In this document: positions 1 through 64,000 of the stretch, one piece after another
Layout of the letters: the number at the start of each line of letters is the position of its first letter
Position numbering within the stretch: position 1 is the first letter of the stretch
Assembly: GCF_029888045.1 (NCBI RefSeq)
Contig: NZ_JARXRN010000029.1
Span: 91,150 to 155,149, forward strand
Reading direction: 5' to 3'
DNA: 64,000 bases
DNA from: Luteimonas rhizosphaericola
GTDB lineage: Bacteria > Pseudomonadota > Gammaproteobacteria > Xanthomonadales > Xanthomonadaceae
Program-made: the position numbers and the translations under genes
Notes under the pieces: generated by a model
The model's input: the letters and a program-made list of their open reading frames with translations, nothing else
The model's database searches: none
Told to the model about the DNA's origin: nothing

Positions 1-935
1 CTGCAGGGTCGAAAGCATCGACAGGAAAAGTCGACTCTGACCCCGGCCCCGACGCGGGCGTGGACGACGACGTCCGCTGGTACGAGCTCTCGCCGCGCGG
101 CTTCCGCCTGCAGCGCACGCCGCTCGATGTTTCCGGCCCGCTGCGCCAGCATCGCGAGCAGTCGCGCGCGGCCTGGGTGTTCACGTCCGCCACGCTGGCG
201 GTCGACGACGGCTTCGGCCACATCGCCACGCGCCTGGGCCTGGATGCGCCGACCACGCTGCTGGTGCCGAGCCCGTTCGACTGGCCGCGGCAGGCGCTGT
301 GCTACCTGCCCACGCGCATGCCGCAGCCGTCCGACCGCGACTACACCTGGGCGGTGATCGACGCGGTGCGCCCGGTGCTGCAGGCCTCGGGCGGGCGCGC
401 CTTCGTGCTGTTCGCCTCGCACCGCGCGCTGCGCGAGGCCGCCGAACTGCTGCGCGAAGACGGCGAGTGGCCGCTGTTCGTGCAGGGCGAGGCGCCGCGC
501 CACGTGCTGCTGCAGCGGTTCCGCGAGTCGGGCAACGGCGTGCTGCTGGGCGCGGCGAGCTTCCGCGAAGGCGTGGACGTGGCCGGGGAGGCGCTGAGCG
601 TCGTGGTGCTCGACAAGCTGCCGTTCGCCGCGCCGGACGATCCGGTGTTCGAGGCGCGCCTGGATGCGATCCGCCGTGCCGGCGGCAACCCGTTCCGCGA
701 CGAGCAGCTGCCGCAGGCGGTGATCGCGCTCAAGCAGGGCGTGGGCCGGCTGATCCGCACAGAGACCGATCGCGGCGTGCTGGTGCTGTGCGACCCGCGC
801 CTGACGCAGAAGTCCTACGGCCACGTGTTCCTGGATTCGCTGCCGCCGTTCGCCAGCACCCGCGACCCCGCCGACGTGGACAGGTTCTTCGCCCGGGCGC
901 CCGCCACGCCAGGCCTCGACACCTTCGCGTCGTAG
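1..935 (+). CDS. yoaA: ATP-dependent DNA helicase, DinG/YoaA family (C-terminal part, cut by the left edge)
   Basis: The frame is open from the first bases to TAG at 933-935, so the gene enters from outside the window. About 310 C-terminal codons are visible. They carry the second RecA-like domain of XPD/DinG superfamily 2 helicases: a TSATL motif near the start, the block SFREGVDVAGEALSVVVLDK, and motif VI as QGVGRLIRTETDRG. The family unwinds DNA with an iron-sulfur domain in the N-terminal half, which is not visible here. The following gene is tsaB, the same neighbour order as yoaA-tsaB in E. coli, and this favours YoaA over DinG. The first visible codons encode an atypical Ser/Asp/Gly-rich stretch (see findings). 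Confidence 0.87.
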   Translation, partial: AGSKASTGKVDSDPGPDAGVDDDVRWYELSPRGFRLQRTPLDVSGPLRQHREQSRAAWVFTSATLAVDDGFGHIATRLGLDAPTTLLVPSPFDWPRQALCYLPTRMPQPSDRDYTWAVIDAVRPVLQASGGRAFVLFASHRALREAAELLREDGEWPLFVQGEAPRHVLLQRFRESGNGVLLGAASFREGVDVAGEALSVVVLDKLPFAAPDDPVFEARLDAIRRAGGNPFRDEQLPQAVIALKQGVGRLIRTETDRGVLVLCDPRLTQKSYGHVFLDSLPPFASTRDPADVDRFFARAPATPGLDTFAS

Positions 936-1002
936 CCGGGCGCCAGCCCCACGCGGCCGGGTGGGTCGCCACCGCCGCCGCACGGCCCGCTACCATGGCC
1001 GC

Positions 1003-1698
1003 ATGAGACTGCTCGCGTTCGAAACCGCCACCGAAGCCTGCTCCGTTGCCGTGCTGGTGGACGGCGAGGTCCTCGAGCGCTTCGAGATCGCGCCGCGGCG
1101 CCATGCCGAACTGGCGCTGCCGTGGGCGGACGAACTGCTGGCGCAGGCCGGCGTGGCGAAATCGCAGCTCGATGCGGTGGCGGTGGGGCGCGGGCCGGGG
1201 GCCTTCACCGGCGTGCGGCTGGCGGTGGCGCTGGCCCAGGGCATTGCGCTGGCGCTGGATCGCCCGGTCGTCGCGGTATCGACGCTGGCGGCGCTGGCAG
1301 CGCGCGCGGATGGCGAGCGCGTGCTCGCCGCGATCGATGCGCGCATGGGCGAGGTCTACCTGGGCCGGTTCCTGCGGGCGGGCGACGAACTGCAGACGAC
1401 CGGCGCGGAGACCGTGGTCCGCCCGGACCTGGCCGACCTCCCGGGCACCGGCCTCTGGGCGGGCGTGGGCACCGGTTTCGATGCCGCCGACGGCGCACTG
1501 CGCCAGCGCCTGGGTGGCGCGCTGTCGTCGGTCGACGCCGACGCGCTACCGCGCGCGGGCGACGTCGCGCGCCTGGGCGCCCGCGCGTTCGCCCGCGGAG
1601 AGGCGATCGCCCCGGACCGCCTGCAGCCGGCCTACCTGCGCGACAACGTGGCCCTGACCCTCGCGCAGCAGCAGGCGGCGCGCGCCGCGCGCGGCTGA
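1003..1698 (+). CDS. tsaB: tRNA threonylcarbamoyladenosine biosynthesis protein TsaB
   Basis: The 231-residue protein begins MRLLAFETATEACSVAVL, the typical start of the ASKHA-fold TsaB/YeaZ family. It continues with the conserved RGPGAFTGVRLAVALAQGIA segment. TsaB is the non-catalytic partner of TsaD in making the t6A modification at position 37 of ANN-decoding tRNAs. I chose the ATG at 1003 because it aligns with the family N-terminus; an in-frame upstream GTG at 961 would add 14 Arg-rich residues that do not fit. The gene lies 67 bp after the YoaA-type helicase, as in E. coli, and 54 bp before an S26 protease gene. Confidence 0.94.
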   Translation: MRLLAFETATEACSVAVLVDGEVLERFEIAPRRHAELALPWADELLAQAGVAKSQLDAVAVGRGPGAFTGVRLAVALAQGIALALDRPVVAVSTLAALAARADGERVLAAIDARMGEVYLGRFLRAGDELQTTGAETVVRPDLADLPGTGLWAGVGTGFDAADGALRQRLGGALSSVDADALPRAGDVARLGARAFARGEAIAPDRLQPAYLRDNVALTLAQQQAARAARG

Positions 1699-1752
1699 GG
1701 GAACCAACCGTCCCGGCGCGCGGTCCAGCGCAGGTCCAGACCGGAGATCGCC

Positions 1753-2382
1753 ATGACCGCCAGTACCACGCCGGACCCGGGCGAACGCGCGCCGCGCGCC
1801 GCCTGGCTGCGCGACTGGGCCCCGAGCCTGCTGCTGATCGCGCTGCTGGTGGTGGCGCGTTCGTCGCTGGCCAACCACTACCACGTGCCCAGCGGTTCGA
1901 TGCAGCCGACCCTGCAGCCCGGCGACCGGGTGCTGGTGGACATGCGCGCCTACGGCGTGCGCGTGCCGTTCACCGGACTCGGACTGTGGGGGAGCGGCCG
2001 GCCCGCGCCTGGCGACGTGGTGGTGTTCCGCTCGCCGGCCGACGGCACCCGGCTGATCAAGCGCGTGGTCGCGGTGGGTGGCCAGACGGTGGCGCTGGTG
2101 GACGGCCGCCTGCGCATCGACGGTCGCCCGCTCCAGCCGGACGCGGGCGGCGACAGCGAGCGCATCGGCGACCGGCTCGTGCGCCTCGACCTGGCCGACG
2201 GTGGCGGTCCGGACATCGCGCCGCTCACCATTCCCGACGACATGGTGCTGGTGCTGGGCGATCACCGCGGCCGCAGCGCGGACGGGCGCTGGTTCGGCCT
2301 GGTGCCGCGGCAGGCGTTCTACGGCAAGGCGCTGGGCGTGTACTGGCGTCGCGGCGAAGGGCCGGTGTGGCAGCGGCTGTAG
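1753..2382 (+). CDS. signal peptidase I-like S26 serine protease
   Basis: This is a 209-residue inner-membrane protein with one N-terminal hydrophobic segment (about residues 22-36). Box B reads VPSGSMQPTL with the catalytic Ser at 49. The general-base Lys is at 103 in GTRLIKRVVAVGG, and box E is GDHRGRSADGRWFG. This Ser/Lys dyad arrangement is that of type I signal peptidases, which release preproteins or pilin-like substrates at the periplasmic face. It is shorter than the usual housekeeping LepB and sits next to tsaB rather than lepA-rnc, so I infer an accessory paralogue. It could instead be a TraF-like processing protease. Confidence 0.85.
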   Translation: MTASTTPDPGERAPRAAWLRDWAPSLLLIALLVVARSSLANHYHVPSGSMQPTLQPGDRVLVDMRAYGVRVPFTGLGLWGSGRPAPGDVVVFRSPADGTRLIKRVVAVGGQTVALVDGRLRIDGRPLQPDAGGDSERIGDRLVRLDLADGGGPDIAPLTIPDDMVLVLGDHRGRSADGRWFGLVPRQAFYGKALGVYWRRGEGPVWQRL

Positions 2383-2446
2383 TCGCGCACGCGACGCGCG
2401 CGATCCGCGCGGGCTTCGATGGACCGACGCATTCGCCGCGGCGGCC

Positions 2447-2465
2447 ACCCGGCAGCGCGCCGGGT
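2447..2465. terminator. possible hairpin in the convergent gap between the S26 protease and TonB-like genes
   Basis: The arms ACCCGGC and GCCGGGT are perfect complements around a five-base loop, in the 93-bp gap between two convergent genes. There is no clear T-tract on either side. It could be a bidirectional terminator or simply a GC-rich coincidence. Confidence 0.3.
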
Positions 2466-2475
2466 CCGTGCGCCG

Positions 2476-3357
2476 TCAGTCGTCGATCAGTTCGCCGCCG
2501 GGCAGGAACTGCCAGGTGCGGGTGACGTGGAGGATGTCGATCTCCTCCTCGGTGATCGGCAGTGGCGGATAGGGCTCGGCCAGGCGCGCGATCCGAAGCG
2601 CGGCGTCGTCGAGCAGGCGGATGCCGCTGGAGCGGATGATGTCGGCGCGCTCCACCGACCCGTCGCGGCGGATCGCCACGCTGATCACCAGCTCGCCCGC
2701 CAGCTGGCGGCGTCGCGCCTCGTCGGGATAGTTGAGGTTGCCCACGCGCTGCACCCGGTCCACCCAGTCGCGCAGGTAGCCGGCGTAGGCCCATTCCTGG
2801 GTGCTGGCGGACACGAACTTGCGCTTGGGCCGCTTGGCATAGCGCTCCGAGCGCAGGTGGATCTCGGCCGCCAGGCGCGCCATCGCCAGGTCGCGCTCGA
2901 TCTTCTGCTCGCCGCGGGGCAGGGCGCTGTCGTCGGCCTGCGGGCGCGCGTCCGCGTTCGGCAGCGCCTCCTCGCCGCGCTGGCTGGCGACCACGCGCGC
3001 CTGCGGCGGAGGCTGCGCGGTGGGCGACTGCGCGCGCAGCTCGATCGGCGCCACGCCCGAATCCGCCTGCACGGCGCGCCCGGCCTGGTCGTCGCGCGGA
3101 CGCGTACTGCGCTCGTGTTCGCCGCCGCCCTGGTTGCTGGCCTGGGCGAGGAAGTCGGCCTGGGCCTGGGTGAGGGGGCTGGTGGTTTCGGTGAGGATCA
3201 CGTCGAGCGTCGGCGCCAGCGGCGCGGCCTCGTCCAGCGCGAAGCCCACGCCCAGCACCAGCATGCCGTGCAGCAGCAGCGACAGCACCATCGTCGCGCT
3301 CAGGCGCTCGCGTTCTCCGATGCGCGGCGGCGCGGGGGGCAGGGCGAGGGAGGACAT
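2476..3357 (-). CDS. TonB-like energy transducer (TonB3-like)
   Basis: The protein has 293 residues, with a hydrophobic segment near residues 22-42 (VLSLLLHGMLVLGVGFAL). A long polar middle follows, then a C-terminal TonB domain recognisable as GNLNYPDEARRRQLAGELVISV and the RRDGSVERADIIRSSG block. TonB proteins link the proton motive force of ExbBD to the outer membrane. In Pseudomonas aeruginosa a TonB paralogue (TonB3) lies beside gshB and pilG and is needed for twitching motility. The arrangement tonB-gshB next to pilG is the same here. The ATG at 3357 lies 4 bp after the gshB stop, so the two genes are probably cotranscribed. Confidence 0.86.
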   Translation of the reverse strand: MSSLALPPAPPRIGERERLSATMVLSLLLHGMLVLGVGFALDEAAPLAPTLDVILTETTSPLTQAQADFLAQASNQGGGEHERSTRPRDDQAGRAVQADSGVAPIELRAQSPTAQPPPQARVVASQRGEEALPNADARPQADDSALPRGEQKIERDLAMARLAAEIHLRSERYAKRPKRKFVSASTQEWAYAGYLRDWVDRVQRVGNLNYPDEARRRQLAGELVISVAIRRDGSVERADIIRSSGIRLLDDAALRIARLAEPYPPLPITEEEIDILHVTRTWQFLPGGELIDD

Positions 3358-3361
3358 GCGC

Positions 3362-4315
3362 TCAGGCCGGGTCCGGGTCCCGTTCCAGCGCGTCAAACAG
3401 CAGGCCGGCGATGTTGATGCCGAACTGCGCATCCAGCTCGCGGATGCAGGTGGGGCTGGTGACATTGACCTCGGTGAGCCAGTCGCCGATCACGTCCAGG
3501 CCCACGAACCGCATGCCGCGCCGCTTCACCTCGGGCCCGACCTGGGCGGCGATCCAGCGGTCGCGGTCGGTCAGCGGCCGGCCCTCGCCACGGCCGCCGG
3601 CCGCGAGGTTGCCGCGGAACTCGTCGCCCTGGGGGATGCGCGCCAGGCAGTAATCCACCGGTTCGCCGTCGATCAGCAGGATCCGCTTGTCGCCATCCAC
3701 GATCTCGGGCAGGTAGCGCTGGGCCATCGCCAGGTGGCGGCCGCCGGCGGTCAGCGTCTCCAGGATCACGTTGAGGTTCGGTTCGCCGGCGCGCGCGCGG
3801 AAGATCGAGCGTCCGCCCATGCCGTCGAGCGGCTTGAGCACCGCCTCGCCGTGCGACTGCACGAAGGCCTTGAGCGTGGCCGCGTCGCGCGCGACCACGG
3901 TCGGCGGGCAGCACTGCGGGAACTCCAGCGCCGCCAGCTTCTCGTTCATGTCGCGCAGTCCCTGCGGATCGTTGACCACGCGCGCGCCCTGGCGCTGCGC
4001 GGCGCCCAGGATCAGGGTGTCGTGGATGTAGTCCGCGTCCACCGGCGGATCCTTGCGCATGAGCACCAGGTCGCCAGCGCCCAGCGCACGCTGTGACGTC
4101 GATCCCAGTTCGAACCAGCCGACGGGATCCTCCCGCACGCGCAACGGCGCCAGCCGCGCCTGCGCCCGCCCATGATCCATGCCAAGCCCGCCAGGCAGCA
4201 CGTAGTGCAGCGCATGGCCGCGCCGCTGCGCTTCCAGCAGCATCGCGAAGGTCGAATCCTTGGCGATCCGGATCGACTCGATCGGATCCATCACCACCAC
4301 GACATTCAGGGACAT
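3362..4315 (-). CDS. gshB: glutathione synthetase
   Basis: This 317-residue ATP-grasp enzyme joins gamma-glutamylcysteine and glycine with ATP to form glutathione in the cytosol. Visible motifs are MDPIESIRIAKDSTFAMLLEA at the N-terminus, NDPQGLRDMNEKL, the glycine-rich ATP loop KPLDGMGGRSIF, EFRGNLAAGGRGE, and the metal-binding NVTSPTCIREL near the end. Length and motif order match the family. The ATG at 4315 was chosen because upstream codons in the same frame are unrelated to GshB. It is transcribed away from pilG and is followed at 4 bp by the TonB-like gene. Confidence 0.97.
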   Translation of the reverse strand: MSLNVVVVMDPIESIRIAKDSTFAMLLEAQRRGHALHYVLPGGLGMDHGRAQARLAPLRVREDPVGWFELGSTSQRALGAGDLVLMRKDPPVDADYIHDTLILGAAQRQGARVVNDPQGLRDMNEKLAALEFPQCCPPTVVARDAATLKAFVQSHGEAVLKPLDGMGGRSIFRARAGEPNLNVILETLTAGGRHLAMAQRYLPEIVDGDKRILLIDGEPVDYCLARIPQGDEFRGNLAAGGRGEGRPLTDRDRWIAAQVGPEVKRRGMRFVGLDVIGDWLTEVNVTSPTCIRELDAQFGINIAGLLFDALERDPDPA

Positions 4316-4413
4316 CTGACCCACCAGTGGCACTTTCTGACAAATGTTAGCAGGCGGGCTGCGTCGCTTTCGCCCGTGGCGGCGGCGACTTGCGCAATCT
4401 TCTTCATGGATGC

Positions 4414-4444
4414 TTGACAGTCCGGCACGAGGCTGGAATATACG
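4414..4444 (+). promoter_or_regulatory. sigma70-type promoter candidate for the pil-chp operon
   Basis: A perfect TTGACA hexamer lies at 4414-4419. It is followed after 17-19 bases by the AT-rich AATATACG, giving TATACG at 4439-4444 as the best -10. This is the only strongly promoter-like sequence in the 184-bp divergent gap between gshB and pilG. It would give a leader of about 50 bases before pilG. Confidence 0.55.
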
Positions 4445-4499
4445 GCGATCGCGGCGATGCGGGCATCGGACCTGCATCGCGCGCCGGGGGAAACGAAGA

Positions 4500-4901
4500 A
4501 TGACGCAAGACGACAGCCGCGCCGCCAGTCTCGATGGCCTGCGGGTGATGGTCATCGACGACTCGAAGACCATCCGCCGCACCGCCGAGACCCTGCTCAA
4601 GCGCGAGGGCGCCGACGTGGTGACCGCGGTCGACGGGTTCGAGGCGCTGGCCAAGATCGCCGACCACAAGCCGCAGATCATCTTCGTCGACATCATGATG
4701 CCGCGCCTGGACGGCTACCAGACCTGCGCCCTGATCAAGAACAACCAGCTGTTCAAGTCGACGCCGGTGATCATGCTGTCGTCCAAGGACGGCCTGTTCG
4801 ACAAGGCGCGCGGCCGCATCGTCGGCTCCGAGCAGTACGTGACCAAGCCATTCACGCGCGAGGAGCTCCTCGACGCGATCCGTACCCACGTCAAGGCGTA
4901 A
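4500..4901 (+). CDS. pilG: twitching motility response regulator PilG
   Basis: This is a stand-alone CheY-like receiver of 133 residues. The acidic pair is in MVIDDSKTIRR, the phospho-acceptor Asp is in IIFVDIMMPRLDG, and the Lys is in YVTKPFTREELL. In type IV pilus chemosensory systems, PilG is the ChpA-phosphorylated regulator that promotes pilus extension and twitching. The ATG at 4500 follows a purine-rich GGGGGAAACGAAGA; an in-frame upstream ATG would add 52 residues that lack similarity to the family. It is the first gene of the operon and lies 12 bp before pilH. Confidence 0.95.
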   Translation: MTQDDSRAASLDGLRVMVIDDSKTIRRTAETLLKREGADVVTAVDGFEALAKIADHKPQIIFVDIMMPRLDGYQTCALIKNNQLFKSTPVIMLSSKDGLFDKARGRIVGSEQYVTKPFTREELLDAIRTHVKA

Positions 4902-4913
4902 AGGGGAACCGCC

Positions 4914-5285
4914 ATGGCCCGCATCCTGATCATCGAGGACTCACCGACCGACACGGCGGTGCTCACCCAACTGCTCGAACGCCACGGCCACGAGGTGCTG
5001 GCGTCCACCAGCGCCGAGGACGGCATCGAGGTGTGCAAGCGCGAACAGCCCGGCCTGGTGCTGATGGACGTCGTGCTGCCGGGCATGAACGGCTTCCAGG
5101 CCACGCGCGCGCTCGGCCGCGATGCGCAGACCAAGCACATCCCGGTGCTGATCGTGAGCACCAAGGGCATGGAGACCGACCAGGCCTGGGGCATGCGCCA
5201 GGGCGCCAAGGGTTACCTCGTCAAGCCGCCGCGCGAAGAGGTGCTGATGGGCGAGATCGACCGGCTGCTCGAGGCGGCGGGATGA
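4914..5285 (+). CDS. pilH: twitching motility response regulator PilH
   Basis: This is a single-domain CheY-like receiver of 123 residues with acidic pocket residues E8-D9, phospho-acceptor D52 (LVLMDVVLPGMNG) and Lys in GYLVKPPREEVL. In Pseudomonas, PilH antagonises PilG output or acts as a phosphate sink controlling pilus retraction. It is preceded by AAAGGGGAACCGCC, a good ribosome binding site. Its TGA stop overlaps the ATG of pilI (ATGA), indicating translational coupling. Confidence 0.95.
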   Translation: MARILIIEDSPTDTAVLTQLLERHGHEVLASTSAEDGIEVCKREQPGLVLMDVVLPGMNGFQATRALGRDAQTKHIPVLIVSTKGMETDQAWGMRQGAKGYLVKPPREEVLMGEIDRLLEAAG

Positions 5286-5821
5286 ACCAGGGTCGCGACC
5301 CGTTCGCGATGCTGCTCGACTTCGAGCAGCGCAGCCTCGCGCACGTGGCGGGCCTGCCGGAGCAGTTCGACGCGCCCGGCCTGTGGCGCGGCGTGGGCTA
5401 CCGGGTCGGCGCGCACCGGCTGGCGTCGGCCTTCGACGAGGTGCTGGAAATCCTGCCGATGCCGCCGATCACGCCGGTGCCGGGGGCGCAGGCGTGGATG
5501 CTGGGCGTGGGGAACGTCCGCGGCAGCCTGCTGCCGATCGTGGACCTCAAGCAGTTCCTCGAGGGCGAGCGCACGGTGCTGCACGAGACGCAGCGGGTCT
5601 TGATCGTGCGCCAGCCCGACGGCGACGTCGCCGTCACCATCGACGAGCTGTTCGGGCAGCGCAGCTTCCACGACGACCAGCAGTCGGAGGCCGGCGCGCT
5701 GGCCGAAGGGCGCTACGCCCATTTCGTCGAGCGCGCCTACCGGCTCGCCGACCAGACCTGGGGCGTGTTCAGCCTGAGCCGGCTGGCACGGACACCGGAA
5801 TTCAGACAAGCCGCGGCCTGA
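5282..5821 (+). CDS. pilI: CheW-like scaffold protein PilI
   Basis: This 179-residue CheW-domain protein links the receptor PilJ to the kinase ChpA. Recognisable CheW features are GYRVGAHRLASAFDEVLEIL, the interface segment GVGNVRGSLLPIVDL, and the C-terminal WGVFSLSRLARTPEF. The start at 5282 overlaps the pilH stop. A 42-bp gap containing the purine-rich sequence GGGGCAGGGG separates it from pilJ. Confidence 0.93.
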   Translation: MNQGRDPFAMLLDFEQRSLAHVAGLPEQFDAPGLWRGVGYRVGAHRLASAFDEVLEILPMPPITPVPGAQAWMLGVGNVRGSLLPIVDLKQFLEGERTVLHETQRVLIVRQPDGDVAVTIDELFGQRSFHDDQQSEAGALAEGRYAHFVERAYRLADQTWGVFSLSRLARTPEFRQAAA

Positions 5822-5863
5822 TGGCCGCGTCCAGCAAGACAGCGCAGGGGCAGGGGTAGGACC

Positions 5864-7885
5864 ATGAGCACAGTAGTCGATACGATCGCCGGCAAGAGCC
5901 GCGGCCTGGGGAGCAACTTCTGGATCGCGGCGCTGGTCGCCACGCTCGTGATCTTCGGCGCCAACACCGGCTACGCCGGCTGGAAGGCGGCGCGGCTCGG
6001 CGGCGCGAGCACCGCGGCCTCGAGCCTGCAGGTGAACTCGCAGCGCCTGGCCAACCAGGGCCGGGAAGCGGTCGCAGGCGATGCCGCCTCGTTCGCCGCG
6101 TTCAAGGACACCAAGGCGCAGATCGACCGCGACGTCGAGCAGCTCAACGCCAACTTCGGCCAGACCACCGGCGTGGCCGGCCCGATCCAGACGGTGACCC
6201 AGACCTGGACCCCGCTGGCCGCGAGCGCCGAGCAGGTGGCCGCCAGCGAGCAGGCGGTGAGCGGATTCGCCGCCAACGCCGCCCGCTTCAACCAGGCCGT
6301 GCCGCAGCTGCAGGCGCAGCTGGACGAACTGGTGCGCGCGATGTCCTCCAGCGGTTCGCCGGCCTCGCAGGTCTACATCGCCCTGCGCCAGAACGTGCTG
6401 GCGGGCAACATGGCGCGCCGCGTCGCCGAGATCCAGGCCGGCGGCCCGGGCGCATCGATCGCCGGCGACGCGCTGGCGCGCGACGTGGGCGTGTTCGAGC
6501 AGGTGCTCGACGGCCTGCGCGGCGGCGACGAGGCGATGAACGTGCAGGCGCTGTCCAACGGTGGCGCGGTGTCCGCGCTCAACCAGGCGGGCACCCGCTG
6601 GACGGAGATGAAGCAGGACCTGGACGCGATCATCGCCAGCGCACCGGCGCTGTTCCAGGCCCAGGCCGCGTCTGCGGCGCTGACCACCGGCTCGGACAAG
6701 CTGCTGTCCGACAGCCAGGACCTGTTCGCGGCCTTCACCGCCTTCGGCTCGCTGCGCGACACCAGCATCGCCGGCAACGTGTGGATCAGCATCATCTCCG
6801 GCCTGCTCGCGCTGGTGTCGCTGGCCGGCCTGCTCTGGTCGCTCAACCGCGCCCAGCGCAAGCGCTACGAGGACACGATGGAGCTCAACAACCGCAACCA
6901 GGAGGCGATCATGCGCCTGCTGGACGAGATCGGCGCGTTGGCCGAGAACGACCTGACGGTGAAGGCGACGGTCACCGAGGACATGACCGGCGCGATCGCG
7001 GACTCGATCAACTTCGCGGTCGAGAACCTGCGCGACCTGGTGGGCACGATCAACGACACGTCCGCGCAGGTCGCATCCAGCGCGCAGGAAACGCAGGCCA
7101 CCGCCATGCACTTGGCCGAGGCCGCCGAACACCAGGCGCAGGAGATCAACTCCGCCTCCAACCGCATCACCGAGATCGCCTCGAGCATCGACCAGGTCTC
7201 GCGCAACTCCGCCGAATCGGCCGACGTGGCGCAGCGCTCGGTGCAGATCGCGACCAAGGGCGCGGGCGTGGTGCGCGAGACGATCGCGGGCATGGACTCG
7301 ATCCGCGACCAGATCCAGGAAACCTCCAAGCGCATCAAGCGCCTGGGCGAGAGCTCGCAGGAAATCGGCTCGATCGTGGAACTGATCAACGACATCTCCG
7401 AGCAGACCAACATCCTCGCGCTCAACGCGGCCATCCAGGCGGCGTCGGCGGGCGAGGCGGGCCGCGGGTTCGCGGTGGTGGCCGACGAAGTGCAGCGACT
7501 GGCCGAACGCGCGTCCAACGCCACCAAGCGCATCGAGGCGCTGGTGCAGACGATCCAGAGCGATACCAACGAGGCGGTCAGCTCGATGGAGCAGACGACC
7601 TCGGAAGTGGTCGCCGGTGCGCGACTGGCCGAGGACGCGGGCACCGCGCTGGGCGAGATCGAAAGCGTGTCGAACAACCTCGCCGGCCTGATTCTCGGGA
7701 TCTCCACCGCGGCCAAGCAGCAGTCCGCCGCGGCGACCAACATCACCGAGACCATGAACACGATCCAGTCGATCACCGCGCAGACGTCGCAGGGCGCCAA
7801 CCAGACCGCGGAGTCGATCGGAAACCTCGCGCAGCTGGCCGCCAACCTGCGGCGCTCGGTCGCCGACTTCAAGCTGCCGGCCTGA
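5864..7885 (+). CDS. pilJ: type IV pilus chemoreceptor PilJ (methyl-accepting chemotaxis protein)
   Basis: The protein has 673 residues. Transmembrane helix 1 is near residues 13-36 and helix 2 near 306-326, with a helical PilJ-type periplasmic domain of about 270 residues between them. A HAMP-like segment (about 335-390) and an MCP signalling domain follow. The receptor tip is clear in [19 protein letters not shown] and [15 protein letters not shown], which contact CheW and CheA homologues. PilJ senses pilus or surface signals and controls ChpA. The protein ends without a CheR-docking pentapeptide of the NWETF type, which fits the absence of a methyltransferase gene in this cluster. Confidence 0.95.
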
Positions 7886-7964
7886 GCGCGGGACGAGTGC
7901 ACCGGATGAACGCGACGACGACAGGTCGCAGGCGCAGCCACGCCGGCACCCACGGAGGGCGGCG

Positions 7965-10900
7965 ATGACCGCACTGCGCGAAGCCCTCGAGCACACCGCG
8001 CTCGGCTGGATCAAGCCGGAGCTCGACGAGACCCTGCGCCTGGCCAAGGCCGAGCTGGAGGACTACGTCGAGGATCCGGCCGATGTCGGCCGCATGCGGC
8101 TGTGCGCCGGGTACCTGCACCAGGTGCAGGGCACGCTGCGCATGGTCGAGCTCTACGCGCCGGCCATGGTGGCGGAGGAAATGGAGCACGTCGCCCAGGC
8201 GCTGCACGCCGGCACCGTCGGTGATCGCGACGGCGCGTGTGCCGCCCTGCTGCGCGGCATCGTGCTGCTGCCGGACTACCTCGAGCGCCTGCAGAGCGGG
8301 CACCGCGACATCCCGATCGTGCTGCTGCCGCTGCTCAACGAACTGCGCGCCACGCGCGGCGAGAGCGGGCTGAGCGAAAGCGTGCTGTTCTCGCCCGACC
8401 TCGAGCGCCCGCTCCCGGGCGCGATCGCGGGCGCCATGGGGGCCGCGGCGTCCAACGACGACGTCCAGCCGCTGCTCGAAGCGCTGCAGCGCGCGCTCGC
8501 CGGCTGGCAGGACGAGGCTTCGCCCGATGCGCTCGCGCCGCTGCCGGCGGCCGTCGATGCGCTGCTGCCGCACGTGCGCCAGGTTCCGGTCCGCCGGATG
8601 CTGTGGGTCGCATCGAGCGTGGCCCGCGCGCTCGCCGACGGGGCGCTGCCGGCATCGGCCGGCCTGCGCAAGGTGTTCGCCGGTGTCGAGCGCGAGGCCC
8701 GCCGCGGCCTGCTCGACAACGACGGTTTCGCGGAAGTGCGTGGCGAGGCTGCGCAGGAACCCACCCGGCAGCTGCTCTACCACGTCGCCCACCACGAGGA
8801 CGGCAGCCACCCGGCGCTTCAGGAGCTCAAGCAGGTCTTCGAACTCGAAGCCGCGCTGCCCACGCCCTCCGAGCTGGAACACGCGCGCGGCAGCATCAGC
8901 GGGCGCAACCGCGCGCTGCTCGACACCGTGTCCGCCGCGGTCAAGGACGACCTGCTGCACGTCAAGGATGCGCTCGACCTGCACCTGCGCACCGGGTCGG
9001 ACGACCTGTCCTCGCTGCAGCCGCACGCCGAGACGCTGGGCCGGGTGGCCGACACGCTCGGCATGCTCGGCCTGGGCGTGGCGCGCAAGGTGGTGCAGCA
9101 GCAGCGCGACGCGATGCAGCAGATCCTCGAAGGCACGGTCGCCGCGGATGAAGATGCGCTGCTCGACGTCGCCGGCGCGCTGCTCTACGTCGACGCCACG
9201 CTCGACGACCAGGTCGCGCGGCTGGGGGCGGCCGACACCGGCACCGGAGCGGAGAACGAACTGTTCGCCGGCGAGACGCGGCAGGTGGTCGACACCATCG
9301 TGCGCGAGGCGATCGCCAACTTCGTGCAGGCGCGCCAGGCGCTGGTCGCCTTCGTCGAGACCAGCTGGCAGCACGAGCAGCTCTCGGACGTGCCGCGGCT
9401 GCTGGACGAGGTGTCCGGCGCGTTGCGGATGATGGAACTGCCGTTGCCCGCCGACTACCTGGTCGCGGTCAGCCGCTACACCGAGACCGAGCTGATCGGT
9501 CGCCAGCGCGTGCCCAACGGCCGCCAGCTCGACACCCTGGCCGATGCGCTGGCCAGCCTGGAGTATTACCTCGAGGCGCTGCGCGAGCAGCGCGGCAACC
9601 GCGACGAGATCCTCGACATCGCGCGCAACAGCCTCGAATCGCTCGGCTACTGGCCGCTGCCGCAGGCGGCGGAGAAGCCGGCGCCGCCGGCCGAGACGAC
9701 GGTGGCCGCGACGCCTGCAGCGGCGGCCGACGTGCCGGTCGCGCCGGCGACGCCCGTCGACGTCGCCGGGCCGGCGTCGTTGCCCGACGCCGCGCCCGCG
9801 CGCCCGGCCGGCCCGGTGGTGGGCGGGTTCGAGACCGTCGGCGAGGAGATCGACGAGGAGATCCGCGAGGTCTTCCTGGAAGAATTCGCCGAGGAGATCG
9901 ACAACCTCGACGGCCTGCTGCCGCAGTGGCGCGCCCGCCCCGAGGACATGGAGCGCCTGCGCCCGATCCGGCGCGTGTTCCACACACTCAAGGGCAGCGG
10001 GCGCCTGGTCGGCGCGCGCATGCTGGGCGAGTTCAGCTGGAAGATCGAGAACATGCTCAACCGCGTGCTCGACGGGTCGCGCCCGCCGAGCGAGGCGGTG
10101 ATCGCGATGGTCGACCGCGCGTTCTACACCCTGCCCGAACTGCAGTCCGCGCTGCGCGGAGAGCGCGGCCTGACCACCGACCTCGAGCCGCTGCAGGCGG
10201 CCGCCGAGCGCATCGCCGCCGGCGACGAGACGATGCCGCCGGAGACCACGGTCGCGGTCGCGATGGAGCTGTCCGCGCCGGCGACCGACGCCGGCGACAC
10301 CGGCGTGGTCGCGCCCGAGGCCAGCATGGCGCCCGCGCTGGTCGACGCGGAGCCCGTGCCCGCGCCGGTCGAGGTCGCGGACGCCGGCGAGCCGCTGGCC
10401 GCGGTGCCGGCGAAGATCGACGCGCTGCTGCTGGAGATCCTCGACGCCGAGGTCAACGGCCACCTGCAGACCGTCGATACCTGGGTCGCGCGTGCCCGCG
10501 CGGGCGAGGCGGATGGAAGCGACCCGCTGCTGCGCGCGCTGCACACGATGAACGGCGCGTTCGCCATGACCGAGGTTCCGGTCATCAACAGCGTGCTGTC
10601 CCCGGCCGAACACTATGCGCGACGCCTGCTCGCCTCGCATGCCAGCGCGACGCCGGAAGGGATCGAGGCGCTGGCCGACCTGTCGGTCGTGGTGCGCGAC
10701 ACGGTCGAGACGCTGAAGCAGGCGAACCCGGCGCTGCCGCTGCAGGATGCGCTGGCCGCGCGCCTGGCGGCGCTGCGCGACAGCCTGCCGGAGGCCGCGA
10801 GCGGCCTGGCGGCGCTGGTGGATGCGCAAGGGCTGGAGGAAGCGGGAGCGATGCCGGACGCGCCGCAGGCGCCGGAAGGCATCGCGCTCACCACGGACGA

Positions 10901-13900
10901 TCTCACTGCGTACGCCGGCTTCGTGGATGCGGCGCTGGTGGATGCGGTGGATGCCGGTCCGGCCGCGGAGCGTGCCGGCGACGCAGCCCCTGACGTCCAA
11001 CGGCTCGAAGCCGAGCGCTTCGAAGCCGAACGTCTCGAAGCCGAGCGTCTCGAAGCCGAGCGTCTCGAAGCCGAACGTCTTGAAGCCGAACGTCTCGAAG
11101 CCGAACGTCTTGAAGCCGAACGTCTTGAAGCCGAACGTCTCGAAGCCGAACGTCTCGAAGCCGAACGTCTCGAAGCCGAACGTGTCGAAGCCGAACGTGT
11201 CGAAGCCGAACGTGTCGAAGCCGAACGTCTCGAGGCCGAGCGTCTCGAAGCCGAGCGTCTCGAGGCCGAACGTCTCGAGGCCGAACGTCTCGAAGCCGAG
11301 CGCCTCGAAGCCGAGCGTCTCGAAGCCGAGCGTCTCGAGGCCGAGCGTCTCGAAGCCGAGCGTCTCGAAGCCGAACGTCTCGAGGCAGAGCGTCTCGAAG
11401 CGGAGCGTCTCGAAGCGGAGCGTCTCGAAGCGGAACGTCTCGAAGCGGAACGTCTCGAAGCGGAACGTCTCGAAGCGGAACGTCTCGAAGCGGAGCGCGT
11501 TGAAGCCGAGCGTCTCGAAGCGGAACGAGGTGAAGCAGGAAGCCTCGATGCAGATCGCCTGGACGCCGAGCGTCCCGACGCCGACCACGTGGACGCAGAT
11601 CTCGCCGCGAATGCGGGCCTTGCGCTGGTGCGAGGCGGCGAGTCGGCGGACGCCGGAACCGGCGACGCCGAGTACCCGGCCGCGCAGCGTCTGGAAGCCG
11701 AGCTTCTGGACGCCGAGCGGATCGAAGCCGAACGCTTCGAGATCGAGCGCGCCGAAGCCGATCGTCTTGAGGCCGAACGTCTTGAAACCGAGCGTCTCGA
11801 ACTCGAGCGGCTTGAAGCGGAGCGTCTCGAGGCGGAGCGTCTCGAAGCAGAACGGACCGAGGCCGGGCGCGCTGAAGCGGCACGCGTGGAGGCCGAACGC
11901 TTCGAGGCAGAGCGTGCGGAACTCGAGCGGCAGGCATCGGAAGCGCAGGCGTACGGAGAGGAGTCCGCCGCGGATGGCGCCGATGGTGTTGCGGACGCCG
12001 ACACCGACACCGAATCCGAATCCGAACCTGAAGCCGAAAGCGAAGCAGAGGCCGAAGCCGAAGCCGAAGCCGACGTCCCCGTCGACACCGCGGTCGCGGC
12101 CTTGCTCGCACGCGTGCTGGCCAAGGCGGATCCGGACGAGGCGCTGGACGTGTCGCGCCTGGACGAGGAACTGGTCGACATCTTCGTGGAAGAGGCCGGC
12201 GACCTGCTCGACCACTCCGACGGTCTGCTCGCCCAGCTTCGCCAGTCGCCCGACGCCCGCGAACCGCTGATCGGGCTGCAGCGCGACCTGCACACCATCA
12301 AGGGCGGTGCGCGCATGGCGGGCGTGTTCACCGTCGGCGAGCTCGGCCACGCGATGGAGTCGCTGCTCGAGGCGGTGGTCGAACAGCGCTGCGAGCTCGA
12401 CCGCACCGGCATCGGCCTGCTCGAGGGCGGCTTCGACCGCCTGCATGCGATGATCACGCGGATCGGCGAACGGCGCGCGATCGCCATGCCGGACGCGCTG
12501 ATCGACGCCTTCAATGCGCTCGCCCGCGGCCGCTCGCTGCTTGCCGAGAACGAAGCCGCCGCCGCGGCCGAGGCCGCGCCGCCGCCGCCCAAGGTCGAGC
12601 TCGCGCCGCTGTCGGGACCGATCGTCGAGCTGGGCGCGGAGGACGACACCACTATCCGCGCGCCGCAGGAGCAGGTGCGCATCCGCGCAGACCTGCTCGA
12701 CCGGCTGGTGAACTACGCCGGCGAGGTGGCGATCTACCGGGCCCGGCTGGAACAGCAGCTGGGCGCGTTCCGTGCCGCGATGAACGAGATGGAGCAGACC
12801 AACGCGCGCCTGCGCGACCAGCTGCGCCGCCTCGACATCGAAACCGAGGCCCAGATCATCGCGCGCTACCAGCGCGAGGGCGACGCCGGCGACGTCAGCT
12901 TCGATCCGCTCGAACTCGACCGTTTCTCCACCCTGCAGCAGCTTTCGCGCGGCCTCGGCGAATCCGCCGCGGACATGACCAGCCTGCAGCAGACGCTGGA
13001 CGACCTGACCCGCCAGTACGAGACGCTGCTGCTGCAACAGTCGCGCGTGAGCTCGGAGCTGCAGGAAGGCCTGATGCGCACGCGCATGGTGCCGTTCGAC
13101 GCGCTGGTGCCGCGCCTGCGCCGGGTGCTGCGCCAGGCCGCCCAGGAAACCGGCAAGCAGGTGCAGCTGCGGCTCGACGGCAGCCAGGGCGAGCTCGACC
13201 GCAACGTGCTCGAACGCATGACCGCTCCGCTGGAGCATATTTTGCGCAACGCGGTCGCGCACGGGATCGAGTCGCCCGAGCGCCGGCGCAAGGCGAAGAA
13301 GTCCGAGGAAGGCACGGTCCGGATCGCGGTCCGCCGCGAAGGCTCCGAAGTGGTGCTCGAGGTCGGCGACGACGGCTCGGGCCTGGATCGCGGCGCGATC
13401 CGGCGCCGGGCCGAGGAACGCGGGCTGATCCGCGAGGGCGCGGTGCTGACCGACGGCGACCTCGACCAGCTGATCTTCGAGCCCGGCTTCTCCACCGCCG
13501 ACGAGGTCAGCCGGCTGGCGGGCCGTGGCGTCGGCATGGACGTGGTCGCGAGCGAGGTGCGCCAGCTCGGCGGTTCGCTCGACATCGCCACCCGGCGCGA
13601 ACAGGGCACCACGTTCACCCTGCGCCTGCCGCAGACGCTCGCGGTCACCCAGGCGGTGTTCGTGCGCATCGGCGAGACCCAGTTCGCGGTGCCGATCGCT
13701 TCGGTGCGCGGCGTGGGCCGGATCGAACGCGGGCGCCTGGGCGAGGCCGACGCCACGTACGCGTACGGCGGCGAGGACTACGGCCTGCACGACCTCGGCA
13801 TGCTGGTCGGCCAGGGGCCGGCGCGCGCCGAAGGCCACCTGCAGATGCCGCTGCTGCTGGTGCGCTCGGGCGAACTGCGCGCCGCGGTCGCGGTCGACGA

Positions 13901-14471
13901 GATCATCGGCAGCCGCGAGATCGTAGTGAAGCCGGTCGGTCCGCAGGTCGCCTCGATCCCCGGCATCTTCGGCGCCACCATCATGGGCGACGGCAGCGTC
14001 GTGGTGATCCTCGACGTCGCGCCGCTCGTGCGCCGCCACGCGGTGCTGCCGCGCGAAGCGGGGCCGTCGGTGCCGGTCGAACAGCGCCCGGTGCCGCTGG
14101 TGATGGTGGTCGACGACTCGGTGACCATGCGCAAGGTCACCGGCCGCGTGCTCGAGCGCCACAACTTCGAGGTCATCACCGCAAAGGACGGGCTCGATGC
14201 GCTGGAGCGCATGGACGAACGCGTGCCCGATCTGATGCTGCTCGACATCGAGATGCCGCGCATGGACGGCTACGAGCTGGCCAGGCACATGAAGGCCGAT
14301 CCGCGCCTGCGCGACGTGCTGATCATGATGATCACCTCGCGTACCGGCGAGAAGCACCGCCAGCGCGCGTTCGACCTCGGCGTGGACCGCTACCTGGGCA
14401 AGCCGTACCAGGAACCCGAGCTGATGCGCAACGTCAACGAACTGCTGAAGGTGCCGCATGGCCGCGACTGA
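7965..14471 (+). CDS. chpA: giant hybrid chemosensory histidine kinase ChpA (PilL)
   Basis: This 2168-residue CheA-like kinase belongs to the type IV pilus chemosensory system. Canonical histidine phosphotransfer sites are H673 ([12 protein letters not shown]), H860 ([11 protein letters not shown]) and H1443 ([12 protein letters not shown]); a divergent Hpt-like domain surrounds H52. Between the second and third lies an unusual E/A/R-rich region, about residues 1013-1322, with 51 pentapeptide repeats in two blocks. Dimerisation and kinase domains follow (N-box [15 protein letters not shown] from residue 1758, then DDGSGLD and GRGVGMDVV). A CheW-like domain (about 1890-2030) and a C-terminal receiver with phospho-acceptor D2094 complete it. 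Pseudomonas ChpA has the same overall plan with more Hpt domains. The last 14 bases overlap chpB. Confidence 0.95.
11004..11528 (+). repeat. 15-bp tandem repeat array inside chpA, block 1 (35 units, LEAER)
   Basis: Thirty-five contiguous in-frame 15-bp units encode (L/F/V)EAER, almost all LEAER, at residues 1014-1188. The typical unit is CTCGAAGCCGAACGT. Synonymous variants occur in runs: three successive GTC units around 11178-11222, and a run with GCG in place of GCC near 11400-11490. Such runs indicate recent slippage or unequal exchange. The encoded protein alternates acidic and basic residues as in a single alpha helix or coiled coil. The antisense translation, a repeated FETFGFETL pattern, is a shadow. 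Confidence 0.97.
11691..11930 (+). repeat. 15-bp tandem repeat array inside chpA, block 2 (16 degenerate units)
   Basis: Sixteen 15-bp units at residues 1243-1322 follow the pattern xExER with more diversity than block 1 ([40 protein letters not shown] and others). It is separated from block 1 by a 54-residue linker that still shows five-residue spacing ([20 protein letters not shown]). Block 2 therefore looks like an older part of the same array. Confidence 0.92.
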
Positions 14472-16221
14472 GGCCACGCCGCGCGTCGCGCTGCTGGCGC
14501 GCGCCGGCGAAGCCTGCGAACGCATCAGCGGTGCGCTGCGCGAGGCCGGCGCCGAAGTGGTGCTGGTGGCCGATCCGCTGCAGGCCGATCCGGACGACGT
14601 GCGCCACGCCACGCCGCAGGCGATCCTGGTGGCGCTCGATCCCGCGATCGAGGACGCGATCGACCGTTACGCCGACGTGCTCGCCGATCCGGATTACATG
14701 GTGATCTTCGAGGAGGCCGACCAGGCCGCGCAGCGCACCGGCTGGGACGCGGCGCGCTGGCTGCGCCACCTGTCGGCGAAGCTGCACCGTCACCATGACG
14801 TCCTGCCGGCAGGCGCGGAGGCCGACGAGGCGGTCCATCCCGTGCCGGGCCCGCTGCCCGCGCCGCCCGCGCCGGTGGACTTCGACCAGGCGATCGCCGA
14901 GGTCACCGGTCAGGCGCAGCAGCTTGCCGACGAAGTGCCGAACGACGGCGGCATCGCGGGCATGACCGGTCTCGGGGATGCGGCGCAGGACCTCATGGCC
15001 GCGCCGGAAGGCGAACTCTCCATCGCCGACGCAGGCGACGGCGCGCCGGCGTGGAACCCCGGCGAGGGCACCCACGCGGGTCCCCCGGTGAACGCACCGG
15101 ACGATTTCGCGGCCGGGGACGACGGGCTCGACCTGACCGCGCTGGCGCTGGAGCTGGAACTGGACGACGCCGCACCGCCGCGGCGCGCATCGACCGGGGA
15201 CGACGCGTCAGCGCCCGCTTCCCTCTCGCTCGACGCGATGTCGTTCACGCTGTCGGACGAACACGCCGCCGAGATCGACGCCGGCGACGGCGGCGCGCTG
15301 GACGAGCTCGCGTTCGATCCGGAGCGGTTCATGCGCGCCGGCGACGACGCCGCCACGCCCGAGGGCATCGAGGAATTCCTGGCCGCGCAGATGCGCCAGT
15401 CCGAATCCGCATCCGCCTCGGACACGGGGTTCGACCAACGGATGGCCCGGCCTGCGGGCGACGCCCCGGCTCCCGAAGCCGCGGACGCACCTGCGCCGCG
15501 CATCGATTTTTCCGGCCTGAGCCTGCTGGACGACGAGGCCGATGCCGTGCCCGCATCGGCGCCCGAAGCCGCCGCGGTGCGCGCGCCGGCCTACGACCTC
15601 GAAGCGCTCGGCGGTGGCCTGTCGCTGGCCGATCCCGACAGCTACGGCCACGGTCCCGTCCGCGGCGTGGTGCTGATCGAGGCCGGGCTGGGCGGGCCGG
15701 ACGCGGTGCGCCAACTGCTGGCGGCGATTCCCGAGGGTTTCAGCAAACCGATCCTGATTCGCCTGTCGCTCGAAGGCGGCCGCTACGACCGGCTGGTCAA
15801 GCAGATGACGCGCGCCACATCGGCACCCGTGAGCGTGGCCGAGGCCGGCCAGGTCGCCCAGCCGGGCAGCATCTATTTCGTGCCCCCCGGGCTGGGCCTG
15901 CGCGCGGGCTCGGGCTGGAAGTTCGATGCCTCCGCGGCGCTCGAGCCCGATGCCCTGCCGGCCGACGACAGCGCCGTCCTGTTCCTCAGCGGCGCCGACG
16001 CGTCACTGGTGCCCGCCGTCAGCCAGGCCCGCTGGAGCGGCGGGCTGGTGCTGGGCCAGACGCCAGACGAGGGTTGCTACGACCCGGCGGCCGCGCAGGC
16101 CGCGATCGCCGCCGGCGCCGCCCACGGCACGCCCGCCGCGCTGGCGGCCAGGCTGCTGGCGCGCTGGCCGGTGGCCGGCGTGTCGCCCGATCCCGATTCC
16201 AGCGGACTGCTGCAGCCATGA
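14458..16221 (+). CDS. chpB: ChpB-like protein with a degenerate, probably inactive CheB methylesterase domain
   Basis: The protein has 587 residues. The N-terminal 120 ([20 protein letters not shown], then a Rossmann-like stretch) resemble a receiver without a phospho-acceptor. An acidic Ala/Asp-rich linker of about 270 residues follows, then a CheB-like C-terminal domain from about residue 400. That domain aligns along [31 protein letters not shown] and [13 protein letters not shown]. The CheB catalytic Ser (in GASTGG) is Gly410 here, and the His of QHMPPG is not present. It starts inside the end of chpA and its stop overlaps chpC. It may act as a scaffold rather than a demethylase; the CheB assignment rests on my by-eye alignment. 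Confidence 0.72.
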
Positions 16222-16685
16222 ACACCACCTCCCAGAGCGACATCCGCGCGGTGCTGATCCAGACCGAGGCCACGCCGCTGCTGCTGCCCAACGCCACCAT
16301 CTCCGAGGTGCTGTCCTACGCCGAGCCCGACCCGGTGGACGACGCGCCCGACTGGCTGCTGGGCACCATCCGCTGGCGGGGCTGGCGCCTGCCGCTGGTG
16401 GCCTTCGCGCCGCTGATCGGGCAGGGCGCGGAGCAGGGCGGCCTGGCCCACAAGGTGATCGTGCTCAAGACCCTCGGCGGGCAGGCGACGATGCCGTACT
16501 TCGCCCTGCTGACCAAGGGCTTCCCGCGCCTGGTGACGGTCTCGCGCGACCGTCTGGCCGCGGTCGACGACGCGGGCGATGCCGCGCCCGGCGTCCGCGC
16601 GCACGTCCGCTTCAACGACGAGCCGGCCGTGATCCCCGACATCGACGGGATCGAGCAGGCGTTGCGCGAGGCCATGGCGGCCTGA
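16218..16685 (+). CDS. chpC: CheW-like protein ChpC
   Basis: This 155-residue protein has a compact CheW fold: LLLPNATISEVLSYAEP, then WLLGTIRWRGWRLPLVAFAPL, which corresponds to the CheW receptor/kinase interface, and a C-terminal PDIDGIEQALREAM. P. aeruginosa ChpC is a second CheW homologue of the Pil-Chp system, probably coupling additional receptors to ChpA. The ATG overlaps the chpB stop (ATGA). It is the last gene of the operon and converges with rsmE across 23 bp, with no clear intrinsic terminator. Confidence 0.85.
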   Translation: MNTTSQSDIRAVLIQTEATPLLLPNATISEVLSYAEPDPVDDAPDWLLGTIRWRGWRLPLVAFAPLIGQGAEQGGLAHKVIVLKTLGGQATMPYFALLTKGFPRLVTVSRDRLAAVDDAGDAAPGVRAHVRFNDEPAVIPDIDGIEQALREAMAA

Positions 16686-16708
16686 CCCGGCCGCATCGCC
16701 CGCGCGCT

Positions 16709-17458
16709 TCAGCCGCGCAGGTCTCCGTACAGCACCTGCAGCGCGGCGATCGCCGCCAGCCCCGCGGTTTCCGTGCGCAGGACGCGCGGTCCCAGGCGCA
16801 GCCCTTCGAACCCGGCCGCACGCAGGTGATCGCGATCGCGCGGTGCCCACCCGCCTTCGGGACCGATCGCGAGCACCACTTCGCCGCCATCGTCGGGCAC
16901 GCGCCCGGCCAGGTCGGGCAGCGCGTGCGGACCCTGCGGGTCCAGCGTCAGGCGCAGCCGCGCGTCCGCGGTCGCTTCCGCGATCGCCGCGATCGGCGCC
17001 GGCGCGTCCAGCACCGGGATGCGTGCCCGCCCGCACTGTTCGCAGGCGGCCACCAGCACGCCCTGCCAGTGCGCGATGCGGCGCGCCAGCCGCGCGCCGT
17101 CCAGCCGCACCTCGGTGCGCTCGGCGTCCACCGGCACGATCCGCGCCACGCCCAGTTCGGCCGCCTTCTGCAGGATCAGGTCCATCTTCTCGCCGCGGGC
17201 GATGCCCTGCACCAGGGTGATGCGCAGCGGCGACTCGTTGTCCACGGCTTCGGCGCCGGTCACCTCGACCATCGTCCGCCGCCTGTCGGCCGCGACGATG
17301 CGCGCGTGGTAGTCGCGGCCGTCGCCGTTGAACAGCACGCAGGCGTCGCCCTCGCGCAGGCGCAGCACGCGCACCAGGTGCGCGGCCGCGGCCTCGGGCA
17401 GGACCAGCTGGGTGCCCACCGCGAGCGGCAGGTCGATATGGGCGCGCATCACCCGCAT
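16709..17458 (-). CDS. rsmE: 16S rRNA (uracil1498-N3)-methyltransferase RsmE
   Basis: This 249-residue SPOUT-class enzyme methylates N3 of U1498 in 16S rRNA with S-adenosylmethionine. It has the N-terminal PUA-like segment LPEAAAAHLVRVLRLREGD. The family motifs ARGEKMDLILQKAAELGV, ACEQCGR, AIGPEGGWAPRDRD and LGPRVLRTETAGLAAIAALQ follow; the last forms the trefoil-knot cofactor site. The ATG at 17458 aligns with homologues; a second ATG 9 bp downstream is possible. It lies 58 bp after bioA on the same strand. Confidence 0.95.
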   Translation of the reverse strand: MRVMRAHIDLPLAVGTQLVLPEAAAAHLVRVLRLREGDACVLFNGDGRDYHARIVAADRRRTMVEVTGAEAVDNESPLRITLVQGIARGEKMDLILQKAAELGVARIVPVDAERTEVRLDGARLARRIAHWQGVLVAACEQCGRARIPVLDAPAPIAAIAEATADARLRLTLDPQGPHALPDLAGRVPDDGGEVVLAIGPEGGWAPRDRDHLRAAGFEGLRLGPRVLRTETAGLAAIAALQVLYGDLRG

Positions 17459-17516
17459 GGGCGCGCACTCCGACGCTGGCGCCTGGAGGCGGCCGGCCCG
17501 AGGCCCGATGCGGCGC

Positions 17517-18908
17517 TCACGCCACCGCCTCCGCGATCGCCGCACGGGTGACATCGGCGAGCAGCGCGAGCTGGGCATCGTCGATGCAATAGGGCGGCAT
17601 CCAGTACAGCACGTCGCCGAGCGGGCGCAGCAGCACGCCGCGCTCCAGCGCGGCGCGATAGGCCCGCAGGCCGACGCGCCGCGCCGGATCGAACGCGGCG
17701 CGGCGGTCGCCGCCGGGCGCGAGTTCGAACGCCACGATCATGCCGGTCTGGCGCGCCTCGGCCACGTGCGGCAGGGTGGCGATCCCGCGCACGAGCTCCG
17801 CCATGCGTGCGGCGGTCGCACGGTTGCGCGCCAACACCTCGTCGCTGGCGAAGATCTCCAGCGAGGCCAGCGCCGCGGCACAGGCCAGCGGGTTGCCGGT
17901 ATAGCTGTGCGAATGCAGGAAGGCGCGTTCGCGCGAGTCGTCGAGGAAGCCGTCGTAGATCGCCTGCGTCGCCAGCACCGCGGCCAGCGGCAGGAAGCCG
18001 CCGGTCAGGCCCTTCGACAGGCAGAGCAGGTCGGGTTGGATGCCGGCCTGTTCGCACGCGAACATCGTGCCGGTGCGGCCGAAACCCACCGCGATCTCGT
18101 CCGCGATCAGGAAGATGCCGTGCACGTCGCACAGTTCGCGTACCCGGCGCAGGTAGGCCGGGTGGTGCATGCGCATCCCGCCGGCGCACTGCACCAGCGG
18201 CTCGAGCACCAGGGCGCAGATCTCGCCGGCGTGCGCGTCGAGCAGGTGGGCGAGCGCATCGGCGGCGTCCTCGGCGCAGCCTTCGGCGCTCTGGCCGGGG
18301 CGGGCGAGGTAGGCATCGGGCGAGGGCGCGAACACCGCCTGCATCAGCAGCGGCGCGTAGATGCGCCGGTACAGCGGGATGTCGCCCACCGACAGCGCGC
18401 CGATGGTCTCCCCGTGGTAGCCGTTCTGCAGCGCGACGAACTTCGTCCGCCGCGGCTCGTCGCCGCGGTTGCGGAACCAGTGGAACGCCATCTTCAGCGC
18501 CACCTCGATCCCGGCCGAACCGTTGTCGGCATAGAACACCTTCGACAGCGGCGGCCGCCCGGCTTCGCGCGGGGCGATGGCCAGCAGGCGCTCGGCCAGC
18601 TCCACCGCAGGCGCGTGCGAGCAGCCGGCCAGGATCACCTGTTCGAGCGTGCGGGCCTGGCGCGCGATGGCTTCGGCGATGCGCGGTTCCGCATGGCCGT
18701 GCAGGGTCACCCACCAGCTGCTCACCGCGTCCAGCGTGCGCCGCCCGTCGTGCCCCACCAGCCAGGCGCCTTCGGCCCGCGCCACCGGCAGCAGCGGCAG
18801 GGTGTCGGGGTGTTCGCGCATCTGCGTGCAGGGGTGCCAGAGCACCGCGAGATCGCGCGACCGCCAGTGCGCGGCCTCGTCTAGAATGGCGTCATCGTGA
18901 GTCGACAT
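17517..18908 (-). CDS. bioA: adenosylmethionine-8-amino-7-oxononanoate aminotransferase (biotin synthesis)
   Basis: This 463-residue class III PLP aminotransferase converts KAPA to DAPA using SAM as amino donor, the third-last step of biotin synthesis. Diagnostic features are HPCTQMREH near the N-terminus, SSWWVTLHGHAEP, YADNGSAGIEVALKMAFHWF, NGYHGETIGALSVG, DEIAVGFGRTG, and the PLP lysine at about residue 299 in LSKGLTGGFLPLA. The other bio genes are not in the window, so it is detached from a biotin operon here. It is divergent from nudE across only 38 bp, so its promoter must overlap the nudE 5' region. Confidence 0.96.
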   Translation of the reverse strand: MSTHDDAILDEAAHWRSRDLAVLWHPCTQMREHPDTLPLLPVARAEGAWLVGHDGRRTLDAVSSWWVTLHGHAEPRIAEAIARQARTLEQVILAGCSHAPAVELAERLLAIAPREAGRPPLSKVFYADNGSAGIEVALKMAFHWFRNRGDEPRRTKFVALQNGYHGETIGALSVGDIPLYRRIYAPLLMQAVFAPSPDAYLARPGQSAEGCAEDAADALAHLLDAHAGEICALVLEPLVQCAGGMRMHHPAYLRRVRELCDVHGIFLIADEIAVGFGRTGTMFACEQAGIQPDLLCLSKGLTGGFLPLAAVLATQAIYDGFLDDSRERAFLHSHSYTGNPLACAAALASLEIFASDEVLARNRATAARMAELVRGIATLPHVAEARQTGMIVAFELAPGGDRRAAFDPARRVGLRAYRAALERGVLLRPLGDVLYWMPPYCIDDAQLALLADVTRAAIAEAVA

Positions 18909-18946
18909 GCCCCCATTATCGCCCGTGGCCGCGTCGGGGCGGCGCC

Positions 18947-19494
18947 GTGACGCGCCGCCTGCCGACGATCCACGGCATCACCGAGCACGATGCCGGCCCC
19001 TACCGCATGGAGCGGCTGGACCTGGAGTTCAGCAACGGCGAGCGCCGCCAGTTCGAGCGCCTGCGCGGGCGCGGCCACGGCGCGGTGGCGGTGGTCCCGC
19101 TGCTCGACGAGAACACCGTGCTCCTGGTGCGCGAGTACGCGGCGGGACTGCATCGCTACGAGCTGGGTCTGGTGAAGGGCCGGATCGATGCCGGCGAGAC
19201 GCCAGTGCAGGCGGCCGACCGCGAGCTCAAGGAGGAAGCGGGCTACGGCGCGCGCCGGCTCGACGTGGTGCGGCTGCTGTCGCTGGCGCCGGTGTACATG
19301 AGCCACGAGACCACGGTCGTGCTTGCGCGCGACCTGTATCCCGAGCGCCTGCCGGGCGACGAGCCGGAGGAACTGGAAGTCGTGCCGTGGCCGCTCGCGG
19401 ATATCGGCGAGCTGGCCCTGCGCGAGGATTTCTCGGAAGGGCGGTCGATCGCGGCGCTGTTCGCCGCGCGCCAGTACCTGGAGCGGGAGCGCGC

Positions 19495-19498
<4 letters not shown>
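18947..19498 (+). CDS. nudE: ADP compounds hydrolase NudE (Nudix)
   Basis: This 183-residue Nudix hydrolase has the box GRIDAGETPVQAADRELKEEAGY, matching Gx5Ex7REUxEExGU. It also has the NudE-type start MTRRLPTIHGITEHDAGPYRMERLDLEFSNG (quoted in part: GITEHDAGPYRMERLDL). NudE hydrolyses ADP-ribose, NADH and diadenosine polyphosphates. I chose the GTG at 18947 because the sequence just downstream matches the family N-terminus and no ATG fits. Its TGA overlaps the ATG of cysQ. The nudE-cysQ pair is common in gammaproteobacteria and suggests joint clean-up of nucleotide by-products. Confidence 0.9.
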
Positions 19499-20328
<830 letters not shown>

Positions 20329-20331
20329 CGC

Positions 20332-21150
20332 GTGAGCGGCACACCCGGCGACATCCAGCGCCTGCTCGCGATCATGGCGCGGCTGCGCAGCCCCGACGGC
20401 GGCTGCCCGTGGGACCTGGCGCAGGATTTCTCCACCATCGCGCCCTATACGATCGAGGAGGCCTACGAGGTCGCCGATGCGATCGACCGCGGTGACATGG
20501 CCTCGCTGCGCGACGAACTGGGCGACCTGCTGCTGCAGGTGGTGTTCCACGCGCGCATGGCCGAGGAGCAGTCGGCGTTCGCGTTCGGCGACGTGGTGGA
20601 CGCGATCTGCGACAAGATGGTGCGTCGCCATCCGCATGTGTTCGGCGGCGCCGATGCCGGGGATCCGCAGGCACAGAGCGGCCAATGGGAAGCGATCAAG
20701 CGCGCCGAACGCGCCGCCGCGGGCGAAACCGATCCTTCGGCGCTGGCCGGCATCTCGCGTGGCCTGCCCGAATGGCAGCGTGCGGTGAAGCTGCAGGCGC
20801 GCGCCGCGCGGGTCGGGTTCGACTGGCCGGGCCCGGCGCCGGTGATCGACAAGCTGCACGAGGAGATCGACGAGGTGCGGGTGGAGTTCGATGCGGTGGC
20901 GGCCGATCCGGAGGATGCGCAGGCGCGCGCACGGCTGCAGGACGAGCTTGGCGACCTGCTGTTCGTCGCCGCCAATCTCACCCGGCATGCACGGGTGGAC
21001 GTCGGCGCCGCGCTGCGCGGCGCCAACCACAAGTTCGAGCGCCGGTTCCGGGCGATGGAAGCGATGGCGCAGGCCGAGGGGGTGCGGCTGCAGGACCTGC
21101 CGCTGGAGGCGCAGGATCGGTACTGGCATCGCGCCAAGGCGGTTACGTAG
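20332..21150 (+). CDS. mazG: nucleoside triphosphate pyrophosphohydrolase MazG
   Basis: This 272-residue all-alpha NTP pyrophosphatase has two tandem MazG domains. The first holds CPWDLAQDFSTIAPYTIEEAYEV and DELGDLLLQVVFH. The second holds EEIDEVRVEF and DELGDLLFVAANLTRHARVD. The paired ExxE and ExxD metal ligands are visible in each. MazG hydrolyses (d)NTPs to (d)NMP and pyrophosphate, cleaning non-canonical nucleotides and affecting ppGpp levels in some bacteria. The start is GTG at 20332, 3 bp after the cysQ stop. Confidence 0.95.
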   Translation: MSGTPGDIQRLLAIMARLRSPDGGCPWDLAQDFSTIAPYTIEEAYEVADAIDRGDMASLRDELGDLLLQVVFHARMAEEQSAFAFGDVVDAICDKMVRRHPHVFGGADAGDPQAQSGQWEAIKRAERAAAGETDPSALAGISRGLPEWQRAVKLQARAARVGFDWPGPAPVIDKLHEEIDEVRVEFDAVAADPEDAQARARLQDELGDLLFVAANLTRHARVDVGAALRGANHKFERRFRAMEAMAQAEGVRLQDLPLEAQDRYWHRAKAVT

Positions 21151-21346
21151 CGACGGGCGCGGTGGGCACTCGCCCGCTGCCGCACCCGGCGCCTCGACCC
21201 GCGACACCGGCCGCGAATTCGCCCGCCGTCCCGCGAACCGTCGTCCCGTACGGCGTTCGCGCGGGGCCGGCCCGGGTCCCGCTTGTCGGCCGCGCCTGGC
21301 CTCGTCATCATCGCCCTGACCCGACCGCGCCCGGCCGGAGGCCGCC
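21151..21346. other. 196-bp intergenic stretch, no gene seen
   Basis: This lies between mazG and the DUF962 gene. It is GC-rich and without a convincing ORF, promoter hexamers or terminator hairpin with a T-tract. Confidence 0.5.
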
Positions 21347-21649
21347 ATGCCCCGATTCGCCAGCTTCCGCGAGTTCTATCCCTACTACCTGAGCGAGCAC
21401 AGACACCGCACCTCGCGACGCCTGCATTTCATCGGCAGTTGCGGCGCGCTGGCGTTCGTGGCGCTGGCGATCGTGCAGCGCGATGCCTGGTGGCTGCTGG
21501 CGGCGCTGCTGTGCGGGTACGCGTTCGCGTGGGTCGGGCACTTCTTCTTCGAGAAGAACCGGCCGGCGACCTTCCGCCATCCGTTCTATTCGTTCGCCGG
21601 CGACTGGGTGATGTTCAAGGACATCCTGACCGGTCGCATCCGGTTCTGA
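21347..21649 (+). CDS. DUF962 (Mpo1-like) small membrane protein
   Basis: This 100-residue protein starts RFASFREFYPYYLSEH and has RRLHFIGSCGALAF. Two hydrophobic segments (about residues 30-63) follow, then the signature WVGHFFFEKNRPATF and a D-W-V-M-F end. This is the DUF962 pattern. The yeast relative Mpo1 is an Fe(II)-dependent dioxygenase of fatty-acid alpha-oxidation, and the His residues here may bind metal. The bacterial role is not established. It is convergent with the DUF486 gene. Confidence 0.85.
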   Translation: MPRFASFREFYPYYLSEHRHRTSRRLHFIGSCGALAFVALAIVQRDAWWLLAALLCGYAFAWVGHFFFEKNRPATFRHPFYSFAGDWVMFKDILTGRIRF

Positions 21650-21796
21650 ACCCGCTGCGGCGGGACGCGCCGCGCATCCCGTCCGAGCGGGACGTGCAGG
21701 CCGGGGGCTACGAGCGCCGCGCGGCGCAGCTCTGCCTTGCGCAGGCCCCGCGCGCCCGCATCCCTGGCGCAACACGCCCGCCCCGCGCGACCGCGC

Positions 21797-22141
21797 TCAC
21801 TCCAGGAAGATCAGCCACGCGGCCACCGCGATCAGCGCGAACCCGGCCCAGTGGTTCCACTTCAGCGGCTGGCCGAGGTACCAGGCCGAGAAGCCGGCGA
21901 ACACCAGCAGGGTGATCACCTCCTGCATGCCCTTGAGCTGCGGCGCCGAGTAGAACGTCGACCCCAGGCGGTTGGCCGGCACCATGAGGCAGTACTCGAA
22001 GAATGCGATACCCCAGCTGATCAGGATCACGGTCAGCAGTGGCGTGGTCTTGTACTTGAGATGGCCGTACCAGGCGAAGGTCATGAACAGGTTGGAGCCG
22101 ATCAGCAGCAGGATCGGGACGAGGCGGTCGAAAGGCGGCAT
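21797..22141 (-). CDS. DMT-superfamily small membrane protein, DUF486
   Basis: This 114-residue protein has four hydrophobic segments (about residues 8-24, 36-54, 71-88 and 94-112). The family signatures are TFAWYGHLKYK, WGIAFFEYCLMVPANRLG and LKGMQEVITLLVFAGFSAWYLG. These match DUF486, a four-helix relative of drug/metabolite transporters. The substrate is unknown. It is divergent from the response-regulator gene across 108 bp and convergent with DUF962 across 147 bp that hold nothing recognisable. Confidence 0.88.
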   Translation of the reverse strand: MPPFDRLVPILLLIGSNLFMTFAWYGHLKYKTTPLLTVILISWGIAFFEYCLMVPANRLGSTFYSAPQLKGMQEVITLLVFAGFSAWYLGQPLKWNHWAGFALIAVAAWLIFLE

Positions 22142-22249
22142 GGGCGGTCGCGGCGGCGTCGGAAATGCGGACGATGCGCATCTTCACGGCGCTTGTACAG
22201 CGGGACTGGCAGCCTTTCACAAAGCTGAAGACCCCTTAGAGGAAACCAC

Positions 22250-22963
22250 ATGCGTGCAGGGCAGGAGACCGGCGGGCTGGTCCTGATCGTCGAGGACAAC
22301 CGCAACATCTCGGAAATGGTAGGCGAATACCTGGAAAGCCGCGGCTTCGAGGTCGATTACGCCTCCGACGGCCTGGACGGCTACCGCCTGGCGGTGGAGA
22401 ACAGCTACGACGTGATCGTGCTCGATCTCATGCTGCCGCGCCTGGATGGCGTGGAAGTGTGCAAGCGCCTGCGCGCCGAGGCGCGCAAGTCCACGCCGGT
22501 GCTCATGCTCACTGCGCGCGACACCCTGGACGAGAAGCTGACCGGGCTGTCCTCCGGCGCCGACGACTACCTGACCAAGCCGTTCGCGATCCAGGAACTG
22601 GAAGCCCGGCTGCGCGCCCTGATCCGCCGCGAGCGCCGCCAGGTGGGCTCCGAGGTGCTGAAGGTCGCCGACCTCGTGCTCGACCCGGCCAGCATGCGCG
22701 CCACCCGTGGCGGCACCGAGCTGCAGCTCTCGCCGATCGGCATGAAGCTGCTCACCATTCTCATGCGCGAATCGCCCCGGGTGGTGAACCGGCAGGAGAT
22801 CGAGCGCGAGATCTGGGGCAACGGGCTGCCGGATTCGGACACCCTGCGCAGCCATCTGTACAACCTGCGCAAGATCATCGACAAGCCGTTCGACAAGCCG
22901 CTGCTGCACACGGTGCAGAGTGCGGGCTACCGGATCGCGGACATCGACCAGTCGCCGGCCTGA
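22250..22963 (+). CDS. OmpR/PhoB-family response regulator
   Basis: The protein has 237 residues. The receiver domain (about 8-125) has acidic residues E15-D16, phospho-acceptor D59 (VIVLDLMLPRLDG) and Lys in YLTKPFAIQELE. A winged-helix DNA-binding domain follows, with LQLSPIGMKLLTILMRE and SDTLRSHLYNLRKIID. It starts 10 bp after TTAGAGGAAACC, a good ribosome binding site, and lies 18 bp before a sensor kinase gene. The kinase is followed by a MacAB-type exporter, so the pair may regulate that exporter. Its specific regulon cannot be named from sequence. Confidence 0.9.
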   Translation: MRAGQETGGLVLIVEDNRNISEMVGEYLESRGFEVDYASDGLDGYRLAVENSYDVIVLDLMLPRLDGVEVCKRLRAEARKSTPVLMLTARDTLDEKLTGLSSGADDYLTKPFAIQELEARLRALIRRERRQVGSEVLKVADLVLDPASMRATRGGTELQLSPIGMKLLTILMRESPRVVNRQEIEREIWGNGLPDSDTLRSHLYNLRKIIDKPFDKPLLHTVQSAGYRIADIDQSPA

Positions 22964-22981
22964 GCCCGGCGGAGCAGTCCG

Positions 22982-24274
22982 ATGCCGCAGGGATTGCCGC
23001 GCAGGATCCGCTACGCGTTCGTCACCCAGGGCCTGCTGCTGATCCTGGCGGTCGTGTTCGGCGTCAGCGTGGTCACGCTGATCACGCGCGACGCATTGAT
23101 CAGCCAGCGGCTCGAGGTCGAGGCGCAGGCGTTCTGGGAACGTCGCGCCGGCCTGCGCCCGCCGGGGCAGATGCCGGCCACGAATGCGCTGCAGGGCTAC
23201 TTCCGCGGGCAGGGGGAAGACGAGGACGCCATCCCCGGGTTCGTCCGATCCCTGCCCGAGGGCATGAACTACATGTACCGCCTGCAGCGCGCGATCCTGG
23301 TGCAGCGGCGGCCGGACGGCGTGCTGTACCTGGTGCTGCAGACACGCACCGTCGACCGGCTGATGTGGTCCTCGGCCGCGGCGATGATCCTGCTCGGTCT
23401 GCTCGCGGCCCTGGCCATCACGGCGCTGACGTACCGCAAATCGCGCGGAATCGTCATGCCGATCAACCGCCTGGCCGAGGAGGTCTCGCGCTGGGATCCG
23501 CTGCAGGGCGAGATGTCCGCGCCGCTGGCGATCTCGGCCGGCGCGGGTGATTCCGGCCGCGAGGTGCGAGCGCTGTCGAGTGCGCTGCACGGGCTGACCA
23601 GCCGCGTGGCCGAGTTCATCCAGCGCGAGCGCGACTTCACCCGCGACGCCAGCCACGAGCTGCGCACGCCCCTGACCGTGATCCGCGTCGCCAGCGACAT
23701 GCTGCTCTCCGATCCCGCGCTGCCCGCGCACGGCAGGCGTTCGCTCGAGCGCATCCAGCGCGCGGGGCGCGACATGGAGGCGGTCATCGACGCGTTCCTG
23801 ATCCTGGCGCGCGAGGGCGGGGTGGCGCCGGTGAGCGAGGAATTCGACGTGCGCGAGGTGGCGCTCGAGGAAATCGACAAGGCGCAGGCGCTGCTGGCCG
23901 GCAAGCCGGTGGAGCTGGCGCTGGTCGGAGATGCCGCGCCACGGCTGTTCGCGCCGCGTGCGGTGCTCGGCGTGGTGCTGCGCAACCTGCTGCGCAACGC
24001 CTGCCATTTCACCGAGCGCGGCAGGATCGAGGTGGAGATCTCGCCGGACGCGGTCGCCATCCGCGATACCGGGATCGGCATGTCGGCCGAGACCCTGCGG
24101 CATGCCTTCGAGCCGTTCTATCGCGCCGACGCCTTCAGCCCGATGGGGAAGGGGTTCGGCCTGACCATCGCCAACCGCCTCGCGCGCCGGTTCGGTTGGG
24201 ACCTGGTGCTGGAAAGCGAGCCCGATGCCGGCACCGTGGCCACGGTGCGCTTCACGCCCGCGAACGAATCCTGA
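22982..24274 (+). CDS. membrane sensor histidine kinase
   Basis: This 430-residue kinase has transmembrane helices near residues 15-36 and 124-146 and a periplasmic sensor of about 85 residues. The sensor contains an acidic GQGEDEDAIPGF and a Tyr/Met-rich PEGMNYMYRLQR. A HAMP-like linker follows (GIVMPINRLAEEVSRWDP). The HisKA domain has the phospho-acceptor H225 in RDASHELRTPLTVIR, and the ATPase domain has LRNLLRNACHFTERG, IRDTGIGM and GKGFGLTIANRLA. It pairs with the upstream response regulator. The ligand is not predictable. Confidence 0.92.
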   Translation: MPQGLPRRIRYAFVTQGLLLILAVVFGVSVVTLITRDALISQRLEVEAQAFWERRAGLRPPGQMPATNALQGYFRGQGEDEDAIPGFVRSLPEGMNYMYRLQRAILVQRRPDGVLYLVLQTRTVDRLMWSSAAAMILLGLLAALAITALTYRKSRGIVMPINRLAEEVSRWDPLQGEMSAPLAISAGAGDSGREVRALSSALHGLTSRVAEFIQRERDFTRDASHELRTPLTVIRVASDMLLSDPALPAHGRRSLERIQRAGRDMEAVIDAFLILAREGGVAPVSEEFDVREVALEEIDKAQALLAGKPVELALVGDAAPRLFAPRAVLGVVLRNLLRNACHFTERGRIEVEISPDAVAIRDTGIGMSAETLRHAFEPFYRADAFSPMGKGFGLTIANRLARRFGWDLVLESEPDAGTVATVRFTPANES

Positions 24275-24300
24275 CCGTCGGCGCGTGGCGCCGCCGCCTG

Positions 24301-24332
24301 CGTCAACGCGGGCACGGGGCGGCGCGTTGACG
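24301..24332. repeat. perfect 10-bp inverted repeat upstream of the macA-like gene
   Basis: The arms CGTCAACGCG and CGCGTTGACG flank a 12-base spacer, 29 bases before the chosen macA start and 26 bases after the kinase stop. It could be an operator or an RNA hairpin. There is no T-tract, so an intrinsic terminator is less likely. Confidence 0.6.
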
Positions 24333-24360
24333 AGCCCAGTTGCCGCTCCCCGGAAGCCCC

Positions 24361-25881
24361 ATGCGACCAGCCCCGACCCGCCGCCGGCGTCCGTCCACGA
24401 CCCTGTCCGTCATTGCGGCGATCGCGCTCGTCGCGCTTGTCGCCGGGGCGGCCTGGTGGCATGGGCAGCGCGACGAAGGCGCCGAGTCGGCATGGCGTAC
24501 GGTGCAGGTGGAACGGGGCGACGTCCGGGTCGCGATCTCGGCCACGGGCACCCTCAGCGCGATCTCCACCGTGACCGTCGGCAGCCAGATTTCCGGCCAG
24601 GTGACCGACGTGCTGGTGGACTTCAACAGCCGGGTCCAGGAGGGCGACGTCCTGGCGCGCATCGATCCGCGCACCTACGAAGCGCAGATCGCGCAGGGCG
24701 CCGCCCAGGTCGAAAGCGCCCGCGCCTCGCTCAGCCAGGCCGAGGCGGCGCTGCGCAATGCCGAACTCGACTACCGCCGCAAGTCCGATCTCGGCGCCCA
24801 GCAGCTGGTCGCCCGCGCCGACATCGACCTGGCCCGGGCCGCGCGCGACCAGGCACGCGCGCAGGTCGCCTCCACCCGTGCCCAGATCCGGCAGCAGGCC
24901 GCGGCTACCGAGAGCACGCAGCTCAATCTCGAACGCACGGTGATCCGCTCGCCGGTCGACGGCGTGGTGCTGACCCGCACGATCGAACCCGGCCAGACCG
25001 TCGCCGCGAGCCTGCAGGCGCCCGAGCTGTTCACCATCGCCGAAGACCTGTCGCAGATGAAGATCGAACTGGCCGTCGACGAGGCGGACATCGGCCAGGT
25101 GCGCCAGGGGCAGGCCGTCGCGTTCACCGCCGACGCGTTTCCCGACCGGCAGTTCCGCGGCGTGGTGGCACAGGTGCGGCTGGCCGCCACCACCACCAAC
25201 AACGTGGTGACCTATCCCGTCGTGGTGAGCGTGGACAACGGCGACGGCACCCTGCTGCCGGGGCTGACCGTCAACGCGGAGATCGAGGTCAGCAACCGCC
25301 CCGATGTGCTCAAGGTCTCCAACGCCGCCCTGCGCTACAAGCCGGTGGGCGGCGGCGCAGCGCCCGCATCGGGGCCGCCTGCCGCTCGAGGCGGTGGGGC
25401 GCTGATCGCAGAACTGGAGCAGGTGGCTGACGGGCTCGACCTGGATCCGGAGCAGCGCGCGGCATTCGATGCTGCAGTGGCGGCCCAGCGCGCGCGCGCA
25501 GGGACTCGTCCCGGTGCCGGCGCCACGCAGTCCGGCGCGCGGGGCGCGGGCGGCCCGCCGTCCGGAGCGACGGCCATGGGCGCCGGCGCTGGCGGTGGCG
25601 ACGCCTCGATGCAGGCGCAGCTGCGCCAACGCATGCGCGAGCGCCTGCAGGCACAGTTCGCGGGCTTCACCCGCCTGCTCGACGACGCCCGGCGCCAGCG
25701 CTGGGACGCCGGGCTTGCCGCGGCCGTCGGCGCGACGCGCACCACGCTCTACCGTCTGGCCGACGGGAGGCCCGAACCGGTCCAGGTGCGCATCGGCGCC
25801 AGCGACGGCACCAGCACGGAAGTCCGCGGCGGGGTCTCGGAGGGCGATCTGATCATCACCGGCGAGCGCGCGCCGCGATGA
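24361..25881 (+). CDS. macA: MacA-like periplasmic adaptor (HlyD/membrane fusion protein)
   Basis: The protein has 506 residues with an N-terminal membrane anchor (about 14-32). The barrel-sandwich hybrid domain shows ISATGTLSAISTVTVGSQISG, and a coiled-coil hairpin rich in Ala/Gln/Arg follows. The second half of the lipoyl fold is RTVIRSPVDGVVLTRTIEPGQT, followed by a beta-barrel domain. A Gly/Ala-rich insert with helical stretches (about residues 330-458) interrupts the membrane-proximal domain. The ATG at 24361 follows CGGAAG; an upstream TTG at 24340 is less likely. The stop overlaps the ABC ATPase start (ATGA). It joins a MacB-type transporter to an outer-membrane channel of the TolC type. 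Confidence 0.87.
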   Translation: MRPAPTRRRRPSTTLSVIAAIALVALVAGAAWWHGQRDEGAESAWRTVQVERGDVRVAISATGTLSAISTVTVGSQISGQVTDVLVDFNSRVQEGDVLARIDPRTYEAQIAQGAAQVESARASLSQAEAALRNAELDYRRKSDLGAQQLVARADIDLARAARDQARAQVASTRAQIRQQAAATESTQLNLERTVIRSPVDGVVLTRTIEPGQTVAASLQAPELFTIAEDLSQMKIELAVDEADIGQVRQGQAVAFTADAFPDRQFRGVVAQVRLAATTTNNVVTYPVVVSVDNGDGTLLPGLTVNAEIEVSNRPDVLKVSNAALRYKPVGGGAAPASGPPAARGGGALIAELEQVADGLDLDPEQRAAFDAAVAAQRARAGTRPGAGATQSGARGAGGPPSGATAMGAGAGGGDASMQAQLRQRMRERLQAQFAGFTRLLDDARRQRWDAGLAAAVGATRTTLYRLADGRPEPVQVRIGASDGTSTEVRGGVSEGDLIITGERAPR

Positions 25882-26666
25882 CCGCGGGCGCACCCGTGCC
25901 GGTGATCGAGACGCGCGCCCTGCGCAAGGTCTATGCCGAGGGGACCCAGGCCGAGGTGGTGGCGCTGGCCGGCGTGGACCTGCGCATCGCCGCGGGCGAG
26001 TTCGTCGCGATCATGGGCCCGTCCGGCTCGGGCAAGTCGACGCTGATGAACCTGATCGGCTGCCTCGACACGCCCACATCCGGGCAGTACCTGTGCGGCG
26101 GCGTCGACGTGGCCACGCTCGATCGCGAACAGCTCGCCACGCTGCGGCGCGAGCGCATCGGCTTCGTGTTCCAGGGATTCAATCTTCTGCCGCGCATGAG
26201 CGCCGAAGACAACGTCGCGATGCCGCTGGGCTACGCGCGCGTGCCGCCGGCCGAGCGCCGGCGGCTGGCGCAGGAAGCGCTGGCCGAGGTCGGGCTTGCG
26301 GCGCGCTCCGCGCACCGTCCCAGCGAACTGTCGGGCGGGCAGCAGCAGCGCGTGGCGATTGCGCGCGCGCTGATCAATCGGCCCGCGCTGCTGCTGGCCG
26401 ACGAACCCACCGGCGCGCTCGATTCGAAGACCGGCGAGGAGATCCTGGCGCTGTTCAAGCGCCTGCGCGACGACGGCCATACCGTGGTGCTGATCACCCA
26501 CGATGCGGAGGTCGCCGCGCATGCGGACCGGACCTGCGTGATGCGCGACGGCGAACTGCACGAGGGCGATGAGCCGCATTCGGCCTATGCCCGGTCGGCA
26601 TCGACTGCCACGAACCCGCGCCTGGCCGTGGATGGCGGCGACGTCCACGGGGAGCGGTCGCGATGA
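25878..26666 (+). CDS. ABC transporter ATPase (MacB/LolD type)
   Basis: The protein has 262 residues. Walker A is GPSGSGKST at residues 47-55, the Q-loop is in FVFQGFNLLPRM, the signature is LSGGQQQR, Walker B is LLLADEPTGALD, and the switch His is in LITHD. The MacB/LolD subfamily is shown by the VVALAGVDLRIAAGEFVAIMG start. In E. coli MacB the ATPase is fused to the permease; here they are separate coupled genes. It overlaps macA upstream and the permease downstream, both by ATGA. The last 30 residues are an unconserved polar tail. Confidence 0.93.
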   Translation: MTAGAPVPVIETRALRKVYAEGTQAEVVALAGVDLRIAAGEFVAIMGPSGSGKSTLMNLIGCLDTPTSGQYLCGGVDVATLDREQLATLRRERIGFVFQGFNLLPRMSAEDNVAMPLGYARVPPAERRRLAQEALAEVGLAARSAHRPSELSGGQQQRVAIARALINRPALLLADEPTGALDSKTGEEILALFKRLRDDGHTVVLITHDAEVAAHADRTCVMRDGELHEGDEPHSAYARSASTATNPRLAVDGGDVHGERSR

Positions 26667-27892
26667 ACTTCGCCGACGTCCTCCGCACCGCCCTGTTCGC
26701 CCTGCGCGGCAACTGGATGCGCAGCGCGCTGACCTCGCTCGGCGTGATCATCGGCATCGCCTCGGTGATCGTGATGGTCTCGGTGGGCCAGGGCACGCAG
26801 GCCGAAATCGACAGGATGGTGTCGGGGCTGGGCTCGCAGCGGCTCGACATCTCGCCCAACGTCACCCGCGGCAGCGGCGCCGTGCGCATGAGCGCGAGCA
26901 GCTACTTCACGCTGAGCCTCGACGACGTCGAGGCGATCCGCGCCGAGATTCCCGAGGTGCAGTACATCTCCGGCTCGCTGCGCGGGTCCAGCCAAGTGGT
27001 CTATGCCGAGCGCAACTGGAACAGCAGCTGGCAGGGCGTGGATCCCGACTACCTGGTGATCAACGGCTGGACCGTCGCCGAGGGCCAAGGCCTGGACGAG
27101 GCCGGGGACGGCAAGTCGGTGCTCATCGGCGAGACCGTGCGCCGCGAGCTGTTCGGCGAGGAGAGCGGCATCGGCGAGACGATCCGCATCGGCCGCGTGC
27201 CGCTGACCGTCGCCGGCACGCTCGCGCCCAAGGGGCAGAGCAACTGGGGACGCGACCAGGACGAGGTGGTGATGGTGCCGCTGGAAACCGCGCGGCGCCG
27301 GCTGATGGGGTCGATGGGGATGCCGCCCGGCGCGGTGATGGAGATCTCGCTGGCCGTCTCCAGCCCGGACGACCTGGGCTACGTGCAGGGCGAGATCGAA
27401 TCGCTGCTGCGCCAGCGCCACCGCATCGCGCCGGGGACCGAGGACGATTTCCGTGTGCGCAACATGTCCGAGATCGTGGCCACGCGCACCGCGACCACGC
27501 GCCTGATGTCGTGGCTGCTCGGCGCGGTGGCGACGATCTCGCTGATCGTGGGCGGCATCGGCATCATGAACATCATGCTGGTTTCGGTCACCGAGCGGAT
27601 CCGCGAGATCGGCCTGCGGATGGCGGTGGGCGCCGGTCCGCGCGACGTGCGCCGCCAGTTCCTGGCCGAGGCGATGCTGCTTTCGCTGGGCGGCGGCCTG
27701 ATCGGCATCCTGGCCGGCGTCGCCGGTGCGCTGCTGGTCGGACAGTTCAACAGCGAGCTGCCGGTGGAGCTCAACGGCCGGGTGATCGCGCTCGCGGCCG
27801 GATTCTCGGTCGCCACCGGCCTGTTCTTCGGCTACTACCCCGCGCGCAAGGCCAGCCAGCTCGACCCGATCGAGGCGCTGCGGCAGCAGTAG
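26663..27892 (+). CDS. MacB-type ABC permease
   Basis: This 409-residue permease has transmembrane segment 1 near residues 17-43 (SALTSLGVIIGIASVIVMVS). A large periplasmic MacB core domain of about 230 residues follows, then three C-terminal helices with the FtsX/MacB signature GGIGIMNIMLVSVTERIREIG and the end YYPARKASQLDPIEALR. MacB-type permeases act as mechanotransmitters that move substrates already in the periplasm through a MacA-TolC channel. Likely substrates are a lipopeptide, siderophore or macrolide, but none can be deduced here. It is coupled to the ATPase gene (ATGA). Confidence 0.93.
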   Translation: MNFADVLRTALFALRGNWMRSALTSLGVIIGIASVIVMVSVGQGTQAEIDRMVSGLGSQRLDISPNVTRGSGAVRMSASSYFTLSLDDVEAIRAEIPEVQYISGSLRGSSQVVYAERNWNSSWQGVDPDYLVINGWTVAEGQGLDEAGDGKSVLIGETVRRELFGEESGIGETIRIGRVPLTVAGTLAPKGQSNWGRDQDEVVMVPLETARRRLMGSMGMPPGAVMEISLAVSSPDDLGYVQGEIESLLRQRHRIAPGTEDDFRVRNMSEIVATRTATTRLMSWLLGAVATISLIVGGIGIMNIMLVSVTERIREIGLRMAVGAGPRDVRRQFLAEAMLLSLGGGLIGILAGVAGALLVGQFNSELPVELNGRVIALAAGFSVATGLFFGYYPARKASQLDPIEALRQQ

Positions 27893-28072
27893 GGCGGGCG
27901 CCCGTGCCGCAAGATGAACGGGGCGCACCGGCGTTTCGCGCGTCTGTGGCAAAATTGCACGGTTGCGGCACCTGCCGCGCCCACGAACGCCGCATGCCGT
28001 CGACCCCCTCGCAGTCCCTGCCCGGCACCGCCGGGGGCGCGGGTCCCGGTGCGTGGTCCCGGATCGGCTGAC

Positions 28073-28453
28073 GTGGCCGACGAGACCGGACACCTGCCGC
28101 GCCGCCCGGCGCGCATCCTGATGGCGACCGTGTGGTCGCTGCAGGGCCTGCGCGCGGCATGGCTGCACGAGTCGTCGTTCAGGCTCGAGGTGTACCTGCT
28201 GGTGGTCCTGGCCCCGCTCGCGCTGTGGCTGGGCGACACCGGCGTGGAGCGCGCGCTGCTGCTGGGCAGCTGCCTGCTGGTGCTGGCGGTGGAACTGCTC
28301 AATTCCGCCATCGAGGCGGTGATCGAGCGCTACGGCCCCGAACATCACGAGCTGGCCGGCCGGGCCAAGGACATGGGTTCGGCGGCGGTATTCGTGACGA
28401 TGTTGAATGTGCTGCTGGTGTGGGGGCTGGTGCTGCTCCCGCGCTGGATGTAA
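28073..28453 (+). CDS. dgkA: diacylglycerol kinase
   Basis: This 126-residue integral membrane kinase has three hydrophobic helices and the family motifs GLRAAWLHESSFRLE, ELLNSAIEAVIERYG and LAGRAKDMGSAAVFV. The motifs carry the active-site Glu/Asn and Lys. It phosphorylates diacylglycerol released during membrane-derived oligosaccharide or lipid A modification. I chose the GTG at 28073 because the encoded start gives the usual family length; an in-frame ATG at 27914 would add 53 Pro/Arg/Ala-rich residues. The 180 bp between the ABC permease and this start hold no recognisable gene. Confidence 0.93.
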   Translation: MADETGHLPRRPARILMATVWSLQGLRAAWLHESSFRLEVYLLVVLAPLALWLGDTGVERALLLGSCLLVLAVELLNSAIEAVIERYGPEHHELAGRAKDMGSAAVFVTMLNVLLVWGLVLLPRWM

Positions 28454-28476
28454 CTGAACGAGAGGACACACAAGCG

Positions 28477-29214
28477 ATGCTGGAGATGTTGAGCGATCCG
28501 CAGGTCTGGATCCTGCTGTTGACCCTGAGCACGATCGAGGTCGTGCTGGGCATCGACAACCTGGTGTTCATCTCGATCGCGGTCAGCAAGCTGCCGCCCG
28601 AGCGGCGCGAGTTCGCGCGCAAGTTCGGCATCGCGGTGGCGTGCATCACCCGCATCCTGCTGCTGCTCACGCTGGCGTGGCTGGCCAGCCTGACCGCGGA
28701 TCTGTTCGTGGTGCTGGGGCAGGGCATCTCGGTGCGCGACCTGGTGCTGATCCTCGGCGGCGTGTTCCTGCTGGTGAAGGGCATGCTGGAAATCCGCGAG
28801 CTGGTCGGCGGAGCCGACGAGGACGGCAGTCCGGCGGCGAAGGCGGCGGTGTCGTTCGGCGGCGTGATCGCGCAGATCGCTGTGATCGACATCGTGTTCT
28901 CGCTCGATTCGGTGATCGCCGCGGTCGGCATGGCCGGCGAATACGTGCCGGTGATGGTCGCGGCGATCCTGGTCGCGGTGAGCGTGATGCTGCTGGCCGC
29001 GCGGCCGCTGGGCCAGTTCATCGACGCCAACCCGACCGTCAAGATGCTCGCCCTGACCTTCATCGTGCTGATCGGCGCCTACCTGTTGCTGGAAGGCTTC
29101 GACGTGCACGTCGCCAAGGGGTACATCTACGGCTCGATGGGCTTCGCGGTCCTGGTCGAGGTGCTGAATCTGTGGGCGAAGCGCAACGCGCACCGGCGCG
29201 GCGAGAGCTACTGA
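28477..29214 (+). CDS. TerC-family integral membrane protein
   Basis: This 245-residue protein has about seven hydrophobic segments. It carries TerC hallmarks: LSTIEVVLGIDNLVFISIAV near the N-terminus, a mid-protein repeat IAVIDIVFSLDSVIAAVGM, and a YLLLEGFDVHVAKGYIY end. The two acidic residues in the intramembrane EVVLGIDN and FSLDS motifs are conserved and may bind metal. TerC proteins are linked to tellurite resistance and, more recently, to manganese or calcium export that supplies exported enzymes. The ATG at 28477 follows GAACGAGAGG. There are 23 bp to dgkA upstream. Confidence 0.92.
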   Translation: MLEMLSDPQVWILLLTLSTIEVVLGIDNLVFISIAVSKLPPERREFARKFGIAVACITRILLLLTLAWLASLTADLFVVLGQGISVRDLVLILGGVFLLVKGMLEIRELVGGADEDGSPAAKAAVSFGGVIAQIAVIDIVFSLDSVIAAVGMAGEYVPVMVAAILVAVSVMLLAARPLGQFIDANPTVKMLALTFIVLIGAYLLLEGFDVHVAKGYIYGSMGFAVLVEVLNLWAKRNAHRRGESY

Positions 29215-29326
29215 GGCCGGCGCGGCCTCGCGCGACAGGCGGCGCGCGCGGCGGGGACGGCGACCTGCCGACCGCGCGGTACCTCGGGCACAATAGGGCC
29301 CGGGCCGCCCAGGGACACCGCGCTTC

Positions 29327-30229
29327 ATGATCCACCTGCACCAGATCGACCCCATCGCGGTCCAGTTCCCGGCCTTCGAACTGTTCGGGCGCACCTTCCA
29401 GCCCTCGATCCACTGGTACGGGATCATGTACCTGCTGGCGTTCGCCACCGCGTGGTGGCTGGGCCGGCGGCGGGTGGCGGCCGGCCGCCTGCCGGGGGTG
29501 GATGCCAACGCCTTCGGCGACCTGCTGTTCTACGGCATGCTCGGCGTGGTGCTGGGCGGCCGCCTGGGTTACGTGCTGTTCTACGCCTTCCCCGATCTGG
29601 TGCGCGATCCGCTGATGCTGGTGCGGGTGTGGGACGGCGGCATGAGCTTCCACGGCGGGCTGCTGGGCGTGCTGGTGGCCTCGTGGGTCTGGGCGCGGCG
29701 GCATTCGCTGCACTTCTTCGACGTGATGGATTTCGTGGCGCCGCTGGTGCCCGCAGGCCTGGGCTTCGGCCGGCTCGGCAACTACATCGGCGCCGAGCTG
29801 TGGGGCAAGTACACGCAGGCGGGCTGGGGCGTGGTGTTCCCGACCGACCCGCAGTTCGCCGGCTGGAGCGCGGAGCAGCTGCGCACCCAGTTCGAGGCGG
29901 GCGCGCTGGATGCGTTCGCGCGCCATCCCTCGCAGCTCTACCAGGCCTTCCTGGAGGGTCTGGTGATGTTCGTCGCGCTGTGGTGGTTCTCGTCCCGGCC
30001 GCGGCCGCGCTACGCGGTGAGCGGGCTGTTCGCGCTGCTCTACGGCGTGTTTCGCTTCCAGGTCGAATTCGTGCGCGTGCCGGACGCGGAGATCGGCTAC
30101 CTCGCCTTCGGCTGGCTCACGATGGGCCAGCTGCTGTCGCTGCCGCTGGTGGCGCTGGGCCTGTTCTGGCTGTGGAAATCGCACCGTTCGCCGACCCTTC
30201 GGCCCGCCGTGGAAGGAGGCGGGGCATGA
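29327..30229 (+). CDS. lgt: prolipoprotein diacylglyceryl transferase
   Basis: This 300-residue inner-membrane enzyme transfers diacylglycerol from phosphatidylglycerol to the lipobox Cys of prolipoproteins. The Lgt signature is [15 protein letters not shown], with the essential His motif [13 protein letters not shown]. Seven hydrophobic segments are visible. The Arg-rich [16 protein letters not shown] is near the C-terminus. The stop overlaps the thyA start (ATGA); lgt-thyA is a widely conserved pair. It is preceded by a 112-bp gap after the TerC gene. Confidence 0.96.
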
Positions 30230-31020
30230 AGCAGTACCTGAACCTGCTGCGCCACGTGCTCGAGCACGGCGCGGAGAAGTCCGACCGCACCGGCACCGGC
30301 ACCCGCAGCGTGTTCGGCTGGCAGATGCGCTTCGACCTGGCCGAAGGCTTCCCGCTGGTCACCACCAAGAAGCTGCACCTGCGCTCGATCATCCACGAGC
30401 TGCTGTGGTTCCTGAAGGGCGAGACCAACATCGCCTACCTCAAGGCCCACAAGGTCGGGATCTGGGACGAATGGGCGGACGCACACGGCGAGCTCGGCCC
30501 CGTCTACGGCAAGCAGTGGCGCAGCTGGGAGGGCGCCGACGGCCGCACCATCGACCAGATGCAGTGGCTGGTGGACGAGATCAGGCGCAATCCCGACTCG
30601 CGCCGGCTGGTGGTCAGCGCGTGGAACGTGGCCGAACTGCCGAAGATGGCGCTGATGCCGTGCCACACGCTGTTCCAGTTCTACGTGGTGGACGGCCGGC
30701 TCAGCTGCCAGCTCTACCAGCGCAGCGGCGACATCTTCCTCGGCGTGCCGTTCAACATCGCCAGCTACGCGCTGCTCACCCACATGGTGGCGCAGGCGAC
30801 CGGCCTGGGCGTGGGCGATTTCGTGCACACCCTGGGCGATGCGCACCTGTATTCGAACCACTACGACCAGGCGCGCGAACAGCTCGCGCGCGCGCCGAGA
30901 CCCCTGCCGACCCTGCGCCTGAATCCCGCGGTGACCGACCTGTTCGGCTTCACCTACGACGACATCGAGATCCTCGGCTACGACCCGCACCCGGCAATCA
31001 AGGCGCCGGTGGCGGTCTAG
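30226..31020 (+). CDS. thyA: thymidylate synthase
   Basis: This 264-residue enzyme, the same length as E. coli ThyA, methylates dUMP to dTMP using methylenetetrahydrofolate. The catalytic Cys is residue 146 in [14 protein letters not shown], and the folate and dUMP sites are recognisable in [34 protein letters not shown] and HLYSNHYDQ. It is coupled to lgt by an ATGA overlap. It lies 3 bp before folA, which regenerates the dihydrofolate that thyA produces. Confidence 0.98.
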
Positions 31021-31023
31021 CGT

Positions 31024-31536
31024 ATGCCGACGATCAGCCTGGTCGTCGCCTACGACCGCCGCCGCGCGATCGGCAAGGACAATGCGCTGCCCTGGCACCT
31101 GCCCGACGACTTGAAGCGCTTCAAGGCGCTGACGCTGGGCAAGCCGGTGCTGATGGGGCGCAAGACCGCCGAAGCGATCGGTCGCGCGCTGCCGGGGCGC
31201 CTGAATCTGGTGATGACGCGCAGCGGTCGGACCCCGTTCGCGGACATGCGGGCCGTGGGTTCGCTCGACGACGCGCTGCGTGCGGCGGGCGATGCGGGTG
31301 CCGGCGAACTGTGCGTGATCGGCGGTGCGGAGATCTACGCGCTGGCACTGCCGCATGCGCAGGTGCTGCATGCGACCGAGGTGGAGACCGAGGTGGACGG
31401 CGCCGACGCGTTCTTCCCCGCGCTCGACGGCGCATGGCAGGAGGCGGCGCGCCAGCCGCACCCGACGGATGCACGCCACGCGTACGCGTTCGAGTTCATC
31501 GATCTGCGGCGCGAGGCGCCGGACGCCACGTCGTAG
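31024..31536 (+). CDS. folA: dihydrofolate reductase
   Basis: This 170-residue enzyme reduces dihydrofolate with NADPH, closing the thymidylate cycle with the adjacent thyA. Motifs are SLVVAYDRRRAIGKDNALPW, HLPDDLKRFKALTLGKPVLMGRKT (quoted in part: LPDDLKRFKALTLGKPVLMG), NLVMTRSG, CVIGGAEIYALAL and the acidic active-site Asp near residue 27. It is convergent with apaH across 19 bp. Confidence 0.97.
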   Translation: MPTISLVVAYDRRRAIGKDNALPWHLPDDLKRFKALTLGKPVLMGRKTAEAIGRALPGRLNLVMTRSGRTPFADMRAVGSLDDALRAAGDAGAGELCVIGGAEIYALALPHAQVLHATEVETEVDGADAFFPALDGAWQEAARQPHPTDARHAYAFEFIDLRREAPDATS

Positions 31537-31555
31537 CCGTCGCCTCCGGCGGCGT

Positions 31556-32392
31556 TCAGCCCGGCTGGCCGCCGACGTCCCGCCCCGGCACCTGCACCAC
31601 CTGCAGGTCCTCGCTGTCGAGCCGCAGCGCGGTGAGCTTGCCACCCCAGACCGCGCCGGTATCCAGCGCATGCACGCCGTGGCCGATGAACAGCCCCAGC
31701 GTGGACCAGTGCCCGCAGGCGATCTTCAGGTCCCGTTGCGCCCGCCCGGGCACCTCGTACCAGGGGTAGAGGCCGGGTGCCTGGGTACCGGGCGCGCCCT
31801 TTTCCTCGAATGCGATCCGCCCGCGCGGCGAGCAGTAGCGCATGCGGGTGAAGACGTTGATGATCGCGCGGTCGCGCTCCGGCCCGGTCAGGCGCGGCGA
31901 CCAGGCGGGGCGGTCGCCGTACATGTTCTTCAGCAGTTTCCGCGCGCCGCTGCCCGCGAGCTTTCGCTCGACCTCGCGCGCATGCTGCTCAGCCAGGGCG
32001 ACGGTCCATTTCGGCGCGAGGCCGGCGTGCACCATCATCCAGCCCAGCGCGCGGTCCACGTGCACCAGCGGCTGCGTGCGCAGCCAGTCCAGCAGCTCGA
32101 CCCGGTCCTCGGCGAACAGCACGCCCTGCAGGTCGGGATTGACCTTGCGCTGCTCGGGTTCGCTGCGCTGCGCGATCGCCAGCAGCGACAGGTCGTGGTT
32201 GCCGAGCACGGTCACGGCGCTGGCGCGCAGCGAATGCACCAGGCGCAGCGTCTGGATCGACTCGCCGCCGCGGTTGACCAGGTCGCCGCAGAACCAGAGG
32301 CGGTCGCGCGCCGGATCGAACCGGAGCTTGTCCAGCAGGCGTTGGGTGGGGCCGTAGCAGCCCTGCAGGTCTCCGATCGCCCAGACGGCCAT
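31556..32392 (-). CDS. apaH: bis(5'-nucleosyl)-tetraphosphatase, symmetrical
   Basis: This 278-residue metallophosphatase cleaves Ap4A to two ADP; it can also remove Np4 caps from RNA in E. coli. The PPP-family metal motifs are WAIGDLQGC, FCGDLVNRGGES and VTVLGNHDLSLLA. ApaH-specific blocks are VHVDRALGWMMVHAGLAPKW and CGHWSTLGLFIGHGVHALDTG. It lies 13 bp downstream of apaG, in the same order as E. coli rsmA-apaG-apaH. Confidence 0.97.
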   Translation of the reverse strand: MAVWAIGDLQGCYGPTQRLLDKLRFDPARDRLWFCGDLVNRGGESIQTLRLVHSLRASAVTVLGNHDLSLLAIAQRSEPEQRKVNPDLQGVLFAEDRVELLDWLRTQPLVHVDRALGWMMVHAGLAPKWTVALAEQHAREVERKLAGSGARKLLKNMYGDRPAWSPRLTGPERDRAIINVFTRMRYCSPRGRIAFEEKGAPGTQAPGLYPWYEVPGRAQRDLKIACGHWSTLGLFIGHGVHALDTGAVWGGKLTALRLDSEDLQVVQVPGRDVGGQPG

Positions 32393-32405
32393 GCGCTCCC
32401 GTCCC

Positions 32406-32789
32406 TCAGTGCAGCGTGCGCGGCACGGCGAGGGTGAACGGCGGGATCGGCGCGTCGAAGCGGGTGCCGTCGTCGCCGACCATGTCGTAGCGGCCTTCCA
32501 TGGTGCCAACGGAGGTCGGCAGGGTGGCGCCGGAGGTGTAGGTGAACTGCTCGCCCGGCTCCAGCCGCGGCTGCTCCCCGACGACGCCGTCGCCGTGCAC
32601 CTCCTCGATGCGGCCGTTGGCGTCGGTGATCAGCCAGTGGCGGCCGACCAGCTGCGCCGGCAGCCGCCCGAGGTTGCGGATGCGGATGGTGTAGGCGAAG
32701 ACGTAGCGGTCGTCGTCGGGCGCGGATTCCTCGTCGAGGAACTGGGTCGCGATCTGGATCTCCAGGCTGTAATCGGCCGTCTCGTTCAT
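32406..32789 (-). CDS. apaG: ApaG protein
   Basis: This 127-residue single-domain protein has a fibronectin-III-like fold. Conserved features are [30 protein letters not shown], the GxGVVGEQPxLEPGE-type turn, [18 protein letters not shown] and [14 protein letters not shown]. It is conserved upstream of apaH; it can bind nucleotides but its function is unsettled. The gap of 119 bp to rsmA upstream holds no gene. Confidence 0.95.
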
Positions 32790-32908
32790 AAGTGCAGTGT
32801 ATGCGCTGGGCCGTGAACGATGCGGCGTTGAACGCCGCGATTCCGCGGTTGCGCGCGGCTGGATGCCCGGCGACGGAGCGGCGGTGGCGGACCCGGGCGG
32901 GGGCGTGT

Positions 32909-33700
32909 CTAGGCCGTGGGCGGAGGCTGGTTGGACAGGCGGACGAAGTCGGCCACCGGCAGCTGTTCCGCACGCGCCTGCGGGTCGATGCCGGCCGCGC
33001 GCAGGGTGGTTTCGTCGCACAGGCGGGACAGCGCGTTGCGCAGCGTCTTGCGGCGCTGGCCGAAGGCGTCGCGGACCAGCGCCGCGAAGCGCGCCGGATC
33101 GGCGATCCCCACACTCGCGGGCGGGCGCGGCACCAGCCTGACCACGGCCGAATCGACCTTCGGCGGCGGGCGGAACGCGCCGGGCCCCACCGTGAACAGC
33201 GCGGTCACCTCGCACCAGGCCTGCAGCATCACGCTCAGGCGCCCGTAGACCTTGCTCCCGGGGGGGGCGGCCATGCGCTCGACCACTTCCTTCTGCAACA
33301 TGAAATGCATGTCCTGCACCACGGCGGCGTGGTCCAGCGCGTGGAACAGGATCGGCGAGGACAGGTTGTAGGGCAGGTTGCCGACCAGCCGGATCGGCGC
33401 GCCGCCGGCCAGCGCGGTGAAGTCGACGTCGAGCACGTTGGCGTGCACCAGGGTCAGGGTGCCGTGCGCGCGGGCGGCTTCGGTGAGCGGGGCCAGCAGG
33501 TCGCGGTCGAACTCGATCGCGGTCAGGCGGCCGTGGCGCTGCAGCAGCGGAAAGGTCATCGCGCCCTGGCCCGGGCCGATCTCGACCAGATGGTCGCCGG
33601 GCTTGGGATCGACCGCCAGCAGGATGCGCTCGACCACGCCGCGCTCGTGCAGGAAATGCTGCCCGAGCGACTTCTTCGCCGGCTGGCTGAAGCCGCTCAC
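32909..33700 (-). CDS. rsmA: 16S rRNA dimethyladenosine transferase (KsgA/RsmA)
   Basis: This 263-residue SAM-dependent enzyme dimethylates two adjacent adenines near the 3' end of 16S rRNA. Motifs are [19 protein letters not shown], the SAM loop [15 protein letters not shown], the catalytic [13 protein letters not shown], and [14 protein letters not shown]. The start is GTG at 33700, which overlaps the csaA-like stop (GTGA) and aligns with the family N-terminus. The apaG-apaH genes follow as in E. coli. Confidence 0.96.
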
Positions 33701-34035
33701 AGCAGGCGCGTCCCGGGCGGAACGTCCCGGTCGGGCACGCACAGCGCAACCCGGCCCTGTTCGTCGTGGAAGCCGGTGACCAGGCATTCGGAGCGCATCG
33801 GGCCGATCTGCCTGGGAGGAAAGTTGACCACGCCCACGACCAGCCGCCCGACCAGTTCGTCCGGTGTGTAGAGCGCGGTGATCTGCGCGCTGGACCTGCG
33901 CACGCCGATCCCGGGACCGAAATCGACCTCCAGCACGTAGGCCGGCTTGCGCGCCTCGGGAAACGCGCGCGCAGCGAGCACCCGGCCGACGCGCAGCTCG
34001 ACCTTCATGAAATCGTCCCAGTCGATGGTCTGCAT
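33697..34035 (-). CDS. csaA: CsaA-like tRNA-binding / chaperone protein
   Basis: This 112-residue protein consists of one OB-fold tRNA-binding domain. It has [21 protein letters not shown] at the N-terminus, [20 protein letters not shown], the [24 protein letters not shown] core and a [10 protein letters not shown] end. These match CsaA, a dimeric protein described as a secretion chaperone in Bacillus and as a tRNA-binding protein by fold. It is inserted between pdxA and rsmA and its stop overlaps rsmA, so the two are translationally coupled. The 173 bp between it and pdxA hold no gene. Confidence 0.88.
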
Positions 34036-34208
34036 GGATGGCGGTCGCGGGCTGAAGTCCGGGAAGCCTAACCGGTTGTCGCCGGCAACGCGCGCCGCGC
34101 GCCGGTCACCCCGAGTGGCCGGTCAGCCGACGTCATGCGCGTACCCCGGGGATGATGCGGAGCGGGGCGGTGTACGCGCGTGGCCGAGGCCTCCGCGCGG
34201 CGCCGCGC

Positions 34209-35186
34209 TCACGCCTCGCGCCTGCGGCCCGCCAGCCGCGTGCAGGTGTCGATCGCGGCGAACAGGCTGGACGGATCGGCGCGTCCGGTCCCGGCGAGGT
34301 CGAACGCGGTGCCGTGGTCCACCGCCACCCGCGGGTAGGGCAGTCCGAGGGTCAGGTTCACGGCGTGCTCGAAACCGCTGTACTTGAGCACCGGCAGGCC
34401 CTGGTCGTGATACATCGCGAGCACGGCGTCGAAGCCGCGCAGCTTCGAAGGCAGGAACGCGGTGTCGGCAGGCAGCGGGCCGGGCAGGTCGAAGCCCTCG
34501 GCCCGCAGGCGCGCGAGTACCGGCTCGATCACCTCCAGTTCCTCGCGGCCCAGATGGCCGCACTCGCCGGCATGCGGGTTCAGGCCGAGCACCGCGATGC
34601 GCGGCTCGGCGATGCCGAAGTCCGTGCGCATCGCCGCATGCACGATCCGCAGCACGCGCTCCAGCAGCGCCGGGGTGATCGCGTCGGCCACCTCGCGCAG
34701 CGGAAGATGGGTGGTCGCCAACGCGACGCGGACGATGTCGTTGGCGAGCATCATCACCACCTCGCGCCCGGCGTGCTGCGCGAGCAGTTCGGTGGTGCCG
34801 GTGTAGGCGATGCCGCCGAGGTTGATGGTGGCCTTGTGCACCGGCCCGGTCACCAGGCCGTCGCAGTCGCCCGCTTGGCAGGCGTCGGCGGCGCGCGTCA
34901 GCGCCTCGACGACCGTGACCGCATTGCGCGGATCCGGAGCGCCGGGAGCGCAGGCTGCCGGGTGGGGAATCTCTACCAGCGGCAGCTGTCCGGGCCGTGC
35001 ACCGGCGGGGTCGGGCGGCAGCAGCTGGAGGGGCAGGCCGAGCCTGCGCGCCGCATTCACCAGCGATGCCGCATCGCCGTAGGCGACAAGCCCTGCATTC
35101 CAGGCGCGCTGCGCGGCACGGACGCACAGTTCCGGGCCCACGCCGGCCGGCTCGCCCGGGACCAGCGCCAGGCGCGGGAGCGCCAT
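34209..35186 (-). CDS. pdxA: 4-hydroxythreonine-4-phosphate dehydrogenase PdxA
   Basis: This 325-residue NAD-dependent enzyme of the DXP-dependent vitamin B6 pathway oxidises 4-phosphohydroxy-L-threonine. Motifs are LVPGEPAGVGPELC, the metal-His region LVTGPVHKATINLGG, LGLNPHAGECGHLG and LAMYHDQGLPVLKY. The three metal-binding His residues are in these blocks. The surA stop lies 1 bp upstream of its start; surA-pdxA-rsmA is the common enterobacterial order, here with csaA between pdxA and rsmA. Confidence 0.97.
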   Translation of the reverse strand: MALPRLALVPGEPAGVGPELCVRAAQRAWNAGLVAYGDAASLVNAARRLGLPLQLLPPDPAGARPGQLPLVEIPHPAACAPGAPDPRNAVTVVEALTRAADACQAGDCDGLVTGPVHKATINLGGIAYTGTTELLAQHAGREVVMMLANDIVRVALATTHLPLREVADAITPALLERVLRIVHAAMRTDFGIAEPRIAVLGLNPHAGECGHLGREELEVIEPVLARLRAEGFDLPGPLPADTAFLPSKLRGFDAVLAMYHDQGLPVLKYSGFEHAVNLTLGLPYPRVAVDHGTAFDLAGTGRADPSSLFAAIDTCTRLAGRRREA

Positions 35187-35187
35187 G

Positions 35188-36510
35188 TCAGCCGCCGCTG
35201 GCGGGCTGCTGCTGGGCCGCGTCGCCGGCGCGGATGTCGACGTAGGCCTCGCCGCGCATCTCGCGCACGTAGCGGTCCCACTCGTCCTCGAGCTTGCGCT
35301 GGCCGATTGCCTCGCGCACCTGGGCGCGGCGGTTCTCGTCGTCGACGCTGGTCTGGCGCTCGCCGACGCGCTGCACGATGTGCCAGCCGGCCTGGGTCTT
35401 GAACGGCGCCGAGACCTGGCCGTCCTGCAGCGCCGCGACCTGGCCGCCGAACTCGGGTCCGAACTCGTCCTGGGTGAACCAGCCCAGGTCGCCGCCGTCC
35501 GGCTTGCTGACCGTGTCGTCCGAACTTTCGCGGGCGACTTCCTCGAAGTCGGCGCCGCCGGCGATCCGTGCGCGCAGGGTGTCGATCCGCGCCTTGGCCT
35601 CGGCATCGCCGCCCGCGCCTTCGGCCGGGCGCACCAGGATGTGGCGCGCGTTGAACTGGGTGACCGTCGCGCCACCGCCGGCCTGCGCGCCTTCGCGCGT
35701 GTCGACCAGCTGCAGCAGCTGGAAGCCGCTGGGACCGCGGATCGGACCGATCACGTCGCCCTTGGACATGCTGCGGATGGCGTTGCCGAACGCGGCCGGG
35801 ATCTCGTCCAGGCTGCGCCAGCCGAGGCTGCCGCCCTCGAGCGCATTGGGGCTGTCGGAATAGCGCACCGCGGCGGCGGCGAAGTCCATCTCGTTGCGGT
35901 CGAGCAGGGCCTTGATGCCGTCGATCTTCTGCTGGCCGGTGGCGATCTGCTCCGGCGTCGCGCCCTCGGGCAGCGCCACCAGGATGTGCGCCAGGCTGTA
36001 CTGCACGTTGCCGGCCTGCGCGGCCATCGCCGCGTCCACCTCGGCGTCGCTGACGCTGATGCGGCTCTGCGCGAAGCGCTGGCGCATGCGCTGGATCACG
36101 ATCTCGTCGCGCAGCGAGCTGCGGAAGTCGTCCATCGACATGCCGTCCGCCGCGAGCTGCTGGCGCAGCTGGTCAGGCGAGAGGTTGTTCTGCTGGGCGA
36201 TGTTGTTGATCGCGTTGTCGACCTCCGCGTCGCCAACGCGCACACCGGTCTCGGCCGCGCGCGCGGTCTGCAGCTTGACCAGGACCAGGCGCTCGAGCAC
36301 CTGGCGTTCGAGCACCGGGCGCGGCGGCAGCTGGTTCTGGCGATCGGCGTACTGGGCGACGATGTTGGCGACGGCGCGATCGAGCTCACTCTGCAGGATC
36401 ACGTCCTCGTCCACCACCGCGGCGATGCGTTCCAGCGGCTGGGTCTGTTGCGCGTGGGCGGAGGCCGCGAACAGCAGGGCGGCGCACAGGGATGCGAGGC
36501 GGGTCTTCAT
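35188..36510 (-). CDS. surA: periplasmic chaperone and peptidyl-prolyl isomerase SurA
   Basis: The protein has 440 residues with a signal peptide (about residues 1-20, ending AASAHA). A SurA N-terminal chaperone domain follows (LERIAAVVDEDVILQSELD). Two parvulin domains are visible, around NVQYSLAHILVALPEG and FNARHILVRPAEG, each with the SLGWRSLDEIPAAFG or DLGWFTQDEFGPEFG signature. SurA escorts outer-membrane proteins such as LptD to the BAM complex. It is translationally coupled to lptD (ATGA), placing chaperone and client in one operon. Confidence 0.97.
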   Translation of the reverse strand: MKTRLASLCAALLFAASAHAQQTQPLERIAAVVDEDVILQSELDRAVANIVAQYADRQNQLPPRPVLERQVLERLVLVKLQTARAAETGVRVGDAEVDNAINNIAQQNNLSPDQLRQQLAADGMSMDDFRSSLRDEIVIQRMRQRFAQSRISVSDAEVDAAMAAQAGNVQYSLAHILVALPEGATPEQIATGQQKIDGIKALLDRNEMDFAAAAVRYSDSPNALEGGSLGWRSLDEIPAAFGNAIRSMSKGDVIGPIRGPSGFQLLQLVDTREGAQAGGGATVTQFNARHILVRPAEGAGGDAEAKARIDTLRARIAGGADFEEVARESSDDTVSKPDGGDLGWFTQDEFGPEFGGQVAALQDGQVSAPFKTQAGWHIVQRVGERQTSVDDENRRAQVREAIGQRKLEDEWDRYVREMRGEAYVDIRAGDAAQQQPASGG

Positions 36511-38900
36511 GGGAGGGGGTCGTCTGCGGAAATGTCGTCGTCCGCGCTGCTGCGCAGTTCCGACGGCGGGACGAGGTAGAGGTCGTCGCGGTGATACCCG
36601 AGGATAGCACGGCGCAGACGGCTCCGGTTGTCGGGGCCGGCGGAACCCAGCCCCTTGAGTTCGATCTCGAGCTGGATCGAATCGTTCATGTCGCCGCGGG
36701 TATTGCGCACGTAGCGGCGCGCGACCAGGCGCGCAGCGACGCAGCAGCTTTCCCACTGCACGCCGGCGATGCCTTCGAGCACCTGCTTGTCCTGCAGCGA
36801 GTAATAGTAGCGGCCGACCAGGCTCCAGGTGGGGTTGATCGGGTACAGGAACGACAGATCCACCTGTTCGAGCAGGTCGGTCTGGCGCAATACATTGCGA
36901 CGGTAGCGATAGGAGAGATTGACGATGCCCTCGTCGCCGATCAGGTAGCGGGTGCGGAAGCTGGCCAGGTCTTCGCGGCGCGTCGCCGGATTCCACTGAT
37001 ACGAGGCGCCGATGGTCCAGCGGTCGTTGATCGCGTAGTTGGTGTCGACCACCCACGCGGATTCGCCTTCCTCGATCGGCGCTTCGTTGCCGAGCGTGAC
37101 CCTGGCATCCTTGAAGTACTGGATCTGGCCGATACTCGCGGAGAGTTTCTCGCGACCGTCGGACTCGCGGATCAGGCGCGTGGTCAGCGCCATCGTCAGC
37201 TGGTTGGCATCTCCCTGGCGGTCGGCGCCGGAATAGCGGTTGTCGCGGAACAGCTGGCCCCAGCTGAAGGTCATCGGCCGGGTGTCGAACAGCGGCATGT
37301 CGTCCTGCTCGCGGTAGGGCGAGTTGAGGTAGAACAGCCGCGGTTCGAGCGTATGCAGGTAGTCGTCGCCGCGGAAGCGGGTGTCGCGGTCGAAGAACAG
37401 GCCGGCATCGACGGTGCCGATCGCATGGCTCGCCGACGGCGCGTCATCCGGACTGCCGGGATCGAGATCCTCGGCCAGGGCGTTGTCCAGCCGGTACTGC
37501 ACATGCCGGAAAGCAACCGTGGGCCGCACGTACCAGCTCGCGCCTTCCAGCGGCAGGCTGACCCAGGGCTTCGCGTACAGGCGGCTGCCGCCGGGCTTGG
37601 ACTCGGCGTCGAGATGCGAGAAGCGGGTGACCTCCGCATCCGCTCCCGCCACCAGCCACCGGCCGACCGGCTGCTCCCAGTTCACGTAGGCGCGCGGCAG
37701 GCGGTTGTAGGGCAGGCGGGTCTCGGAGAAGGTGTAGTCGGTCAGGTGTCGGTACTGGCCCTCGACCAGCGCGTTCCAGTAGCGGCCGCGGCCGTACACG
37801 CCGACGGTGCTGGTGAGCGAGGACACCGACAGGCCCTCGACGTTGCTGCTCGAATCCTCGATCCAGCGCGGGTCGCTGAACCAGTACAGATTCGCGCGCG
37901 CCTGCCAGGTGCGGTCGATGTTGTGGTGACCCGTGTAGCGGAACGCGCCGCGGTTGTCCTCGCGCCGGTTCTCGGCGATCGGGACCTCGATGATCTCCTC
38001 GTCGCGCTCGCGCCAGGCCAGGTCGTCCGAAGGCAGCGCCTGGAAATCGAGCGTGCCGCGACCGCGGCTGTACAGATGGCGGAACTCGGTCCCCAGCTGC
38101 AGCCCGCGCCGGCTCATGTAGCGCGGGGTGAGCGTCATGTCGTAGTTCGGCGCGAGGTTGAAGTAGATCGGCTGGCGCCAGTCGAAGCCGTTGCGGCTGG
38201 ACATGCTGATGCTGGGATAGAGCAGGCCGGTGCGGCGCTGGTCGTCGATCGGGAATGCCAGGTACGGCACGTACAGGATCGGTACCTTGCCGATGCGCAG
38301 GGTGGCGTTGCGCGCCACGCCCGTGCCTTCATCCGTGTCGACGTCGATCCGCTGCGCGCGCAGCTCCCACCAGCGCTGGCTCGGCGGGCACGTCGAGTAG
38401 GTGGACTCGAACATGCGCCCGCGCGCGTCCTGCATCTCGATCCGCTCCGCGCCGCCGTTGCCGCGGCGCTCGGTGAGCTGGTAGCGGACGTTGTCGATCC
38501 GGTGCGAGTCGTTGTTCTGGTCGCCCTCCAGCCGCTCGGCGACCACGCGCATGCCGGAGTCCTGGTAGCGGACGTTGCCGGTCGCGGTGTAGGTGCCGGT
38601 GTCCTGCGCGAATTCGATCCGGTCGGTGCCCAGGAACTGGTCGCCGCGGCGCAGGGTGACGTTGCCGGTGACGTTGTACAGACCGCCGTCCATGCCGACG
38701 GTCTGGTCGCCCTGGATGTCGGTGGGCAGGTTCTCGCGGTCGGCGGCGTTGCCGACCGGCGCCTGTGCGTCGGGGAACAGCGGCACCGCGTCCTCGACCG
38801 GACACAGCGACCAGTCGACCGGGATGTCGTCGTCCGCGTGGGCTGCCAGCGACAGGGCGATGCAGATCGGCAGGGGCAGCAGGCGGAGCGCTTGACGCAC
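36507..38900 (-). CDS. lptD: LPS-assembly protein LptD
   Basis: This 797-residue outer-membrane protein, with LptE, inserts lipopolysaccharide into the outer leaflet. A signal peptide (residues 1-22) ends in LAAHADDD. The OstA/LptD jellyroll shows GDQTVGMDGGLYNVTGNVTL, and a long beta-barrel follows. The disulfide-forming cysteines are at 33, 171, 719 and 720, matching E. coli positions 31, 173, 724 and 725, so the two inter-domain bridges are probably retained. The start is GTG at 38900, which directly precedes the signal peptide. The stop overlaps surA. Confidence 0.96.
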   Translation of the reverse strand: MRQALRLLPLPICIALSLAAHADDDIPVDWSLCPVEDAVPLFPDAQAPVGNAADRENLPTDIQGDQTVGMDGGLYNVTGNVTLRRGDQFLGTDRIEFAQDTGTYTATGNVRYQDSGMRVVAERLEGDQNNDSHRIDNVRYQLTERRGNGGAERIEMQDARGRMFESTYSTCPPSQRWWELRAQRIDVDTDEGTGVARNATLRIGKVPILYVPYLAFPIDDQRRTGLLYPSISMSSRNGFDWRQPIYFNLAPNYDMTLTPRYMSRRGLQLGTEFRHLYSRGRGTLDFQALPSDDLAWRERDEEIIEVPIAENRREDNRGAFRYTGHHNIDRTWQARANLYWFSDPRWIEDSSSNVEGLSVSSLTSTVGVYGRGRYWNALVEGQYRHLTDYTFSETRLPYNRLPRAYVNWEQPVGRWLVAGADAEVTRFSHLDAESKPGGSRLYAKPWVSLPLEGASWYVRPTVAFRHVQYRLDNALAEDLDPGSPDDAPSASHAIGTVDAGLFFDRDTRFRGDDYLHTLEPRLFYLNSPYREQDDMPLFDTRPMTFSWGQLFRDNRYSGADRQGDANQLTMALTTRLIRESDGREKLSASIGQIQYFKDARVTLGNEAPIEEGESAWVVDTNYAINDRWTIGASYQWNPATRREDLASFRTRYLIGDEGIVNLSYRYRRNVLRQTDLLEQVDLSFLYPINPTWSLVGRYYYSLQDKQVLEGIAGVQWESCCVAARLVARRYVRNTRGDMNDSIQLEIELKGLGSAGPDNRSRLRRAILGYHRDDLYLVPPSELRSSADDDISADDPLP

Positions 38901-39009
38901 GCGACGGAATCCCGGGGGCGGAAAGGCCGCTAGCTTGCCGGAACCACCGGGCAGCGGCAATGCGGCCGGCCCCGGCGGTTCATGCTGTGGCCGCCTCGCA
39001 CGCGGGGGG

Positions 39010-39957
39010 TCAGGCGCCGGCGCGGACGGGCCCGTCCGCGCCGAGCAGCGCCGCCACGTGCGCCACCGTGCCCTCCCGCAGCGCCTGCAGGTCGTAGCCG
39101 CCCTCGAGCATCGACACGAGGCGCCCGCAGGCATGGCGCGCGGCCAGGCGCGACAGCTCGGCCGTGATCCAGCCGAAGTCGGCCGGATCCAGCGCCAGCT
39201 GGGCGAGCGGGTCGCGCCGGTCGCCGTCGAAGCCGGCCGAGACCAGCACCAGTTGTGGCGCGAACGTGTCCAGGGTCGGGAGCAGGTGCTCGCGCCACGC
39301 ACGCCGGAACGCCTCGCCGCCGCTGCCCGCAGGGAGCGGCAGGTTCACCAGGTTGCCCACGCCGCGCTCGTTGGCCGCGCCCGACCACGGATACAGGTCG
39401 GCCTGGTGCGAACTCAGGTACAGCACCCGGGGATCCTGTTCGAAGATCGCCTGGGTGCCGTTGCCGTGGTGGACGTCGAAATCGGCGATCGCCACCCGCG
39501 CCAGCCCGAACCGGTCCAGCGCGTGCGCGGCGGCGACGGCGATGCTGTCGAACAGGCAGAAGCCCATGGCCGTGTCCGCGGTGGCGTGATGGCCGGGCGG
39601 GCGCACCGCGCAGAACGCGACGTCGGTTTCGCCGTTCATCACCGCCTCGGTCGCGGCGACGCCGGCGCCGGCCGCACGCAGCGCCGCTTCCGGCGAGCCG
39701 GGCGAGAGCAGGGTGTCGGGATCCAGGCGCATGGTGCCGGCCAGCGGCGGACTCAGCACCGTCGCCAGCAGGCGCTCGTCGTGCACGCGCAGCAGCTGGC
39801 CGCGGGTCGCGCGCGGGGCCTCGATCCATTCCAGGGCGGGGAAGGCCGCGTGCAGCGCCTCGAGCACGGCGCCGAGGCGGTCGGCGCACTCGGGATGGCC
39901 CGCGCCGGTGTCATGGTCCAGGCAGGCGGGGTGGGTGTAGCCGAGCAGCCGCGGCAT
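39010..39957 (-). CDS. histone deacetylase-superfamily (class II/AcuC-like) amidohydrolase
   Basis: This 315-residue enzyme has the arginase-deacetylase fold. Zinc-site and catalytic elements are RPPGHHATADTAMGFC (catalytic His pair), ADFDVHHGNGTQAIF (Asp and His ligands), and VSAGFDGDRRDPLAQL (Asp ligand). Bacterial members act on acetylated lysines, acetylpolyamines or acetoin-utilisation proteins; which substrate applies here is not visible. Its stop lies 109 bp upstream of the LptD start. It is followed upstream at 3 bp by the adenosyltransferase gene, suggesting cotranscription. Confidence 0.9.
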   Translation of the reverse strand: MPRLLGYTHPACLDHDTGAGHPECADRLGAVLEALHAAFPALEWIEAPRATRGQLLRVHDERLLATVLSPPLAGTMRLDPDTLLSPGSPEAALRAAGAGVAATEAVMNGETDVAFCAVRPPGHHATADTAMGFCLFDSIAVAAAHALDRFGLARVAIADFDVHHGNGTQAIFEQDPRVLYLSSHQADLYPWSGAANERGVGNLVNLPLPAGSGGEAFRRAWREHLLPTLDTFAPQLVLVSAGFDGDRRDPLAQLALDPADFGWITAELSRLAARHACGRLVSMLEGGYDLQALREGTVAHVAALLGADGPVRAGA

Positions 39958-39960
39958 GGC

Positions 39961-40509
39961 TCAGCGGCGCTCGTGGCGCCACAGCACTTCGCCCTGCCCG
40001 TCGTGGCGTGCGAGCACGCGGGCGAGCACGAACAGCAGGTCGGACAGGCGGTTGAGGTAGCGGATCGCCTGCGGCCGCACCGCCTCCTGGCGCGACAGCG
40101 CCACCGTGCCGCGCTCGGCCCGGCGCACCACGGTGCGGGCGACGTGGCAGCGCGCCGCGGCCTCGCCGCCGCCGGGGAGGATGAAGTCCTTCAGCGGCGG
40201 CAGCGATTCGTTGTAGTGGTCGAGTTGCGTTTCGAGCCGCTCGATGTCGGCATCGGTGATCGCCGCGTGCCCGGGGATGCACAGTTCCCCGCCGAGGTCG
40301 AACAACTGGTGCTGGATCGAGGTCAGCAGTGCATGGATGTCATCGGGCAGCGCCACCGCGAGCAGCAGACCGATCGTCGAATTCGCCTCGTCGACGGTGC
40401 CGTAGGCCTCGACCCGCGCCGAATCCTTGGCCACCCGGCTGCCGTCGCCCAGGCCGGTGGTGCCGTCGTCACCGGTGCGGGTGTAGATCTTCGACAGGCG
40501 GTTGCCCAT
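39961..40509 (-). CDS. cob(I)yrinic acid a,c-diamide / cobalamin adenosyltransferase (PduO type)
   Basis: This 182-residue protein matches the trimeric PduO/MMAB-type ATP:corrinoid adenosyltransferase family. The ATP-binding N-terminus is IYTRTGDDGTTGLGDG. The conserved EAYGTVDEANSTIG, HQLFDLGGELCIPG, FILPGGGEAAARCHVARTV and NRLSDLLFVLAR motifs follow. It converts cob(I)alamin to adenosylcobalamin. The next gene on the strand encodes a BtuM-like transporter, so the pair probably imports and activates cobalamin. The short name cobO is often used for an unrelated CobA-type enzyme, so no symbol is given. Confidence 0.94.
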   Translation of the reverse strand: MGNRLSKIYTRTGDDGTTGLGDGSRVAKDSARVEAYGTVDEANSTIGLLLAVALPDDIHALLTSIQHQLFDLGGELCIPGHAAITDADIERLETQLDHYNESLPPLKDFILPGGGEAAARCHVARTVVRRAERGTVALSRQEAVRPQAIRYLNRLSDLLFVLARVLARHDGQGEVLWRHERR

Positions 40510-40539
40510 GGCGATGGCCGCGCGGCGCGCCGTGCGCCG

Positions 40540-41136
40540 TCAGTGGCGCGCGCCGTCCCGCGCCAGCGCCGTCGCCTGCGCCGGCCACAGCCGGACGGCG
40601 ACAGCGTGCAGGGCGACAGCAATGCCCACGTACATCGCGCTCACGCGCAGGTAGGCCGGCAGCCAGTCGCTGTAATTCTTCCACCAGCCGGCCAGGGTCG
40701 GATCGGCCACGGTGTCGCTCAGCCAGTAGAACCCGCCTTGGGCGAAGAGGTGGCAGGCCGCGGCCGCGACGGCCACGCTCGCCACCAGCAGGCCGGCCGT
40801 GCGCCAGGCCAGGCGGCCGCCGGTGGCACGCTGCAGCCACCAGCCGCCGGCCCACATCGCCAGGTGCGCCGGGACCAGCGCCCAGTAGCCGGGCGAGACG
40901 CAGTAATGGCTCCAGAAATCCATGCCCTGGCCGCGGATCACGATCCAGTCCACCAGGACCGCCAGCGCCATGAGCAGCGGAAACGCCCAGCGCGTCCAGG
41001 TCGACAGGTAGAAGCCACCGATGAAGAACACCGCCCACGACGCATCGGGCACCGCGCCGAAATGATGCAGGCGCGTGGCGGCCATCAGGGCGGCGAGCAG
41101 GGTGAGGATCGCGGCGCGGCTGGCGGCGGTGCTCAT
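40540..41136 (-). CDS. btuM: probable BtuM-like cobalamin transporter (membrane protein)
   Basis: This 198-residue protein has about six hydrophobic segments (near residues 8-22, 33-47, 51-65, 87-102, 112-129 and 160-182). It contains SWAVFFIGGFYL and the loop DFWSHYCVSPGYW with a single Cys at 79. The described BtuM transporter of Thiobacillus denitrificans is a solitary ECF-S-like protein whose Cys80 binds cobalamin cobalt and decyanates the vitamin. Size, topology and the Cys position agree, and the next gene is a cobalamin adenosyltransferase. I cannot align the families here, so the call is inference supported by context. No cobalamin riboswitch fits in the 90-bp upstream gap. Confidence 0.62.
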   Translation of the reverse strand: MSTAASRAAILTLLAALMAATRLHHFGAVPDASWAVFFIGGFYLSTWTRWAFPLLMALAVLVDWIVIRGQGMDFWSHYCVSPGYWALVPAHLAMWAGGWWLQRATGGRLAWRTAGLLVASVAVAAAACHLFAQGGFYWLSDTVADPTLAGWWKNYSDWLPAYLRVSAMYVGIAVALHAVAVRLWPAQATALARDGARH

Positions 41137-41226
41137 GCGGATCGGACTCCGGCGAAACGGCGGGACAGCGCGCATTCTAGCCGACGCCGCCGCGGTGCGC
41201 CCCGGGCCCGCGGCTATCATGGCGCG

Positions 41227-42429
41227 ATGGAAGGCGAACACGGAATCCTGATCGTGGGCGGCGGGCTGGTCGGCGCCAGCCTGGCGCTGGCGCTCGACCG
41301 CGCCGGCGTGGCGTCCACCCTGCTGGAAGCGGCGCCATCCACGCTGCCGCCCGTGTTCGACCAGCGCAACCTCAGCTTCGCCGAGGCCACCGTCAACGCC
41401 CTGACCGCGCTCGGCGTGATGCAGCGGCTGCGCGCGCCAACCGGCACCATCCGGCGCATCCACGCCAGCCGCAGCGGCGATTTCGGCCGCGTGCTGCTCG
41501 ACGCGCGCGATTACGGCCGCACGGCGTTCGGCCAGGTGGTGGTGGCGCGCGACTTCGGCCAGGCGCTGGACGAGGCGCTGGGCGCGGCGACGCGCGTGCG
41601 CCGGCTGCGGGCGCGCTTCGTCGGCCTCGCGGCCAACGCGCCCGGGGCGCGGCAGGTGCGCATCGACGACGGCAGTGGCGAACACGTGCTTGGCGCGCGG
41701 CTGGTCGTCGGCGCGGACGGGACCGGCAGCGGCATGCGCGCGGCACTCGGCATCGAGGCCGAGCATCACGATTACGGGCAGCGCCTGTTCGTCGCCCGGC
41801 TGCGCGCGACGCAGGCGCCCGAGGGCACCGCCTTCGAGCGGCTGCGCGACGAAGGTCCCACGGCGCTGCTGCCGCGCGGCGACGGCGCGTGGGGCCTGGT
41901 GCATGGCGTCGCAGCCGCGCAGGCGGAACAGGTTGCGGCGTTGCCGGACGCGGCCTTCCTGCAGCGCGTGCAGGACGCGTTCGGATGGCGGGTGGGGCGG
42001 CTGCTCGAGGTCGGCGAGCGCAGCGTGTATCCCGCCACGCGGGTAGTGGCGCGACACACGACCGCCGCACGCGCGGTGCTGGTCGGCAACGCGGCGCAGA
42101 CGCTGCATCCGGTCGGCGCGCAGGGATTCAACCTCGGGTTGCGCGATGCGCTGACCCTGGCCGAGGTGGTCGCCGGTGCCGCGGATCCCGGCGCCGATGC
42201 CCTGGTGTCCGCGCACGCCGCGCGCCGCCACGAGGACCGCAGCCGCACGCTTGCCTTCTCCGACGGCCTGGCGCGCCTGAGCGCCAGCCGCGTGCCGCTG
42301 CTGCGCCCGCTGCGCAGCGCCGGGATGATGGCGGTGGACCGGGTGCCGTCGCTGCAGGCGCTGCTGGCCGGCGGCGCGATGGGCTATCGCGGCGACGTCC
42401 CGGCGCTGTGCCGGGGAGCGCGCGCATGA
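41227..42429 (+). CDS. ubiH: UbiH-like FAD-dependent hydroxylase (ubiquinone synthesis)
   Basis: This 400-residue class A flavin monooxygenase has the FAD-binding ILIVGGGLVGASLALALDRAG at the N-terminus and the GADGTGSGMR motif. The second FAD motif is VLVGNAAQTLHPVGAQGFNLGLRDA, where the usual GDA is GNA. UbiH hydroxylates ubiquinone precursors at the aromatic ring under aerobic conditions. Its stop overlaps a second family member (ATGA), as in the ubiH-ubiI/visC pairs of other proteobacteria. Exact ring specificity between UbiH, UbiI and UbiF cannot be fixed from sequence alone. Confidence 0.88.
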   Translation: MEGEHGILIVGGGLVGASLALALDRAGVASTLLEAAPSTLPPVFDQRNLSFAEATVNALTALGVMQRLRAPTGTIRRIHASRSGDFGRVLLDARDYGRTAFGQVVVARDFGQALDEALGAATRVRRLRARFVGLAANAPGARQVRIDDGSGEHVLGARLVVGADGTGSGMRAALGIEAEHHDYGQRLFVARLRATQAPEGTAFERLRDEGPTALLPRGDGAWGLVHGVAAAQAEQVAALPDAAFLQRVQDAFGWRVGRLLEVGERSVYPATRVVARHTTAARAVLVGNAAQTLHPVGAQGFNLGLRDALTLAEVVAGAADPGADALVSAHAARRHEDRSRTLAFSDGLARLSASRVPLLRPLRSAGMMAVDRVPSLQALLAGGAMGYRGDVPALCRGARA

Positions 42430-43604
42430 GGCGTCGCGACCCGCACGACGTGGCGATCGTTGGCGGAGGCGTGGTGGGCGCCGCGTGCGCGCTGGCGCTG
42501 GCGCGGCAAGGGCTGGACGTGCGCCTGCTCGAAGCCGCGCCGCCGGCGCCGTGGTCCGCGGACCGGGCCGACCTGCGCGCCTACGCCATCGCGCCGGACA
42601 ACGTCGCCCTGCTCGATGCGCTCGACGCCTGGGCGCCCGTGCGCGACACCCGCGCGCAGGCGTACCGGCGGATGCACGTCTGGGATGCCGGCGGCGGCGA
42701 TCCGATCGTGTTCGATGCCGACCTGCTGGCGCGGCCCGAGCTGGGCTGGATCGTCGAGCACGGCCTGCTGGTCGAGGCGCTGTGGCGCGCGCTCGAACGC
42801 GCGGGCGTGCGGGTCTCGTGCCCGGCGCGGGTGTCGGCGCTCGAACAGTCCGACACCTCCGCCACGCTGCGGCTGGACGACGGGACCTCGGTCGCCGCGC
42901 GCGTCGCGATCGCGGCCGACGGCGCCTCGTCGCCACTGCGGCAGATGGCGGGCATCGCCGCCGAAGCGCACGACTACGCGCAGCGGGGCGTGGTGGGCTA
43001 TGTCCGCACCGGCCGTCCGCACGAGGCGACGGCGTGGCAGCGCTTCCTGCCCACCGGCCCGCTGGCGCTGCTGCCCTGGGTCGACGGCAGCTGTTCCATC
43101 GTGTGGACCCTGCCGGAGGACGAGGCCGCGCGCGTGCTGGCGCTGGACGACGACGCGTTCGGCCGCGCGATCACGACCGCATTCGACGCGCGCCTGGGTG
43201 CGATCGATCCGCTCGGCCCGCGGGCGGCGTTCCCGCTGCAGCGCCAGCTCAGCGAGACCCAGCACCGGGGACGGGTCCTGGTGATCGGAGACGCCGCGCA
43301 CGCGGTGCATCCGCTCGCCGGGCAGGGCGTGAACCTCGGCCTGCGCGACGTGGCGGCACTGCGCGACGTGGTGGCTGGCGCGCGACGGCAGCGGACGGAG
43401 TGGGAGGCCCCGCACCGCCTGGCACGCTGGGCGCGTGCGCGCCGCAGCGAGAACGCGCTGGCTGCGCACGCCTTCGAAGGCCTCAACCGGCTGTTCTCGA
43501 ACGATGCGCTGCCGGCGACGCTGCTGCGCGGCCACCTGCTGGGCCTGGCGGGCCGGATGCCGCCGCTGGTCGACCTGTTCTGGCGCCGCGCCGCCGGCGG
43601 CTGA
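42426..43604 (+). CDS. UbiI/UbiF-like FAD-dependent hydroxylase (ubiquinone synthesis)
   Basis: This 392-residue paralogue of the preceding gene has the FAD motif VAIVGGGVVGAACALALARQG, AADGASSPLRQM and the second flavin motif VIGDAAHAVHPLAGQGVNLGLRD. The C-terminal LNRLFSNDALPATLLRGHLLGLAGRMP is typical of the UbiH/F/I group. It likely performs a second ring hydroxylation in ubiquinone synthesis. It is translationally coupled to the ubiH-like gene and converges with DUF808 across 6 bp. Confidence 0.88.
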   Translation: MRRRDPHDVAIVGGGVVGAACALALARQGLDVRLLEAAPPAPWSADRADLRAYAIAPDNVALLDALDAWAPVRDTRAQAYRRMHVWDAGGGDPIVFDADLLARPELGWIVEHGLLVEALWRALERAGVRVSCPARVSALEQSDTSATLRLDDGTSVAARVAIAADGASSPLRQMAGIAAEAHDYAQRGVVGYVRTGRPHEATAWQRFLPTGPLALLPWVDGSCSIVWTLPEDEAARVLALDDDAFGRAITTAFDARLGAIDPLGPRAAFPLQRQLSETQHRGRVLVIGDAAHAVHPLAGQGVNLGLRDVAALRDVVAGARRQRTEWEAPHRLARWARARRSENALAAHAFEGLNRLFSNDALPATLLRGHLLGLAGRMPPLVDLFWRRAAGG

Positions 43605-43610
43605 CCGGCC

Positions 43611-44552
43611 TCAGGCCGACTCGGGTTTGGCGCGCGCGCCGCGCAGCCGCTGCACGCCCATCACCACGCCCACCGTGACCGCGCCGGCGACGATGCCGAC
43701 GGCCGCGTTGATCAGCATCGGCGTGAGCGCGCCGAGCACCGCACCCACGCCAGGCACCGCGGCCGCGTCCACCGCTGCATCCTCCACCCACTCGGCCAGC
43801 GCGTGGAAGCCGTGCACCAGGATGCCGCCGCCGACCAGGAACATCGCCGCGGTGCCCGCGATCGCCAGGCCCTTCATCAGCCACGGCGCTGCGCGCAGGA
43901 TGCCGTTGCCGATCGCGCGCGTGGCCGCGCTGGCGGCGCGGCTCAGGTACAGGCCGAAGTCGTCGAGCTTCACGATGCCGGCGACCAGGCCGTACACGCC
44001 GACCGTCATCAGCGCCGCGATCCCCACCAGCACGCCGAGCTGCACCATGAACGGCTTGCCGGCGACCGTACCCAGCGAGATCACGATGATTTCCGCCGAG
44101 AGGATGAAATCGGTACGGATCGCGCCCTTGATCTTCTCCTTCTCCTGCGCCAGCAGTTCGCTGTCCGGCCGCGAGAGCGCCTTGAGATGCGCCTGGTGGT
44201 GGGCTTCCGCCTCGCCCTTGTGCAGGAACTTGTGCAGCAGCTTCTCGACGCCCTCGTAGCACAGGAACAGGCCGCCGGCCATCATCAGCGGCGTCACCGC
44301 CCAGGGCAGGAAGGTGCTGATCGCCAGCGCCGCCGGCACCAGGATCGCCTTGTTGACCACCGAGCCCTTGCCGACGGCCCACACCACCGGCAGTTCGCGC
44401 GCCGCGCGCACGCCGCTCACCTGTTCGGCGTTGAGCGCCAGATCGTCGCCGAGCACGCCGGCGGTCTTCCTCGCGGCCACCTTGGTCATGGCCGCCACGT
44501 CGTCGAGGATGGTGGCGATGTCGTCGAGCAGGACCAGCAGGCTGGAGGCCAT
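43611..44552 (-). CDS. DUF808 family membrane protein
   Basis: This 313-residue protein starts ASSLLVLLDDIATILDDVAAMTK and continues KTAGVLGDDLALNAEQVSG. Family blocks FLCYEGVEKLLHKFL and IRTDFILSAEIIVISLG follow, with four to six hydrophobic segments. These match DUF808 (YedI in E. coli), an inner-membrane family of unknown function. Homologues are common in Xanthomonads. It is 110 bp downstream of the EF-hand gene on the same strand, with a hairpin in the gap. Confidence 0.9.
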   Translation of the reverse strand: MASSLLVLLDDIATILDDVAAMTKVAARKTAGVLGDDLALNAEQVSGVRAARELPVVWAVGKGSVVNKAILVPAALAISTFLPWAVTPLMMAGGLFLCYEGVEKLLHKFLHKGEAEAHHQAHLKALSRPDSELLAQEKEKIKGAIRTDFILSAEIIVISLGTVAGKPFMVQLGVLVGIAALMTVGVYGLVAGIVKLDDFGLYLSRAASAATRAIGNGILRAAPWLMKGLAIAGTAAMFLVGGGILVHGFHALAEWVEDAAVDAAAVPGVGAVLGALTPMLINAAVGIVAGAVTVGVVMGVQRLRGARAKPESA

Positions 44553-44619
44553 GGGGATCGTCGGAGATGGAGGACGCGCGATTGTAGGCGGGCTCGCGCC
44601 CAGGGCAGGTGACCGCAAT

Positions 44620-44653
44620 CGTCCGCCCGGCGCCGCGGACGGCCGGGCGGACG
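44620..44653 (-). terminator. strong hairpin just after the EF-hand gene, likely terminator
   Basis: The arms CGTCCGCCCGG and CCGGGCGGACG are perfectly complementary over 11 bases around a 12-base loop, 9 bases after the EF-hand stop. There is no clear T-tract on the transcribed side, so termination without a U-tract or transcript stabilisation are both possible. Confidence 0.55.
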
Positions 44654-44662
44654 CCGCGCGGG

Positions 44663-45049
44663 TCAGCGGCGCCGCTGCGCGGTGTACTCGTCGCGGTCCA
44701 GGCGCCCGTTGCCGTCGGCGTCGATCCGTTCGAACGGGTCCGCCAGTGGCGGCCCGGCGGCCGCCTCGGCCGACGTGAGGGTGCCGTCGCCATCGGCATC
44801 GAGGGCGTCGAAGGCACGGCTGGCCTCCACCAGCGCCGGGTCCACCACCCGCGTGAACAGGGTGACGTCGCGGTCGACGTCGATCCGGGTGGTGTCGGTC
44901 GCCGAATCGGTCGCCTGGGTCGCGGTGTCCGGCGTAGCGGGCGCCGGCGGGGGCGCGGCATGCGCCGGGGCGGACTGGGCGGCCGCCCAGGGAGCGGCGG
45001 CGATCAGCGCCGCGGCGGACAGGAGACGCAGGACCACGGGCATGCGCAT
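44663..45049 (-). CDS. secreted EF-hand calcium-binding protein
   Basis: This 128-residue protein has a signal peptide (about residues 1-24, ending AAPWAAAQS) and a Pro/Ala/Thr-rich linker. Two EF-hand-like loops follow: DADGDGTLTSAE and DADGNGRLDRDE, the classic DxDxDG pattern with a 12th-position Glu. Together they would bind calcium in the periplasm or outside. No enzymatic domain is visible. A start at the next ATG (45043) would give two residues fewer. Confidence 0.85.
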   Translation of the reverse strand: MRMPVVLRLLSAAALIAAAPWAAAQSAPAHAAPPPAPATPDTATQATDSATDTTRIDVDRDVTLFTRVVDPALVEASRAFDALDADGDGTLTSAEAAAGPPLADPFERIDADGNGRLDRDEYTAQRRR

Positions 45050-45145
45050 CGGAAGCTCCGGACGGGACGATGTCGCGATGCTCGCCCCCGGGCGATGAAA
45101 CGGCCGTCAAGCCGGCCGGCCATACCGGCTACGCCACGAGCGCGA

Positions 45146-46201
45146 TCAGTCGGTGCGCCGCGCGTGGACGGTGATCTCTTCGCGGTCGTGGTACAGCTGG
45201 CGCGCACGGACCGCGAGCGGCACCGCGGCGGAGTCCGCGAAGGCGTCCAGGCTGCGCCGGGTTTCCAGCCAGCGCTTCTTCATCGGCAGCTTGAGGTTGA
45301 AGATCGTCTGCCGGCACCAGCCCTCGCGCAGCCAGTCGCCCATGCGCCGGGCCACTCGCGCCGGCTGCTCGACCATGTCGCACACCATCCAGTCCAGCGG
45401 CCGTGGCGGCTGCCAGCGGAAGCCGTCCGCGCGCAGGTGTTCGACCCTTCCGGTGTCGAGCACGTGCTGGCGCAGCGGGCCGTTGTCGATCGCGGTCACC
45501 TGCAGCCCGTGTCGGGCCAGCACCCAGGTCCAGCCGCCCGGAGCGGCGCCGAGGTCGGCCGCGGTCATGCCGGGGCGCAGCCAGTCGCGGCGCTGGGCAT
45601 CGTCGAGCAGGCTGAGCAGCGCTTCCTCGAGCTTGAGCGCCGAGCGCGACGGCGCGTCGTGATGCAGCTTCAGCCGCGGCACGCCCAGCGGCCAGGGCGC
45701 GCTGGCGCCAGGATCGGACTCGGCGAGCAAGGCGTGGTCGCCGGCGACGAAACACACGTGGAGGCGGGTGGCGTTGGGCTGTTCGACGCCGGCGAGAAGC
45801 CCGCGCTTGCGCAGCGCCGGCCGCAGCGCGTTGCCGAAGCTGCGCGCCAGGCCCGAGAGCGGCTTGCCGGCGTCCGAGTCCGGATGCTCGACCCACAGCG
45901 TGCCGTAGGCGGGCGTGCGGTCCACGCGCAACGCCTCGAGCGCGGACACGATCGGGGCGATGCGGTCGCGCGGATCCAGTCCGCGCAGTTCGGCCAGCAG
46001 GCGAAGCGACTGCCGGGCGAACACCATGCTGCGCCAGGGCAGGTGCGTGGCCAGCGCCGGGTCGCCGACGAACAGCACGTAGCCGTCGCCGCGCGCGGTG
46101 CGGGCGTGGCCGTGCAGGCCCGCGTCTGCGGCGCGATCGCCGAGTTCCGCCGCCAGGTCCGGCTCGAAGCCGGCGCGGCAGTAGCACAGCAGGCCGTCCA
46201 C
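45146..46201 (-). CDS. rlmM: 23S rRNA (cytidine2498-2'-O)-methyltransferase RlmM
   Basis: This 351-residue enzyme has an N-terminal THUMP-like domain and an FTSJ-type SAM domain. Motifs are GLLCYCRAGFEPDLAAEL, HPDSDAGKPLSGLARSFGNA, the SAM loop ADLGAAPGGWTWVL, and the catalytic region FNLKLPMKKRWLETRRSLD. RlmM 2'-O-methylates C2498 of 23S rRNA. I chose the GTG at 46201 because the next residues match the family start; a GTG at 46228 would overlap the deaminase gene. Confidence 0.92.
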   Translation of the reverse strand: MDGLLCYCRAGFEPDLAAELGDRAADAGLHGHARTARGDGYVLFVGDPALATHLPWRSMVFARQSLRLLAELRGLDPRDRIAPIVSALEALRVDRTPAYGTLWVEHPDSDAGKPLSGLARSFGNALRPALRKRGLLAGVEQPNATRLHVCFVAGDHALLAESDPGASAPWPLGVPRLKLHHDAPSRSALKLEEALLSLLDDAQRRDWLRPGMTAADLGAAPGGWTWVLARHGLQVTAIDNGPLRQHVLDTGRVEHLRADGFRWQPPRPLDWMVCDMVEQPARVARRMGDWLREGWCRQTIFNLKLPMKKRWLETRRSLDAFADSAAVPLAVRARQLYHDREEITVHARRTD

Positions 46202-46211
46202 GCCGGGACGG

Positions 46212-46790
46212 TCAGTAGCTGCGGGCACCGGACTGGCCGTAGCGGCGCAGCACCTCGCGCGCGTCGTCGCGGTGCAGGTCGCGCACCACCTCGATCCCGC
46301 GCCGCGCCAGCTCGCCGATCCAGTCCGCGGGCAGGGGGCCTTCGTCGAATTCGGTGAGCGCTTCGACGTCCTCGGAGCGGGCGCCGATCAGCAGCCGGTC
46401 GATGCCGGCCCACACGGTCGCGCCGTAGCACTGGCAGCACGGTTGGGCCGAGGTCGCCAGCACGTAGCGGCCGACCACGTTGTCGTCCAGGTCGCGGTTC
46501 AGGCGCGCGCGGCCGAGCTGCTGCTGCGCCAGCATGCAGGCCATGGTCTCGGCGTGCGCCACCGAGCAGTGCTGCGGCAGCACGCGGTTGACGCCGATCG
46601 CCACGATCCGGTCGTCGGCCGCGTCGAACACCACCGCGCCGAACGGCCCGCCGCTGCACGCCTCGATGTTCAGGCGCGACAGCTCGATCGCCAGCGCCAC
46701 CTTGGCCTCGTCGCCGGGGTAGGCCCGCGCCGGATCGACCACGCCGTGGGCCCATTCGGGCAGGGCGAGCAGGACCTGGGCCGGCAGCAT
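46212..46790 (-). CDS. nucleoside deaminase, cytidine/deoxycytidylate (CDA) fold
   Basis: This 192-residue protein carries the zinc-dependent deaminase signature: HAE at residues 79-81 (catalytic Glu81) and PCCQC at 117-121 providing two Cys ligands. The N-terminal region ACSGGPFGAVVFD is typical of guanine- and nucleoside-deaminase branches. It may deaminate guanine or a modified nucleobase; tRNA adenosine deaminase (TadA) is a different branch but cannot be wholly excluded. Its start overlaps the lipoprotein stop (TGATG). Confidence 0.82.
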   Translation of the reverse strand: MLPAQVLLALPEWAHGVVDPARAYPGDEAKVALAIELSRLNIEACSGGPFGAVVFDAADDRIVAIGVNRVLPQHCSVAHAETMACMLAQQQLGRARLNRDLDDNVVGRYVLATSAQPCCQCYGATVWAGIDRLLIGARSEDVEALTEFDEGPLPADWIGELARRGIEVVRDLHRDDAREVLRRYGQSGARSY

Positions 46791-47169
46791 CAGCGGTCCA
46801 CCCGGATCGGGCCGTCGACGGCACGGCACTGGCCCTGCACGCAGTCGCAGGACTGGATGTCCTTCCAGCCGCAGACCGAGGCCATGCCGCTGCGTTCGCA
46901 CTCGGCGCGCACGGCCTCGGGATCCACGGTCGCGTCCTTGTTCACGCAGGCGGGGAAGTAGCCGCAGCAGTTGCCGACGTTCTTCACCTCGCAGTCGGCG
47001 GCCACGCGGCAGCTGGCGTCCGGCTCGGCGGCGGGCCCGCGCACGACCGGGGTCGCGGCGGGCGGCGGGCTGTCCGCTGCCGGCGGCGTGGCCGGCGCGC
47101 GCGGCGCGCAGGCGATCGCGCCGAGCAGCAGCGACAGGACGAGCAGGCTGGCGCGAAGTCGCATCGGCA

Positions 47170-47170
<1 letters not shown>
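46790..47170 (-). CDS. small Cys-rich probable lipoprotein of unknown function
   Basis: This 126-residue protein has an N-terminal hydrophobic segment ending LLGAIACAPRAP, a weak lipobox with Cys at about 21. A Pro/Ala linker follows, then a C-terminal module with ten cysteines. They include CRVAADCEVKNVGNCCGYFP and SGMASVCGWKDIQSCDCVQG. The module probably forms several disulfides; the family is unknown to me. The start is ambiguous between ATG at 47170 and 47164. The stop overlaps the deaminase start and the 47170 start overlaps the glnS stop, suggesting a coupled glnS-lipoprotein-deaminase transcript. Confidence 0.72.
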
Positions 47171-48939
<1,769 letters not shown>

Positions 48940-49001
48940 GGCGCGCGTGGGAGGCGAAAAAACACAGTGTAGCCGAGGCGCCTGAGAGGCCCCGGACCGT
49001 G

Positions 49002-49031
49002 CTGATCCGTGCACGCGGTATCGCCGATAAT
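49002..49031 (+). promoter_or_regulatory. sigma70-type promoter candidate before the GGDEF gene
   Basis: The -10 candidate GATAAT at 49026-49031 matches TATAAT in five of six bases. The best -35 is CTGATC at 49002-49007 with an 18-base spacer. It would give a leader of about 57 bases to the ATG at 49095, which has a strong AAGGAGA ribosome binding site. Confidence 0.45.
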
Positions 49032-49094
49032 GTGACGTCGGACAGGGTTCTGCCCGGCACGAAAGTTGCTTAACAGGTTGCGAAGGAGACATTC

Positions 49095-49211
49095 ATGCCC
49101 ATTGCCCACGCCAGCGCCGGTATCCCGGCCGCGCGGACGCCGCCCTGCTGCGGGCGCGCCGGGCGGTGGGTACGGGCACGCGTGGACGGGCCGCCGGGAG
49201 GTGGCAGCTGA
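49095..49211 (+). CDS. 38-codon ORF with strong ribosome binding site, overlapping the GGDEF start (leader peptide or frameshifted 5' end)
   Basis: An ATG at 49095 follows AAGGAGA at optimal spacing and opens a 38-residue reading frame (MPIAHASAGIPAARTPPCCG, then Gly/Arg/Pro-rich) ending at TGA 49209-49211. It has no similarity I recognise. It overlaps the first 46 bases of the GGDEF gene in another frame. The GGDEF gene's own GTG at 49166 has no good ribosome binding site. It may be a leader peptide that couples translation, or the true N-terminus of the GGDEF protein separated by a frameshift or assembly error. Confidence 0.35.
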   Translation: MPIAHASAGIPAARTPPCCGRAGRWVRARVDGPPGGGS

Positions 49212-51385
49212 GCGCCGGCGCGCGCGCGGCCGGCGGCGGGCGGCGCGAGGGCCTGATCGCGATCTGCCTGGTGCTGATGCTCGGGTTGTTCGCGGCGGCC
49301 GTCGCCGGCGGGCTGCCGGATCCGTCCGGGGTCCAGGTACAGGTGCAGCCGCTGGCGGATGCGCCACCTCCCGCGGACACACCCGCCGACGCCGAGTACC
49401 GGGCCGTGCGGCTGCGGTTCGACCTGCCACCGCGCACGCCCGGCTCGCGCTGGGTCGTGCGGCTGGAGCGCGAGGCCGTGGATGCGGTGTGGATGCAGCG
49501 CGACGGCTGGCGCAGCCCGACGCTGGGCTTCTTCCGCCCCGGCGCCGATACCGGCGTGCTGCCCAGCAGCTACCTGTTCGCGCTGCCGGCGGACTGGGTC
49601 GGGCCGGTCGAGGTCCAGCTGCACACCATCGGCGTACAGCGCCGGGCGCTGTATCCGGTGGTCATGGGCGAAGCCCAGGCCCTGCAGCTGGAGCAGTACG
49701 GTATCGCCGCCAGCGCGATGATCTACGCCAGCCTGTTCACCATCGGGCTGCTGGCGCTGGCGCTGTTTTCGGCGGCGCGCGACCGCATGTTCCTTGCCCT
49801 GTTCGCCTTTACCGGGGTTGCGCTGCTGGCGCTGTCGGCAGTCAACGGCCACCTGTACCAGCTGCCGGTGCTGCGGGGATTCGCGTTCTGGCGCACGCAG
49901 GGCGTGATCGCACTGGTGATGCTGCTGTGTGCGGCGTGGCTGCAGATGCTGCTCCAGTACGCCGGCCTCGCGCAGCGGCGCGCGCGCTGGAAGCCGCTCG
50001 TCGACGGCGTGTCGCTGGCGCTGGTGGCGCTGGTGGCGCTCTGCCTGCTCAATCTGCCGCAGGTCTCGCGCGTGCTGGCGACCGGACAGGTGGTGCCGTT
50101 CGCGATCGCGCTGGGGCTCGGCCTGGTGCTGCTGGGCGACGCGGCGCGGCGGCGCACGCTGATGGCGTTGCCGCTGGCGGCGCTCGCGGTGCTGGTGCTG
50201 GCCGGGGTGCTGGTGCTGGAACTGTCCAGCCGCGGCCACCTGCTCGACGGCGTGCTGGTGCGTTACGGCTACCAGCTGGCGATCGTGGTCGGGGTCGCGA
50301 TCCTGGCGGTCGGCCTGGTGGGGCGGATCGGCGAGTACCGGCAGCAGCGCGACCGCGAGCAGCTCGAGCGCGCGGACAGCGAGCGGCGGATGCAGCGCGA
50401 AGCCGCGCGCGCGGGATTGTCGTCGGAACTGCAGACGCGGTTGCGCACGCTGCCCGCGGGCGACATCCCGTGGACCGCGTTCCGCCTGCTGATCGAGCGG
50501 CTCCTGCCGCTGATGGAGGTCGAGCGCTGCATCGTCGTCACCCAGGGCTACCATGGCCAGGATGCGCTGCTGGTCGAGCCGGTGGCCGACACCGATACCG
50601 TCCGCAGCCAGCTCGGCCGCCGGCAGCTGGCGCTCAAGCGCCAGGCCGCCAACGGCATTCCGCTGCAGCAGCCGGTGACCGAAGCCGGCGCGCCGTCGGT
50701 GCTGGCGATCGAGGCGGTGGTGCCGCTGCAGATCCGGGCGCCGGCGTGGGGCGCGCTGCTGCTGCAGCGCCGCGGCGCGGACGGATTCACCACCGAAGAG
50801 CTGGCCCTGGCTGGCGATTTCGCGCGCCAGACCCTGCAGCAGATCGACCAGGCGATGGCCGCGGTGCAGCTCCGGCAGTCGGCCGAGCTCGACGCGCTGA
50901 CCGGAAGCTTCAACCGCCGCACCATCGACCAGTGGCTGGCGCGCAGCTTCGCCGAGGGCGCGCGCTCGGGCCAGCCGGTGTCGGTGCTGTTCCTCGACCT
51001 GGATCATTTCAAGTCGATCAACGACCGTCACGGCCATGCCTGCGGCGACGCCGCATTGCGCGAGGTGGCGCTGGCGCTGCGCGGGGCGCTGCAGGAGGGC
51101 GACCTGTTCGGCCGCTACGGCGGCGAGGAATTCATCGTCATCCTGCCCGGTCGCAACGGCGCCGCCGCGCGCATGGTGGCCGAGCAGCTGCGCATGGCGG
51201 TCGACGACCTGCGCCCCGACTGCAACGGCCAGGTGCTGCACCTGACGGTGAGCGTGGGCGTGGCCACGCGGCTGGAGCGCGAGGACACGCCCGAGGCCAC
51301 GCTCGAGCGCGCCGACCGCGCGCTGTATTCGGCCAAGGCGGCCGGGCGCAACTGCGTGCAGGTGGCGCCCGCGGTCTTCCGCTGA
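49166..51385 (+). CDS. membrane diguanylate cyclase with 7TM sensor domain
   Basis: The protein has 739 residues with an N-terminal hydrophobic signal (about 29-49) and a periplasmic beta-rich domain (about 50-175). A seven-helix 7TMR-DISM-like region (about 180-390), a GAF-like linker and a C-terminal GGDEF domain follow. The active site is GGEEF at residues 652-656, and [17 protein letters not shown] precedes it. The inhibitory I-site RxxD is replaced by QEGD, so product inhibition is probably lost. It makes cyclic di-GMP. The GTG start at 49166 is uncertain (see overlapping ORF). Confidence 0.85.
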
Positions 51386-51455
51386 CGCGCTGCGTGGCCG
51401 GTTGAAGTCGGCGCGTCGCGGCCGCACATCACCAGGCCCCCCGCGGAGAGCCGTC

Positions 51456-52103
51456 ATGATCGGAATCGGAGCCTGGAAGCAGCGCCTGCCGGCGCCTGGC
51501 GAAGCGTTGCCGGGACGCCACGAGCCCCTGCCGCTGCACAACCGGCACCACGTGCTCGGCACGCCGCTGCAGGACGCCTTCGAGGGCCTGGCGCGGGTGC
51601 AGTTCGGCATGGGCTGCTTCTGGGGTGCGGAACGGGCGTTCTGGTCGCTGCCGGGCGTGGTCACGACCGCGGTCGGCTACGCCGGCGGCCAGACCCCGAA
51701 CCCGACCTACCGCGAGGTGTGCTCGGGCCAGACCGGGCACGCGGAAGTGGTGCTGGTGATCTTCGATCCGGCGAAACTGCCGTTCGAGACCCTGCTGCAG
51801 ACCTTCTGGGAACGGCACGACCCCACCCAGGGCATGCGCCAGGGCAACGACACCGGCACCCAGTACCGCTCGGCGATCTACAGCGACACGCCGGAGCAGC
51901 ACGCGCTCGCGCTGCGCAGCCGCGATGCCTACCAGGCGCGGCTTCGCGAGGCGGGCCACGGCGCCATCACCACCGAGATCGTCCAACCCGCGCCCCCGTT
52001 CTATTACGCCGAGGACGAGCACCAACAGTACCTGTCCAAGCACCCGGGCGGCTACTGCGGGCTCGGCGGCACGGGCGTGAGCTGCCCGGTGGGGCTGGGC
52101 TGA
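51456..52103 (+). CDS. msrA: peptide methionine sulfoxide reductase MsrA
   Basis: This 215-residue enzyme reduces S-epimer methionine sulfoxide in oxidised proteins. The catalytic Cys is residue 54 in [14 protein letters not shown]. Family blocks follow: [45 protein letters not shown] and [16 protein letters not shown]-terminal Cys pair ([13 protein letters not shown]) may recycle the active site. The ATG at 51456 follows GCGGAGAGCC. It lies in a region rich in oxidative-stress genes. Confidence 0.96.
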
Positions 52104-52136
52104 CCGCAGCGGCGCAGGCGCGCCGGCCCGGCCGGA

Positions 52137-52784
52137 TCAGGGCAGCACTTCGATCGAGCAGGCGTACACCAGCTCGCAGGCGCCGTTGCCGCGATCGTCG
52201 CGGCGCAGCGAACTGCGCCAGCGCCAGCCGTCTCCGGTGTCGGCCTCCACCAGCCAGCCGCGGATGCGCACCCGGTCGTCGGTCCGGACCCGGCGTAACG
52301 ATCGCGCCGCGGCCGCATCGGCCGGGATGATGTGCATGTTCGCGCTGCTGCGCACGAGTTCCTCGAGCGGCAGCGGCGGGTCGCCGGCCCAGCGGTAGTG
52401 GTACCAGCGCGACGACTGGCGGATCTGCAGCCGTTCGAGCACGGCCTCCTCGCGCATCCGTTCCCAGCCCAGGGCCAGGTCCGTCGGCGAGAACGCCGCC
52501 TCGCGCCCGAGGCGGTAGTCCTCGCGCGACAGCACCCGCGCATCGATCCGGAAGCCCGCCAGGGGCGTGAGCGTGCCGGCTTCGAGCCGGAACGGCACCA
52601 GCCCGCGCGGCACGTCGGTCTGCAGTGGCCCGTCGGCCGGATCGCGCCCGGCCGGGGGTGGGCAGGCGAGGGTGGTCCCGGAAGCCGCCGCCGGTGCGTC
52701 CGGCTGGCGCGGCGAATAAGGCGAGTACCACCAGCCGAGCGCGCCGAGCAGCAGCCCGGCCACCGCCACCCTGCGCAGCGCCAT
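52137..52784 (-). CDS. hypothetical membrane-anchored or secreted protein
   Basis: This 215-residue protein has an N-terminal hydrophobic segment (about residues 5-21, VAVAGLLLGALGWWY). A Trp/Arg-rich region follows with no enzyme motif I know. Distinct stretches are LVPFRLEAGTLTPLAGF, ALGWERMREEAVLERLQIRQ, WYHYRWAGDPPLP and DDRVRIRGWLVEAD. The alternation of hydrophobic and charged residues suggests a folded periplasmic beta domain anchored by one helix. It is 3 bp after rnk. Its function is unknown to me. Confidence 0.72.
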   Translation of the reverse strand: MALRRVAVAGLLLGALGWWYSPYSPRQPDAPAAASGTTLACPPPAGRDPADGPLQTDVPRGLVPFRLEAGTLTPLAGFRIDARVLSREDYRLGREAAFSPTDLALGWERMREEAVLERLQIRQSSRWYHYRWAGDPPLPLEELVRSSANMHIIPADAAAARSLRRVRTDDRVRIRGWLVEADTGDGWRWRSSLRRDDRGNGACELVYACSIEVLP

Positions 52785-52787
52785 CGG

Positions 52788-53195
52788 TCAGGCCGCGGGC
52801 TGGACGCCGGTGACGCGCAGGCGCAGGGTGCGGCCCTGCGGCGTGGCCCAGTCGATCGACTGGCCGACCGACAGGCCGAGCAGCGCGCTGCCGACCGGCG
52901 CGAGCACCGAGATCCGCCCGGCGCCGACGTCGGCCTCGTGCGGGAACACCAGGGTGAGCTCGTGGCGTTCGCCGGAATGCTCGTCGATGCATTCCACGCG
53001 CGCATGCATGCCGACCACGTCCGCCGGCATCTCGGCGTCGTCGACGACCTCGGCACGCGCGAGTTCGCCGATCAGTGCATCGGCGGCCGGGTCGTGCTGC
53101 CACTGCGGCGATTCGAGCAGGGCGTCCAGGCGCGCGGCGTCGCGGCGCGAGATGCGGATCGAGGGGGGCAGGCCGCTGGTGGGCTGGGTGGTCAT
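52788..53195 (-). CDS. rnk: Rnk-like GreA/GreB-family regulator
   Basis: This 135-residue protein has a short N-terminal helical region (PPSIRISRRDAARLDALLES) and a GreA/GreB-type C-terminal domain (FPHEADVGAGRISVLAPVGSALLG, IDWATPQGRTLRLRV). This is the size and layout of Rnk, the regulator of nucleoside diphosphate kinase that binds RNA polymerase but lacks GreA anti-arrest activity. The start is ATG at 53195. It is 3 bp upstream of the unknown gene at 52137-52784. Confidence 0.88.
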   Translation of the reverse strand: MTTQPTSGLPPSIRISRRDAARLDALLESPQWQHDPAADALIGELARAEVVDDAEMPADVVGMHARVECIDEHSGERHELTLVFPHEADVGAGRISVLAPVGSALLGLSVGQSIDWATPQGRTLRLRVTGVQPAA

Positions 53196-53235
53196 GGCAT
53201 CGGAACTCCGGTCGGGGCGGCGCATACCGCGCGCG

Positions 53236-53259
53236 CAAAGAAAAACGGACGGCGCGTCC
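53236..53259 (-). terminator. intrinsic terminator downstream of oxyR
   Basis: On the minus strand, GGACG and CGTCC pair around a three-base loop, and the transcript then reads GTTTTTCTTTG. It lies about 75 bases after the oxyR stop, so it probably ends the ahpC-ahpF-oxyR transcript. The stem is short (5 bp) but the U-tract is clear. Confidence 0.55.
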
Positions 53260-53333
53260 AACGCGTCGCCCGCTGTGGTGAGGCCTACCGTAGCGCCGCA
53301 CGCGCGGCGCTTCAAGGGGGGCGCAGGCCCGGT

Positions 53334-54287
53334 TCAGAGCATGTCGGGCGGGGGCGCCTCGGCCGCCGCGGCCGCCACGTCGGGCACGCCAGCGAGCAGC
53401 GCGGGCGGCAGGTCGCGGAAGGTGTCGGCAAGCCGCATGAGGAAGCCCGCCATGGCCGAACTGCGTCGCCAGAACATCGCGATCTCGCGGCTGGGCCGGG
53501 AGTCGCTGAAGCCGAGCAGGCGGATGCTCGGGGGATGCGCGACGGGCGGCTGCACCGCCAGCGCCGGCAACAGGGTGATGCCGACGTTGGCGGCTACCAT
53601 CTGCCGCAGCGTCTCGAGGCTGGTCGCGCGGAACTCCGTGGTCTCGTGCGCGCCGGCGAGCTGGCACACGTCCAGCGTCTGCCGCCGCAGGCAGTGCCCG
53701 TCCTCGAGCAGCAGCAGGTGCTCGTTGGCCAGCTCGTCGACGGCGAGCGCGCGACGGCCGGCGAGCCGGTGGCGTTCGGGCACCGCGAGCAGGAACGGCT
53801 CCTCGAACAGGAACTCGTGGTGCAGCTGGTCGTCGAGCACCGGCAGCGCGAGGATCGCCGCGTCCAGGCGCCCGTCGCGCAGGCGGGCGAGCAGTTCGTC
53901 GCTCTTCTCCTCCACCAGCAGCAGCTGCAGGTCGGGGAAGCGACTGCGGACGCCGGGGATCACGTGCGGCAGCAGGTAGGGGCCGAGGGTCGGGAAGATG
54001 CCGAGCCGTACGCTGCCGGCTTCGGGCCGCTGGCTGCGGCGCGCGGCCTCCTTCATCTGTTCCACTTCGGCGACCACGCGCCGCGCGCGCTCGACGATCT
54101 CCACCCCGACCGGGGTCAGCATCACCTTGCGCGGCGCGCGTTCCACCAGGGCCACGCCGAGTTCGTCCTCCAGCTTGCGCAGCTGCGTGGACAGCGTCGG
54201 CTGGCTGACGAAGCTGGCCGCCGCCGCGCGGCCGAAATGGCGGTGGTCCGCGACCGCGATCAGGTAGCGCAGGTCGCGGAGGTTCAC
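53334..54287 (-). CDS. oxyR: hydrogen peroxide-sensing regulator OxyR
   Basis: This 317-residue LysR-family regulator has the N-terminal winged helix MNLRDLRYLIAVADHRHFG and ASFVSQPTLSTQLRKLEDEL. The redox cysteines are exactly C199 and C208 (GHCLRRQTLDVC), matching E. coli OxyR, so the peroxide-sensing disulfide is conserved. It would activate ahpC-ahpF and its own operon on oxidation. It lies 4 bp after ahpF. An ahpC-ahpF-oxyR order is known in Xanthomonas. An OxyR-like operator is upstream of ahpC. Confidence 0.95.
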   Translation of the reverse strand: MNLRDLRYLIAVADHRHFGRAAAASFVSQPTLSTQLRKLEDELGVALVERAPRKVMLTPVGVEIVERARRVVAEVEQMKEAARRSQRPEAGSVRLGIFPTLGPYLLPHVIPGVRSRFPDLQLLLVEEKSDELLARLRDGRLDAAILALPVLDDQLHHEFLFEEPFLLAVPERHRLAGRRALAVDELANEHLLLLEDGHCLRRQTLDVCQLAGAHETTEFRATSLETLRQMVAANVGITLLPALAVQPPVAHPPSIRLLGFSDSRPSREIAMFWRRSSAMAGFLMRLADTFRDLPPALLAGVPDVAAAAAEAPPPDML

Positions 54288-54291
54288 CGGG

Positions 54292-55881
54292 TCAGGCCGC
54301 GTGGGCCTCGGCCACCGGGGCCGGCGCCGTGCTGCGGATCAGGTGGTCGAACGCGGCCAGCGCCGCCTTGGACCCTTCGCCCATCGCGATCACGATCTGC
54401 TTGTACGGCACCGTGGTGCAGTCGCCGGCCGCGAACACCCCCGCCACGCTGGTCTGGCCGCGGTCGTCGACCACGATCTCGGCACGCGGGGACAGCGCCA
54501 CCGTGCCTTCCAGCCATTCGGTATTGGGCAGCAGGCCGATCTGCACGAACACGCCCTCCAGCGCCAGCCGGTGTGCATCGCCGCCGACGCGGTCGCGGTA
54601 CACCAGGCCGGTGACCTTGCCGCCGTCGCCGAGCACCTCGGTGGTCTGCGCGCTGGTGATGATGCGCACGTTCTCCAGGCTGCGCAGCTTGCGCTGCAGC
54701 ACTTCGTCCGCGCGCAGGCGGGCGTCGAACTCGATCAGGGTGACGTGCGCGACGATGCCGGCCAGGTCGATCGCGGCTTCGACCCCGGAGTTGCCGCCGC
54801 CGATCACCGCCACCCGCTTGCCCTTGAACAGCGGGCCGTCGCAGTGCGGGCAGTAGGCCACGCCCCGGTTGCGATACTGGTCCTCGCCGGGGACGCCCAT
54901 CTGCCGCCAGCGCGCACCGGTGGAGAGCACGACCGTCTTCGACTTCAGGCTGGCGCCGTTCTCCAGCTTCACCTCGACCAGGCCGTCGGCGCCGGCAGGC
55001 ACCAGCGCGGTCGCGCGCTGCAGGTTCATCACGTCCACGTCGTAGTCGCGCACGTGCTGTTCGAGCTGGGCAGCGAGCTTCGGGCCCTCGGTGTGCGCGA
55101 CCGAAATGAAGTTCTCGATCGCCATCGTGTCCAGCACCTGGCCGCCGAAGCGCTCGGCCGCCACGCCGGTGCGAATGCCCTTGCGCGCGGCGTAGATCGC
55201 GGCCGCGGTGCCGGCCGGGCCGCCGCCCACCACCAGCACGTCGAACGGATCCTTGCGCGCGATCGCGTCGGCCTCGCGCTTCGCGGCGCCGGTGTCGAGC
55301 CGGGCGACGATCTGCTCCAGGCTCATGCGCCCCTGGTCGAACAGTTCGCCATTGAGGAAGATCGACGGCACCGACATCACCGCGCGCGCGGACACCTCGT
55401 CCTGGAACAGGGCGCCGTCGATGGCGACGTGCGAGATGTTCGGGTTCAGCACCGCGGCCAGGTTGAGCGCCTGGACCACGTCCGGGCAGTTCTGGCAGCT
55501 GAGCGAGTAGTAGGTCTCGAAGCGATACTCGCCTTCCAGTGCGCGCACCTGGTCCAGCAGCGCCGGCGCGGCCTTGGAGGGATGGCCGCCGACCTGCAGC
55601 AGGGCCAGCACCAGCGAGGTGAACTCGTGCCCCATCGGCAGGCCGGCGAAACGCAGCCGGACGTCGTGGCCGGGGGAGGTGAGCGCGAAGGAAGGCGTGC
55701 GCTCGCCGTCGTCGCGACGCACTTCGACGGTCACCTTGTCCGACTGCGCGCGGATGTCCTCGAGCAGTTCGAGCAGTTCGCGCGACTTCGCGCCGTCGTC
55801 GACGGACGCGATGATCGCGACCGGACGCTGCAGGCGTTCGAGATAGCCCTTGAGCTGGGCCTTGAGGTCGTGGTCGAGCAT
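54292..55881 (-). CDS. ahpF: alkyl hydroperoxide reductase flavoprotein subunit AhpF
   Basis: This 529-residue FAD/NADH enzyme recharges AhpC. The N-terminal thioredoxin-fold domain has the redox pair C129/C132 (LSCQNCPD), and the TrxR-like part has C344/C347 (YCPHCDG). FAD motifs are [21 protein letters not shown] and [16 protein letters not shown]; the NAD motif is [16 protein letters not shown]. Positions match E. coli AhpF. The 166 bp between ahpC and this gene hold a 16-bp inverted repeat. It starts at ATG 55881. Confidence 0.97.
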
Positions 55882-55910
55882 GGAGCGGCTCCTGGGGGAG
55901 GGGCGGCGGA

Positions 55911-56003
55911 AGCGGACCGGAGCCGACGCGGGCCGTCGCTGGCCGGCGGCGTGGGGAGGAAGGGCGGCCGGGTGGCTGGGCCGCGCATCGGCTCCGGTCC
56001 GCT
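55911..56003 (-). repeat. perfect 16-bp inverted repeat between ahpC and ahpF
   Basis: The arms AGCGGACCGGAGCCGA (55911-55926) and TCGGCTCCGGTCCGCT (55988-56003) are perfectly complementary around a 61-base loop, inside the transcribed gap of the ahpC-ahpF operon. This would form a very stable RNA hairpin. It may lower ahpF relative to ahpC by partial termination or by protecting the upstream ahpC RNA from 3' decay. No T-tract follows it. Confidence 0.75.
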
Positions 56004-56047
56004 CCCGCGCCGCACGGGGCGGCACGGGGCGGGGGCGGTACGGTGGG

Positions 56048-56611
56048 TCAGATCTTGCCGACCAGGTCCAGCGACGGCTTCAGGGTCTTCTCGCCCTCCT
56101 GCCACTTGGCCGGGCAGACCTCGTTCGGGTGGGCGGCGACGTACTGCGCGGCCTTGAGCTTGCGCAGGGTCTCCTTGATGTCGCGGGCGATGGCGTTGTC
56201 GTGGATCTCGACGGTCTTGATCACGCCCTCGGGGTTGATCACGAAGGTGCCGCGCAGGGCCAGGCCCTCGGCATCGATGTGCACGCCGAAGGCGCGGGTC
56301 AGCTGGTGGGTCGGGTCGCCGACCAGCGGGAACTGGGCCTTGCCCACGGCGGCCGAGGTCTCGTGCCACACCTTGTGCGAGAAGTGGGTGTCGGTGGTGA
56401 CGATGTAGACCTCGGCGCCCAGCTTCTGGAACTCGGCGTAATGGTCGGCGGCGTCCTCGACCTCGGTCGGGCAGTTGAAGGTGAAGGCGGCCGGCATGAA
56501 CACCAGAACCGACCACTTGCCCTTCAGGCTGGCGTCGGAGACCTCGACGAACTCGCCGTTCTGGAACGCGGTGGCCTTGAACGGCTGGACCTGGGTATTG
56601 ATGAGGGACAT
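56048..56611 (-). CDS. ahpC: alkyl hydroperoxide reductase peroxidase subunit AhpC
   Basis: This 187-residue typical 2-Cys peroxiredoxin has peroxidatic C47 in [10 protein letters not shown] and resolving Cys in [15 protein letters not shown] near the C-terminus. It reduces hydrogen peroxide, organic peroxides and peroxynitrite, and is recycled by AhpF. The start ATG at 56611 follows AAAGAGGTCC, a good ribosome binding site. It is the first gene of the operon. An OxyR-like operator lies 72-86 bases upstream. Confidence 0.97.
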
Positions 56612-56682
56612 TCGGACCTCTTTGGGGGTGGTGGAAGGGAAACGTGCTTCGATCAAGCGACTGCCGAATCGACCGGGAGATG

Positions 56683-56697
56683 ATAGAAGGCCTCTAT
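56683..56697 (-). promoter_or_regulatory. OxyR-binding half-site upstream of ahpC
   Basis: ATAGAAGGCCTCTAT fits the OxyR half-operator ATAG-N7-CTAT exactly and is nearly palindromic. It is 72-86 bases upstream of the ahpC start. The expected partner half-site at 7-base spacing is not convincing; a weaker ATAG-N7-CAAT occurs at 56731-56745, 33 bases further up. Confidence 0.6.
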
Positions 56698-56787
56698 TAA
56701 TAAGTGAAATCGAAGGATTTGATATTTATGATAGATAAGAACAATCAGTATCCGGCCGATCAGGTGGTTTTCGGCGCCCGGTTGTGC

Positions 56788-56816
56788 TTGCAAACGTTTT
56801 TGCGCTGCAGCATAGT
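56788..56816 (+). promoter_or_regulatory. promoter candidate for the small RNA
   Basis: TTGCAA at 56788-56793 and CATAGT at 56811-56816 are separated by exactly 17 bases; each matches its sigma70 consensus at four of six positions. Transcription would begin near 56823 and end at the terminator at 56959-56987. Confidence 0.4.
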
Positions 56817-56821
56817 CGACC

Positions 56822-56987
56822 CATGCGCTGCAGTCCGGTGCGACGGTCGCAAGGCCGCGGAGCCGGGGCAGGGCAGGGTTTCGGACCACGCGCCTGGCGC
56901 GGTGTCCAACCGAGTTCCGTATCCGTTTCCTCCCTCCCACACGTGGTACGGAATCTTTGAAGGCGGCTTCGGCCGCCTTCATTTTGT
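56822..56987 (+). ncRNA. candidate trans-acting small RNA with C-rich hairpin loop
   Basis: The predicted transcript is about 165 nt. Hairpin 1 (56877-56911) pairs GGTT/AACC, GGAC/GTCC and CGCG/CGCG. Hairpin 2 (56915-56953) pairs TTCCGTA with TACGGAA around a loop containing TCCTCCCTCCC. A terminator hairpin with a 9-bp stem and TTCG loop follows. C-rich loops that pair with ribosome binding sites are a feature of described Xanthomonas small RNAs such as sX13; I cannot test homology. A 45-codon ORF at 56823 has no ribosome binding site. The 5' end is inferred. Confidence 0.5.
56959..56987 (+). terminator. strong Rho-independent terminator
   Basis: GAAGGCGGC and GCCGCCTTC form a perfect 9-bp stem around a TTCG tetraloop, followed by ATTTTGT. 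This is the clearest intrinsic terminator in the window. It ends the candidate small RNA and lies 66 bases before prmC. On the minus strand no T-tract follows the stem, so it acts on plus-strand transcription. Confidence 0.85.
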
Positions 56988-57052
56988 CCATCGGTTTCGC
57001 CGCCCCGGCCCGCGAGGGCGACAGGTCCCGGTGCGGCGCCTACGATGCGTCG

Positions 57053-57892
57053 ATGTCCCCGCCCGAACCGATGACCGTCCGCCGCCTGCTGGCCGACGCC
57101 CGCGCCAGTGTGGACGCGGTCGACGCCGAGGCACTGCTGGCCCATGCGCTCGGCCGCGACCGTGGCTGGCTGTTCGCACATGCCGACGACCCCGTGGCGC
57201 AGGACCGTCACGATCGTTTCGCCTCGCTGCTGGCGCGCCGCGAGACCGGGGAGCCGGTCGCCTACCTGTGCGGCCGTCGCGGCTTCTGGACCCTCGACCT
57301 GGCGGTCACGCCCGAGACCCTGATCCCGCGACCCGAAACCGAGCTGCTGGTGGAACTGGCCCTGGCCCGGCTGCCCGCCGGACGCGCGCAGCGCGTGGCG
57401 GACCTGGGCACCGGCAGCGGAGCGATCGCCCTGGCGCTGGCGGCCGAACGTCCGCAGGCGCGGGTGGACGCGGTGGACGCCAGCCCCGGGGCGCTGGAGG
57501 TGGCACGGCGCAACGCTCGCGAGGCGGGGCTCCCGAACGTCGCCTTCCACCTCGGCGACTGGTTCGCGGCACTCCCCGACCTGCGGTTCGACCTGGTCGC
57601 CAGCAACCCGCCCTATATCGCTGAGGGCGATCCGCACCTGCTGCGTGGCGACCTGCGCCACGAGCCGGCGATAGCGCTGTCGTCCGGCCGCGACGGGCTC
57701 GACGCCATCCGCGCGATCGTGCGCGACGCACCGGCGCACCTGCATCCCGGCGGCTGGCTGCTGCTCGAACACGGCCACGACCAGGGCGAACCGGTGCGCG
57801 CGCTGCTGCAGGCGGCCGGCTTCGTCGAGGTCGCCACCCATCGCGACCTCGAAGGGCGCGACCGCGTCGGACTCGGCCGCCTGCCGCCCTGA
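57053..57892 (+). CDS. prmC: release factor glutamine methyltransferase PrmC
   Basis: This 279-residue SAM enzyme methylates the Gln of the GGQ motif in release factors RF1 and RF2. Motifs are [32 protein letters not shown], the SAM loop [16 protein letters not shown], and the catalytic [12 protein letters not shown]. It normally lies next to prfA; that gene is not here. I chose ATG at 57053; a second ATG at 57071 would remove six residues. It follows the terminator region and is 54 bp before pip. Confidence 0.93.
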
Positions 57893-57946
57893 GGCCGCGG
57901 CGCGCAGTCGTTAGACTGTGGCCAACTCCATCGCACAGGGCGAGCC

Positions 57947-58888
57947 ATGCGCACGCTGTATCCCGAGATCGAGCCCTACGACAGCGGCACCCTGCAGGTC
58001 GACGACCGCCACGCGCTGTACTACGAGCAGTGCGGCAACCCGAAGGGCAAGCCGGTGGTGCTGCTGCATGGCGGCCCCGGCGGCGGCTGCAACGCGAAGA
58101 TGCGACGCTTCCACGATCCGGCGAAATACCGCATCGTCCTGTTCGACCAGCGCGGCGCCGGGCGCTCCACGCCGCACGCCGACCTCGTCGACAACACCAC
58201 CTGGCACCTGGTCGCCGACATCGAGCAGCTGCGCGAGCACCTGGGCATCGATCGCTGGCAGGTGTTCGGCGGCTCCTGGGGCTCGACGCTGGCGCTGGCC
58301 TACGCCCAGTCGCATCCGCTGCGCGTGACCGCGCTGGTGCTGCGCGGCATCTTCATGCTGCGGCAGTGGGAGCTGCGCTGGTTCTACCAGGAAGGCGCCT
58401 CGCGCCTGTTCCCCGAGGCGTGGGAGCACTATGTCGCCGCGATTCCGGAGGAGGAGCGCGGCGATCTCATCGCGGCGTTCCACAGCAGGCTCACCTCCGA
58501 CGACGAGGCCACGCGCCTGGCCGCGGCGCGGGCGTGGAGCGTGTGGGAAGGGGCCACCTCGTTCCTGCACGTCGATCCGGACTTCGTCAGCGGGCACGAG
58601 GACGCGCGCTTCGCGCTGGCCTTCGCCCGGATCGAGAACCACTACTTCGTCAACAAGGGCTTCTTCGAGGTCGACGACCAGCTGCTGCGCGATGCCTATC
58701 GCATCGCCGGCATCCCGGGCGTGATCGTGCACGGGCGCTACGACGTGGTCTGCCCGGTGCAGAACGCGTGGGACCTGCACCAGGTCTGGCCGAAGGCCGA
58801 ACTGGTGATCACCCCGGCGTCGGGGCACTCGGCGTTCGAGCAGGAGAACGTCGACGCGCTGGTGCGCGCGACCGACGGTCTCGCCTGA
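57947..58888 (+). CDS. pip: prolyl aminopeptidase (proline iminopeptidase)
   Basis: This 313-residue alpha/beta hydrolase of peptidase family S33 releases N-terminal proline. The oxyanion region is VVLLHGGPGGGCNAKM, followed by FDQRGAGRSTPHA. The nucleophile Ser is in the elbow VFGGSWGSTLALAYAQ, the catalytic Asp region is GRYDVVCPVQ, and the His is in PASGHSAFEQ. Length and motifs match the family. It is cytoplasmic; no signal peptide is seen. It converges with the transglutaminase-like gene across 9 bp. Confidence 0.95.
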   Translation: MRTLYPEIEPYDSGTLQVDDRHALYYEQCGNPKGKPVVLLHGGPGGGCNAKMRRFHDPAKYRIVLFDQRGAGRSTPHADLVDNTTWHLVADIEQLREHLGIDRWQVFGGSWGSTLALAYAQSHPLRVTALVLRGIFMLRQWELRWFYQEGASRLFPEAWEHYVAAIPEEERGDLIAAFHSRLTSDDEATRLAAARAWSVWEGATSFLHVDPDFVSGHEDARFALAFARIENHYFVNKGFFEVDDQLLRDAYRIAGIPGVIVHGRYDVVCPVQNAWDLHQVWPKAELVITPASGHSAFEQENVDALVRATDGLA

Positions 58889-58897
58889 GGCCCGCGC

Positions 58898-59758
58898 TCA
58901 GACCGCGAGCGCGAGCGGTGGCGGCGGCGCCGGGCGCGGCGAGAGGGTCGGATCGTCGGTCTCGTCGCTCCAGACCTCGAAGCCCAGCAGCTGGTTCGGG
59001 CCGAAGGTGTTGCTGATCGCCACGTCCGCGGCGTCGCGGCCGCGCGCGATCAGCACCCGGCCGATGCGCGGGGTGTTGTGGCGCGCATCGAACGTGTACC
59101 AGCGCCCGCCGAGGTAGGCCTCGAACCAGGCCGAGAAGTCCATCGGCGCGTCCACCGGCGGGATGCCGATGTCGCCGAGGTAGCCGGTGCAGTAGCGCGC
59201 CGGAATGTTCATGCAGCGGCACAGGGCGACCGCGGAATGGGCGAAGTCGCGGCACACGCCGCGGCCCGCCTCCAGCGCCTGGGCCGCGGTGCGGGTGGCA
59301 TCGGCATGCGGATAGCCGAACTCGATCCGCTGGTGCACGTGGTCGCAGATCGCCTGCACCCGGGCCCAGCCAGGCGGCGTGGATCCGAACAGGTCCCAGG
59401 CCATCTGCGAGAGCCGGTCGGTCTCGCAGTAGCGGCTGCCGAGCAGGAACAACAGCACCTCGTCGGGCAGGTGCTCGACCGGCACCTCGGGCGCCTCCGG
59501 CGCCACGGCGTCGGGCAGCCCGCTGTCGCGCACGACCGCATCGGCCCGGATGGTGAGCGTGCCGGCCGGCGCGACCAGGCGCGCGCAGACGTTGCCGTAG
59601 GCATCGCGATAGCGCTGGATCGGCACGTCGGGCGTGGCGCGCGAGGGCGCCGAGACCACGATATCGCTGCGACGGGACTCGTGGAGGTCGAGCGTGAGCA
59701 CCATCGGCGTCGGCTGCGGCAGGCCGAAGGTGATCGCATGGCCCAGGCGGATCAGCAT
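58898..59758 (-). CDS. transglutaminase-like cysteine protease-fold protein
   Basis: The protein has 286 residues. An N-terminal beta domain (LIRLGHAITFGLPQPTPMVL) precedes a transglutaminase core with the catalytic Cys in AGRGVCRDFAHSAVALCR and the Asp region FDARHN. The position where many family members carry the catalytic His reads DFSAWFEAYLGGRWY, with Ser, which may be a feature of this subgroup or may mean loss of activity. Substrate unknown. The ATG at 59758 was preferred over one at 59785. It is 45 bp downstream of the amidohydrolase gene. Confidence 0.82.
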   Translation of the reverse strand: MLIRLGHAITFGLPQPTPMVLTLDLHESRRSDIVVSAPSRATPDVPIQRYRDAYGNVCARLVAPAGTLTIRADAVVRDSGLPDAVAPEAPEVPVEHLPDEVLLFLLGSRYCETDRLSQMAWDLFGSTPPGWARVQAICDHVHQRIEFGYPHADATRTAAQALEAGRGVCRDFAHSAVALCRCMNIPARYCTGYLGDIGIPPVDAPMDFSAWFEAYLGGRWYTFDARHNTPRIGRVLIARGRDAADVAISNTFGPNQLLGFEVWSDETDDPTLSPRPAPPPPLALAV

Positions 59759-59803
59759 GGCCGGAAAGTCCTGACGCGGCGGCACAGGGTACGGGCGCCG
59801 CGC

Positions 59804-60595
59804 TCAAGGGGCCGTGACGAACTCCGGCTCCAGCCGTGCGAACAGGCGCGCGAGGCGCTCGGCCCAGGCCGCCTGGCCGTCCGCGTCGGCAATCAGGTCC
59901 TGGCGGATCTCGAGCTCGACGTGCACCAGGCCCCGGCGTTCGCCGTGCACCGGGATCGCGTAGTCGGTGGCATCGCTCACCGAATACGGTTCGTTGTCGC
60001 CGACCTCCAGGTCGCCCTCGGCCCGCAGCAAGGCCAGCAGCGCGTGCGCCAGGCGCGGGTCGCGCTGGTACAGCACGCCGGCATGCCACGGCCGGGCGCT
60101 GCCGCCCATCGCCGGGGTGAAGCTGTGCATCGCCACCAGGATCGTCGGTCTCGCCTGCGTGTCGCGCCGGTCCAGTTCGTCGGCGATGCGGGCGTGGTAG
60201 GGGGCGAAGATCCCGTCGACGCGCCGCGCGCGTTGCGCATCGTCGAGCCGGGCATTGCCCGGGATGGCGGTGCCGTCGCTGACCGCGGCGATGGAGCCGG
60301 GCGCCTCGAGCGGACGGTTGCAGTCGATCACCAGCCGCGAGTACGTCTGCAGGATCGCGCAGGCGTGCAGCCGGTCGGCCAGGCGCGCCGTGACCCCGGC
60401 GATGCCGATGTCCCAGCCGATGTGGCGGTCGAGTTCGGCCTGCGGCAGGCCCAGGTTGCCCAGGGCGGCGGGCACGGCCTGGCCGGCGTGGTCGGCGAGC
60501 AGCAGCCACGGCGAACGGCCCTCGGGATGCAGCACGGTGACTGCGGGCGGATCGCCGGGCGCGAGCAGCGGAGCCGCCGGGGTCGTCGGGCTCAT
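59804..60595 (-). CDS. N-formylglutamate amidohydrolase-family protein
   Basis: This 263-residue protein has the FGase-like signature LLADHAGQAVPAALGNLGL, then HIGWDIGIAGVTARLADRL and YSRLVIDCNRPLEAPGSI. A zinc-binding-type VAMHSFTPAMGG and EIRQDLIADADGQ follow. Family enzymes hydrolyse N-formylglutamate in histidine degradation, but no hut genes are nearby, so another N-acyl substrate is possible. Its start overlaps the stop of the Nudix gene (ATGA). Confidence 0.85.
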   Translation of the reverse strand: MSPTTPAAPLLAPGDPPAVTVLHPEGRSPWLLLADHAGQAVPAALGNLGLPQAELDRHIGWDIGIAGVTARLADRLHACAILQTYSRLVIDCNRPLEAPGSIAAVSDGTAIPGNARLDDAQRARRVDGIFAPYHARIADELDRRDTQARPTILVAMHSFTPAMGGSARPWHAGVLYQRDPRLAHALLALLRAEGDLEVGDNEPYSVSDATDYAIPVHGERRGLVHVELEIRQDLIADADGQAAWAERLARLFARLEPEFVTAP

Positions 60596-61146
60596 GCGCG
60601 CGGCGAGCCGTCGGGCTCGTGGTCGATCATCCACAGCCCGGCCCAGAGCTTGAGGTCGAGCTCGTAGCCCTCGCGGTACTTCCGCATCAGCCACGCCGGC
60701 GCCTGCGCGCGCGGCACGGCGTGGACCACGATGTCCTCGTCGTCGACCCCGCCGCCGTCGCCCACCCGCCTGAGGTCGAGCGCGCGGGCGAAGGCGATGC
60801 GTTCGTTGCTCATTCCCGAGGACGTCGGCCCGACCAGCAGCACGTCCACGCGGCCGGCTTCCCAACCGGTCTCCTCGATCAGTTCGCGCCGCGCCGCGGC
60901 CTCGAGCGTATCGCTGCTGTCGTCGTCGCCGACCAGGCCGGCCGGCATCTCGATCGTGCGCGCGCCCAGCGGCACGCGGTACTGGTCGACGAACAGCACC
61001 TCGTCGTCCGGCGTCACCGCGATCACCAGCACCGCCAGGCCGTCGCGGCCATGGGTGCGCTCGCAGGACTCCCACTTGCCGCGCCTGACCAGCCGCAGCC
61101 ATTCGCCTTCGTACAGCAGTGCCGCGTCTTCGGGTGGTGTGTTCAT
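60592..61146 (-). CDS. Nudix hydrolase (ADP-ribose pyrophosphatase type)
   Basis: This 184-residue Nudix protein has the box GLVGDDDSSDTLEAAARRELIEETGW, a slightly stretched form of Gx5Ex7REUxEExGU with the REUxEE core intact. The upstream RVPLGARTIEMPAGLVGDD matches the ADPRase subgroup. It probably hydrolyses nucleotide-sugar or ADP-ribose compounds. Coupled to the amidohydrolase gene. The 103 bp upstream to the exonuclease stop contain GC-rich repeats but no gene. Confidence 0.88.
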   Translation of the reverse strand: MNTPPEDAALLYEGEWLRLVRRGKWESCERTHGRDGLAVLVIAVTPDDEVLFVDQYRVPLGARTIEMPAGLVGDDDSSDTLEAAARRELIEETGWEAGRVDVLLVGPTSSGMSNERIAFARALDLRRVGDGGGVDDEDIVVHAVPRAQAPAWLMRKYREGYELDLKLWAGLWMIDHEPDGSPRA

Positions 61147-61249
61147 GCGCGGATGGTAACCCCGCGATGCGGCGCGCGATGCGACCGGCGCGACGGCGGC
61201 GCTGCCGCGATCGCGCCGCGCGTGCGATCGGGTCCGCCAGCGCCGGCGG

Positions 61250-62188
61250 CTAGCCCGCCGGTGCGTACTCCAGCCCCGCGGCCGCATACATCCGCCGCCG
61301 GGTCAGCGGGCCGAAGCGCAGCCGTTCGCACAGGTCGGCCAGCATTGCCGCGTCGACCGCTGCGCGAGCGAACGACGGTGCCGCCGCCCCGAGCGGTGCG
61401 TCGCGCGCGATCGTCGACAGCTGCCGGCACAGCAGCGCCTGCGCCCGGTGCAGGCGCAGGCGCGCCGCTGCCTGCGCCGCGCCACGGAAGCGCAGGAAGC
61501 CGACCTCGTCGACGCGGGCCAGCAGCGCGTCCAGGCTGCCGAAGTGGGCCAGCAGCACCGCGGCGGTCTTCGCGCCGATGCCCGGCACGCCGGGGATGTT
61601 GTCGATCGCGTCGCCGCACAGGGCGAGGTAGTCCGCGATCTGGTGCGCTTCGACGCCGTGCCGCGCGCGCACCCCGGCCGCGCCCCAGCGCTGGTCGCGG
61701 GCGAAGTCCCATTGCTCGTCGGGGCCGTCGAGCAGCTGCGACAGGTCCTTGTCGGCCGAGACGATCACGCCGCGGTGGCCGTGCGCACGCGCCTGGTGCA
61801 GGGCGCTGCCGATCAGGTCGTCGGCCTCGTATTCGCCGTGCGCCAGCACGTTCAGTCCCAGCGCCGCCGCCAGCGCCTTGCAGTGCACGAACTGGCGTCG
61901 CAACTCGTCCGGCGCCGGCGGCCGGTTGGCCTTGTAGGCCGGGTACAGGGCGTTGCGGAAACAGCTGTCCAGGGCTTCGTCGAACGCCACCGCGATATGC
62001 CGCGGGCGCTCGCGTTCCAGCAGTTCGAGCAGGAAGCGCGCGAAGCCGTGCACGGCGTTGGTCGGGTGGCCGTCGGCGTCGCGGAACTCGTCGGGCATCG
62101 AGTGCCAGGCCCGGAACACGTACAGGCTGGCGTCGACCAGGTACAGCGGCGCGCCCGCGGCCGGCGCCGGCGTGGGGCCGGCGCTCAC
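61250..62188 (-). CDS. 5'-3' exonuclease / flap endonuclease (Xni/ExoIX type)
   Basis: This 312-residue protein resembles the 5' nuclease domain of DNA polymerase I but stands alone. Metal-site and family motifs are LYLVDASLYVFRAWH, VAFDEALDSCFRNALYPAYKANR (quoted in part: FRNALYPAYKANR), EADDLIGSAL, VSADKDLSQLLDG and the helix-hairpin-helix CGDAIDNIPGVPGIGAKTAA. It processes flaps or RNA primers. The start is GTG at 62188, overlapping the nitroreductase stop (GTGA). Confidence 0.9.
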   Translation of the reverse strand: MSAGPTPAPAAGAPLYLVDASLYVFRAWHSMPDEFRDADGHPTNAVHGFARFLLELLERERPRHIAVAFDEALDSCFRNALYPAYKANRPPAPDELRRQFVHCKALAAALGLNVLAHGEYEADDLIGSALHQARAHGHRGVIVSADKDLSQLLDGPDEQWDFARDQRWGAAGVRARHGVEAHQIADYLALCGDAIDNIPGVPGIGAKTAAVLLAHFGSLDALLARVDEVGFLRFRGAAQAAARLRLHRAQALLCRQLSTIARDAPLGAAAPSFARAAVDAAMLADLCERLRFGPLTRRRMYAAAGLEYAPAG

Positions 62189-62778
62189 AGGTCGAGGTCG
62201 GACAGCAGGGCGCGCGGATCGGGGCGTTCGCGCTCGGGGGCCTCCAGGCGCGGCGTGCCGATATGGATGAAGCCGGCCACGGTCTCGTGCGCGCCGAGGC
62301 CGAGCAACCCGTGGACGTCCCGGTCGTAGGCCGGCCAGCCGGTCAGCCAGCAGGCGCCGAATCCGAACGACTGCGCCGCCTGCAGCAGCGCGAAGCACAC
62401 GCTGCCCGCGGTGAGCAGGCGTTCCTGGTCCGGAATCTGCGGGTCGTCGGGATCGAGCACCGCCACCACGGCCACCACCACGGGTGCATGGGTGAAGCGC
62501 TGGCGGTCCTTGTCGAGCGCGGCGTCGCCGGCGTCGGGGTCGCGGCGCAGGGTGATCCCGGCCAGCGCCTCGCCCAGCCGCGCGCGTGCGGACCCGGCGA
62601 TGCGCACGAACCGGAACGGCACCCGCTTGCCGTGGTCGGGCACGCGCACGGCCGAACGCAGCAGCCGCAGCAGGGTGGCCTGGTCCGGACCGGGCTCGCC
62701 CAGCTGGCGGGCAGGCACCGAGCGGCGGGCGTCGAGCGGGATCGGGTTGGGGTCGGAAGTATTTGCGGATGCAGTCAC
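62185..62778 (-). CDS. nitroreductase family protein (YdjA-like)
   Basis: This 197-residue FMN-dependent nitroreductase-fold protein has LDARRSVPARQLGEPGPDQATLL, the FMN phosphate site RVPDHGKRVPFRFVRI, and a C-terminal LLQAAQSFGFGACWLTGWPAYD block. HIGTPRLEAPERERP follows. YdjA-type members are compact homodimers whose substrates are little known. The start is GTG at 62778; the stop overlaps the exonuclease start (GTGA). It is divergent from the DUF1631 gene. Confidence 0.87.
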   Translation of the reverse strand: MTASANTSDPNPIPLDARRSVPARQLGEPGPDQATLLRLLRSAVRVPDHGKRVPFRFVRIAGSARARLGEALAGITLRRDPDAGDAALDKDRQRFTHAPVVVAVVAVLDPDDPQIPDQERLLTAGSVCFALLQAAQSFGFGACWLTGWPAYDRDVHGLLGLGAHETVAGFIHIGTPRLEAPERERPDPRALLSDLDL

Positions 62779-62844
62779 AGACGCGCGGACCGGTTAAGCT
62801 GAATGATGTCGAGGCGATTCGACCTTGCGCATTGTCCCCCCAAA

Positions 62845-64000
62845 ATGTCCCTCCGTGCCGTGCCGACAGGATTTCCGCCGGGCCGCGCAGGCTCCCTGCA
62901 CGCGCCCGCACGCGTGCTTGAAGCGCTCCGCCACGAGGCGGTGACCGAACTCGGCGGCGTGCTGTCGGGGTTCTGGAGCGGGATCGAGGAGCAGGTCCGG
63001 CTGGCCGCGCTGGCCGGGCACGATTATGTCGCCGTGCAGGAGGACCGGGTCGCGGTGATGGCGCTCAGCCATCGTGCGCTGGAGCTGGCCACCCGCTTCC
63101 GCGAATCGATCGAGAAGGAATTCGCGCGCTGGGAACAGGCGTCGGATTCGCCGCAGCGCGAGCGTTCGCTGACCCTGATGTCCGAGTCCGAGCTCGAGAT
63201 CCACCTCGCCGGGCAGCAGATCACGGAGCTGCTCGACCACCAGTTCCTGCACCCGCTGGCCCAGCTCGACGAGCGCCTGCGCCAGCTGTCCGAGGCCCTC
63301 GGCGTGGCCCGCAAGCGGCCGAGCCCGCTGCGCCCGGAAGTCCCGGTGAATGCGTTCGTGGCCCTGTTCGGGCCGGACGACCTGACCGTCGGCCTGCGGG
63401 CCATGGTGTTCCAGCAGTTCGACAAGCGCCTGCCCAAGGTGCTGGGCGAGCTGTACGAGAAGGCCAACGCGATCCTCGATGCCGCCTCGTTCTCCGGTTC
63501 GCCGGAACGCGAGTCCGGCCGCAATGCCCGCGGCCGTGCCCCGGCACCGCGCAGTGAGGCGGCCGAGGGCGAATGGGTCCCGGATGGAGGCACGGTCCCG
63601 CACCTGGGCGGCGCCGACGATGGCGCGGGATCGCGCCGCGCCGATGCGGACGCCGCCCGCGGCGGCCCGGGTGCGGCTGGCGGTGGCGGAGCGTCACGCG
63701 CCGATGCGGGCCCTGCGCGCGCCGGCGAAGCGGCCGCCACCGGCCGGGTGCGCGAACAGGTGCTGGCCGAGGCCCTGGCCACCGGCCGGCCGCTGCGCTA
63801 CCGCGATCTGGTCCGCGACCAGCTGCGTGCCTGGCGCGCGCGCGCGCCGGACGACAGCGCCGTGGGCGCGTCCCTGGACCCCGCCCGCGACGGACTCGCC
63901 GCCGAGGATCTCGCCACCGGTGGCCACGTGCTGGACACCGCCGAACTGCTGAACCTGGCTTCCCTGCTGCAGGGGGACGACCCGGAGCCCTTCGAGAAGG
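62845..64000 (+). CDS. DUF1631 family protein (cut by the right edge)
   Basis: An open frame runs from about 62845 to the window end with no stop. It encodes an Arg/Glu/Leu-rich helical protein. DUF1631-like blocks are ALSHRALELATRFRESIEKE, EIHLAGQQITELLDHQFLHP, NAFVALFGPDDLTVGLRAMV and QQFDKRLPKVLGELYEKANA, followed by an Ala/Gly-rich linker. An in-frame ATG at 62803 is an alternative start; neither has a strong ribosome binding site. Function is unknown; proteins of this family are large and often lie near stress or motility regulators. Confidence 0.78.
   Translation, partial: MSLRAVPTGFPPGRAGSLHAPARVLEALRHEAVTELGGVLSGFWSGIEEQVRLAALAGHDYVAVQEDRVAVMALSHRALELATRFRESIEKEFARWEQASDSPQRERSLTLMSESELEIHLAGQQITELLDHQFLHPLAQLDERLRQLSEALGVARKRPSPLRPEVPVNAFVALFGPDDLTVGLRAMVFQQFDKRLPKVLGELYEKANAILDAASFSGSPERESGRNARGRAPAPRSEAAEGEWVPDGGTVPHLGGADDGAGSRRADADAARGGPGAAGGGGASRADAGPARAGEAAATGRVREQVLAEALATGRPLRYRDLVRDQLRAWRARAPDDSAVGASLDPARDGLAAEDLATGGHVLDTAELLNLASLLQGDDPEPFEK

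Follow-up and report, generated by a model that had tools for sequence, protein, structure and literature searches.

Single alpha-helix domains (SAH, ER/K or CSAH domains), such as the myosin-6 lever and the 30-nm ER/K linkers, are long, seamless helices rich in Glu and Arg that lie between globular domains and carry salt bridges from i to i+3/i+4. Their occurrence in bacteria generally has already been stated in print (PMC5378345). Partners tethered by ER/K helices of 10-30 nm have their effective concentration lowered from 10 μM to 100 nM (PMC5552854). In periscope proteins, near-identical tandem repeats form a rod of variable length that sets the distance between functional ends (PMC8201768). 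Among chemosensory kinases, Pseudomonas aeruginosa ChpA is a CheA-type protein with multiple Hpt domains, CheW and a receiver, encoded beside PilJ-, CheW- and CheB-like genes; it has eight or nine phosphotransfer domains, and the reason for the many phosphotransfer domains of Pil-Chp kinases is called poorly understood (PMC12632253).

The ChpA described here is encoded in a window of 64,000 nucleotides from Luteimonas rhizosphaericola (contig NZ_JARXRN010000029.1, positions 91,150 to 155,149) and resembles its P. aeruginosa counterpart in domain content and gene neighborhood, but has three Hpt domains by Pfam. Between the second and the third lies an array of LEAER-type pentapeptides that is SAH-like: it is rich in Glu and Arg with opposite charges at i+3/i+4, its first block has no hydrophobic seam, and it is predicted to form a long helix between globular domains. 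Unlike known SAHs, it is a strict five-residue, Arg-only tandem repeat built from 15-bp DNA units, with a net negative charge and Leu at every fifth residue; it sits in a bacterial chemosensory kinase, and its unit number differs strongly between species. SAHs typically, though not by strict definition, have few hydrophobics and a near-balanced charge, whereas the array has 20% large hydrophobics and a charge of -1 per five residues, and we treat its membership of the class as provisional. The myosin SAHs that have been detected contain ~9.6% hydrophobics (PMC5378345). Periscope proteins (PMC8201768) share with ChpA a tandem repeat of variable length, but they are surface proteins with tandem folded domains, whereas ChpA is a kinase with cytoplasmic domains and no surface adhesin, its unit is a five-residue stretch of predicted helix, and the variation seen here is between species.

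The first-pass annotation knew of no earlier account of such an array in ChpA/PilL. This is borne out for the open-licence literature, where the titles and abstracts listed yielded no description of it, and two papers on CheA architecture and the Pil-Chp system (PMC10542144 and PMC12632253) do not use the word "repeat" in their main text, as far as it was available.

The chpA gene and its pentapeptide array

The chpA gene (7965..14471, plus strand, as are all features below) encodes a Pil-Chp hybrid kinase of the CheA type, a very large signaling protein (2168 aa) that directs pilus-based motility, as read from its open reading frame, translation and Pfam domains. Pfam finds three Hpt domains, H-kinase_dim, HATPase_c, CheW and Response_reg (receiver), and the neighboring genes are of CheW, PilJ/MCP, CheB and CheW type. 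Domains and neighbors together identify the protein as the Pil-Chp kinase, with all the features of ChpA/PilL: multiple Hpt domains, H-kinase_dim, HATPase_c, CheW, a receiver and a pil-chp locus. Hpt1 (9858..10130; aa 632-722; motif HTLKG) corresponds to the best Pfam Hpt stretch. Hpt2 (10422..10718; aa about 820-918; HTMNG) was placed by its motif and by the helices H10-H108 of an AlphaFold2 fragment, Pfam giving the number of Hpt stretches (three in the whole protein, two in the Hpt2-Hpt3 fragment) rather than the position of this one. Hpt3 (12168..12455; aa 1402-1497; HTIKG) was located by Pfam at residues 592-687 of the same fragment, and the kinase core of H-kinase_dim, HATPase_c, CheW and receiver domain follows at 12669..14435 (aa 1569-2157; Pfam).

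The interval between Hpt2 and Hpt3 spans ~580 residues, ~280 of which AlphaFold2 predicts as helix. In the 29-contig assembly, block 1 of the array (11004..11528; aa 1014-1188) reads as 35 contiguous in-frame pentads encoded by 15-bp units (30 LEAER, 4 VEAER and 1 FEAER); Tandem Repeats Finder (TRF) reports a period of 15, 35.3 copies, 91% match and 0% indels at 10999-11527. Glu and Arg make up 105 of its 175 residues, Leu 17%, Ala 20%, and Leu, Val and Phe together 20%; the net charge is -35, or -1 per unit. A break of 54 residues (11529..11690) comes next, beginning with ~5 pentad-like units and continuing as a Gly/Asp/Ala-rich stretch that is not confidently structured (pLDDT <50 at model residues 383-402 and 408-425). 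Block 2 (11691..11930; aa 1243-1322) holds 16 degenerate pentads, and TRF finds a second, degenerate array at 11686-11878. An acidic low-complexity tail (11931..12110; TRF and translation; pLDDT <50 at model residues 526-565) leads up to Hpt3. Across aa 1013-1322, a residue matches the one five positions further on in 77% of cases, while the highest value among 2000 shuffles is 28%.

These readings agree with the first-pass annotation as to the 35 in-frame 15-bp units (TRF and unit-by-unit reading), the 16 degenerate units ending at 11930, and the location of the array between Hpt2 and Hpt3 (Pfam, motif and AlphaFold2 fragment). Its further claim that the five-residue beat runs through the 54-residue linker holds for the first ~5 units but fails thereafter: block 2 begins 229 residues after block 1 and is therefore 4 residues out of phase with it.

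A search of the whole genome gave four matches to the array, on either strand, all in the array region of chpA. We reject an assembly artefact because 30 of the 151 matching genomes of the family (below) are single-contig assemblies. Long antisense open reading frames over chpA are taken as artefacts of high GC content; the pN/pS of the array fits the chpA frame best (0.07, compared with 0.12 in minus frame 1). A mobile or foreign origin was likewise set aside, with no phage match and three partial plasmid matches, none of which covered >80% of the query. A Pfam match of the array to DUF2807 (PF10988; 28.4 bits, cut-off 24.2) was judged a probable low-complexity false match because the AlphaFold2 model is helical; NCBIfam gave no match on the array segment. 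Among solved structures, a phmmer search with block 1 returned nine uninformative matches to E 10, the best being collagen VI alpha-3 at 3.5e-6.

Predicted helices and charge spacing

The fragment from Hpt2 to Hpt3 was modeled with AlphaFold2 from a four-row alignment (best of five models; model residue r corresponds to aa 810+r; mean pLDDT 70.9, pTM 0.35). One unbroken helix is predicted over block 1 (aa 1013-1194, H203-384), with a mean pLDDT, taken by tens, of 81-91 over model residues 211-370 and lower values at both ends. A second spans block 2 (aa 1237-1336, H427-526), with 83-92 over residues 431-520. In a control fragment from the array-free ChpA of Stenotrophomonas rhizophila (seven-row alignment), both Hpts are folded and residues ~134-569 are mostly below a pLDDT of 50. 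AlphaFold2 is prone to render repetitive Ala/Glu/Arg/Leu sequence as helix, and given this bias, the four-row alignment and the low pTM, we do not take the model as proof of a single helix.

The charge pattern also supports a helix. In helices of the PDB, Glu-Arg pairs are preferred in the order E>R(+3), R>E(+4), E>R(+4), R>E(+3) (PMC5347031). Across 24 array linkers (8466 residues; three are cut by contig ends), the two most favored spacings each occur at 2.93 times the shuffled expectation, E>R(+4) at 0.13 and R>E(+3) at 0.12 times; acid-acid pairs occur at 1.17 times (+3) and 0.25 times (+4). These enrichments count as one observation, the array being periodic. In an endless LEAER repeat, Glu stands three residues before and four residues after every Arg and is missing from the two less favored spacings; each unit pays for this with a single repulsive Glu-Glu(+3) pair. 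L, A, E, E and R can be arranged in a circle in 12 ways, of which two (LEAER and AELER) use just the two best spacings. The salt-bridge score reaches a z of 4.6 for block 1 and 2.9 for block 2. Several points weigh against a single helix: the slight excess of acid-acid(+3) pairs, the unbalanced charge and 20% large hydrophobics of block 1, the aggregation of designed Arg-rich SAHs (PMC5347031), and the reported finding that blocks of 4+4 charges are the most stable and two-residue charge repeats non-helical (PMC5378345).

In block 1, hydrophobic power is 0.00 at 2/7, 3/11 and 4/15, and heptad occupancy is 0.30 in every register. Occupancy is uneven in 15-residue registers, which is inevitable for a five-residue repeat; at 3.75 residues per turn the three Leu face different sides. 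We judge a coiled coil unlikely, as there is no heptad or hendecad seam. With LEAER offering only the two most favored Glu-Arg spacings and the heptad seam missing, the array is best read as a single alpha-helix, and a monomeric helix is likely. The alpha helix proposed in the first-pass annotation, which had called for helix and coiled-coil prediction on aa 1013-1322, is thus supported by the models with their array-free control, by the salt-bridge spacing and by the lack of a heptad or hendecad seam, with helices predicted over both blocks.

The same annotation spoke of a rigid spacer of about 26 nm. The length stands, at 26.2 nm for a helix over block 1, but "rigid" overstates the case, since this is ~1.7 published persistence lengths: with the ~15 nm given for SAHs (PMC5347031), the computed rms end-to-end distance is ~20 nm for block 1 and ~11 nm for block 2. 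The predicted array helices would be semi-flexible, not rigid.

Distribution, selection and origins of the array

Comparing chpA across related genomes, as the first-pass annotation had proposed, reveals an array that recurs and whose unit number varies strongly between species. In 41 genomes (its own and 40 relatives), 26 match the array at E<=0.001: its own genome, 20 of 24 others of the genus and 5 of 16 outside it, these last being weak matches (E 2.3e-10 or worse). Seventeen of the 24 carry a full array (>=10 units); in three more (G004, G006, G010) the contigs are broken at or inside it. G007 of the genus, like G032, has no usable upstream sequence. The remaining three (G008, G011, G024) are without the array despite a full-length chpA frame of 1971-2010 aa, and the helix would therefore be dispensable in that lineage. 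In the family sample, at least 151 of 297 genomes, belonging to 30 of 54 genera, match at E<=1e-12; this is a lower bound, the best 11 first-look candidates having been scored per genome, and G010, with array remnants, counts as a miss.

The ChpA core itself is present in 291 of the 297 genomes at E<=1e-170. Among the 112 array genomes listed, 21 have no listed core match; in 90 of the 91 listed with both matches, the array lies within ChpA, 523-1480 nt upstream of the core and sharing its strand and reading frame, and in the one exception contigs are broken inside the array. Among the best 80 of 585 named loci (77 with a readable ChpA frame, three without), xEAER arrays were read in two other named species, Lysobacter maris and L. 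psychrotolerans, as well as in one MAG; they are absent from the rows of Xanthomonas, Stenotrophomonas and Pseudoxanthomonas. Across array-bearing relatives, 12 to 67 xExE(R/K) units lie between Hpt2 and Hpt3, and TRF periods range from 15 to 180 nt.

The array is under purifying selection. Pairwise changes among the 35 units of block 1 number 903 synonymous and 194 non-synonymous (pS 0.415, pN 0.029, pN/pS 0.069), the amino-acid changes being confined to unit position 1; since unit pairs are not independent, this ratio is a description and not a test. Departures from each species' own commonest codon were also counted in 14 of the 15 arrays with zero indels in TRF (G010, with one unit, was omitted), giving 50/160, 111/9, 115/33, 131/44 and 149/13 synonymous/non-synonymous changes at unit positions 1-5. 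Of the charged positions, the fourth is the least well kept, and a single species, G003, whose units are IEADR, contributes 21 of its 44 non-synonymous changes. The pattern that is kept is x-E-a-E-R: charged positions are mostly conserved and the hydrophobic position drifts. In all 24 arrays the dN-like/dS-like ratios at the five positions are 1.62, 0.10, 0.38, 0.09 and 0.20; we quote the zero-indel set because arrays with indels lose phase, which inflates non-synonymous counts. Per-species block pN/pS runs from 0.08 to 1.29 (highest in G002, with nine units), but these blocks were picked partly by residue, which biases the values, and no argument is built on them here.

What stands at this site when the array is missing was examined in 60 of 68 ChpA rows (the others, without a scorable linker, are G004, G006 and G010, with contig breaks, and G028, G030, G040, L086 and L093). 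Array linkers (n=21) and the others (n=39, including G029 and L096, with identical cores, and L087, L090 and G035, with helix-prone linkers lacking xExER) have mean Hpt2-Hpt3 distances of 529 and 475 aa (sd 84 and 161) and net charges per residue of -0.19 and -0.24. Pro and Gly amount to 5% in array linkers versus 12% in the others, and helix propensity (Pace-Scholtz scale) is better in array linkers, at 0.39 versus 0.60 kcal/mol. With length and acidity alike, less Pro and Gly and better helix propensity, it seems that a helical acidic spacer took the place of a disordered one.

In a tree of the ChpA core, the array lineages cluster with an array-free Xanthomonas/Stenotrophomonas group in an unresolved branching order, and the array-free clade of G008, G011 and G024 is nested inside an array clade (SH-aLRT 85-100, from a quick method without bootstrap); judged from this tree, the array appears to have been lost in that lineage. 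With pentad and decad arrays scored as one state, at least six changes are needed on the 65-row tree, from which seven long-branch or duplicate rows were omitted. The topology is read as placing the origin of pentad or decad arrays before Hpt3 in four further lineages: G165, G050, Dyella sp. S184 and MAG REEB6. G165 has xEAER units on both sides of Hpt2, 15 preceding it and 25 in the stretch from there to Hpt3, and its sister G072 (84% identical) is without an array; a short array may possibly have reached G165 by recombination transfer. The other three resemble the main group in carrying, ahead of Hpt3, helix-prone repeats with a five- or ten-residue period, but differ from it in their residues and lie apart from it on the tree: AAAEK/AAAEQ repeats in Dyella sp. 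S184, LAAEKAEQER repeats in MAG REEB6 (whose contig ends short of Hpt2) and 33 I/V-EAEA-type units (29 exact) in G050, whose sister G099 (89% identical) has no array. The G050 array keeps the same period with 0 Arg or Lys in 165 residues, and salt bridges are therefore not a rule that extends to all arrays in this position. Simple repeats also occur in pentad-free linkers (TD and EV dipeptides in G008, G024 and G011; ETEA tetrads in G072), which indicates that slippage alone yields repeats here. For the array, we infer growth by 15-bp repeat slippage or unequal exchange.

A candidate spacer and its alternatives

We favor, somewhat above even chances, a model in which the pentads form a slippage-built, semi-flexible single-helix spacer between the N-terminal Hpts and Hpt3 with the kinase core, kept by selection. 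Block 1 would be a long semi-flexible single alpha-helix with a contour of ~26 nm, followed by a flexible break and then by the helix of block 2 (~12 nm), so that the two blocks would bridge the N-terminal region of ChpA, which includes Hpt1 and Hpt2, and the region of Hpt3 and the kinase core. The helix, with its Ala-rich backbone, may be stabilized by salt bridges of the types Glu(i)-Arg(i+3) and Arg(i)-Glu(i+4), and the five-residue period spreads Leu evenly around it, leaving no coiled-coil seam. The array may have grown, and may still vary, by slippage of the 15-bp repeat or unequal exchange within an older, equally acidic, disordered linker, with selection on the E-x-E-R pattern then retaining it. 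The spacer would hold Hpt1 and Hpt2, with any binding partners, ~20-30 nm from the kinase core. Hpt3, which adjoins the core, would be the direct phosphotransfer substrate and direct contact of the core with Hpt1 or Hpt2 would be rare; these distal Hpts may be reached rarely, or by way of the receiver domain or PilG/PilH.

That the array sets the distance between Hpts and kinase is plausible by analogy with ER/K linkers, and is consistent with the work on them (PMC5552854). If ChpA arrays lowered effective concentration as those linkers do, contact of Hpt1 and Hpt2 with the core would become rare, leaving Hpt3 as the near substrate; we infer the spacing function and its effect on phosphoflow from this likeness. 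The very different array lengths in related bacteria suggest that the spacer is probably adjustable. More tentatively, ChpA may be a naturally length-tuned signaling ruler, in which 15-bp slippage adds or removes steps of 0.75 nm that set the effective concentration of the distal Hpts at the core, with helix-prone spacers invented independently at the same place in several lineages.

The array could instead be a neutral or nearly neutral expansion, in which 15-bp units rich in GAA, GCC and CGT pile up in a long, acidic, tolerant and slippage-prone inter-Hpt linker, giving a helix without a specific job. The simple repeats of array-free linkers, the nested clade that tolerates the absence of the array, the variation of unit number and higher-order period between species (TRF periods of 15 to 180 nt), and the like acidity and length of linkers with and without the array all sit well with such an origin, and part of the conservation could come from nothing more than selection against stop codons or charge loss. 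Neutral repeats would however decay, whereas the array has a pN/pS of 0.07 between units, keeps most of its charged positions in the 14 zero-indel arrays, and is found in at least 151 of 297 genomes and 30 of 54 genera of the family; we therefore consider this origin unlikely, though worth keeping in view.

Two further readings assign the helix another role. CheA-type kinases form dimers, and the arrays of two ChpA protomers might associate into a coiled coil or a bundle of helices, making a dimerization or signaling rod. The 17% Leu and 20% Ala of block 1 would suit this, as would the aggregation of designed Arg-rich SAHs (PMC5347031), but block 1 shows neither a heptad nor a hendecad seam, power being zero at all three periodicities and heptad occupancy flat, and its net charge of -35 disfavors close pairing, so that this reading is very improbable. 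The array might also be an acidic charged rod that binds a partner, such as FimV, PilG or another polar protein, with spacing secondary: some SAH regions mediate protein binding (PMC5347031), and acidity is alike in array and array-free linkers. Against a binding surface stand the drift of unit position 1 among L, V, I and A and the highly variable unit number, and we hold it to be improbable.

The function of the long linkers between Pil-Chp phosphotransfer domains seems not to have been addressed in print. With a natural length series of 12 to 67 units and array-free sister lineages at hand, the role of inter-domain distance in phosphoflow becomes directly testable. If the model is true, a widespread SAH-like spacer would join the signaling repertoire of bacteria, along with an Arg-only, five-residue helix code that uses just the two best Glu-Arg spacings.

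Database matches and antisense frames over the array

The pentad array of chpA (window positions 11004-11930) scores above the curated cut-off for Pfam DUF2807, a match that is likely a false positive and that could give array-bearing proteins the wrong label. On the minus strand, three very long open frames lie opposite chpA, at 7869-14612 (2247 aa), 10613-12682 (689 aa) and 10903-12111 (402 aa), and facing the array the longest carries a pentad pattern that resembles a 10-letter protein string (not shown). GC-rich codon usage probably gave rise to these frames as a side effect.

Assembly breaks within the array

The array is interrupted by a contig start or end at loci L151 (G165, contig C97) and L152 (G100, C15), and likewise in G004 (C26), G006 (C108), G145 (C5), G155 (C24) and G230 (C295). 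Because contigs start or end inside the array, chpA is broken there in assemblies and will often be truncated in annotations.

Repeats in other ChpA linkers

Acidic simple repeats, namely ETEA tetrads and TD or EV dipeptides, also occur in pentad-free ChpA linkers (L155 in G072; L051-L053 in G008, G024 and G011). At L056 (G028, C1, 2100124-2107716), the ChpA core lies within a 1095-aa frame; upstream of the core this frame passes first to a long GGGRR/TGGGRR-like repeat and next to one of VVAEEP, which looks like a change of frame within a repeat array. In G165 (L151), xEAER arrays flank Hpt2 on both sides within one ChpA: 15 units precede this domain, and 25 lie between it and Hpt3. In G050 (L150), ChpA carries 33 I/V-EAEA-type pentads before Hpt3, with no Arg or Lys; a sister of G050, 89% identical in the core, is without such pentads. 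The Arg- and Lys-free pentads of G050 constitute a natural test of the importance of Arg.
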